From assembly GCA_027623995.1 (NCBI GenBank), contig JAQBUF010000028.1:1-40408 (forward strand): 40,408 nucleotides of DNA, written 5' to 3'. Shown in pieces: positions 1 through 40,408 of the stretch. Within the stretch, counting starts at the first letter, position 1, and each line of letters begins with the position of its first letter. The notes beneath the pieces are model-generated. The model was not told the DNA's origin. It saw only the letters and a list, made by a program, of their open reading frames with translations, and searched no databases. The translations under genes and the position numbers were made by a program. Source of the DNA: Nitrospirota bacterium (GTDB lineage Bacteria > Nitrospirota > Nitrospiria > Nitrospirales > UBA8639).

Positions 1-97
1 CAAGGGTAATGCCACTTTTAAATGAACCATAGTTTGTATAATATTTTCAATGACTTATGAATGAAAATGGCGGTATTTTCCATTGATCATTTTCGTT

Positions 98-174
<77 letters not shown>

Positions 175-244
175 GAGGGATACTAACTAAGCGATATGAG
201 TTTAGTCAACTCACTGACTAAGGGAAATTACGTCTTCACAGAAG

Positions 245-925
245 ATGGTTCTGTTGTGCTATGTTGCAAAGGCTATGATTCTTGCGGGCGTCTTTGGAGG
301 CATACTTTTTCTGCTACTTCTTGGTGGGGATTGGTATCAATTTACCAGCCTTCGGCCTCTTGCCGCCCTCTATGGCCTTGGCATTGCACGACGAAAAGAC
401 CATCTCGAGGACCTTACCCGTCCAATAATTATCAAACGATTTGGCAAGGAAGGCACGATTGAATTACCCCATGGTGTCGCGCGTTGGTTTGAGGACCAAG
501 AGGTCATTACCCTCCGCCCCTATTATCAGTTATTCACAATGCGCTTTCGGACTGCCTGGCCACTAAAGGGAACGGTTGAATTGCATCCGACTGATACGGG
601 AGTGGAACTACGGTTAACCAAACGAACGCCATGGTCTTCGAGCATTATCACGATGGCATGGTTAGCCTTGGTCGTTATTGGAACTGTGGTATTTCTCATC
701 ATGTTTGGAATTGACGGAGGATTTGGAACTGCCGGCGGATTATTGATGGCGTTGGGTGTGGCTGGGTTAGGCGTGCTGGTCTTGATCTTCGGCTTAATGA
801 TGATTTCCCTCGCCTATCGCCTGGAAGATTCTCGGTTGATGCAGGTGTATCAAGAACTCCAAGAGGTGTTCTTGAAAAAAAGCAAAAAGTCGGATCCCGC
901 CCCAAAAGAAATTGCTTCCGAATAA
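245..925 (+). CDS. hypothetical membrane protein, three predicted TM segments
   Basis: I do not recognise the family. The 226-residue product has one hydrophobic segment near the N-terminus (about residues 11-27), a soluble basic stretch of ~100 residues with several beta-like segments, then two strongly hydrophobic segments (about 136-158 and 163-188) and a charged C-terminal tail ending in a lysine-rich stretch. The start is uncertain: ATG 245 has only AGAAG directly in front of it, and ATG 275, which would place the first TM at the very N-terminus, has AAAGG too close. No close neighbour on this strand suggests a role. A copy of the structured repeat begins 55 bp after its stop. Confidence 0.6.
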   Translation: MVLLCYVAKAMILAGVFGGILFLLLLGGDWYQFTSLRPLAALYGLGIARRKDHLEDLTRPIIIKRFGKEGTIELPHGVARWFEDQEVITLRPYYQLFTMRFRTAWPLKGTVELHPTDTGVELRLTKRTPWSSSIITMAWLALVVIGTVVFLIMFGIDGGFGTAGGLLMALGVAGLGVLVLIFGLMMISLAYRLEDSRLMQVYQELQEVFLKKSKKSDPAPKEIASE

Positions 926-980
926 ATACCCACCTTCTCCTTCCTAACAGGCAATTCAGTTTCGATGAGGAATATTTATA

Positions 981-1170
981 TGCAGGGTTTCGCCCCTGCA
1001 GACGAGTCCCTTTTGTTTCGGCAAAAGGGACCAAAACCATTTCCGCCCGTGCGCGGCCCTCCGGGTGCCTGGCCCACCACCCCGAATAAGGTGGCTCAGA
1101 AACTCGCTCCACTCAAACAGTCTTCGCCAAAAAGCCGATTCGGGGCGGTGGGCCAGCCGCACCCAACGCG
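981..1170 (+). repeat. structured repeat family 1, copy A
   Basis: About 190 bp, lying 55 bp after the stop of the upstream plus-strand gene and in the same orientation. It has three stems. Hairpin 1 is TGCAGGG/CCCTGCA (981-987 with 994-1000). Hairpin 2 is GTCCCTTTTG/CAAAAGGGAC (1006-1015 with 1022-1031), a perfect 10 bp stem. The long outer stem pairs 1070-1087 with 1138-1155 with one mismatch. A conserved linker (ACCAAAACCATTTCCGCCCG) joins hairpin 2 to the variable part. Other copies are at 1958, 3681, 4551 and 24711. Confidence 0.9.
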
Positions 1171-1196
1171 GTAAACTGTCACGCTGAACGTTCGAA

Positions 1197-1305
1197 TTTT
1201 GAGTTGAGAAAGACAATTTCCAATATTTCTCATTTCGAGCGGGGGGAAAAATCTCTGCTGTTGATAGAATTCCACAGCCAATTATTGCTGAGTTTTTTTG
1301 ACCAA
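1197..1305. other. intergenic spacer, possible fragment of a short repeat
   Basis: No gene is visible. The segment around 1228-1265 (TCATTTCGAGCGG and following) resembles a short dispersed repeat type seen in many bacterial genomes, but only one arm is present here and no second copy is in the window, so this is a weak impression. Confidence 0.25.
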
Positions 1306-1334
1306 TTGTCTTAGAGAAGGAACTTCCCTATAAT
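1306..1334 (+). promoter_or_regulatory. predicted sigma-70 promoter of the toxin-antitoxin pair
   Basis: TTGTCT (1306-1311), a 17 bp spacer, and a perfect TATAAT (1329-1334) lie 38 bp before the antitoxin ATG. Four of six -35 bases and all -10 bases match the consensus. Confidence 0.65.
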
Positions 1335-1371
1335 TTCTGAAAGATTAAACCTGGATTGATTGGAGAAGCCT

Positions 1372-1599
1372 ATGAAAAAAGTCACTGCGGCAGATACGTT
1401 GAGTCTTTCTATCCCTGAACGCATTCAGTTGGTTGAGGATATTTGGGATACCATTGCCAGTGGGGCCGAAGGCGTCGAACTTACGGTAGACGAAAAAAGA
1501 CTGATTGACGAACGGTTAGATGCCTACCATCGTGACCCTCAAGCCGGTTCGCCATGGAACGAAGTGTATCAACGAATTGTCAGCAAGCATGGTATTTGA
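1372..1599 (+). CDS. type II addiction-module antitoxin (PF09720-like)
   Basis: A 75-residue protein of the 'putative addiction module component' type: the LSIPERIQLVEDIWDTIA and LDERLDAYHRDP-like helices are typical of these unstable ParD/RelB-like antitoxins, which neutralise a RelE/ParE toxin and usually repress their own promoter. ATG 1372 is chosen over an in-frame TTG at 1360 because GGAG (1362-1365) sits at ideal spacing before the ATG. Its last 11 bases overlap the toxin start (ATG 1589), an arrangement that couples translation so that antitoxin is made first. Length is normal for the family and the gene looks intact. Confidence 0.88.
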   Translation: MKKVTAADTLSLSIPERIQLVEDIWDTIASGAEGVELTVDEKRLIDERLDAYHRDPQAGSPWNEVYQRIVSKHGI

Positions 1600-1894
1600 C
1601 CTTCGTGTCAGGCCTGAGGCCGAACAAGATTTGGCTGAGGCTTTTCGGTGGTATGAACTTCAACGCTCAGGGTTGGGGCATGATTTTCTTCATCACGTTC
1701 AGGCGGGATTTCAGTTTTTAGAGCGAACTCCGTTGGTCTTTCCCGAATGCTATCACGGTGTTCGACAGCATCTCATTAAACGCTTCCCGTATAAAATCTT
1801 CTATAAAGTCGAAGCCCAAACAGTCATTGTTCTCGCTGTGGTGTATGGCGGTCGAGATCCCGAGTGGGTAAAGAAGAGATTGCAAAAAAGTTAG
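1589..1894 (+). CDS. RelE/ParE-family toxin
   Basis: A 101-residue product with the ParE/RelE pattern: an N-terminal AEQDLAEAFRWYE helix, GLG followed by F in helix 2, a VR near the middle strand, RFPYKIFYKV as the core beta strand, VLAVVYGGRDPEWVKKR at the end. This fold acts either as a ribosome-dependent mRNA endonuclease (RelE) or on gyrase (ParE); the sequence alone does not settle which. The start ATG 1589 overlaps the antitoxin stop by 11 bp. A longer reading from 1520 would lie wholly inside the antitoxin and is not supported. A structured repeat starts about 63 bp downstream. Confidence 0.88.
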   Translation: MVFDLRVRPEAEQDLAEAFRWYELQRSGLGHDFLHHVQAGFQFLERTPLVFPECYHGVRQHLIKRFPYKIFYKVEAQTVIVLAVVYGGRDPEWVKKRLQKS

Positions 1895-1957
1895 TTCTTC
1901 TTCCTTCAGCCTCTCGATTTATTAAATCTGTAGGGTGGCATGGCCCACCAATTTTTA

Positions 1958-2152
1958 TGCAGGGTTTCGCCCCTGCAGACGAGGCACTTTTGTTTCGGCA
2001 AAAGGGACCAAAACCATTTCCGCCCGTGCGCGGCCCCAAGGGGGTCCCTCCGCCTCCGTATCGAATTAAATGGCTCGGAAACTCGCTCCGCTCAAACAGT
2101 CCTTGCCAAAAAGTCGAATTCGATACTGCGGCTCCGCCGCGCCCAACGCAGG
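1958..2152 (+). repeat. structured repeat family 1, copy B
   Basis: Starts ~63 bp after the toxin stop, sense orientation. Hairpin 1 is identical to copy A. The hairpin 2 loop TTTCGG is conserved, but its outer stem has two mismatches. The outer long stem GTATCGAATT/AATTCGATAC (2058-2067 with 2117-2126) is a perfect 10 bp stem whose sequence differs from copy A on both sides. It ends in the shared GCGCCCAACGCAGG tail. The remaining ~150 bp to the next gene show no other feature. Confidence 0.88.
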
Positions 2153-2306
2153 AGATACCCAACAAACCTATTTTTCAAACGGGGACAGGAAAGGTATACT
2201 CCATAAACTCTTAATACCCACGAGTGCTCACAATCCACAGGTCCTAATTAAGGAAAGCGTCCAGTTTTAGGAATTAAAGATCCTTAATGGAGATGGAAAT
2301 TACAGC

Positions 2307-3095
2307 ATGAGCAAATACGCTGGCGCCTGGGTTGGTGAAATTTCAGGAACCAACAAAGGCAATATACTCATTGAAATCCAACAGGAAGGAACGAACATCT
2401 CAGGGATAGCTAGAATTAATGACTTTGATTTCGGTCCTTATGTTTATACTCTTCAAGGCACAGTCAAAGATAGGGAAACTCTTCATCTAACTCTATATCC
2501 CAATAGGGCCGCCCCAAACGTAACATTAGGACAGGTTACAGTGTTTGGGAATCTTCACAACGAGGATACAATGGGTGGCCAGTGGACATCGTCTTTAGGC
2601 ACAGGGGGCAAATTCACAGTCCAACGCCAAGCCCCAATCCCGCCGCCCCCAACACGCTCAGTGTTTGTCGTACATGGACACGATGGGGAACTGAAGGAAG
2701 CTGTTGCTAGGTTTCTTGAGCGACTAAAACTCAAGGCAATTATTCTTGATGAGGAGCCTAACTCTGGCAGAACAGTAATTGAAAAATTTGAACAAAATGC
2801 TGAAGTTGATTTTGCTGTAATTCTTTTGACCCCAGACGATGAGGGCTATAAGGCAGGAAAACCGAACGAGGCAAAACCGCGAGCCCGCCAAAACGTTATC
2901 CTGGAACTTGGTTATTTCATCGGCCGTCTCTGGCGTAAAAAAATATGCACTCTATACAAAGGTGACGTTGAACTTCCATCAGATTTTCACGGTATCGTTT
3001 ACGAACCCGTGAACTCCTCAGATGGGTGGAGACTCAATTTGGCCTTAGAGCTTACCCAGGCAGGTTTTGATATTGATTTAAATCTATTGAAATAA
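2307..3095 (+). CDS. TIR-like nucleotide-binding protein (PF10137 type) with an N-terminal beta-rich domain
   Basis: The 262-residue protein has two parts joined by a proline linker (PIPPPPT, about residues 110-116). The C-terminal part matches the 'predicted nucleotide-binding, TIR-like' family: VFVVHGHDGELKEAVARFL, SGRTVIEKFEQ, FAVILLTPDDEGY, ARQNVILELGYFIGRL and a final DGWRLNLALELTQAGFDIDL. This family includes the TIR domains of CBASS effectors such as Cap12, which cleave NAD+ after binding a cyclic nucleotide; the glutamate of NVILELGYF is the likely catalytic residue (inference). The first ~105 residues form a strand-rich domain (WVGEISGTNKGNILIEIQ and following) that I do not recognise and that may be the sensor. 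No cyclase is nearby. ATG 2307 has a weak GGAG-type site upstream. A defence role is plausible but unproven. Confidence 0.85.
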   Translation: MSKYAGAWVGEISGTNKGNILIEIQQEGTNISGIARINDFDFGPYVYTLQGTVKDRETLHLTLYPNRAAPNVTLGQVTVFGNLHNEDTMGGQWTSSLGTGGKFTVQRQAPIPPPPTRSVFVVHGHDGELKEAVARFLERLKLKAIILDEEPNSGRTVIEKFEQNAEVDFAVILLTPDDEGYKAGKPNEAKPRARQNVILELGYFIGRLWRKKICTLYKGDVELPSDFHGIVYEPVNSSDGWRLNLALELTQAGFDIDLNLLK

Positions 3096-3175
3096 CAATT
3101 TCCTTTTTTATTATTTTCTAAAAAAGGTGTTTTTCCCCTCTACAGAATGTTAAAGGGGTTCCTGGCTTCCAAATT

Positions 3176-3637
3176 ATGCCTATTAATCTAAGGTCAGCCC
3201 TTCCAGATCTACTCCCAAAAGCAATTGCTTGGGCTGAGACCCATGCCCAAGAAATAGCGAATTCTGGAAGAACACTCAACGAGTCAGAAATGGCTCTTGC
3301 TAGTGAAGTTGGCGTACAGGATCCGAGTCAAATCCGGATTTCCCTTGTAAGACACCTTCCTCTTCCCGATGATGCTGAACTTCGAGAAGCCTCACTGCAA
3401 ACAGGTCTTCTAGGAGCAAACATGGTCGGGCTTACGCTTGGGTACTCTGTATTAGTCTGTAAAGGTCATTTAACCCAACGCCTTCTTTCCCACGAATTCA
3501 GGCACGTCTACCAATACGAATGTCATGGCTCCATTGCTGGGTTCCTTCCACCTTACCTCCAACAAATCATCGAGTTTGGATATGCGAGTTGCCCTCTAGA
3601 GCTGGATGCAAGGGCCCATGAAATTAATGAATTTTAA
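3176..3637 (+). CDS. conserved hypothetical protein with HExxH metallopeptidase motif
   Basis: A 153-residue protein. The key segment is LLSHEFRHVYQYE (about residues 102-114), with HEFRH fitting the zinc-binding HExxH pattern, and a downstream PLELDARAHEIN segment in which the glutamate could be the third ligand, as in gluzincins. The N-terminal LPDLLPKAIAWAETHAQ and TGLLGANMVGLTLGYSV segments recall a small conserved hypothetical family I have met in proteobacteria; its function is unknown to me. No signal peptide or TM segment is seen, so it is probably cytosolic. It lies 80 bp after the TIR gene and the two may form one unit, though no good Shine-Dalgarno precedes ATG 3176. Peptidase activity is inferred from the motif only. 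Confidence 0.7.
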   Translation: MPINLRSALPDLLPKAIAWAETHAQEIANSGRTLNESEMALASEVGVQDPSQIRISLVRHLPLPDDAELREASLQTGLLGANMVGLTLGYSVLVCKGHLTQRLLSHEFRHVYQYECHGSIAGFLPPYLQQIIEFGYASCPLELDARAHEINEF

Positions 3638-3680
3638 AAATGGTACAGACAATTTTGTAGGATCGGCTTTGGGAGTTAAC

Positions 3681-3902
3681 CGCGTTGAGCGCGGCGGAGC
3701 CTCCTTACCGAATCTGACTCTTTGGCGAAGACTGTTTGAGCGCAGCGAGTTTCTGAGCCATCTTGATTCGGTAAGGAGGCGGAGGGGCCACGGAGAACCT
3801 GCTCTTAGCAGGATCGGAGGGGACGCGCACGGGCGGAAATGGTTTTGGGCACTTTTGCCGAAACAAAAGTACCTCGTCGTGCCGGGGCGAAACCCGGCTT
3901 TA
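3681..3902 (-). repeat. structured repeat family 1, copy C
   Basis: Minus-strand copy starting 50 bp after the stop of the minus-strand ORF6N gene. Hairpin 1 is GCCGGG/CCCGGC, where copies A and B have GCAGGG/CCCTGC: an A-T pair replaced by C-G on both sides. Hairpin 2 is GGTACTTTTG/CAAAAGTGCC. The long stem is a perfect 15 bp (3700-3714 with 3765-3779). The variable region has its own small hairpin, CCTGCT/AGCAGG. This copy fills the gap between the two convergent genes. Confidence 0.9.
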
Positions 3903-3952
3903 TAATAAAATTCCAAACCGAATTCCCATTTGAAGACCAGGCGCTGTTAGGC

Positions 3953-4474
3953 TTATTCTCGATGGCGAAGGTAGCCGATTTGCTTCTTTGAGGATTTCGG
4001 AGGGTCCAAGAGTTTTTTGAGTTGGTCATACAGCACAACAATTTCTTTATCATGCTTCTCAACTTTCCTGGCCAGCTCTTTATTGGTCGACAGCATTTCC
4101 CGTAGCCGGACAAACGTATCCATGATGGCGATATTGATTTGAATAGCCTGCTTACTTTTGAGGACGCTGGAAAGCATAGCCACCCCTCGCTCTGTAAAAG
4201 CATAAGGTGGCCTTCGTAGTCCCATTTTTGCAGATGGATTGGATATCACAATTTGTGATCTCCAATATTCAAATTCTTCTTCTGAAAGCTGAAACATAAA
4301 ATGAGTAGGAAACCGCTCAATGTTTCGTTTTACAGCCTGGACCAAGGCACGGGTTTCAACACGGTATAAATCTGCCAGATCGTAATCCAGCATCACTTTT
4401 TCGCCACGGATCAGGTAAATAGCACTGGCAATACGTTCAATGGGAACTAAGGATTGTTGGGTTCTCTTTGCCAT
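3953..4474 (-). CDS. ORF6N domain protein
   Basis: A 173-residue protein whose first ~95 residues match the ORF6N/KilA-N-type DNA-binding domain: IYLIRGEKVMLDYDLADLY, VKRNIERFPTHFMFQLSEEE, and PYAFTERGVAMLSSVL. The remainder is a helical region (TFVRLREMLSTNKELARKVEKH) likely to form a coiled coil. ORF6N proteins are found in phages, where they resemble antirepressors, and as lone chromosomal genes of unknown role. This one has no phage genes around it. Length is normal for the stand-alone chromosomal form. Its 3' side carries repeat copy C. Confidence 0.88.
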   Translation of the reverse strand: MAKRTQQSLVPIERIASAIYLIRGEKVMLDYDLADLYRVETRALVQAVKRNIERFPTHFMFQLSEEEFEYWRSQIVISNPSAKMGLRRPPYAFTERGVAMLSSVLKSKQAIQINIAIMDTFVRLREMLSTNKELARKVEKHDKEIVVLYDQLKKLLDPPKSSKKQIGYLRHRE

Positions 4475-4550
4475 AAATTGACTGTGCCGATCACGTTAGG
4501 AACTGTCAAGATGAAAAACCTTATAAATGTTCATGTCTAATTGTGCTCTC

Positions 4551-5052
4551 CAGCGTTGGGCGCGGCTGGGCCGCCGCCCCGAATCCAACTTCTCTGGCGA
4601 GGACTGTCTGAGCGCAGCGAGTTTCGGAGCCATCTTGATTCGGGGCGGTGGACCAGGCACCCGCAGGGACGCGCACGGGCGGAAATGGGGACCAGTTACA
4701 ATTTTGGTGGAGGCGATACCTCTTGAGAGCTTTCTTTCTTGTGTAGCTGCACGATCTCACCAGCCTCCGCCGTAGCGGCTTCGCGCAGGCAGGTCGTGCC
4801 TCTTCCCGTGCATCATGGGCCACTGACGTATGGAAGAAGCAGCATGAGATGCTGCCGCTACAGGAAAGACTGGACGACATCATGCGGTCGAAAGGGGAGA
4901 AGTGAAGCCATGGTCCGGTCGAACTCGTTAGGGCATAACCAAGCAAGGGGCTCACCTCACTCCACCAAAATTGCGATTGATCCGGAAATGGTTTTGGGTC
5001 CTTTTGCCGAAACAATAGGACCTCGTCGTGCCGGGGCGAAACCCGGCTTTAT
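4551..5052 (-). repeat. structured repeat family 1, copy D, split by an insertion
   Basis: Minus-strand copy in two parts, 4551-4688 and 4983-5052. Removing 4689-4982 and one copy of the 9 bp duplication restores a continuous element that matches copy C base by base across the junction (GGGCGGAAATGG then TTTTGGG). Hairpin 1 is GCCGGG/CCCGGC, hairpin 2 is GGTCCTATTG/CAAAAGGACC with one mismatch, and the long stem pairs 4571-4585 with 4637-4651 with one mismatch. It lies about 130 bp after the stop of the minus-strand DUF4340 gene. Confidence 0.88.
4689..4982. mobile_element. 294 bp MITE-like insertion with TIRs and a 9 bp target duplication
   Basis: The ends are imperfect terminal inverted repeats: 23 bp at 4689-4711 pair with 4960-4982 with 19 identities (shared core CAATTTTGGTGGA). 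The sequence CGGAAATGG is present on both sides (4680-4688 and 4983-4991) but only once in the intact repeat copies, so it is a target-site duplication. There is no transposase. The inside holds a GCAGCAT/ATGCTGC hairpin (4839-4855) and a short open frame ending LPLQERLDDIMRSKGEK that I cannot assign. A 9 bp duplication fits several IS families, so the parent element is not identified. Confidence 0.85.
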
Positions 5053-5127
5053 TAAACTTCAAAACAATTCTGTATTTGGATGGGAAGATTGTTGGAAGCG
5101 AGAAGGGAAAGACTCTACCTCCCCTAA

Positions 5128-5148
5128 CCCCTCCTTACAAAGGAGGGG
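5128..5148. repeat. GC-rich hairpin downstream of the DUF4340 gene
   Basis: CCCCTCCTT and AAGGAGGGG form a perfect 9 bp stem with a 3-base loop, inside the sequence CCCCTAACCCCTCCTT. It lies 38 bp past the stop of the minus-strand DUF4340 gene. It has no clean U-tract but could protect or end that transcript. A similar CCCCCTT/AAGGGGG hairpin is at 23945-23971. Confidence 0.6.
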
Positions 5149-5185
5149 AAAAGATAATGACAATTTGCATTGGAAGAAGTAAGAG

Positions 5186-6337
5186 CTAAGGCTTCTTAAT
5201 CAGGTCTTCAGGCTTTTTGCGGATGGTGTCGGCGCGGAATTTTGGGATGACGTACACCCAATTGGCTACTTTTTTATTGAGGGCTTCGATTTCGGCTATA
5301 ACTTCTGCTTCTGGTTTAATCTTTGGTGGTTTCGGTTTTTCGGCTTCTTTCTTTTCCGTATCCTTATTATCAGCACTCTCCTGGTCGGCTTGTTCCTCGG
5401 ATTCTGATTTTTCCTCAGGTTTTGGTTTCCAGATCAGCTCAGCATTGAAGGTTGCCGATACCTTCACGTAATTTTTCTCGTCTTTGCGAAGCAATTTCAC
5501 TGTCCCTTCCAAGCCGTCAAAGGTCTGAAAGGTCGCAGTGACCACGCTCTTATCATCAAAGGAAACTTCGCTCTGCGGTTGGACATCATCTAACAACAGT
5601 GACGTCACAGTGGAGACAACATTGTTCACCGCAAATTGCGATTGGACTTCTTTCCCCTTTGGAAGATTTATTACTTTGAAATCTGAACCGCCAGGTTTTT
5701 GCTTTTCCAATATGAGTTTAGCGTTTCCCGGATGCGTAATGTTGACGCGTCGTACACGTTTCGGCTCGACTTCCAAGAAATCCTTGTCCAACCATTCGCT
5801 GGGAATTTTCTCAACCGAAAATTTCCCAAGAGCCAACCACGTTTGCGGATCCCCAGGTATACGAACATACACTTCATCCTGACCAAGACTGCCTTTGGAA
5901 GGTTGTTGCTTGCCGACAATGACATCCGCCATTGCGGCTCCTGCTGAATCCTTGAGAGCTACTCTCATGGATAACGACCCTTCAGGCTCCACATCTTTTA
6001 GGCCAAGCTTCTCATACAATTCCGGCTTCTTGGTTTTGGCCTCGATTATTTTTAATTCTCCCAAACCGACGACCGCCGCTCGAATTTTTTCCATATTGGC
6101 CGGGTAGTCGTGTTTTTCCTTCACGGTCCACAATTCACCCTTTCGAACAATCGTGATGGTTCCAGTTTGCGCAGTCACCACCAGTTCGGAAACATCGTTG
6201 ATTTTTGACATTAACCCCTGGAAAAGATGTTGACCCGTTTGGGCTGGCGTTGCACCATGTTGTTGAGACACCAACAACGCCGTACCAATCAGCACAACGG
6301 CAATGACTCCCATGATAGTTAAAGTTTTGGTGTTCAT
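5186..6337 (-). CDS. DUF4340 domain protein
   Basis: A 383-residue protein with one N-terminal TM segment (about residues 7-24) and a long extracytoplasmic part. Sequences such as LVVTAQTGTITIVRKGELWTVKE, ANMEKIRAAVVGLGELKIIE and YEKLGLKDVE are typical of DUF4340, whose members sit beside Gld-type ABC transporters and GldG-like proteins. Residues ~300-340 are a low-complexity E/K/P-rich insert (EEKSESEEQADQESADNKDT). It is the last gene of the minus-strand cluster and follows the GldG-like gene by ~120 bp. Function is unknown; an envelope role in complex with the ABC system is inferred from context. Confidence 0.88.
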   Translation of the reverse strand: MNTKTLTIMGVIAVVLIGTALLVSQQHGATPAQTGQHLFQGLMSKINDVSELVVTAQTGTITIVRKGELWTVKEKHDYPANMEKIRAAVVGLGELKIIEAKTKKPELYEKLGLKDVEPEGSLSMRVALKDSAGAAMADVIVGKQQPSKGSLGQDEVYVRIPGDPQTWLALGKFSVEKIPSEWLDKDFLEVEPKRVRRVNITHPGNAKLILEKQKPGGSDFKVINLPKGKEVQSQFAVNNVVSTVTSLLLDDVQPQSEVSFDDKSVVTATFQTFDGLEGTVKLLRKDEKNYVKVSATFNAELIWKPKPEEKSESEEQADQESADNKDTEKKEAEKPKPPKIKPEAEVIAEIEALNKKVANWVYVIPKFRADTIRKKPEDLIKKP

Positions 6338-6352
6338 TGAATCGTGGTTACT

Positions 6353-6407
6353 TGTAGCGGCAGCACCTCATGCTGTCTAAAGGGCGCCATTAGATGGCGC
6401 AGCTACA
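6353..6407. repeat. three-way-junction hairpin repeat
   Basis: TGTAGC (6353-6358) pairs with GCTACA (6402-6407) and encloses two further hairpins, CAGCA/TGCTG (6361-6375) and GCGCCAT/ATGGCGC (6384-6400). The first arm, TGTAGCGGCAGCA...CTCATGCTG, also occurs in reverse inside the MITE-like element (4839-4864). It lies in the gap between the GldG-like and DUF4340 genes. Confidence 0.75.
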
Positions 6408-6455
6408 TAGGCCCCCTCTCGCCTTTCCTTTTCGGACGAGGGGATGGCTAATTGT

Positions 6456-8390
6456 TTAATTGACTTTGGCATTCCGGCGTCGGCGTGCTTTGTAGGCACT
6501 GAACACCACACCGCCAACAACAATGACGAGTGGCATGAGTCCAATATTGAGGAACTTCACTATGCCTTCCAAGGTTTCAATATTTTTTTGCAATTCATGT
6601 TGAACACCACGGAGTTCTTTTCGCGTAGAGACCAGCTCTTGCCGAAATCCATCGAGCGCGGCTTGTTGCTCGCCACTTAGAATAATCGTCGTTTGATCTT
6701 CTTTTGTCTTTTGTAAATCTTGGATCTTTCGCTCCGTATCTTTTAAACGGTTTTGCAACACCTGCTCCTTCTGGCGATATTGCATTTCCGCTTCTTGTTG
6801 AATGGCTCGGACCAATGTAAAGGGGCGCGTAAAACTCCCTCGGCTTCTGACCGTGATCAGATCACTACTTCCCGTCAGGTTGTCCAACGCATTCGTGACA
6901 AAACTATTGTTCGCCGATGTGGGAACCCCGATTCGCTGCCCAAGGAAGTTTTGTACTTGCACCCAAAACCGGTCCTGCAGCATGTCGGTATCCGCCACCA
7001 CAATCACGTTGATAGGGTTGGCAGATTCCGTGAGATGGGGTTGATCCTTTGATTCTGGTTTGACTTGCCCAACGTCATCGTCTGTACTATCGGATTCTGT
7101 GGCTTTGGGTTTGCCCTCGGGAAATGCTGTTTTGACTTTCCCTGTTATCCGCGCTGCCATCGTAAGTTTTTTTCCTTCAGGACGATAGGTCTGGAGCAAG
7201 CCTTCTACATCAGGCATAAACATCAAGCGCGACGTATCGATCTGCATCGCCTGGTCATCAGACTCGACCAATGAAATGAAGTCGATGTCACTGCCTTCCT
7301 TCTTTTGAAGAATGCCAGCGGACGCAAAGGTCAGACTTGGAAGTTTGGCGGTGATCACATCTTCCCTATTCAAATGTTTCGGTGTGAGATCAATCCACAG
7401 GGGATAGTCGGCGACAAACGTGCGAGACTGTTTTTGGAAATTTACTTTTTTCGCGAGCGGCAAATCACCAACCACCTTACCCTTGACTAATTCAATCCCC
7501 CAAGCATCAAACACCTTTCCCAAGTCCGAGTTTCGCGGGCCTTGCATGCCCATGGGATTCCGGGGATTAGGCGGAACGCGATCGGCTTCACTATGGGGAT
7601 CGACAAACACCAGGGCTCGGCCTCCACGCAGCACAAACTGGTCGATGGCATAGAGAGTCAGTTCACTTAACCTCTTGGGATGGACGATCATGAGGATCTC
7701 AATGTCCTCAGGTATATCCTTCACATCCTTGTCCAACGGCTTCACCTGCATGACTTCACGGATGGTCTCCAAAATCATCCAGGGTGGGCTTCCACCTTGC
7801 CCCGGCATCATCCCCATTTGGGGACCACCCTCAAGAGGCAGGGTACTCAGGAGCCCAACGACTTTGGGTTTGGGATTGGATAATTGATAGACTAATTTGG
7901 TGAGATCGTATTCTAAGAATTCTTCACGGTCGGGTTGAAAGAACGGAATCAGTTCTTGATCATCGGTTGAACTCGTTCCAATCAAACCAAAATAGAATTG
8001 CACGTTCCCATTATTCAACGGAACGCCTTGAAGGCCATACCCCACGGCACGATCTTCTTCTTCCGAAAAAGGCTCTGGATCGATGATGTGGAGATTTACA
8101 TTTCCACCTGCAGCTTGCTCATACTCTTGCAAGAGTTCCATCACACGGTTGGCATAGCTGTTTATGCCGGGCAATCCTGTGGCCAGTTTCTTGGACAGGT
8201 AAAACCGCAACGTGATGGGCTCTTCGAGGCCCTGTAAAATATTTTTGGTCCCTTCGGACAGGGTATAGAGCTGTTGATCCGTCAGATCAAAACGAGCCGA
8301 ACGTAATGCCACATTACTCAACACATTCACGGCAAAAAACAACACGACCGCGATGAGTAATCCACTTCCTGTTAAGAATTTTGTACTCAT
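6456..8390 (-). CDS. GldG-like ABC transporter auxiliary protein
   Basis: A 644-residue protein from ATG 8390 (MSTKFLTGSG), preferred over an upstream in-frame ATG at 8432 because AAAGG lies just before it and the first TM then falls at the N-terminus. Features: N-terminal TM, the segment RFDLTDQQLYTLSEGTKNIL characteristic of the GldG/ABC_transp_aux family, LRFYLSK, a Rossmann-like extracytoplasmic core with DPEPFSEEEDRA and FVDPHSEAD, a coiled coil of ~80 residues (RQKEQVLQNRLKDTERKIQDL), and a C-terminal TM followed by RRRRN. GldG homologues work with a GldA/GldF ABC transporter, whose genes lie immediately upstream. Gliding itself is not implied, since the family is widespread in non-gliders. 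Confidence 0.88.
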   Translation of the reverse strand: MSTKFLTGSGLLIAVVLFFAVNVLSNVALRSARFDLTDQQLYTLSEGTKNILQGLEEPITLRFYLSKKLATGLPGINSYANRVMELLQEYEQAAGGNVNLHIIDPEPFSEEEDRAVGYGLQGVPLNNGNVQFYFGLIGTSSTDDQELIPFFQPDREEFLEYDLTKLVYQLSNPKPKVVGLLSTLPLEGGPQMGMMPGQGGSPPWMILETIREVMQVKPLDKDVKDIPEDIEILMIVHPKRLSELTLYAIDQFVLRGGRALVFVDPHSEADRVPPNPRNPMGMQGPRNSDLGKVFDAWGIELVKGKVVGDLPLAKKVNFQKQSRTFVADYPLWIDLTPKHLNREDVITAKLPSLTFASAGILQKKEGSDIDFISLVESDDQAMQIDTSRLMFMPDVEGLLQTYRPEGKKLTMAARITGKVKTAFPEGKPKATESDSTDDDVGQVKPESKDQPHLTESANPINVIVVADTDMLQDRFWVQVQNFLGQRIGVPTSANNSFVTNALDNLTGSSDLITVRSRGSFTRPFTLVRAIQQEAEMQYRQKEQVLQNRLKDTERKIQDLQKTKEDQTTIILSGEQQAALDGFRQELVSTRKELRGVQHELQKNIETLEGIVKFLNIGLMPLVIVVGGVVFSAYKARRRRNAKVN

Positions 8391-8432
8391 ACCTTTAAGA
8401 ATAATCCAAAAATTTAAACTGAGAAATTCCAA

Positions 8433-8556
8433 GCAGGATGTTCAAACTTGGCTCCCAGCAAGGCCGCAGGCAGCGAGGGGGTCGAGGCGTACGGTTGAGT
8501 ACGTTGAGACCTCCGAGCAACGAGAACGCTGCTGGAGTCCAGTTTCAACATCATGC
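8433..8556. repeat. structured repeat family 2, full copy
   Basis: A 124 bp element with imperfect inverted ends (8433-8448 with 8541-8556, 14 of 16 matching). Inner stems are CTCCCAGCA with TGCTGGAG and CGTAC/GTACG around 8488-8502. It fills the gap between the ABC permease (stop one base away) and the GldG-like gene. A partial copy with the shared core CCAGCAAGGCCGCAG is at 18041-18095. Confidence 0.75.
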
Positions 8557-8557
8557 A

Positions 8558-9292
8558 TCATTCGGCTTTTTTCCATTCCAAGATTAATGCGGTAGCAAAC
8601 AGCCAGAATCCGATCAGTGAGAGGAAGTACACAATATCTCGGAAATCGATCACTCCACGACTGATGTCATTAAAATGCGTGAGAAAACTAAACGAGCTAA
8701 TCAATTCCAGAAAAAATTGAGGCGTCCATCCGCTGAAGAATTCCAACACCATCGGAAACCCACTCAACACAAAACCCAACCCCACCACCACACTAATCAC
8801 AAACGCGATGACTTGGTTTTTGGTGATGGCCGAAACGCATGAGCCAATCGCCATGAAACCACCGGCCATGATAAAACTTCCGATGTAGCCCGCCAAGATC
8901 ACTCCGTTATCAGGTTCGCCCAATAAGTTTACCGTCACCCACATAGGGAAGGTCAGGGCCAATGCAATCCCCGTGAAACACCAGGCCGCTAAAAATTTTC
9001 CTACGACGGCCTCCCACAAGGTCACGGGAAGCGTGAACAATAATTCAATCGTGCCCCCTCGCCGCTCCTCGGCCCAGAGACGCATGGCCAAGGCCGGGAT
9101 TAACACTAAATAGAGCCAGGGGTGAAAATTGAAAAAGGGAAGGAGGTCGGCTTGCCCTCGGGTAAAGAAGTTGCCTAAGTAAAACGTGAAGGTGCCAGCC
9201 AACATCAAGAAGATGACGATGAACACCGCTGCAATCGGTGTGGCAAAGTACCCTGTGAGTTCGCGTTTAAAGATAACGCCGATTCGTCCCAT
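8558..9292 (-). CDS. ABC transporter permease, GldF-like
   Basis: A 244-residue integral membrane protein with about six TM segments. The start ATG 9292 (MGRIGVIFKREL) is preceded by AAGGA at good spacing; the longer reading from 9370 runs into a palindromic intergenic repeat. The pattern FKRELTGYFATPIAAVF at the N-terminus, MRLWAEERRGGTIELLFTLPVTLWEAVVGKFLA in the cytoplasmic loop (not given in full here) and a C-terminal FRDIVYFLSLIGFWLF are typical of ABC-2 / GldF-type permeases. It pairs with the ATPase encoded just upstream on the same strand. The substrate is unknown. Confidence 0.9.
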   Translation of the reverse strand: MGRIGVIFKRELTGYFATPIAAVFIVIFLMLAGTFTFYLGNFFTRGQADLLPFFNFHPWLYLVLIPALAMRLWAEERRGGTIELLFTLPVTLWEAVVGKFLAAWCFTGIALALTFPMWVTVNLLGEPDNGVILAGYIGSFIMAGGFMAIGSCVSAITKNQVIAFVISVVVGLGFVLSGFPMVLEFFSGWTPQFFLELISSFSFLTHFNDISRGVIDFRDIVYFLSLIGFWLFATALILEWKKAE

Positions 9293-9309
9293 GATTTCCT
9301 TCGTTATGA

Positions 9310-9380
9310 GTGATGCGTAATGCGTGAAGTGTGGAGATGAGGGGCTGTCATTAAAGCAACCCTTTCGCATTACGTATCAC
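9310..9380. repeat. inverted repeat between ABC ATPase and permease genes
   Basis: GTGATGCGTAATGCG (9310-9324) pairs with CGCATTACGTATCAC (9366-9380) with one G-T wobble, and the flanks carry GTGAAG/CTTCAC. Related sequence, GCGTGATGCGTAATGAG, lies at 16670-16686, with a reverse partner around 16771-16800, in the gap between moxR and the DUF58 gene. Confidence 0.7.
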
Positions 9381-9398
9381 GCTTCACCCTTTACGCCT

Positions 9399-10355
9399 TT
9401 AAGTTAAGGATTGAGCTGGCATCGTGAGTGATCGAAACACATCGTCCAACTGCCCACGATCAACCGACACCTCGGCAACATCCCAATGTTGATTTTTTGC
9501 GCATTCGCTGATTTCACTGAGGATAGATTGCCCACCTTCTGAAACCACACAATACCCATTAACGGCCTCACCATCTAGAAGCTCTTCGATGGCCTTTACA
9601 CCTGAGACATTGTGTAAAATATCCGGCACTCCCTCAGGTAGGGGGCCTCGAAACCGAAGAACCACCGCATTATGATAGCGAGACTTGGCCTCCAATTCCG
9701 CTGGAGTACCATCCGTAATCACTTTCCCCTTGGCGATAATCATCGCCCGCGTACACACTGCTTGGACTTCTTCCAAAATATGAGTGGATAGAATAATGGC
9801 CTTTTCTCTGGCCATCTCTTTAATCAGCGCGCGAACTTCGTGCTTTTGGTTTGGGTCGAGTCCATCTGTAGGCTCATCTAAAATTAACACGGAGGGGTCA
9901 TGGAGAATCGCTTGCGCCAAACCCACCCGGCGCTTAAACCCTTTAGACAGCGTTTCAATAGATTGGTCAATCACGCCTTCCAAATTTACTTTTTGGACGG
10001 TTTCCGAGACACGTCGTTTAAGATCTTGACCTCGGAACCCTCGCATCTCTCCCATAAATAAAAGAAACGTCCAAGGGGTCATATCGCTGTACGCTGGAGC
10101 ACCTTCGGGGAGATAGCCAATGCACCGTTTGGCATCGAGAGGTTGCGATTGGATATCGAAACCATTGACCTTCACCGTGCCGCTGGTTGGGGTCAGAAAC
10201 CCAGTGATCATTTTCATGGTCGTGGATTTCCCTGCGCCATTAGGACCAAGAAAACCAAGCACTTCCCCTTGCCCCACGGTAAAGGTCACCTGATCGACGG
10301 CTACTATCGAGCCGAAGGTTTTACGAAGTTGTTGGATTTCGACAATCGAGCTCAC
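9399..10355 (-). CDS. ABC transporter ATP-binding protein, GldA-like
   Basis: A 318-residue ATPase with Walker A GPNGAGKST (about residues 38-46), Q-loop region, signature LSKGFKRRVGLAQA in the LSxGxxxR form, Walker B ILDEPTDGLDP and the H-loop STHILEEV. The C-terminal ~90 residues are the accessory region common to GldA/NatA-type ATPases. It starts with GTG (10355) after a GGGGAA site. It energises the permease encoded downstream; with the GldG-like and DUF4340 proteins it forms a four-gene unit. It is separated from batD by ~94 bp. Confidence 0.92.
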   Translation of the reverse strand: MSSIVEIQQLRKTFGSIVAVDQVTFTVGQGEVLGFLGPNGAGKSTTMKMITGFLTPTSGTVKVNGFDIQSQPLDAKRCIGYLPEGAPAYSDMTPWTFLLFMGEMRGFRGQDLKRRVSETVQKVNLEGVIDQSIETLSKGFKRRVGLAQAILHDPSVLILDEPTDGLDPNQKHEVRALIKEMAREKAIILSTHILEEVQAVCTRAMIIAKGKVITDGTPAELEAKSRYHNAVVLRFRGPLPEGVPDILHNVSGVKAIEELLDGEAVNGYCVVSEGGQSILSEISECAKNQHWDVAEVSVDRGQLDDVFRSLTMPAQSLT

Positions 10356-10449
10356 GTATTCCCCATTCCACCCTTAGGCCTTACGACTAGGAAACTCCAT
10401 ATTCGATTTTTTTTAATCATAAAATTTTTCAAGTCAACCCCTTAATTTT

Positions 10450-12267
10450 TCATGACACTTCGGTCAGATATAAAGGGGGAAGCCCGTCACTGGAGCCAGT
10501 ACGCTCCTGCTCAGTCTGCTCCATGGCACTTAACACTTTTCTACTAAATTCCTTGGCATCCCAAGCACCGCCCTCTAAAGAATATAACACACGGTCTAAT
10601 TCCCGCACCGCAGTCTTGGCCTCTGAATCCGTCAAACGTTGGGCCACTTCCTGTAACCCTAATGGGGAATGGTGACTCCACTTTTTAGCGGCCCATGCTA
10701 ACAGGGCTTCTTTGGCCTTCTTGGGATTTTTGCTGTGGCATGCTTGGGAAAAGGCATGACGGGCATAGCGCAAACTATTCGCCTTTTCTACACCACTGCC
10801 CTGGTCACGTGTTTTCCGGTTGGCTCGACGGTGGTTATACCACCAACTGAACAACGTGCCAAACCATAGGACCATGAACACGCCCGCAATGGCTTGCCAA
10901 GTGGCAACCGCCGAAGAAGAAACCAGCCCTCCGTGTTCGCCACTGAATCCCTGTTGGTCATTGACAGTTTCTTTTCCTAACTGACGACCAGGATCTACAG
11001 CCAACCCAGAACTTAGGCTCGGTTGTTCTGCATGAGGAACCGCCTGATTTCCTGTTTCAGGGGAAATAGCCACAGTACGAGAGGGCAACACGGCCACTCG
11101 ATTTTGCTTCGTCTTCGAATCCCACCAGGGAATACGAATTTCGGGTAGATAAAGAATTCCGGATGCGCTTGGGACAAAGGCCATTTTTTGTTGACGGATA
11201 CCAATGGCCGAGCTTCCCTCCGCAGTTGTTTCGGTTTTGGCTTGATCTGGGTAGATTTTGACATCCGGCTGATCAATGATCGGCAACTCGGGCAATTGAG
11301 TCCCAGTCAACCCTTTCGCCACCATGGTCACGGTTCGAGTAATGGGTTCGCCAACTGTCGCATGTTCTTCGAAATTCTCTGGAAGCCAGGATTCTTGAAG
11401 CACCAATTCCTGAGCCGGTAACCATAGGTCTCCCTGAACGGTTGGGGGAATAGGCTGAACCGTGAGTGTGAAACCCTTGCTCCTTGTCCGCACGGTACGC
11501 ACAGAACCAAAGGGATCGCTCCCAAAAAATCCTGGCCGGTTCCCTCTCATATCATCAAAGAGTGATCGTCGACCTTGTCGATCCTGAACTTTTCCTGTGA
11601 ACGTCAAGGGCGGGATGGTGACCGAACCGCTCTTTTGTGGGAACAAAGCATAGTGCCGTTCAATCACCCCATACCGACGCCCATCAACCACGGTTTCAAA
11701 TGAGCGATCGTCCCCAAGTTTCTGAACTAGCACATCAGGGGCCTTGGGTTCATCGAGACTTCCTTCACGGAGCGGAAGCGCATGAAACAGTTTCACCGTC
11801 ACGGTGACCTGACTCTGGACGTAGGGATCTTTAGGCTCAACCTGAACATCCAAGAATAGATCAGGAGGCTGGCCTGATTTGCCTGGTTGTCCTGCTGGGA
11901 GAACTTTCAGCGTTAAGGGGAGACTCATTTCAGCGCCCACGGGAATCGGTGGAATGACAATCGATCCAGCGCGTTTGGGCGCCAAGGTACTCACCCATTC
12001 AGTCGAGGATTCCATCGTCCCATTGATGATGCTTGTGCGGCTGCTTTGTGAGGTGCCCAGGACATCAAAGTCATTGGCTAACACCGAAAGATCAGGAGAC
12101 CCATCGGGGCTACCGCCACTGAATTTGACGACCAATTTAACGGTCTCTTCAATGGTAATAGGATTTCGATCGACGAAAATCGTGACCGCTTGAGCCCAAG
12201 TAGGCGCTGAAAGCCCAACAGTTAATACGACGAACGCCAGCGCGAAAGACCACACCATCTTCACCAT
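10450..12267 (-). CDS. batD: BatD family protein
   Basis: A 605-residue envelope protein: a signal peptide (residues 1-25, ending near APTWAQA), then repeated beta-sandwich modules with NPITIEETVKLVVKFSGG, FDVLGTSQSSRTSIING, VERHYALFPQKSGSVTIPPL and FVPSASGILYLPEIRIPWW, a single TM near residue 455-475 (IAGVFMVLWFGTLFSWWY) and a cytoplasmic helical tail. This matches BatD, a partner of the VWA proteins BatA and BatB in the Bat (Bacteroides aerotolerance) cluster. The start overlaps the end of the batB/C fusion by 7 bp, so the two are translated together. The biochemical role of BatD is not known. Confidence 0.9.
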   Translation of the reverse strand: MVKMVWSFALAFVVLTVGLSAPTWAQAVTIFVDRNPITIEETVKLVVKFSGGSPDGSPDLSVLANDFDVLGTSQSSRTSIINGTMESSTEWVSTLAPKRAGSIVIPPIPVGAEMSLPLTLKVLPAGQPGKSGQPPDLFLDVQVEPKDPYVQSQVTVTVKLFHALPLREGSLDEPKAPDVLVQKLGDDRSFETVVDGRRYGVIERHYALFPQKSGSVTIPPLTFTGKVQDRQGRRSLFDDMRGNRPGFFGSDPFGSVRTVRTRSKGFTLTVQPIPPTVQGDLWLPAQELVLQESWLPENFEEHATVGEPITRTVTMVAKGLTGTQLPELPIIDQPDVKIYPDQAKTETTAEGSSAIGIRQQKMAFVPSASGILYLPEIRIPWWDSKTKQNRVAVLPSRTVAISPETGNQAVPHAEQPSLSSGLAVDPGRQLGKETVNDQQGFSGEHGGLVSSSAVATWQAIAGVFMVLWFGTLFSWWYNHRRANRKTRDQGSGVEKANSLRYARHAFSQACHSKNPKKAKEALLAWAAKKWSHHSPLGLQEVAQRLTDSEAKTAVRELDRVLYSLEGGAWDAKEFSRKVLSAMEQTEQERTGSSDGLPPLYLTEVS

Positions 12268-14126
12268 GATTGCCCCGTTGTTTGCTGAGTATTTCCACGT
12301 CGACGATGTTCAAGTAAAAACTTCTGGCGAAGGAGTCCACCGGGATCATCTGGTATTCGGCGTAACCATTGTTCCGTGGCTTGGCGTTCTTCTAAGTTTT
12401 CATCTTGCTCCTGATCGGCTTTGGCCACTTGAGACCCCTCACGTTCTTCGTCATTGGCTTTCGGAGAGGATCCATGTTGTTCCTGAGCAACATTTGAAGA
12501 ATCTTCCTGCTGATTCTGTTTGCCAGGAGAAGACTTACTTTCTTTTTCACTAGGTTGATTCTTGTCTGAAGATGAGGATGCCTCCTGCTGACCAGATTCT
12601 CCTGATTTCTCTTCTTGATTTGGTTGCCCTTGAGATCCTTGCTGGTCTTGCGATTGCTCCCCTTGATTCTCGGAACCCTGAGAAGACTGTTGGCCACCCT
12701 GCTCATTCTTTTCCGAATCGCCTTGGCCATCTTGGGATTGTTCTTGGGATTGTTGCTGTTGCTGCTCCAATAACTTCCTGATGAGGTCCGCATTATGCTG
12801 AGCATCTTCATGATCGGGATTCTGTTGAAGCATGTGTTCGTAGGATTTCAGCGCCTCTTCATATTTTCCTAATCGTGCAAGTGCATTGCCTTGGTTATAG
12901 AGGCTCTCGGGATTGGTTTGATCACCAAACGTCTGGGCTGCTTGTTCAAACTGACCGGCTTGGTAATTTGCCACCCCGCGCCAATTCTGATCTTCAAATA
13001 TTTCAGCCGCTTCTTTGGGCTTACCCTGCTCCAGCATTCGAGTGGCTTGTTGATCGGGGCGGCTCCACAGATCTTCCCATGTCCATGCGTGAGCCGGCAT
13101 CGGAAAAAGCAAACCGATGAATAACACGACTCCGACCCAACCTCGGCGAAACGCAGGAACTCCCAACATCAACACCGCAAGAACGAGCCATGGACCTTCT
13201 TCCTGCCACAGGTCCGTGTTTCGTTCGGTTTCCTTTGATTCGTCAAATGCTGGTTGATTGATGGGCATGTCGAGAATCCTATCGAGATCACGATCATCGG
13301 ATTGGATCGTGTCGAACTGACCACCTCCCGAACGAGCCAATGCTTGAAGTGAACCGCGATCAAGCTTCGGAATCACAATGGCACCGGATTGATCCGTCAG
13401 AAATCCTCCACTAGGAATTGGAATCGGTGCACCGTCTTCCGATCCAACGCCCAGCACCGAAACCACCCGCCCTTTTTGACGAAGGAACTCTACCATGTCC
13501 AGCACTGCCGAGCCTTCAGCGCCATCAGTAATGAGCAGAATGGTACCTTCAGAAATCGTGCTTTGCTCCAAGAGCTGGTCGGCTCGCTCCAACGCCAGTT
13601 CCGGACGACTTCCTTGAACTGGTGCCAGCTCAGTCAACAGAGCAGGCACCATGGAGGCAATGGTCTTCGCATCATCCGTGAGAGGCGAAACCACAAAGGG
13701 ATCATAGGCAAACACCACCAAACCAGTTTGCCCTTCGGTCCGACGCTTCAAAATATCCAGCACTTTGTGCTTGGCCCGAGTCAGCCGCGATGGGCGAAGA
13801 TCCTGCGCATCCATTGAGCGGGAGATGTCGAGTACAATAACGAGTGCCGATTCCGACCGAACCACAGGTTGCGGCAATTTCGACCACACGGGACCCGCCA
13901 ACGCGAGCAGCGCAACACACCATCCTATGCCCAACAACACCCACGCGCTTTTTCCGCCGGCTTGATCATTGCCAATCAACAGATGCGGCAATAAATGTGA
14001 ATCACAGACCTGTTGCCAAGATCGTCCGGCTTGGGTGCTGCGCATCAATCGCCACAGAATCCAGGCCACGGGCACCAAGCCCAGCAACCACCAGGGTCGT
14101 AGAAAATGAAAAGTCTCGAAGTTCAT
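12261..14126 (-). CDS. BatB/BatC fusion: VWA domain plus TPR
   Basis: A 621-residue protein from ATG 14126 (MNFETFHFLRPWW), which overlaps the batA stop by 4 bp (ATGA). Domain order: a Bat-type N-terminal TM pair, a von Willebrand A domain with the MIDAS start VLDISRSMDAQD (about residue 100), further TMs around residues 285-345 and then TPR-like repeats (WRGVANYQAGQFEQAAQTF, SLYNQGNALARLGKYEEALKSYE). The last ~150 residues are an extreme low-complexity region rich in Q, S, E, G and N. In many genomes batB and batC are separate; here the VWA and TPR parts are one polypeptide. The role is likely envelope complex assembly or stress tolerance together with BatA and BatD. Confidence 0.88.
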   Translation of the reverse strand: MNFETFHFLRPWWLLGLVPVAWILWRLMRSTQAGRSWQQVCDSHLLPHLLIGNDQAGGKSAWVLLGIGWCVALLALAGPVWSKLPQPVVRSESALVIVLDISRSMDAQDLRPSRLTRAKHKVLDILKRRTEGQTGLVVFAYDPFVVSPLTDDAKTIASMVPALLTELAPVQGSRPELALERADQLLEQSTISEGTILLITDGAEGSAVLDMVEFLRQKGRVVSVLGVGSEDGAPIPIPSGGFLTDQSGAIVIPKLDRGSLQALARSGGGQFDTIQSDDRDLDRILDMPINQPAFDESKETERNTDLWQEEGPWLVLAVLMLGVPAFRRGWVGVVLFIGLLFPMPAHAWTWEDLWSRPDQQATRMLEQGKPKEAAEIFEDQNWRGVANYQAGQFEQAAQTFGDQTNPESLYNQGNALARLGKYEEALKSYEHMLQQNPDHEDAQHNADLIRKLLEQQQQQSQEQSQDGQGDSEKNEQGGQQSSQGSENQGEQSQDQQGSQGQPNQEEKSGESGQQEASSSSDKNQPSEKESKSSPGKQNQQEDSSNVAQEQHGSSPKANDEEREGSQVAKADQEQDENLEERQATEQWLRRIPDDPGGLLRQKFLLEHRRRGNTQQTTGQSW

Positions 14127-15187
14127 CCGTTGGCTGCCTTGGGCAAGGGTGCAGTACTCAGCTCTTCGGCTCGTGTAGTTTTCGCAAAAGGGTTTCTGAA
14201 GCCGAGGCAGCTCACCGACATCAACACTGACAACATCATGGCGGCACCCAATGGCCACACAAACAAATCCGTGATGGGACGAAAATATTCTGTATCTTTA
14301 ATTACCGGTTCGAGTTGATCGAGTTGACGATAGACAGTCTCCAACCCTTTGGTATCGCGTGCGCGAAAATACACCCCTCCGGTAAGTTCCGCGACAGCAG
14401 TCAAGGTTTTTTCATCCAAGTCACTGGCGGGATTGATCACGCGCGTGCCAAACATGGTGTCCATTTCCATGTAATCCGATCCCACCCCAATCGCATGAAT
14501 GCGAATCCCTTCTTTGGCCGCAAGTTTCGCGGCTTGAACGGGGTCCACTTCCCCAGCAGTACTCGTGCCATCCGTGAGCAAGATCACCAGACGATGGTCT
14601 TGGGCTTGATGTTGAAAGCGTTTCACCGCAAGGCCAATAGCATCGCCAATCGCCGTTTCTTTTCCCGCCAATCCAATTTCACTTTCTTTCAACATTTGTT
14701 GGACGGTCTGTCGATCAAAGGTCAGTGGGGTTTGGAGATAGGCTCTCGATCCAAATAAAATCAATCCCAGCCGGTCCCCCTTGCGACGTTGAATAAATTC
14801 TCCAGCGACTTCTTTCACCACCTGCAAACGATTGGCTTTTTCCCCATTCAAGGCAAAGTCTGGAATTTCCATGCTACCGGAGAGATCTACCGCCAACATC
14901 ACATCGCGACCGCTCACCGGTAAGGCAATAGGGTCTCCTACCCATTGAGGTCGAGCCCCGGCAATCACGAGGCAGGTCCAGACCACAATCGCCATCCAAA
15001 ATATTCCTGATTTTAATGAAGTCCCTTGTTGCAAAACTTGTCCACCCTGGGCATCCGTCACGGCGTGATAAAAGGGAACTCGAAGAGCGGACTCGGATTT
15101 CAGCGGAGTCGCACGAGGAAACACATACTTCGCCACAAACGGAATCACCAAACAGACGAAGACCCAGGGCCAGGCGAACTCCATCAT
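14123..15187 (-). CDS. batA: BatA-like VWA domain membrane protein
   Basis: A 354-residue protein with N-terminal TM segments (FAWPWVFVCLVIPFVAKYVF and IFWMAIVVWTCLVIAGA), a VWA domain with a complete MIDAS (AVDLSGSMEIPDF; later LILFGSRAYLQTPLT and LLTDGTSTAGEV) and a C-terminal TM. This is the canonical BatA layout, a metal-ion-dependent adhesion fold facing the periplasm. Start and stop overlap both neighbours by 4 bp (DUF4381 upstream, batB/C downstream), so the trio is certainly co-translated. Confidence 0.9.
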   Translation of the reverse strand: MMEFAWPWVFVCLVIPFVAKYVFPRATPLKSESALRVPFYHAVTDAQGGQVLQQGTSLKSGIFWMAIVVWTCLVIAGARPQWVGDPIALPVSGRDVMLAVDLSGSMEIPDFALNGEKANRLQVVKEVAGEFIQRRKGDRLGLILFGSRAYLQTPLTFDRQTVQQMLKESEIGLAGKETAIGDAIGLAVKRFQHQAQDHRLVILLTDGTSTAGEVDPVQAAKLAAKEGIRIHAIGVGSDYMEMDTMFGTRVINPASDLDEKTLTAVAELTGGVYFRARDTKGLETVYRQLDQLEPVIKDTEYFRPITDLFVWPLGAAMMLSVLMSVSCLGFRNPFAKTTRAEELSTAPLPKAANG

Positions 15188-15669
15188 GGTTTAGGTCTCC
15201 GATTCCCTTGCAGCCACTGCTCCACTGTCGCGATCAACTCTTGCACTTGCACTGATTCGTGACTTCCGTAAGGTACCGAGACCAAAACTCTTCCCGCTCC
15301 TTCGGTAAACTGGTTGGTCATCCCTTTTTCATTGAGAAAAGTGAGCCATTGTTGTCCGGTGAGACCAGCAACTTGCTCTCGCCCATAGACGGCCATGGCA
15401 TATCGACGAAGAAGACGAGACAAACCAAAAGTGAGGGTATGATCTTGTTGATTGGCGGCGTAGGATTCGCGAAGACCTTGAAGCTCATGGCGAGCGGTTT
15501 TAAGCGCCTTGGGCGTTCGAAATCGTCGAAAGGCCCATATTGAGAGAGGGATCAGGCCCATGACGAGAATCAAAGCCATCCACCATCCAGGTGCTGGTGG
15601 CCAAAACGACACGGGATCGGGAAGATGAATGTCGCGCAAATCACTCAAGGGATCAGGGGCGCCGTTCAT
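15184..15669 (-). CDS. DUF4381 domain protein
   Basis: A 161-residue protein with the DUF4381 pattern: DLRDIHLPDPVSFWPPAPGWW at the N-terminus, one TM (ALILVMGLIPLSIWAF), and a cytoplasmic helical part ending with ELIATVEQWLQ. DUF4381 genes sit between DUF58 and the VWA genes in MoxR/Bat clusters, exactly as here. The gap to the DUF58 stop is 3 bp and it overlaps batA by 4 bp. Function is unknown. Confidence 0.9.
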   Translation of the reverse strand: MNGAPDPLSDLRDIHLPDPVSFWPPAPGWWMALILVMGLIPLSIWAFRRFRTPKALKTARHELQGLRESYAANQQDHTLTFGLSRLLRRYAMAVYGREQVAGLTGQQWLTFLNEKGMTNQFTEGAGRVLVSVPYGSHESVQVQELIATVEQWLQGNRRPKP

Positions 15670-15672
15670 CGC

Positions 15673-16644
15673 TTACACCGCCTTGTTCTGAGTTCCAGTA
15701 TGATGATGCCAGCGCCTGGAGCTAATTTGTCTCAACCCCTCTCGCACCCCATCGGGGACTGATTGATTGGTCGCTAAGGTGAAAAACCCCAAACCTAACT
15801 TGATACATAAGGCTTGGATCTTGTTCTGCCTCACCTGATACTGCTGGCGATACTTGTCTACGGTCTGGTCACGAGCCGTATCCAACCACGTCGATCGTAT
15901 TCCATCGCTGACTTTATACATTCCCGGTGGGGGAGGAGTCGCTTCCAAGGGATCAAAGGGCATGATGCAGACGAGTTCGTTATGCACTCTCAAGCGGGCA
16001 ATAGCAGACTCGCATTGAGCATCCAAACCGACAAAGTCACTCACCAGAAAAATTTGGCTTCCTGGCCGAACGGTTCGAATAATTCGATTCATGGAAGACG
16101 CCAGGGGCGTGAGACTCTCTTGCTGCTGTGGGACTCCGGCATTTCTCGCAACAGCATGAAGATCCGCCATGGCATGAATCAAACGAAGGACACTCCCTCG
16201 TCCTCCAGCAGGGCGAAGCTCCTTATGCCCTTGTTCCGAGCTCAACACGGCCCCAACACGATCGCCTTTTTTCATCGAAGCCCAGGCTAATAACGAGGCG
16301 GCTTGTGCAGCGACCACTGACTTAAATGCGACTTTGGTTCCGAACAACATGGACGCACTAAAGTCTACAAGAAAAAATACTGGTCGCTCACGTTCCTCGC
16401 GGAAGAGTTTCAGATGCGGGTGTCCTGTTCTCGCAGTCACTCGCCAATCCATATGACGAACATCGTCTCCAGCCTGATATCGCCGCACTTCTTCAAAGTC
16501 GATCCCTCGACCTTTAAACGGTGATACTTGGTTCCCCGACAACAGCGAGAGTGCTCGTTTACGAGACTTCACCTCCAACGCCCCCACATGATGGCGAAGG
16601 CCAATGAGTTCTTTCACGTCAATGTCGATTCCGGGGAGAGTCAT
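15673..16644 (-). CDS. DUF58 domain protein
   Basis: A 323-residue soluble protein. The segments GRGIDFEEVRRYQAGDDVRHMDW (positions about 43-65) and RERPVFFLVDFSASM are diagnostic of DUF58, a VWA-like domain always linked to MoxR ATPases. DFSAS is the degenerate MIDAS. It sits one gene after moxR with a ~160 bp spacer that carries part of a palindromic repeat. It is thought to be a MoxR client or adaptor (family knowledge). Confidence 0.92.
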   Translation of the reverse strand: MTLPGIDIDVKELIGLRHHVGALEVKSRKRALSLLSGNQVSPFKGRGIDFEEVRRYQAGDDVRHMDWRVTARTGHPHLKLFREERERPVFFLVDFSASMLFGTKVAFKSVVAAQAASLLAWASMKKGDRVGAVLSSEQGHKELRPAGGRGSVLRLIHAMADLHAVARNAGVPQQQESLTPLASSMNRIIRTVRPGSQIFLVSDFVGLDAQCESAIARLRVHNELVCIMPFDPLEATPPPPGMYKVSDGIRSTWLDTARDQTVDKYRQQYQVRQNKIQALCIKLGLGFFTLATNQSVPDGVREGLRQISSRRWHHHTGTQNKAV

Positions 16645-16803
16645 GGGAGGAAACTCGTGAAGGGTAAAGCGTGATGCGTAATGAGTGGGGATAAACCCAA
16701 AACGGTTGGTAAGAAAGGTCTACTTGTCATGTTTTTGAATCTATTAGCTACTCTCCATGCTAGGCTTTTTCGCTTCACGGATTACGCCTAACGGATCACG
16801 TCT

Positions 16804-17778
16804 TCAAGGCACTGCAACCCGCGACAAGACCTCCGACACAAATCGATCTGGGGTAATCCCATCGGACTCAGCCTCGAAGGAGAGGAGCACCCGGTGGGAT
16901 AACACATTATGCGCCATGGCTTGAATATCCTCAGGTGACACATAATCACGTCCTTGCAACCAGGCATGCGCCCGAGCACATCGCTCCAAACCAATCGTGG
17001 CACGAGGGCTCGCACCAAACCGAATCCATCGTCCAAGATCTTCTGAATACTTCGCTGGTTCCCGGGTCGCCATCACAAGATGCACGATATAATCTTCGAG
17101 TGCTGGAGATAGGTGTAAATTCAAGACCTCTTTTCGGGCAGCCAATACTGTTTTTTCTGAAATAGGCGTCAGGTCTATGGGGACGTTGGAAGAACCTGAC
17201 TGCGCCTGTTTCCGAACAAGTTGGGCAATTTTCTTCTCTGATTCTATATCTGGATAATCCACACGCACATACATTAAAAATCGATCTAACTGGGCTTCTG
17301 GTAACGGGTAGGTGCCTTCTTGCTCAATGGGGTTTTGCGTGGCCATAACTAGAAACAGCTCGGGGAGGGGATAACTGGTACGTCCAATCGTGACCTGCCG
17401 TTCGCCCATGGCTTCGAGCAAGGCCGACTGGACTTTGGCAGGCGCACGATTGATTTCATCGGCTAACACGAGATTATGAAAGATCGGTCCCTGCTGAAAA
17501 CGGAAGGACCCATCTTGTGGACGATAAATATCCGTACCCGTGAGATCAGCTGGTAATAAATCTGGAGTGAATTGAATTCGGTGAAAGTCGGCCTCCAAGC
17601 CAGAAGCCAGGGTTTTAATGGCCGTGGTCTTGGCCAGACCCGGTGCGCCCTCCACCAAAAGATGCCCATCGGCTAACAGCGCAATCAAGAGCCGAAGCGT
17701 GAGCCCCTCTTGCCCAATTACCTGTTGGTTGAGGTACTGCTGAAGTTTAAGAAATTCTGAATGTTCAGATCCTGACAT
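16804..17778 (-). CDS. MoxR-family AAA+ ATPase
   Basis: A 324-residue AAA+ ATPase from ATG 17778 (MSGSEHSEF), chosen over ATG 17796 because GAGG precedes it. Walker A is GAPGLAKT, Walker B is LADEINRA, sensor 1 is MATQNPIEQEGTYPLPEAQLDRF and the arginine-rich C-terminal lid includes RFGASPRA. MoxR ATPases act as chaperones that activate client VWA complexes; DUF58, DUF4381 and Bat proteins follow in order downstream. It is the first gene of the ~12.6 kb minus-strand cluster, whose promoter should lie between 17780 and 18100 and is not clear to me. Confidence 0.93.
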   Translation of the reverse strand: MSGSEHSEFLKLQQYLNQQVIGQEGLTLRLLIALLADGHLLVEGAPGLAKTTAIKTLASGLEADFHRIQFTPDLLPADLTGTDIYRPQDGSFRFQQGPIFHNLVLADEINRAPAKVQSALLEAMGERQVTIGRTSYPLPELFLVMATQNPIEQEGTYPLPEAQLDRFLMYVRVDYPDIESEKKIAQLVRKQAQSGSSNVPIDLTPISEKTVLAARKEVLNLHLSPALEDYIVHLVMATREPAKYSEDLGRWIRFGASPRATIGLERCARAHAWLQGRDYVSPEDIQAMAHNVLSHRVLLSFEAESDGITPDRFVSEVLSRVAVP

Positions 17779-18116
17779 GGGCCTCGATATGAACATAAAT
17801 AGATAAGGCCCGACAACATGATTGGCTTATCAACTTTGTATAAGGTTTTAGGGGCCTCATCTCGTTCACTTTTCTATGATAAAAATTTACTGGCCAGTGT
17901 CAAGAGGGGTTCCAGCAAATATTACCATAAATTTTTGGAAAGGCGCAGGCGGCTCAAGGTCCTGATCCATAAAGGGCCTGTTAATATTTCATGTTCATTG
18001 GCCATAGATGCTTCAGGACGGCAACCGACATCAGTGAGGGGGAATGTTCAAAAAAAACCTATCTTTACCGAAGGGCTCGTCCAGCAAGGCCGCAGAATTC
18101 CTTTTGATAGGGGTAG
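17779..18116. other. intergenic region with a partial family-2 repeat
   Basis: No convincing gene. The 118-residue open frame across 17818-18174 has no recognisable composition or family. 18041-18095 matches the 5' half of the 8433-8556 repeat (GGAATGTTCAAA ... CCAGCAAGGCCGCAG) and stops abruptly about 20 bp before the nnrS remnant begins. Confidence 0.55.
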
Positions 18117-18965
18117 GGAGGGCGCGCGGCAGCGGTTATTGATTGTTTCTTTCTTGTGGCATTGGCTGGAGTAGTCTGGCGAGAAATTATTGCAGGCCGA
18201 GTATGGGACCGCGCGCCAATCGGGATACTCATTAGTGTCTATGCGCTGGCTAATATCCTATTTCACATATTGGTGTTGGGAAATCATGAAACAGATCTAG
18301 CCACACGAATAGCCCTTGGCCTGTTGATGGTCTTGCTTGCGCTCATTGGTGGACGCATTACTCCCAGTTTTACGGAAGACTTTTTGGACGAGGCTGGCAT
18401 CAAAAAGCTGCCCCCACCTTTTTCTCGTTTTGACGGCCTCTCGATTCTTTTGGTGGTTGTGGCTGCCCTCGCGTGGATGGCTCAACCGCAGTACATGATC
18501 ACTGGTTGGCTTCTCATCGCGGCAGGGTTGGCCAACGTGATTCGACTCGGTCGTTGGCAGGGGTGGAGGACATGGCATGAGCCACTCGTATTGATTCTTC
18601 ATGTGGGATACGGCTGGGTGGGATTGTCGTTGATGATTTTGGGAAGTTCGATTCTCGGATGGGGGTTTCCCCCAGCGGCTGCCATTCATGCACTCACCAC
18701 CGGCGCGGTTGGAACTATGACGCTGGCCGTGATGACTCGTGCCACTCTAGGACATACGGGACGAGAGAAGCATGCGGGAATGCTTACCGTATTGATCTAC
18801 CTGTTGGTCAGTTTTGGGGCGGCCTTCCGATTACTCGTGCCGGTGATTGAAAGCTCGACCACCTTACTCCTCAGCATCGCCACGATTGGTTGGAGCGGAG
18901 CCTATCTGCTATTTGCGGTGGTGTATGGCCCATTCCTCTTGAAGCCAAACCTCGACAACGAGTAA
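18117..18965 (+). CDS. NnrS family protein, 5'-truncated
   Basis: NnrS is a multi-TM, heme- and copper-containing membrane protein linked to nitric oxide stress. The frame is open from 18117 after a TAG; the first start codon is GTG 18156, which has no ribosome site. Recognisable segments include VVWREIIAGRVWDRAP, ANILFHILVLGN, FSRFDGLSILLVVVAAL, AAIHALTTGAVGTMTLAVMTRATLGHTGR and VYGPFLLKP, the complete C-terminal two thirds. NnrS is normally ~390-400 residues; here ~110-130 N-terminal residues, including the WHAHE-type region, are absent in all frames upstream. It is probably a nonfunctional remnant, next to cydAB, another system for NO- or O2-stress. Confidence 0.8.
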   Translation, partial: GGRAAAVIDCFFLVALAGVVWREIIAGRVWDRAPIGILISVYALANILFHILVLGNHETDLATRIALGLLMVLLALIGGRITPSFTEDFLDEAGIKKLPPPFSRFDGLSILLVVVAALAWMAQPQYMITGWLLIAAGLANVIRLGRWQGWRTWHEPLVLILHVGYGWVGLSLMILGSSILGWGFPPAAAIHALTTGAVGTMTLAVMTRATLGHTGREKHAGMLTVLIYLLVSFGAAFRLLVPVIESSTTLLLSIATIGWSGAYLLFAVVYGPFLLKPNLDNE

Positions 18966-19086
18966 CACCACATTTCTCGACTCAGACCTTTTCATTTTCC
19001 CTCTTCTCTCACACATCTCTGGGCGCTCGGAACCAGAATGCAATTTTGGCTATCAACTCTATCTGTTTGCGAGTAAGGTTCGCGAC

Positions 19087-20424
19087 ATGAGCAATTTACT
19101 CGCCGCCAGATCCCTCATGGCCATGTCGCTGGGGTTTCATATTATCTTTGCCATCATTGGGGTAGCGATGCCACTGATGATGGTGATCGCCGAATGGCGC
19201 TGGCTTAAAACCGGAAACGAAGTCTACCTCACCATTGCTAAACGGTGGGCCAAGGGCACGGCTATTTTCTTTGCCATCGGTGCGGTGACGGGAACCGTGT
19301 TATCGTTTCAGCTTGGCTTGCTGTGGCCCAAGTTTATGGAATTCGCTGGTCCAATTATTGGGCTGGCATTTTCTATTGAGGGCTTTGCGTTTTTTACCGA
19401 AGCTATCTTCCTGGGCATCTATCTCTACGGATGGCGGAAGGTCAGTCCTCGCGCGCACCTAGCGGCCGGAGGAGTGGTGGCGCTGAGCGGGATCACTTCA
19501 GGGGTCGTTGTGGTCCTCGCCAATGGCTGGATGAACACGCCACGGGGATTTACGATGATCGATGGACTTCCGGCAAACATCGATCCTATAGCCGCGTTGT
19601 TAAATCCTTCCGGCGTACTCCAAGCCCTACATATGATTACCGCAGCATTTGCCGCGACAGGTTTTGCCGTTGCCGGGATTCATGCGTTTCTGCTTCTTCG
19701 CCAGCCTGACAATACGTTTCATCAAGGAGCCTTAAAAATCGCATTGGCCGTGGGCTGTATCAGCGCCCTGTTCCAACCATTGAATGGTGATTTCCTTGCT
19801 AAACAAGTCGCGGAATATCAACCCATAAAATTGGCAGCCTTTGAAGGCCAAGTGCATACCCAAAACGGTGCGCCGTTCCGATTAGGTGGAATTTGGGATT
19901 CTGAGAAGGAAGCATTCGACTATATATTGGAAATCCCCTATGCCCTAAGTCTCATGTTACATATGGACCCTCATGGCCAAGTGATTGGCCTCAAAGACTT
20001 CCCCAAAGAACATTGGCCACCCATTGGCGTCGTACGAACCGCATTTCAAATCATGGTCTTGATTGGGGTCATCATGATGGCCCTCGCCCTCTGGGCGGCC
20101 TGGCTCACCTTCAAAACGAAAAACCTCTTTCAATCGAGAATGTTTCTGAAGGCCTTGGTGTTGTCGATTCCGCTTGGATTTATTGCCACGGAGATGGGAT
20201 GGGTTGCCACCGAAGTCGGACGGCAACCCTGGGTGGTCGTGGGATACTTAAAAACGGCACAAGCGGTGACTCCCATGCCTGGGATCTCGATATCGCTGAT
20301 CTTCTTTGCTGGCTTATACGCGTTCCTCGCCGCCATTGTCGTCTGGCTGATGTGGCGACATGTTGCGGCCACACCCACACAATTTGAAATGGCCCACCCA
20401 TCAGACGAGGGGGAGTTCAAATGA
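19087..20424 (+). CDS. cydA: cytochrome bd-type quinol oxidase subunit I
   Basis: A 445-residue, nine-TM-type CydA. The high-spin b ligand His is in LGFHIIFA (residue 18), the second heme-b His is in LQALHMITAAF and its Met partner in FQIMVLIG; the acidic channel residues are in IEGFAFFTEAIFLG, and the GRQPW motif is in TEVGRQPWVV. It oxidises quinol and reduces O2 to water without pumping. At 445 residues it has the short Q-loop of the cyanide-insensitive (CIO) type rather than the ~520-residue E. coli type. The start ATG follows an AAGG site; the stop overlaps cydB by 4 bp (ATGA). Confidence 0.95.
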   Translation: MSNLLAARSLMAMSLGFHIIFAIIGVAMPLMMVIAEWRWLKTGNEVYLTIAKRWAKGTAIFFAIGAVTGTVLSFQLGLLWPKFMEFAGPIIGLAFSIEGFAFFTEAIFLGIYLYGWRKVSPRAHLAAGGVVALSGITSGVVVVLANGWMNTPRGFTMIDGLPANIDPIAALLNPSGVLQALHMITAAFAATGFAVAGIHAFLLLRQPDNTFHQGALKIALAVGCISALFQPLNGDFLAKQVAEYQPIKLAAFEGQVHTQNGAPFRLGGIWDSEKEAFDYILEIPYALSLMLHMDPHGQVIGLKDFPKEHWPPIGVVRTAFQIMVLIGVIMMALALWAAWLTFKTKNLFQSRMFLKALVLSIPLGFIATEMGWVATEVGRQPWVVVGYLKTAQAVTPMPGISISLIFFAGLYAFLAAIVVWLMWRHVAATPTQFEMAHPSDEGEFK

Positions 20425-21449
20425 TCGGGTATGAAACAATTTTGGGCATTGTCCTTCTCCTGGCCCTAACGTTTTATGCGCTCATGGGAGGAGCGGACTT
20501 TGGCGCGGGCGTGTGGCATCTCTTGGCGAGGGGATCAACTCGGCGCGACCAACACCGTTTGATCGGCGAGGCCATTGGTCCCATTTGGGAAGCCAATCAT
20601 GTGTGGCTGATTTTAGTGGTCACGATTTTATTCACGGCCTTTCCTCCAGCTTATGCCCAGGTCTCCATTACCCTTCACATCCCCCTTACCCTGCTCCTCA
20701 TTGGCATTGTGCTTCGAGGTTCGGCCTATGCCTTTCGTCATTACGATGTGAAAGATGATGACGTCCATCTTCGATGGGATCAATTATTTGCCGCCTCCAG
20801 TTTAATCAGCCCCGTTCTCCTCGGCATTATTCTTGGCTCAGTAACCGCTGGTCATTTTCCAGTAAATCCTGAAAGCTTTTACGAAGGATTCGTGGCTCCT
20901 TGGATTCAGCCTTTCCCACTCGTCATGGGTCTGTTCACCTTGGTGCTGTTTACATATTTAGCTGCAACCTATCTCATTCTGGAGACCCAAGACGAAAAAC
21001 TTCAAGAGCTCTTTCGAAAACGGGCCATCGCCTCCGTGTTAATCGCTGGAGTCTTAGAAGAGCTGGTAATGCTGCTCGGGAAAACAGGAGCCCCTCGTCT
21101 GTGGGGAGAACTTTCGAACAGCGTCTGGGGAGGCATACTTCAAATAGGCGTGGGGAGTTTAACCTTGCTAGCCATCGGGTTATTGTTCACTCGCCAATAT
21201 TGGTGGGCACGAACCTGCGCGATTGTTCAAGTGACGATCACCATCCTGGCCTGGGGCGTAGCGCAGTCTCCCTATTTAGTGCCGCCCTACCTCACGATCT
21301 TTAATGCCTCTTCTCCAGAAGTGACTCTGCGCCTCATTGTGATCGCCTTGTTCACTGGAGCGCTCCTGCTCTTTCCTTCCCTGTTCTATCTATTCCGTGT
21401 ATTCAAAGGGGGGAGGTTGTTCGAGGTTTCAAAAAAGGCAGATGGATAA
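20421..21449 (+). CDS. cydB: cytochrome bd-type quinol oxidase subunit II
   Basis: A 342-residue hydrophobic protein, start overlapping cydA. YALMGGADFGAGVWHLLARG, IGPIWEANHVWLILVVTILFTAFP and RGSAYAFRHYD are classic CydB sequences. It is the non-catalytic partner that stabilises the hemes. No cydX-like small protein or cydDC genes follow within the window. Confidence 0.95.
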   Translation: MIGYETILGIVLLLALTFYALMGGADFGAGVWHLLARGSTRRDQHRLIGEAIGPIWEANHVWLILVVTILFTAFPPAYAQVSITLHIPLTLLLIGIVLRGSAYAFRHYDVKDDDVHLRWDQLFAASSLISPVLLGIILGSVTAGHFPVNPESFYEGFVAPWIQPFPLVMGLFTLVLFTYLAATYLILETQDEKLQELFRKRAIASVLIAGVLEELVMLLGKTGAPRLWGELSNSVWGGILQIGVGSLTLLAIGLLFTRQYWWARTCAIVQVTITILAWGVAQSPYLVPPYLTIFNASSPEVTLRLIVIALFTGALLLFPSLFYLFRVFKGGRLFEVSKKADG

Positions 21450-21739
21450 CGCTCGCCTAAGAATATTATGCCTGCTTCACCAAAAAGTTTCCCTCTTTCG
21501 TTTTCCCACGATTTGCGACAGCCCAGATTTGTGATATTAACAGTGGCATCAATCTACGCGAATACTAGGATTTTTCGGACAAACCTCGCCTTTGTGACAA
21601 TTCCCTCTTGGAGATTGTCCAACTCCTATGGGCCAATGCCTTAATTTTCTGCATCACCAACTTTTTTTGCCCATCGTATGTCAAAGCATTTTCTACTGAA
21701 ATTTAGAACACAAAACGTGTGGGGACAAGGAAGTCAATC

Positions 21740-22846
21740 ATGATTACTCCTATTCATCAGCGCATTATCATCGGCGTCGAAATCGAAGCCTACAGCATCA
21801 ACGCGGCGGACCATAAAATTGGCCGGCGATTGTCCAGGCCTCGGCCTGGACTATCTGAGTCAGGAGAAAAATTTTCTCGTGATGCCTCCATTGGGAGTGA
21901 ATACAATAGTCGGCCTTTTACGACTGTCCGCGAAGCGCTATTTCTTCTCAAGGCCGGGCTCCGCAAATATCTCCGAGGTCTGTATCGCAGTCGTGAAGAG
22001 GACCAGGATTACCGCATACCATTATTGGTCGGTGGTTGGACCAATCGTTTTGCGGGAATGCATCTACACATTTCCGTCGCCAATCGGAAAATGACGAAGA
22101 CAGATGCTTGCGCCTTGAGTTGGCATCTTCACGACCAGATCCCTTTTTTCATGGCCATAGGAGCGAATTCACCTGTTTGGAATAAAGTGATCACCGGGAA
22201 GGCCTCGAATCGGATTCTCCGTGGAGATCAAGCGTATTTTACCGTCACCAAACGCGGCCACCTCACGTCTGTGAATACGCGAGAGATGGTCTTCAGTCCT
22301 GGACGAAAAACCAAACCCCCGACTTTGGAAATCCGTGTGTTGGATTCAAATCTACCGGAATTTGTCGTGGCAAACTTGTGTCTGGTGAAAGCCGTGTGCC
22401 TGCGGTGGTTGAAGGGAAAGAGATCCGCCAATCGCATGACTCATGCGGAATATCTAGAAGCCCGCCTCGATGCGGCGACAAAGGGCATGCGTGGCAAACT
22501 GCCTTGGCGCAAGGAATGGATCAGTGTCCCAGACTATTTGGATCGATTTCTGTGGGAACATCGCGAAGAATTTGAGGATATGGATATTCCAGAAGATCTT
22601 TTTGAAGTCTTTCGTCTCCTAAAACGTGGATACAACGGCAGTCGGATCATTCACGATGCGGCGCTTCTCGCTCGCCAAGAACATCCCCAAACCTGGCAGC
22701 GACGATTTGCCAAACGCTATCGATCGGGAATGTTGGAATTGCTCAGTGGTAATACCCTCCACGATTTTGCTCGCGAATTACAGGTGCCCCTCCCTAATAC
22801 CGACCGCGTGTGGTTAGGACGAAAGCGAGGATCCATCGATGAGTAA
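21740..22846 (+). CDS. GCS2-like amidoligase / carboxylate-amine ligase
   Basis: A 368-residue protein from ATG 21740, which has AAGGAAG at ideal spacing; the upstream GTG at 21719 is not needed. Glutamine-synthetase-fold ligase motifs: GVEIEAYSI near the N-terminus (E-x-E), GSEYNSRPF, GMHLHISVAN (H-x-H) and TLEIRVLDSNLPE (E-x-R), spaced as in gamma-glutamyl-cysteine-ligase-like amidoligases, which form ATP-dependent amide bonds with metal-bound carboxylates. The gene overlaps by 8 bp a class-I glutamine amidotransferase that probably removes or supplies the amine. Such pairs are predicted to make gamma-glutamyl or other peptide-like conjugates (family knowledge); the substrate is unknown here. 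Confidence 0.78.
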   Translation: MITPIHQRIIIGVEIEAYSINAADHKIGRRLSRPRPGLSESGEKFSRDASIGSEYNSRPFTTVREALFLLKAGLRKYLRGLYRSREEDQDYRIPLLVGGWTNRFAGMHLHISVANRKMTKTDACALSWHLHDQIPFFMAIGANSPVWNKVITGKASNRILRGDQAYFTVTKRGHLTSVNTREMVFSPGRKTKPPTLEIRVLDSNLPEFVVANLCLVKAVCLRWLKGKRSANRMTHAEYLEARLDAATKGMRGKLPWRKEWISVPDYLDRFLWEHREEFEDMDIPEDLFEVFRLLKRGYNGSRIIHDAALLARQEHPQTWQRRFAKRYRSGMLELLSGNTLHDFARELQVPLPNTDRVWLGRKRGSIDE

Positions 22847-23585
22847 AAAATCACCTGCACCCTTAATCGGTATCACTTGCGAGGCCATCTCCCACAGCAA
22901 AGATTTTGTGGACTATGAATTATTATGTGATCATCGCTATGCTGCAGGGATTACCGAGGCGGGAGGACATCCGGTGTTATTGCCTATAGCCCACAATCGG
23001 GCGACGCTGGATCGCTACCTCGAAGGAATTGATGGCCTCGTGATTGTTGGCGGTGACGATCTGGATCCCTCATGGTACGGCGAAACTCCCAAGCGTCGAA
23101 CCAAAGTGGCTTTCCCTAAGCGATCTGAGTTTGAAGCCTGGCTTTACAAGGCAGGAGCCCACCGACGTTTACCCATTTTGGGAATTTGTTATGGCATGCA
23201 ACTCATTAATGTCATTGAAGGTGGCACGCTGTACCAACATATCAAAGCGCCTCCGAACGGACCCAAGGTCGATCATCAAGGGAAAAAAAACGGAATTCAT
23301 ACGGTCAACATCCTTCCTCACACAAAGTTGGGAAAGATTCTCGGTGTTGGAAAAAAGAAGGTGGCTACGGAACATCACCAGGGGATCCGCAAACTCGCCC
23401 CAAAATTTATTCCTTCGGCGAAGGCGGCTGACGGAATCATCGAAGCCATGGAGCGACCCGGCAGACCTGAAATCTTTGCGGTGCAGTGGCATCCGGAACG
23501 ACGCCTCCAATACACCTCAACCCGCCGACTATTCAAAGCATTCGTGAAAGCCTGTAGTCGCTATCAAAAGAACAATGGCAAGTAA
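22839..23585 (+). CDS. class-I glutamine amidotransferase (peptidase C26, PuuD-like)
   Basis: A 248-residue GATase with the nucleophile elbow LGICYGMQLINV (Cys in GICYG), the oxyanion strand GLVIVGGDDLDPSWYG and the catalytic His-Glu in FAVQWHPERR. This is the gamma-glutamyl-GABA hydrolase type of PuuD and relatives. The N-terminal PLIGITCEA and YAAGITEAGGHPVLLP are typical. Its start overlaps the amidoligase stop by 8 bp, so both products probably act in one pathway. Transfer activity versus hydrolysis of a gamma-glutamyl intermediate cannot be told apart from sequence. Confidence 0.88.
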   Translation: MSKKSPAPLIGITCEAISHSKDFVDYELLCDHRYAAGITEAGGHPVLLPIAHNRATLDRYLEGIDGLVIVGGDDLDPSWYGETPKRRTKVAFPKRSEFEAWLYKAGAHRRLPILGICYGMQLINVIEGGTLYQHIKAPPNGPKVDHQGKKNGIHTVNILPHTKLGKILGVGKKKVATEHHQGIRKLAPKFIPSAKAADGIIEAMERPGRPEIFAVQWHPERRLQYTSTRRLFKAFVKACSRYQKNNGK

Positions 23586-24053
23586 CTGACGGGGTCGCCC
23601 GTTTTGGCGAATCACGTGAACCAACCACCAGCACCAACTTTCCTAATCTACTGGATTGTTTTTCAATTCACGGATGATTTTCTCCGTGTAGAAATTCCTC
23701 AATTATAGCTTGGTCATTCCCGACATTTTTAATCGGGAATCCAGGTTTGTTGCTCCCATTGGAGAAGGCATGTTTCGTTGCTAGGTCGCTCGGAATACTA
23801 TTTAAGCGAAGTTTCGCCTAGCCCAAGAAAAGAAGAAGGGAAATATTGAAAATTATTACCGTATGATACTTTCAATAAATAAATTAAATTATAAGTAAAA
23901 TTATCTAATGCACAGTGTTCTGCGACGGGGTAACCATTGGGGCACCCCCTTTGGAAAATGGGGTAAGGGGGAGTACCTAAACGATTTGTTTCTCTTAAAT
24001 ACCCGCTGCTTGCGGCGGGGATCATTATTTTCCCTTCCCCAGCCACTTTCGTC
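23586..24053. other. intergenic region with two small hairpin repeats
   Basis: No gene. It holds ATTCCCGA/TCGGGAAT (23716-23723 with 23733-23740), part of a widespread type of repeat (CATTCCCG ... CGGGAATCCAGG), and a CCCCCTT/AAGGGGG hairpin (23945-23971) resembling 5128-5148. The stretch 23840-23910 is very AT-rich. Confidence 0.6.
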
Positions 24054-24082
24054 TTGGCTAAGACGCAATGCAGGTGTATTAT
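24054..24082 (+). promoter_or_regulatory. predicted vapBC promoter
   Basis: TTGGCT (24054-24059), a 17 bp spacer and TATTAT (24077-24082). Four and five of six positions match consensus. The -10 box overlaps the operator-like palindrome. Confidence 0.65.
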
Positions 24083-24102
24083 TGTACACCACAGGAGGTG
24101 TA
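24073..24102 (+). promoter_or_regulatory. operator-like palindrome with a third half-site at the Shine-Dalgarno
   Basis: GGTGTA (24073-24078), TACACC (24085-24090) and GGTGTA (24097-24102) alternate in orientation with 6 bp between each. The first pair covers the -10 box and the last overlaps the Shine-Dalgarno AGGAGGTG, so binding by VapBC could block both transcription and translation. Confidence 0.65.
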
Positions 24103-24105
24103 GAC

Positions 24106-24309
24106 ATGCGGACCAATATTGTCTTAGATGAAAATTTAGTTCAAGAGGCTTTTAAGTATGCGGCAGGGAAAACCAAGCGTGAATTGGTCAACCAAGCGCT
24201 GCAAGAATTTGTTGACCACCATCGCCGTCGAGATGTCCGGGAAATTAAGGGAACCGTTCGCATTCGTCAGGGATACGATCACAAAAAACTTCGGGCTGGA
24301 ACACCCTAA
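24106..24309 (+). CDS. vapB: VapB-type antitoxin
   Basis: A 67-residue protein starting MRTNIVLDENLV, with the ribbon-helix-helix-like VapB pattern (TKRELVNQALQEFVDHHRR) and a C-terminal basic tail that would wrap the toxin. The start is fixed by a perfect AGGAGGTG (24093-24100) before ATG 24106; the longer reading from 23908 runs through repeat DNA. Two bases separate it from vapC. The protein should neutralise VapC and repress the promoter through the GGTGTA half-sites. Confidence 0.92.
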   Translation: MRTNIVLDENLVQEAFKYAAGKTKRELVNQALQEFVDHHRRRDVREIKGTVRIRQGYDHKKLRAGTP

Positions 24310-24311
24310 CC

Positions 24312-24710
24312 ATGTATTTGATCGATACTTCGGTCTGGGTCGATTTTTTCAGGAATCAGTCAACGCAAGCTGTCGCGCGTTTTGAAGAAATTCTTGAGGA
24401 AGATATTCCATATGGCATTACCAGTGTCATTTATCAGGAGGTCTTGCAAGGTGCAGATTCTCCAAAAGACTTCTCAAAGCTTCAGTCTTACCTGGCCTCT
24501 CAAAGGTTCTATCATCCCCTCGACCCCGTTCTCAGCTATGAACAAGCGGCTGATATGTATTTCCAATGTCGTCGTCAGGGCATCACCGTTCGAAGTACTA
24601 TCGATTGCCTCATCGCCCAGATTGCGATTGAACACAAACTTCGGCTACTCCACAGTGACCGGGATTTCACGAAAATGGCCACGGTCGCTAAAAGTTTAAA
24701 ACTCGCCTAA
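24312..24710 (+). CDS. vapC: VapC-type PIN-domain ribonuclease toxin
   Basis: A 132-residue PIN domain. MYLIDTSVWVDFFRN gives the first acidic residue, ITSVIYQEVLQG the second (E), RSTIDCLIAQIA the third and LLHSDRDFTKMA the fourth, the usual magnesium-binding quartet of VapC RNases that cut tRNA or rRNA. Length is normal. It is immediately downstream of vapB. Copy E of the structured repeat begins at the base after its stop codon. Confidence 0.93.
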   Translation: MYLIDTSVWVDFFRNQSTQAVARFEEILEEDIPYGITSVIYQEVLQGADSPKDFSKLQSYLASQRFYHPLDPVLSYEQAADMYFQCRRQGITVRSTIDCLIAQIAIEHKLRLLHSDRDFTKMATVAKSLKLA

Positions 24711-24917
24711 TAAGAGGTCCTTTTGTTTCGGCAAAAGGACCCAAAACCCTTTTTGCCCGTGCGTGTCCCTCCAGACAGTGGCCAAAAAGCTCGCCATTCT
24801 CTTCCGGATGTCTCCGCCTCCGCACCGAATCAAGATGGCCCAGAAACTCGCTACGCTCAAACATTCTTCGCCAAAGAAGTCGATTCGGTGCTGCGGCTCC
24901 GCCGCGCCCAACGCAGG
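24711..24917 (+). repeat. structured repeat family 1, copy E (no hairpin 1)
   Basis: Begins at the base after the vapC stop. Hairpin 2 is GGTCCTTTTG/CAAAAGGACC, a perfect 10 bp stem. The long stem GCACCGAATC/GATTCGGTGC pairs 24822-24831 with 24882-24891. Hairpin 1 is missing, so the copy is 5'-truncated or fused to the gene. The linker is longer than in the other copies. Confidence 0.88.
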
Positions 24918-24999
24918 GTGAGGTGAGCATTTGATATTGCTAACGTTTAAAAACACTCAACAAAAAAATTGACCTCAAACCCTCAAACTTAGTTTACTC

Positions 25000-25030
25000 A
25001 GATAGCTCAAAATTGGCTATCTTTGTTTTT
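25000..25030. terminator. possible intrinsic terminator
   Basis: AGATAGC (25000-25006) and GCTATCT (25016-25022) form a 7 bp stem, followed by TTGTTTTT. It could end transcripts from the vapBC side. Confidence 0.5.
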
Positions 25031-25053
25031 GACACAGATGGAGGAAACAAGAA

Positions 25054-25821
25054 ATGTCGTTGGATTCAATAAAAGACGAATACATAGAAGTCTACTTGAA
25101 ATTTGGAAATTGGGAAAAGGAGGTCGCTGACCTTGCTCTTAGTCGATACCCAAACTTACCGTTATATTTTGAAAACCTGTTTGGATTCTATTACAAGTCT
25201 CTTTTTCTAATTTCGATGAAAGATTTGATCCAATTTCCTAATTGGCAGAGAAATTGTTTGCTATTTTACGCAAAAACTTTACGCACCATCTATTCTGCTC
25301 AAGATCTGTCCTATAAGGGATGTTATTTGGAATCCATGGCTTCAACTAGAATTATTTTTGAGTCTTTTATACGCATCGCTTTTCTAGTTTGCTTTCCTGA
25401 AAAAGAAGATGAAGTTTTTCAAGATAAATTCAAGATTGCCAATGCCACAAAAATTTTGGACATCAACATTTATAATACGTATCAGCTTCTTTCAAATTTT
25501 ACTCATTCGCATAAAGTAGAGATGACCTTAGAATTATTTACAATTCTTAAGGGAGACAGAGATAACACTCCAGTGAGACCTGTTTTTAATGAAGACTTCT
25601 TTACCTCCACTTTCAACATGCTGCTTTTTTGTCTATGGACATTGGTAGCCATTTTGCCTGAGGTTTTTCCATCTCTTCAATCGGCGTCAAAATGGAAAAC
25701 AGAGCAAGAGTTTTTAATGGAAGAAGCTGGAAAGTATTTTCTAACTCATGAGAAGGAAAAGTGGAAGGAAGATGCTAACCAAATTCTTCTTCTTAAAAAG
25801 AAAATGCAGAAGGCAAGATGA
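25054..25821 (+). CDS. hypothetical protein, faint DUF5677-like pattern
   Basis: A 255-residue protein preceded by GGAGG 9 bases before the ATG. It is predicted all-helical, with the pattern YLESMASTRIIFESFIRIAFL followed by SNFTHSHK that recalls DUF5677-like proteins; I am not sure of this. The last 40 residues are strongly basic (KEKWKEDANQILLLKKKMQK). Base composition and codon use are AT-rich and unlike the neighbouring housekeeping genes, which suggests transfer. No function can be given. Confidence 0.6.
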   Translation: MSLDSIKDEYIEVYLKFGNWEKEVADLALSRYPNLPLYFENLFGFYYKSLFLISMKDLIQFPNWQRNCLLFYAKTLRTIYSAQDLSYKGCYLESMASTRIIFESFIRIAFLVCFPEKEDEVFQDKFKIANATKILDINIYNTYQLLSNFTHSHKVEMTLELFTILKGDRDNTPVRPVFNEDFFTSTFNMLLFCLWTLVAILPEVFPSLQSASKWKTEQEFLMEEAGKYFLTHEKEKWKEDANQILLLKKKMQKAR

Positions 25822-25907
25822 AGGGCATTGTCATCAATAGAAGCAAATTGTAGAGTGAACAGAAATAAGGACTAAGCCAAACAAAGATTATTTGATTGAA
25901 ACTGTTT

Positions 25908-26146
25908 TCACGGATGATTTTCTTGTGGAAGCGATTCAGCGGGAGGGTCTTCTTTCTTCTTTTCTAGGGCGAAGATGATGAGGAGGGAGACGACGCCGAC
26001 GCTGATAGCGCTATCCGCGACGCTGAAGGCTGGCCAGTGGTAGCCATTGATGTGGAAGTCGAGGAAGTCGACGACTTCGCCGTATCTTAATCGATCTATG
26101 AGATTGCCGATGGCGCCGCCGAAGATGCTGGGGACCGTTAACTGCC
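25908..26146 (-). pseudogene. 3' fragment of lspA, second copy
   Basis: The minus strand from about 26146 to the TGA at 25908 encodes the last ~79 residues of Lsp[20 protein letters not shown] onward. About four residues differ from the intact LspA at 28031-28561; both catalytic-site regions, NLIDR and VADSA, are kept. The 5' two thirds are absent. Identity to the intact copy starts at GQLTV and stops exactly at the stop codon, where the flanks diverge. Because mostly silent changes separate the two, the fragment looks like a relict of a functional gene from a close relative. Confidence 0.9.
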
Positions 26147-26406
26147 CATTAAACTAGGGGCAAGAATTTTTAAATTCTTCATAAGTCGCCATGCAACTTC
26201 CCTACTAAACCAAAAACGACAAAAATTTGTTTCAATCAATACCCGACCTATGCGGCAAGGGCTTCTAAAGACTCCTGATTCATTTTAATCCTCCAAATTT
26301 CTCATCCAGTTACATAATTGGATTACAATAAATCATTTAAAAACATGTAGTTACAATTGTAGAACCTATCACAAAACAGAATCTAGTTACATCACGCTAC
26401 ATACCG
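26147..26406. other. AT-rich non-coding region with palindrome and repeated AGTTACA
   Basis: AAGAATTTTTAAATTCTT (26162-26179) is a perfect palindrome with 8 bp arms. AGTTACA recurs at 26308-26314, 26349-26355 and 26385-26391. No gene is seen. Because the next gene ends at 26407, these repeats lie downstream of it. Confidence 0.45.
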
Positions 26407-27867
26407 CTAAGCCCAGAAAGGTACGTAGGTCGCGTCCTTTTTTGAACCAGTTCCCACGCTATAGGGCTTTATTAAATTACTGCTAATTGTATCTTTAATT
26501 ATACGTGACACCAAGGGATAGTTGGTGTCTTTAATACCCAGCCGCTTGCGAAGAGAAGCATTAGCCATTCGTTTATTAGATACATGCTGAAGGCAAGCAT
26601 GTTGGTAGCAGGCTCGAATCCGCTCTTGCCGATCCATTTCTGAAAACTCACGTGCAGCAAAGAGTATAGAAATGGTGTTACTTCCAGAAACCCGAAAATC
26701 TGGTGCTGGTAGCTGAAAAAGTTCAGCAGAAAAAATAACCTTATCAATTCCACTTCCTCGTTCTTCGCAAATTTGCATACGTCGCATGAGGGAGGCCAGT
26801 ATTTCATTTCGTGAACGAGGCGGCTCATCTAAAAAACGCAATGTTTCGATAAGTGGTAACCCTGGGTTGGATATCTCCATTCTATCTGAAAAAATCTCAA
26901 TCTTTGGTCCTGCTCCTGAGATACTAAAATCCTGGTGTATGAGCGCATTCGCGACTAATTCTCGAATTGCAATTTCTGGATACATTCGAATTTCTTGTCG
27001 AAGGGCTTGTCCTATTTGTTCATTCTGCGGAAGTTGATCGTTAATAAAAGCAATCGTTCGTTCAAAACCGACAGCGTATCCTCTTCCATCCATTTGTTCT
27101 TTAACGGTCTCAACTCTGTTGTCTCCACGATAAATTACGACCCGAAGTGCTTTCATAGAAAGACGCTGAAAATCACGAAGGTTGCGGGCAAATAAAATCG
27201 CACCAACGTTGGAAATATTGTACCCTTCTCTCTTTCCTACAATCACGACTCTTTCGGAAATTAAACGATCGAGAATAGCATCACGATCATGTGGCAATGT
27301 TTGATTCATTAGACTGAAATATTTGGGGTAATCGATTAATGAAAGCACGTCGTCAGATGAGACTCCCACCATTGCCACATCATTTTCAAAAGGTGTCTGT
27401 TCAAAAATTTTCCAGAGCTCCCTCTCCTTTTCAGGATGATCGTGAAGTTTTTTCTTGTAACTCCCTATTCGAATATATTCCACTCCACGAAAACGAACTG
27501 GCCGATTAGAAGCAGCCTGTATCTCAAAAAGGACAACTTCTTTACTATTGAGAATTCCTTCATGAATTCTCACATCTATTCTTGGATCAAGAAGGTGTAA
27601 CAACCAGTTTTCTAGCTCTTCATTACCTACCTTAACTTCCCGGGGACGAAAACTCGTGCCAACAACCTCTCGATTCCCATCAGCAACACCCCAAAGTATA
27701 TAAGCACAAGTCTTATCACGCAGAGCGGCAGAATTTGACATCGCCGAAACGTACTGGCCGATTTCTTCTGGCTCAGCTTTGTTTAACTTAAATTCTACCC
27801 ATTCCGTCTCCTTGGGTAGAGAGGTAAGTTCATTAACGAGGTTTTGCAATTGCAGAGTGTTGGTCAA
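26407..27867 (-). CDS. AlbA_2 domain plus ATPase protein (COG2865 type)
   Basis: A 486-residue protein. Residues ~15-150 are an AlbA_2/Schlafen-like domain (ETEWVEFKLNKAEPEEIGQY, AYILWGVADGN, EYIRIGSYKKKL). The middle contains a GHKL/HATPase_c_4-type region (AIRELVANALIHQDFS, KIEIFSDRMEISNPG, RNEILASLMRRMQ, CEERGSGIDKVI). The C-terminus is helical, probably a winged-helix DNA-binding segment. Such proteins are annotated as transcriptional regulators or RecG-like and often occur in mobile or defence loci; a defence role is a guess. Codon use is AT-rich. It lies between two copies of the lspA 3' end. Confidence 0.85.
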   Translation of the reverse strand: MTNTLQLQNLVNELTSLPKETEWVEFKLNKAEPEEIGQYVSAMSNSAALRDKTCAYILWGVADGNREVVGTSFRPREVKVGNEELENWLLHLLDPRIDVRIHEGILNSKEVVLFEIQAASNRPVRFRGVEYIRIGSYKKKLHDHPEKERELWKIFEQTPFENDVAMVGVSSDDVLSLIDYPKYFSLMNQTLPHDRDAILDRLISERVVIVGKREGYNISNVGAILFARNLRDFQRLSMKALRVVIYRGDNRVETVKEQMDGRGYAVGFERTIAFINDQLPQNEQIGQALRQEIRMYPEIAIRELVANALIHQDFSISGAGPKIEIFSDRMEISNPGLPLIETLRFLDEPPRSRNEILASLMRRMQICEERGSGIDKVIFSAELFQLPAPDFRVSGSNTISILFAAREFSEMDRQERIRACYQHACLQHVSNKRMANASLRKRLGIKDTNYPLVSRIIKDTISSNLIKPYSVGTGSKKDATYVPFWA

Positions 27868-28030
27868 ACGTTGACTCCAAAAAGAATAGGAAAATAGGCT
27901 AAAGAATTTGGGTTAGAAACAAATTGTTGAAAAGCATGGAAATTTTTCTCGTATTTTTCGACTAGATAGGATTCAGAGTTTTTTCCATGCCAATCACACA
28001 TTATAGAACACCTCACTTTTGAAATGAGAT

Positions 28031-28561
28031 TTACGGATGATTCTCTTGTGGTAGGGGTTCGGGTGGTGGGTCTTCTTTCTTTTTTTCTAGGGCGAAGATA
28101 ATCAATAGAGAGACTACGCCGACGCTGATAGCGCTATCCGCGACGTTGAAGGCTGGCCAGTGGTAGCCATTGATGTGGAAGTCGAGGAAGTCTACGACTT
28201 CGCCGTATCGCAGACGGTCGATGAGATTGCCGATTGCCCCGCCAAAAATACTTGAAACCGTAAGCTGGCCCCACAAATCGTCGGGATGCAATCGACAGAA
28301 AATCGTTCCTAAGAGGCCTAACGCAAAGATGGACGTTCCTACGAAGAAGATTAATCGGAAGGCGCTATTTGATTCCGCAAAAATGCCGAAGGCGGCACCG
28401 GGGTTGCGGATATACGTCAGATTGAAAAAGTCTTTAATGACCGGAATGGACTCATGCAGATGCATGGTATGCATGATGGCCATTTTGGTGATTTGATCCA
28501 ACGCGACTAGGATCAGGCTCACGCCGACCAACAACAAATACCGACGCCCGCCATCATTCAC
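28031..28561 (-). CDS. lspA: signal peptidase II (lipoprotein signal peptidase)
   Basis: A 176-residue, four-TM protein that cleaves prolipoprotein signal peptides after lipidation. The two catalytic aspartates lie in [21 protein letters not shown] and [11 protein letters not shown]; the N-terminus has VALDQITKM and the NPGAAFGI motif. It overlaps the ileS stop by 4 bp, the usual ileS-lspA pairing. The C-terminal tail KKKEDPPPEPLPQENHP is a little extended. A second, truncated copy of its 3' end lies at 25908-26146. Confidence 0.95.
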   Translation of the reverse strand: MNDGGRRYLLLVGVSLILVALDQITKMAIMHTMHLHESIPVIKDFFNLTYIRNPGAAFGIFAESNSAFRLIFFVGTSIFALGLLGTIFCRLHPDDLWGQLTVSSIFGGAIGNLIDRLRYGEVVDFLDFHINGYHWPAFNVADSAISVGVVSLLIIFALEKKKEDPPPEPLPQENHP

Positions 28562-31410
28562 GAGACAGCCTCAATACACCGATCGCATAAGGTTGGATGT
28601 TCGGCATGCCCCCCCACCGTCGGTCGATAATTCCAACACCGCTCGCATTTCTCATCACTGGCTTTCGTGACATCGACACTGAGGCCCAAGGTTACATCCG
28701 CAGCCAAGTGTCCTTCGATTAAAATCGTGTCACTTTCTGTCACGGCCACTTGCGACACAATAAACAACGTCGGCAAGTCTTGTTCATACGGTTGCAAAAA
28801 ACGATGGCGATTCGGAGTGACTTGCAGGACCACTCGTGCCTCCAACGAAGAACCAATGACTTTGTCTCGACGTTGTTGTTCCAACGCACCCAGCACTATC
28901 GCCCGAATGGCCAACAGTTCTTTCCATTGGGCTTCTAGCGCCTCCGGGTCTTTGATGGGAATCACTTCGGGAAAGGTTGCCACATGGACGCTTCCCGCGG
29001 CTTGTTGTTCCTTGGTTTTTCCCGGCAGGACATCCCACACATCCTCGGCGGTGAAACTCAAAATAGGTGCCATGAGTTGTGCAAGGCTCGTCACGATTTT
29101 GAACAACACCATTTGCGAGCCGCGTCGGAGACGCGATTCTTTTGGGAAAGTGTAGAGCCGATCTTTCAATATATCGAGGTATGTCGCACTCATATCCACG
29201 GAACAAAAATAATCTAGCTCATGGACGATTTGCCGAAAGGCGAAATCGGTATACCCCTGTCGTACATTGTGATTGAGCTTATTCAATCGCATCAGCGCCC
29301 AACGATCTAACTCTGGCAATTGGTCAATCTCAATTTGGTGCGCCGGATTCAACGGGTCGTAATCGTAAATGTTGCTTAATAAATACCGGCAGGTATTTCG
29401 AATTTTTCGATATTGCTCAGCCAGCTGTTTTAAGATTTGCTCTGAGATTCGCAGGTCTTCCTGGTAATCCTGTGCCGCCACCCATAGCCGAATAATTTCC
29501 GCACCGTATTGCTTAATGACGTCTTGCGGGGCGACTACATTGCCGGCGGACTTCGACATTTTTTTGCCCTGCCCATCCAACACAAACCCATGCGTGAGCA
29601 CGGCCTTGTAGGGCGCAGACCCATCGGTCGTCACCGAAGACAACAAGGCACTGTGAAACCACCCACGATGTTGATCGGAACCTTCTAGGTATAAATCAGC
29701 TGGCCACCATTTTTCACCTTGCGGTTTGAGCACGGCAGTATGACTCACGCCCGATTCAAACCAGACGTCTAAAATATCTTGTTCTTTTTTGAACTCGTTG
29801 CCACCGCATTCGGAGCAGACCGTACCAGCGGGAAGAAGCTCTGCTGCTGATCGCTCGAACCAAACATCCGCACCATGCTCACTCACAAGGTCGGCGATAT
29901 GCGCAATAATTTGAGGGTCCGCAACCGTGGCTGAGCACTTGGCGCAATTAAAGCCCGGGATGGGAGTTCCCCAGATTCGCTGACGAGACAAACACCAATC
30001 CGGGCGATTAGTGATCATGCCAAAAATACGATCGCGTCCACGCTCGGGAATCCATTGGACTCGGTCAATTTCCTTGAGCGCGCGCTCCCGCAGTTGCCCC
30101 TTGTCCATGGACACGAACCATTGTTTGGTTGCGCGGAAAATCACAGGTTTCTTGCAACGCCAACAATGAGGATAGGAATGATTGAGTGTTCCATGCCCAA
30201 GCAACACGCCAAGCTCTTGAAGCTTTTCGACGATCTGAGGATTGGCTTTCAGCACATGTTCGCCAGCAAAGGCTTCAAACTCGCTCGTAAAGCATCCACG
30301 ATCATCCACGGGGACCACGACTTGAAGCGGCTCGGTGAGAATTTGGCTTTGGGCTTTGGCGTTATATTTTAACGCGAGGATATAGTCTTCCATGCCATGG
30401 CCAGGAGCGATATGCACACAGCCCGTGCCTTGTTCCAATGTCACAAAGTCTCCGAGAAGAATTGGCGAGAGGCCATCGGTTAATGGACGACCACAGACCA
30501 GCCCTTCAAAGCCATCTTTTCCTTTTTTCAGACCAAGGATTTTTGGCTCGGACAAATCGCAGGCTTTGGCCGTTGCAGCGACTAACTGTTCGGCCATCAC
30601 CAATACTTCATCCCCCACTTGAACAAAGGCATAGTCAATGTCTGGATGCAGTGCGATGGCTTGGTTGGCTGGCAATGTCCAGGGCGTCGTTGTCCATATG
30701 ACCATCGACACTTTTTCAACACCATCAAGGCCAGGAATGCCGAATTGTTTTCCAGGATTTACCTGAAACGGAAATTTGACATAGATCGAAGGCGAGACAT
30801 GGTCTTCATATTCCACTTCAGCTTCAGCTAACGCAGTTTGGTCTTGCGTGCACCACAGCACGGGCTTAAGGCCTTTATATACGCCACCTTTTTCCACAAA
30901 CTTTCCGAACTCACGAACGATGGTCCCCTCGTACTCGTGATTCATGGTGAGATAGGGATGCGCCCAATCGCCCAACACCCCCAGCCGTTGAAATTCATCC
31001 CGCTGAATGGTGTAGAACTTCTCGGCGTATTCTCGGCACAACTGCCGTAGCTGGGTAGAGGTCAGTTCCTTTTTTTTAGCACCAAGCTGCTTGGTCACTT
31101 GATGTTCAATCGGCAACCCATGGCAATCCCATCCAGGAATATACGGCACGCGATAGCCTTCCATGGTGCGTGACTTCACAATGATGTCTTTGAGAATTTT
31201 GTTCAGCGCATGGCCGATGTGAATGTGGCCATTGGCGTAAGGTGGACCATCGTGAAGGATATACAGCGGCTTGTCTGCCCGCGACTCCTGAATCTTTTGA
31301 TAGAGCCGCTGTTCGGCCCAGCGCGCGAGAAACTCCGGTTCACGCTGCGGCAAATTTCCCTTCATGGGGAAATCGGTTTTTGGCAAATTGAGCGTTGCTT
31401 TATAGTCCAT
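28558..31410 (-). CDS. ileS: isoleucyl-tRNA synthetase
   Basis: A 950-residue class Ia synthetase. HIGH-type motif: GPPYANGHIHIGHAL; KMSKS motif: GQGKKMSKSAGN; editing-domain region: WTTTPWTLPANQAIAL; C-terminal zinc finger: CERCWNYRP and CDRCIE. The zinc-finger form and length are of the bacterial (IleS1) type. It is co-transcribed with lspA through a 4 bp overlap. No T-box is visible in front of it. Confidence 0.97.
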   Translation of the reverse strand: MDYKATLNLPKTDFPMKGNLPQREPEFLARWAEQRLYQKIQESRADKPLYILHDGPPYANGHIHIGHALNKILKDIIVKSRTMEGYRVPYIPGWDCHGLPIEHQVTKQLGAKKKELTSTQLRQLCREYAEKFYTIQRDEFQRLGVLGDWAHPYLTMNHEYEGTIVREFGKFVEKGGVYKGLKPVLWCTQDQTALAEAEVEYEDHVSPSIYVKFPFQVNPGKQFGIPGLDGVEKVSMVIWTTTPWTLPANQAIALHPDIDYAFVQVGDEVLVMAEQLVAATAKACDLSEPKILGLKKGKDGFEGLVCGRPLTDGLSPILLGDFVTLEQGTGCVHIAPGHGMEDYILALKYNAKAQSQILTEPLQVVVPVDDRGCFTSEFEAFAGEHVLKANPQIVEKLQELGVLLGHGTLNHSYPHCWRCKKPVIFRATKQWFVSMDKGQLRERALKEIDRVQWIPERGRDRIFGMITNRPDWCLSRQRIWGTPIPGFNCAKCSATVADPQIIAHIADLVSEHGADVWFERSAAELLPAGTVCSECGGNEFKKEQDILDVWFESGVSHTAVLKPQGEKWWPADLYLEGSDQHRGWFHSALLSSVTTDGSAPYKAVLTHGFVLDGQGKKMSKSAGNVVAPQDVIKQYGAEIIRLWVAAQDYQEDLRISEQILKQLAEQYRKIRNTCRYLLSNIYDYDPLNPAHQIEIDQLPELDRWALMRLNKLNHNVRQGYTDFAFRQIVHELDYFCSVDMSATYLDILKDRLYTFPKESRLRRGSQMVLFKIVTSLAQLMAPILSFTAEDVWDVLPGKTKEQQAAGSVHVATFPEVIPIKDPEALEAQWKELLAIRAIVLGALEQQRRDKVIGSSLEARVVLQVTPNRHRFLQPYEQDLPTLFIVSQVAVTESDTILIEGHLAADVTLGLSVDVTKASDEKCERCWNYRPTVGGHAEHPTLCDRCIEAVS

Positions 31411-31474
31411 GGTTCACTCAGTAAGGATTCGATAAAAGGTGGGAGTTAAATACGACGAGATATTTTCATGGTAA

Positions 31475-32578
31475 TTAGCTGACGGCCATCATGCGATCCA
31501 GCGCCAGTTTTGCCAGGATTTTTTCATCTTCTGGTACTGAGATCTGATTGACCACCGTCCCTTGGGCCAAGTTCTCCATGCACCAACACAAATGCGATCC
31601 ATCAATCCGATACATGGTGGCGCATCGACATACCGTGGAGGACAAGAAAAAGACTTGCTTATCGGTCTCTTCGTTTTTGAGCCGGTTCACTAAATTTAAT
31701 TCTGTGCCCACGGCCCATATCGTTCCAGGTTTGGCCTGTTTCACGGTTTGGATAATAAACTCCGTGGACCCGACGTGGTCAGCTTGATTCACGACATTCT
31801 CATGACATTCGGGATGCACAATGACTTGCACTCCAGGATAGGTCTTCCTGAAATACTCGACGTGCTCGGCTTGAAACATTTGATGCACGCTGCAATGGCC
31901 TTTCCATAAAATCAACTTGGCCTTCCGAATGGCCTCTTTGGAATTGCCACCGTACGGCATGAAGGGATCCCACACAATCATCTCTTCTCGCGGCAGTCCC
32001 ATTTTATTGGCCACATTGCGGCCTAAATGCTCATCAGGGAAAAAGAGAATTTTCTCTCTCCGCGCCCAACTCCATTCCATCACCGCCCTGGCATTGGAGG
32101 ATGTGCAGGTGATACCACCATGTTCGCCACAAAAGGCCTTGATCACGGCTGCCGAATTGACATACACCGCAGGCATGACCTCATTTTCTACATCAAGGAC
32201 GCGGCCTAATTCCTCCCAGCATTGATCGACTTGTTCAATGGCAGCCATATCGGCCATGGAGCAGCCCGCCGCCATATCCGGCAAAATAACCGTCTGCTTG
32301 GTTCGACTTAAAATATCCGCCGTCTCTGCCATAAAGTGGACACCGCAAAATACGACATATGGATGCTGAGATCGCTCAGCGGCTAACTTCGACAGCAACA
32401 ACGAATCGCCCCGAAGGTCCGCATGAACGATGACCTCATCTCGCTGGTAGTTATGCCCCAGCATCAAGACCTGTTCCCCCATAGCCTTTTTCGCCGCGAC
32501 GGTTCGTTCAAAGAGTTCTTCAGGAGAGAGATCTTGATAATCTGATATAGGAAGCTCAAGTGCTTGAACTGAATTCAC
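31475..32578 (-). CDS. nadA: quinolinate synthase
   Basis: A 367-residue enzyme that condenses iminoaspartate with dihydroxyacetone phosphate to give quinolinate for NAD. The three cluster-binding cysteines lie in VFCGVHFMAETAD, GGITCTSSNAR and STVCRCATMYRID; the extra HLCWCME cysteines follow. GTG start at 32578 with AAAGGTG before it. No nadB or nadC is next to it. It is divergent from the thiamine operon. Confidence 0.95.
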   Translation of the reverse strand: MNSVQALELPISDYQDLSPEELFERTVAAKKAMGEQVLMLGHNYQRDEVIVHADLRGDSLLLSKLAAERSQHPYVVFCGVHFMAETADILSRTKQTVILPDMAAGCSMADMAAIEQVDQCWEELGRVLDVENEVMPAVYVNSAAVIKAFCGEHGGITCTSSNARAVMEWSWARREKILFFPDEHLGRNVANKMGLPREEMIVWDPFMPYGGNSKEAIRKAKLILWKGHCSVHQMFQAEHVEYFRKTYPGVQVIVHPECHENVVNQADHVGSTEFIIQTVKQAKPGTIWAVGTELNLVNRLKNEETDKQVFFLSSTVCRCATMYRIDGSHLCWCMENLAQGTVVNQISVPEDEKILAKLALDRMMAVS

Positions 32579-32830
32579 AAATCACCTTTGGTGCAATTAA
32601 AAGGGTTGGGCCCAGGATCAACATCTCTCCCCAACGGTTGTCGCTCTCAATTTATTGAGGGAATCGAAAGATAAAGAGCCCAATTGTAGCAAATTTCTTT
32701 ATTTTTCCAAAGTCATTGGGATGCAGGATTGGATTTTGTACGTACAAATCGCCACAGTCCACCTTGTGGCCCCATAAACCCAGGGCGTATAGTTCCTTCT
32801 ACCAGCAGCCCCGCCACTCTAGCAATAAGA

Positions 32831-32859
32831 TTGACAGGGACCGAGACGACGAGTACCAT
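32831..32859 (+). promoter_or_regulatory. predicted promoter of the thiamine operon
   Basis: TTGACA (32831-32836, perfect), a 17 bp spacer, TACCAT (32854-32859, four of six). It places the transcript start about ten bases before the riboswitch. Confidence 0.7.
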
Positions 32860-32876
32860 TTCGCCATCACAGAATA

Positions 32877-32961
32877 GCTAGGGGAGCCGCGCGGCTGAGA
32901 GTCTTTTGATAAAGACAACCCTTACCACCTGATCTGGTTAATGCCAGCGTAGGGAAGCGGT
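32877..32961 (+). ncRNA. TPP riboswitch (THI element)
   Basis: The sequence carries GGGGAGCC, GGCTGAGAG, then CCCTTACCACCTGATCTGG, TAATGCCAGCGTAGGGAAG, the conserved THI-box core of the TPP aptamer; the variable P3 arm is AGTCTTTTGATAAAGACAA. It precedes thiC, so thiamine pyrophosphate should turn the operon off. Confidence 0.96.
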
Positions 32962-32985
32962 GTTGAATAGAGATTTCTTCTACAC

Positions 32986-33012
32986 AGCCGCCCCCTCGGA
33001 GCGGCTTTTTTT
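32986..33012 (+). terminator. riboswitch-controlled intrinsic terminator
   Basis: AGCCGC (32986-32991) and GCGGCT (33001-33006) with a 9-base loop, followed by seven Ts, end the 5' leader before thiC. With the TPP aptamer just upstream this is most simply a transcriptional attenuator. Confidence 0.88.
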
Positions 33013-33065
33013 ATGGCCATATTGACCTCACCTTTATATCTGGCAGGTGAACAGCACCCGCTTGA

Positions 33066-35021
<1,956 letters not shown>

Positions 35022-35027
35022 AGGAAC

Positions 35028-35831
35028 ATGATGGACAATCTGAATCCAGCGCCGCTTCGTGAACGAGACGTCACTCGTCACATCGCGCGCGAATTTTATA
35101 AAGAGTTTGATCAACTCATCGAAAGTGACGTGATTATTGTTGGAGGAGGACCGTCGGGCCTCCTATGTGCCCATGACTTAGCGAAAACAGGAATTCGCAC
35201 CCTCTTGATAGAACAAAGCCTCGCCCTCGGTGGCGGTTTTTGGTCTGGCGGCTACCTCATGAATAAAGCCACCTTATGCGAACCAGCCAATGAAATATTG
35301 GAAAGTATGGGTGTCCCCTGCAAACCCATTAAAGAATGTGCAGGTATGACGATTGTGGATCCGCCTCATGCCACCGCTCGACTGATTGCTTCGGCGTATG
35401 AAGCTGGTGCCAAAATCCTGAACCTTACCATGGTCGTGGACCTCATTCTGCGAGGTGAGGGTGTCCTGGAAGGGGTTGTGGTCAATAACTCCACGGCTGA
35501 ATGGGTCGGGCATGACAGGATTCATGTTGACCCTATAGCCCTGGAGTCAAAAATTGTCGTCGATGCTACGGGCCATGATGCGGTGATTGTCGAATTGCTC
35601 AATAAGCGTGGGTTGTACCACACTGTCCCAGGAAACGGGGCGATGTGGGTTGCACGCTCAGAAGCGATGGTTGTAGAAAATACACGAGAGGTATTTCCCA
35701 ACTGTTTTGTGACGGGATTGGCTGTGGCCGCCGTTGATGGGTCTCCACGCATGGGACCAGCATTTGGTTCGATGTTGCTGTCTGGACGCCGAGCCGCACA
35801 ACTCATCATTCAAAAACTCAAAGGAGAATAA
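35028..35831 (+). CDS. thi4: Thi4-type ADP-thiazole synthase (non-Cys form)
   Basis: A 267-residue FAD/NAD-dependent thiazole synthase. Its GxGxxG fold start is IIVGGGPSGLLCA; MIEQSLALGGGFWSGGYLMN, CAGMTIVDPP and the C-terminal AVAAVDGSPRMGPAFGSMLLSG are Thi4 sequences. In the yeast enzyme a cysteine after GHDGPFGAF donates its sulphur once; here the matching stretch is GHDAVIVELLNKR, with Leu at that place by direct alignment. It is therefore likely the catalytic, sulphide-using type. It follows thiC by 6 bp, so pyrimidine and thiazole synthesis are coupled. Confidence 0.9.
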   Translation: MMDNLNPAPLRERDVTRHIAREFYKEFDQLIESDVIIVGGGPSGLLCAHDLAKTGIRTLLIEQSLALGGGFWSGGYLMNKATLCEPANEILESMGVPCKPIKECAGMTIVDPPHATARLIASAYEAGAKILNLTMVVDLILRGEGVLEGVVVNNSTAEWVGHDRIHVDPIALESKIVVDATGHDAVIVELLNKRGLYHTVPGNGAMWVARSEAMVVENTREVFPNCFVTGLAVAAVDGSPRMGPAFGSMLLSGRRAAQLIIQKLKGE

Positions 35832-35868
35832 GGGCAGTCCCTTCAATCATGGGATTGAGCTATTGTTT

Positions 35869-36384
35869 ATGAATATCCAAGATTTCGTTGAACAGGGTGA
35901 AGGCCGGCAAGAAGATAAAATGACCGCATGGGAACTCTTCCAGAAAGCCTATAAATTTCAAATGGATGGCAAGCTCGACGAGGCGGTAAAACTCTACCAG
36001 AGCTCCATCGACACGTTCCCCACGGCAGAAGCACATACCTTTTTAGGGTGGACCTATAGTTTTATGGGACAACTTCACGAAGCCATTGAAGAATGCCATC
36101 TCGCGATAAAAACTGATCCTGACTTTGGGAATCCCTATAATGATATTGGGGCCTATCTGATAGAACTCGATCAACTCGACGATGCCATTCCTTGGCTAGA
36201 GAAGGCGACGAAAGCCAAACGCTATGAAAGTCCGGCATTCCCCAACATGAATCTTGGCCGAATTTATGAGAAAAAAGGCGATTGGGATCGCGCGATTGAT
36301 TTTTACAAAATCGCCGTAACCTTAAACCCAAAATACCAATCAGCCAAAAGTGCTATGATGCGCCTGATCACCATGATGAACTAG
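35869..36384 (+). CDS. TPR protein
   Basis: A 171-residue protein with four TPR units (AYKFQMDGKLDEAVKLYQSSI, LGWTYSFMGQLHEAIEECH, DIGAYLIELDQLDDAIPWLE, LGRIYEKKGDWDRAIDFYK). ATG 35869 is preferred; the longer reading from 35734 lies inside thi4. Alternative ATG 35920. TPRs bind proteins; no further function is visible. It lies 37 bp after thi4 in the operon. Confidence 0.82.
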   Translation: MNIQDFVEQGEGRQEDKMTAWELFQKAYKFQMDGKLDEAVKLYQSSIDTFPTAEAHTFLGWTYSFMGQLHEAIEECHLAIKTDPDFGNPYNDIGAYLIELDQLDDAIPWLEKATKAKRYESPAFPNMNLGRIYEKKGDWDRAIDFYKIAVTLNPKYQSAKSAMMRLITMMN

Positions 36385-36429
36385 GTTCACGATTTTTCCA
36401 CAATATAATTCCTCCACAGGTCAACAATT

Positions 36430-36813
36430 ATGGAACCGATAAAGAACGTGCTCGTGGCCGTCAGTGATATATTTTTTTATACAAAAATTCGCGACGCCTT
36501 CAAACCCGCTGGCTACACGCTTCAACGCTTAAAATCAGAGCTGGATGTTGAGGCTAAAGCTACCTCGCTTCAACCCGTGGCCATTGTGCTGGACATGAAT
36601 GATCCAAGAATGAATGGCACGCAAGCTCTACAGACATTGAAACAAAATGAAAACTTGAAGCACATTCCCGTTCTTGCCTTTGCCAATCACGAAGAAGTGG
36701 ATACCTGGCGAACGGCCAAAGAATTGGGCATCAATAAAATTGTGTCGCGAAACGAATTTTCTGCCAGAACCTTGGCACTTCTCGAAGAAGTCACCAACCA
36801 AGCTTCAACATGA
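36430..36813 (+). CDS. degenerate response-regulator receiver domain
   Basis: A 127-residue CheY-like fold. The phosphoacceptor Asp is kept (AIVLDMNDPRMNG), but the acidic pair at the first strand is VAVSD, the Thr/Ser after the fourth strand is Ala (LAFANHEE) and the conserved Lys is Arg (IVSRNEF). It is thus probably a pseudo-receiver that signals by binding rather than by phosphorylation. It overlaps ygfZ by 4 bp. Confidence 0.78.
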   Translation: MEPIKNVLVAVSDIFFYTKIRDAFKPAGYTLQRLKSELDVEAKATSLQPVAIVLDMNDPRMNGTQALQTLKQNENLKHIPVLAFANHEEVDTWRTAKELGINKIVSRNEFSARTLALLEEVTNQAST

Positions 36814-37907
36814 AACACTCACCCCTTCATTCACAGCACGAATCGTTAAGCGCAGATTTTGAAACTATCGGAGAGTGGGAAATGCCCGCGCATTACGGCG
36901 ATGCCGTGGCCGAACATCTCGCGGTGCGCAAAGGCGTAGGGATTGCCGACCTCACCCACCGTGGTCTCCTGCAAGTTACTGGTGACGATCGAGTCACCTG
37001 GCTGCAAAGCATTATTAGCAACGACATCCTTCCCCTTCAGACCGGGCAATGGCTTTATTCCAGCTTCATGTCCCACAAAGGCAAGATGTTGAGTTATTTT
37101 CGAGTGTACCGGCTTGACGAGAGTCTCTTGGTCGAAGACACCGGTGAGGTGGGAGACAGTACTTTTCAAACTTTCAGAAAATTTCTGCTGTATGGCACCA
37201 AAGCCAAAATGAAGAGCTGCAACGAGTCCTGGGGCATATTGTTGATGAGTGGACCTAAGGCACCTCAATTGCTCCAACAATCATTTGACGTCGACGTCTC
37301 GGCGCTTCAAACCCAGGCCTTTCTGAATCATGCGTTTCATGACCAGCAACTCCTTATCGCCAAGACCGAAGAAACCGGCGAACTTGATTTTGAACTATTC
37401 GCCCCTGCTGAGGTGATGACGCAAGTGTGGGAACACCTTTGGACCACGGGAGCACCCCTCGGCCTTCGCGCCTTCGGAACTCACGCAAGAGAAACCCTTC
37501 GCATGGAAGCCGGCATTCCCAAGCTCGGCCCTGACATTAATGAAAAAATCGTACCGCCGGAAGCGAATCTGGAAGGCAAAGCGTTTAGCTTGACCAAAGG
37601 CTGCTATCCTGGGCAAGAAGTCGTCGCTCGCATGGATACTTACGGCTCCGTCAAGCGTCGGTTGGTGGGATTGCTAATTAATTCGCCAGAAAGTCAGGTT
37701 CCCGATCCAGGGGCAAAGATATTTAACGGCGATCGTGAAGTCGGTTGGATCAGTAGCGCGACCTATTCCCCCACATTGAATAAAACCATCGCCATGGGAT
37801 TTCCTCTTAGGGATTTCACCCCCGTGGATACCAATTTGACGGTAGATACCCACGGACAACGTATTCCCGCCATCGTACACACCCTGCCTTTTTACACTCG
37901 TGCGTAA
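36810..37907 (+). CDS. ygfZ: tRNA-modifying / Fe-S assembly protein YgfZ (GCV_T-like)
   Basis: A 365-residue folate-binding protein of the aminomethyltransferase-like family. The YgfZ signature KGCYPGQEVVAR is at about residues 267-278; GVGIADLTHRGLLQVTGDDR and SNDILPLQTGQWLYS are in the N-terminal domain. YgfZ helps repair or assemble some iron-sulphur enzymes, which fits ThiC, itself an Fe-S enzyme, in the same operon (inference). It starts inside the end of the receiver gene and is the last gene of this unit. Confidence 0.9.
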   Translation: MKHSPLHSQHESLSADFETIGEWEMPAHYGDAVAEHLAVRKGVGIADLTHRGLLQVTGDDRVTWLQSIISNDILPLQTGQWLYSSFMSHKGKMLSYFRVYRLDESLLVEDTGEVGDSTFQTFRKFLLYGTKAKMKSCNESWGILLMSGPKAPQLLQQSFDVDVSALQTQAFLNHAFHDQQLLIAKTEETGELDFELFAPAEVMTQVWEHLWTTGAPLGLRAFGTHARETLRMEAGIPKLGPDINEKIVPPEANLEGKAFSLTKGCYPGQEVVARMDTYGSVKRRLVGLLINSPESQVPDPGAKIFNGDREVGWISSATYSPTLNKTIAMGFPLRDFTPVDTNLTVDTHGQRIPAIVHTLPFYTRA

Positions 37908-38153
37908 AATCGCTGGGTAAAAACAACTTTCCACAATATCCAGTACTCAAAACAATAACTATTCAACATTGGGAAACTACCAATGCCAAGGTTGGCATCC
38001 TGGCCCTTCAATACTTCCTGACCACCGCCCGTCTTAAGTCATCTACACTCGAAACCGAATGAGACCACAAGTGATAAGATAAACGGGACCGAGATCTTGG
38101 TGCGGTTCCCCCTAATCGAGCAGGTTAATAATCAGAGGACCTGCAAGACGAAG
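37908..38153. other. intergenic region with leader-like hairpins
   Basis: No gene. Two consecutive hairpins lie at the 3' side: GGGACCG with CGGTTCCC around 38087-38110 (one bulge) and GCAGGT/ACCTGC (38120-38125 with 38139-38144). They immediately precede the terminator-like stem and may be parts of one RNA. Confidence 0.5.
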
Positions 38154-38203
38154 GCGCAAGAAGTGTTTCCCATGAGTGGAAGTACTTCCTGCGCTTTTTT
38201 TTT
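38154..38203 (+). terminator. strong intrinsic terminator before the chemoreceptor gene
   Basis: GCGCAAGAAGT (38154-38164) pairs with ACTTCCTGCGC (38184-38194) with one mismatch, followed by nine Ts. It lies ~90 bp before the chemoreceptor ATG, so it either ends the upstream operon or acts as an attenuator. Confidence 0.8.
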
Positions 38204-38293
38204 GGAAATTCTTCGTCATTGGACAAAAACTCATTAAAGAATAATGACACTTCAAGCTCCATTTTATTGGGCTCGCAAGAAAGGGATCGATCC

Positions 38294-40408
38294 ATGATCA
38301 ACTTAAAGGGAAAAAATAACCAATTAGGCCTCACGCCGAAATTAGTGGCTCTACTCTTAGTGTTTGCCTGCATACCAACAATGGTTGTGGCATACATTGG
38401 ATATGATGCAACCACAGATATGGAAGAAGGCGTAGGAACGCGCTTCGAGGCCACAGCCATTAGCCTCGCCGATAAAGTTGATCGAAACTTATTTGAACGG
38501 TACGGCGATGTTCAAGCCTTTGCCAGCAACCGCATCGTGCAAGAACGCTACAATTGGTACACCCAAGAATAAAATGAACTGACTCGTGCCATGAATGATT
38601 ACGTGGCCACCTATGGAATTTATTATCTCACCCTGTTCGTCGATCTCGAAGGTGATCTCATTGCCGTCAATTCCAAGGATGCCAAAGGCCATCAGATTAG
38701 CTCGCAACCCTTATTCAAGAAAAACTATAAAAACGCCCCATGGTTTCAAGCGCTCAAAGCAAAAACCTTTACTACCCAAATGCCCTTTACTGCCAAAGGC
38801 AATGATATTTCTACAGGCACGTTTATCGAAGATGTTCACATTGACCCTGACGTCAAGCAGGCTTTTCAGGGGGACGATGGTTTAACGATTGGGTTTTCGG
38901 CTCCCGTGTATCAAGATGGAAAGGTTATTGGGTATTGGAGCAACCGAGCCATGTTTTCGTTGGTCGAAGAAATCGTTCAAAAAGAATACACCTTGTTACA
39001 AACGAGTGGTTATACAGGGGCTGAGATCACACTTCTCGATAGCGAAGGTCGCATCATTGTGGACTTCGATCCGAGTCTTCAGGGATCTGAAAGTATGACC
39101 CATAATCTTGAGAACGTCTTGCTAAAATTAAATTTGGCCGAAACAGGCGTGGAGGCGGCTCAAAAGGCGGTGGCCGGGAAAACCGGACATCTCAATGCCT
39201 TTCATGCCAGAAGAAATATTTGGCAAGCGGCTGGCTATTCACACTTACAAGGTGCCTTAGGCTATCCAGGAATGAATTGGTCTGTTCTAGTTCGTGTTCC
39301 GACCGAGGAAGCCAACATCGAAGCTGTGGCGATTCAACGCAATATCTTTTTTGCCACCCTCGCATGTCTTGGTCTTCTCATTCCTGCTGGCACCTTCATT
39401 GGAAGAAGTCTCGTGGGACGCCTGAAACCAATGGTCACCGTCGCCGATCAGGCAGCACAGGGGGATTTGACTGGACGAGTTCCCGTCACCTCTCACGATG
39501 AATTAGGACAGATTGGAGAATCGTTCAACCGGTTCCTGGATCAACTCAACGGTATGTTGGGACAGACCGCAAATGCCGCTCATTCAGTCGCAGCCGCAGC
39601 AGAGGAACTTTCTGCCAATGGATCGCAAGTTGCGGCTGCGTCAAAGGAACAATCGAATCAATCAAACCAGACAGCGTCCGCAGTAGAGGAAATGTCTGCC
39701 ACCGCAAATGAAATGGCACGGAATGCTCAGGTCATGGCAACCACGGCTCAGAATCTCACGGGTACGGCCCAAAAGGGCGGAGACGTAGTGGCGAATTCCA
39801 TTATCGGGATGCAAACCGTAGCCCAGACCATGGATTCCTCGGCGCAGCGGATTAATCAACTTGGCCAACGCTCCCAAGAAATTGGCGAGATTATTCGGGT
39901 GATTGAAGATATCGCAGATCAAACCAATCTGCTCGCGTTAAATGCCGCCATTGAAGCCGCACGTGCTGGTGAACAAGGACGAGGCTTTGCCGTGGTGGCA
40001 GATGAGGTTAGAAAACTGGCGGAACGAACCGGGAAAGCGACGAAAGAAATTGCCAGCGTGATTGAAACTGTGCTCACTGGAACCAACGAAGCTGTCGCTT
40101 CCATGCAGGCTGGAACCTCTGAAGTACAGGCTGGGATGGAACTGGTGAATGAAGCCGGGGCACGTCTCAGTGAAATCGTCGATGGTGTGAAACAAGTCAC
40201 GAATATGGTCCAGCAAATGGCCGCGACCATCGAAGAGCAGACACAAACTACTGAGCAAATTGCCGGGGGCATCCAAGCCGTGGCTGGGCTAAGTCAGCAA
40301 AATGAAGGGAGTGTTCAACCTAAATCCGGCAGTTGGGGTTTGCCCGAAATGAAGGATCCCCGGTATGGTGGCGGCCATGAAGACTTCTCCTCCTTCCAAA
40401 CCTGTTCA
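38294..40408 (+). pseudogene. methyl-accepting chemotaxis protein, interrupted by an in-frame TAA; 3' end outside window
   Basis: ATG 38294 (MINLKGKNNQLGLTPK) follows AAGGG. After 92 codons the frame hits TAA at 38570-38572, then continues open without any further stop for 612 codons to the window edge. The joined reading has TM1 (VALLLVFACIPTMVVAY), a Cache-like periplasmic domain ([20 protein letters not shown]), TM2 ([19 protein letters not shown]), a HAMP domain, and the signalling tip [21 protein letters not shown] restart at ATG 38591 would lose TM1. The stop replaces what is usually a Lys/Glu/Gln codon (TQE, stop, NELTRAMN). The call assumes the stop is real. Confidence 0.82.

Follow-up and report, generated by a model that had tools for sequence, protein, structure and literature searches.

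Introduction

A MITE linked to the ISL3 family is already known from Methanosarcina acetivorans, where the partner of ISMac21 (179 bp, 6 copies) has inverted ends of about 22 bp and a 7 bp target duplication (PMC3852290). In these traits it is comparable to the element described here. In contrast, it is archaeal and of another sequence, and the table that describes it mentions no nested palindromes. MITEs of the IS6 family, such as MITEBth2 and MITEHarch3 (227 and 336 bp; PMC6807381, PMC7986276), share GG ends and the 8-bp duplications of their family with the present element. However, their 14-bp IS6 ends, in which the G at position 7 is conserved, fit it more poorly.

The ISAon1 family (ISL3-like DDE; NCBIfam NF049917/NF049916) has similar GG ends, 8-bp duplications were found in two examined elements, and the end of an intact member from a genus mate corresponds to that of a sister MITE described below. 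Unlike this family, the present element lacks a transposase gene, and the search of relatives revealed no autonomous element with exactly these ends. The interior, on the other hand, resembles GTAG REP/BIME, with a GTAG tag, short palindromes and an inverted pair; such GTAG-tagged palindromes are thought to be mobilised by RAYT (PMC3733652). Here, in contrast, the palindromes are enclosed in what is probably a DDE-type MITE, and one of the loops holds another hairpin.

The element is located in contig JAQBUF010000028.1 of a Nitrospirota bacterium (GCA_027623995.1), of which the whole stretch of 40,408 nucleotides was analysed (the window). It is ordinary in kind and new as a MITE family, an ISL3-linked MITE being already known from Methanosarcina. 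The literature searched, in which the name ISAon1 does not occur, revealed no paper on a MITE of the ISAon1 group.

Boundaries and ends of the insertion

The insertion is real, and the inserted element is a MITE of 295 bp located at 4689-4983 on the plus strand. It begins with GGACC, finishes with GATCC and is flanked by two 8-bp copies of the target, GGAAATGG, at 4681-4688 and 4984-4991, as evidenced by the window sequence and by the comparison of copies. In the preliminary description both the insert and its duplication had been recognised, but with 294 bp (4689-4982) and 9 bp, respectively. The 9-mer CGGAAATGG is indeed found at 4680-4688 and repeated at 4983-4991, with the insert in between. 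Nevertheless, the duplication is 8 bp and not 9: when the element is taken to run from GG to CC, an exact 8-mer is obtained for eight copies and an exact 9-mer for none. The boundaries 4689 and 4983 bring the window copy into line with the others, its ends and duplication agreeing with those of nine other copies. The shared C is thus a coincidence, as the terminal C of the element equals the C preceding the target.

The ends, of the type GGATCARTCGCAATTTTGGTGGAG, are inverted repeats of 24 bp. The left one, GGACCAGTTACAATTTTGGTGGAG, is at 4689-4712 (plus strand) and the right one, GGATCAATCGCAATTTTGGTGGAG, at 4960-4983, read on the minus strand and defined by end comparison and pattern search. 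Both are identical at 20 of 24 positions, instead of the 19 of 23 given before, and not one of 20,000 shuffled versions of the element attained this value. In agreement with the earlier claim, the element displayed no coding capacity of note and no transposase gene.

Copies in the genome and in other assemblies

The assembly of the window's genome (3.13 Mb, 110 contigs, 99.7% complete) is fragmented, and contigs break off at these repeats. A search with the element resulted in 69 matches of two kinds, namely both-ended elements and the interior alone. When the end pattern was searched, 25 ends were found at up to 3 mismatches, against 0 for the reversed control pattern, which answers the earlier concern that no other copy with these ends might exist. 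Nine both-ended full-length copies and a degenerate one (C54) were identified, and a further three are cut off by the end of a contig. Seven own-genome copies have exact 8-bp duplications, namely those on C43 (window), C90, C65, C49, C105, C51 and C44; on C13 and C41 they match at 6 of 8 positions. The copies on C41, C44 and C49 are extended on one side by 82-83 bp, in which the end sequence is present a second time (L004:1500-1874, L010:1502-1842, L012:1418-1758). In the case of C44 and C49, the exact duplication was found at the outermost end.

Among 197 relatives, the MITE ends are confined to genomes of the same family. In G004 (519 and 542 bp) and G062 (287 bp), the interior between these ends is unrelated. 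The end pattern gave no match in viral contigs. The dispersed copies, their length below about 500 bp without a transposase, and a target duplication of constant length (8 bp) are those of a MITE. The MITE-like reading proposed at the outset is therefore supported by ends, duplication, copy number and absent coding capacity.

Another copy was detected on JAJDDX010000026.1 (L087). It is 258 bp long, has an exact 8-bp duplication, CAAAACTC, and adjoins the same structured repeat as the window copy. L087, which was deposited under a Phycisphaerae MAG, is a contig of 4.5 kb and has a 374-aa transposase-like ORF between the repeat halves. The presence of the MITE and the structured repeat on this contig is either due to wrong binning or evidence of transfer. 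G069 and G035 also have a degenerate MITE-like end in the same helicase-like gene, at its 3' end (L093:1501, L094:1501). Apparently this is an old insertion common to both and read into the coding frame.

A sister family and a matching ISAon1 element

The alignment revealed a second family, MITE-II, with ends GGATCATACGSAATWTATGGTTCT. Its interior is common with the window MITE, while the ends and the subterminal sequence differ. The own genome contains 39 MITE-II ends, and exact 8-bp duplications were found at L015, L017 and in relatives. Taken over both MITE families, 14 exact duplications display a symmetric preference, with G/C at positions 1 and 8 and A/T at 3-5.

In the genus mate G002, an intact element of 1427 bp (C31:245-1671, L135:245-1671) has a left end identical to that of MITE-II at 22 of 24 positions. 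No duplication was found for this element itself. Its 456-aa protein was assigned to the ISAon1 family (NCBIfam, 400.7 bits, cut-off 250) and carries an ISL3 DDE domain (Pfam). The ISAon1-type element of G002 is one likely source of transposase for MITE-II. Two orthologous decayed elements with MITE-II ends in G019 and G022 (L127:1419-3150 and L128:33-1769) contain a remnant of the ISAon1 transposase C-terminus just inside the end, which is the geometry of the intact element. They also have a 241-aa open frame with similarity to a fibronectin type III protein, and possibly represent a cargo transposon.

Probable origin of the transposase

The window MITE end was compared with the ends of five IS groups (ISAon1, IS6, classical ISL3, IS1595 and IS256) by shuffled-end tests, in which the p values are uncorrected for the five groups and some ISAon1 ends were set by eye. 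Agreement was highest with ISAon1 ends, at 18/24 in the best case and 13.0 on average for the ten ends compared (p about 1e-4), and the variant of the end in G004 gave p 0.001 against ISAon1. For IS6 and classical ISL3 the values were 0.007-0.03, and for IS1595 and IS256 0.17-0.32. The best single match, at 18 of 24 positions, was GGATCACTCCGAATTTTGGGGCAT, an ISAon1 end from a plasmid of Persicobacter; the Persicobacter ends and those of Segatella were picked by eye from the flanks, and no duplication was found for them. With the G002 element, 15 of 24 positions are identical overall, and this similarity is due to the first 14 bases, of which 12 agree. Two ISAon1 elements of Bacteroidota plasmids (L285, L287) have exact 8-bp duplications.

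IS1595 and IS256 were rejected as parents, since de novo recovery of their ends gave no match to the MITE. A classical ISL3 element on C82 of the own genome was rejected as well: its duplication, AAAAATAA, is 8 bp long, but no more than 12-13 of 24 end positions agree.

Mobilisation in trans by ISAon1 is best supported, based on the end sequence, the duplication size and a sister MITE that matches an intact ISAon1 element. It is quite likely that the MITE was moved in trans by an ISAon1-group (ISL3-like) DDE transposase into a pre-existing structured repeat, the interior being an enclosed GTAG palindrome pair. This transposase family is suggested by the end sequence, the duplication size and the interior common with the sister MITE. 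In such a process, a copy of the structured repeat would already be present at the target, and the ISAon1-group transposase, supplied in trans, would act on the 24-bp inverted ends. The ends would be joined to an AT-centred target that is cut with an 8-bp stagger, and gap filling would generate the GGAAATGG duplication. The inverted GTAG palindrome pair, which is repeated independently, would be enclosed between the ends.

Mobilisation by ISAon1 is inferred; against it, an ISAon1-type transposase was not found in the window's own genome, nor was an autonomous element with the exact ends found in 197 relatives or, with a looser pattern, in 49 genomes of the family, many of these assemblies being fragmented. 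Since the own genome is broken at these repeats, an intact parent could be missing from the assembly. A search with NF049917 across 396 genomes of the phylum at 1e-20 gave no match, the control being equally silent, and tblastn of transposases against the MITEs resulted in chance-level matches only.

Alternatively, the element could be an IS6-family MITE. An IS6 transposase would recognise GG-N-TC-N-GT-N-GCAAA ends and produce 8-bp duplications, single insertions being formed as a cointegrate followed by recombination. The 8-bp duplications and GGTTCTGTTGCAAA ends of the family (PMC7986276, PMC6807381) are in agreement with this, and the IS6 elements of relatives, including the genus mate G002, end in GGTTCTGTCGCAAATA, with 10-12 of the first 14 bases as in the MITE. 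However, the shuffling values of IS6 given above are poorer than that of ISAon1. Moreover, the inverted ends reach 24 bp here and 14 in IS6, and the G conserved at position 7 of IS6 is replaced by A at many MITE ends. No IS6 transposase above the cut-off was detected in the window's genome, and the sister MITE points to ISAon1. An IS6 origin is for these reasons distinctly unlikely.

Nested interior

The alignment of copies revealed three layers: the ends, an inverted GTAG/CTAC palindrome pair and an innermost hairpin. The pair reads GTAGCT GCACGATCTCATCGTGC ... GCAGCATGAGATGCTGC AGCTAC. In the window, the first GTAG-tagged palindrome (GTAGCT GCACGA ... TCGTGC) is located at 4743-4799 on the plus strand, with its loop filled by a 34-bp hairpin at 4760-4793. 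This palindrome is also found elsewhere without MITE ends. The second one (GCAGCAT GAG ATGCTGC CGCTAC), at 4839-4861, is inverted and lies on the minus strand, as evidenced by the window sequence and the alignment. The 34-bp hairpin is present in the window copy and some others and absent from the 258-bp copies; on C90 and C13 the second loop is occupied as well, by a different hairpin. In relatives of the same order the 34-bp hairpin was found again. A perfect stem of at least 6 pairs flanked it in 13 of 33 distinct occurrences, against 41 of 5000 random positions, in a set that is biased, since the loci were fetched through matches to this element.

Two further observations concern related palindromes. 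A short hairpin (CCTGCCTGCGCGAAGC...GGCAGG) recurs in the loops of other palindromes, in the own genome and in relatives (L016:135-242, L059:1513, L001:1581). In the window, an inverted GTAG-tagged palindrome pair without MITE ends was observed at 6353-6407. The arm that it was first said to have in common with the MITE is only approximate (GCAGCAC/CATGCTG vs GCAGCAT/ATGCTGC), but by eye both belong to the same class.

The inner palindrome pair also stands alone, without MITE ends, at many sites (e.g. L011). GTAG-tagged inverted palindrome pairs that are also found alone are the mark of REP/BIME, which here applies to the interior only. The pair itself might then be the mobile unit, moved by a RAYT-type HUH enzyme as thought for GTAG-tagged palindromes (PMC3733652), with the outer inverted ends as a by-product. 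Against this, exact 8-bp duplications were found at the outer ends in many copies and none is placed around the inner pair. In addition, the MITE ends in relatives also surround unrelated interiors, and we consider such a mobile unit highly improbable.

Of the features of this MITE, the nested interior might be regarded as the unusual one. It is conceivable, although rather doubtful, that the element is a stacked composite with layers that are mobile separately, in which a DDE-mobilised MITE surrounds a GTAG pair that a HUH enzyme could move, its loops being preferred insertion sites of further short hairpins, and that the two MITE families took up or exchanged this cargo.

Host repeat and order of events

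The MITE interrupts a structured repeat of the plus strand. Based on the alignment to other repeat copies, its left part spans 4547-4688 and its right part 4984-5052, the latter starting with the second copy of the duplication. When the flanks are joined, they align across the junction without interruption to four further copies of the repeat in the window (within 3651-3960, 921-1220, 1901-2220 and 24651-24960), and therefore the uninterrupted state was seen at paralogous sites only. The uninterrupted form of the locus between the ORF6N and DUF4340 genes would read CGGAAATGGTTTTGGG. The statement that removal of the insert restores the repeat exactly is correct at the junction; elsewhere the repeat copies differ. 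This copy of the structured repeat was first and the MITE second, as had been proposed, which is supported by the duplication and the uninterrupted paralogous sites. That the repeat tolerates interruption is a weaker point than claimed, since what is seen is one broken copy, and tolerance would mean that this copy still functions. The opposite view, a repeat copy differing by chance expansion or by an assembly join, could appeal to the fragmented assembly and the three truncated copies, but is practically negligible given the independent copies, which occupy different sites and are each flanked by an exact duplication of another sequence, and the copy in another deposited assembly.

The MITE sits between two minus-strand genes, about 200 bp downstream of the DUF4340 gene (5186-6337) and about 200 bp upstream of the ORF6N gene (3953-4474). 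A promoter scan around the element showed no promoter-like site, and thus no effect on the neighbouring genes is claimed. A single terminator-like hairpin (5030-5047) is part of the host repeat and is not above chance expectation. The Rfam search of 3500-6600 gave no match. Elsewhere in the window, a 252-bp direct repeat was observed at 25896-26147 and 28019-28270 (84% identical, 2123 bp apart).

Significance

With the MITE, events in this lineage can be placed in a relative order. Two MITE families are added, and the end of one of them links it to an intact ISAon1 element. The occurrence of two families with different ends and one interior suggests that bacterial MITEs may share cargo.
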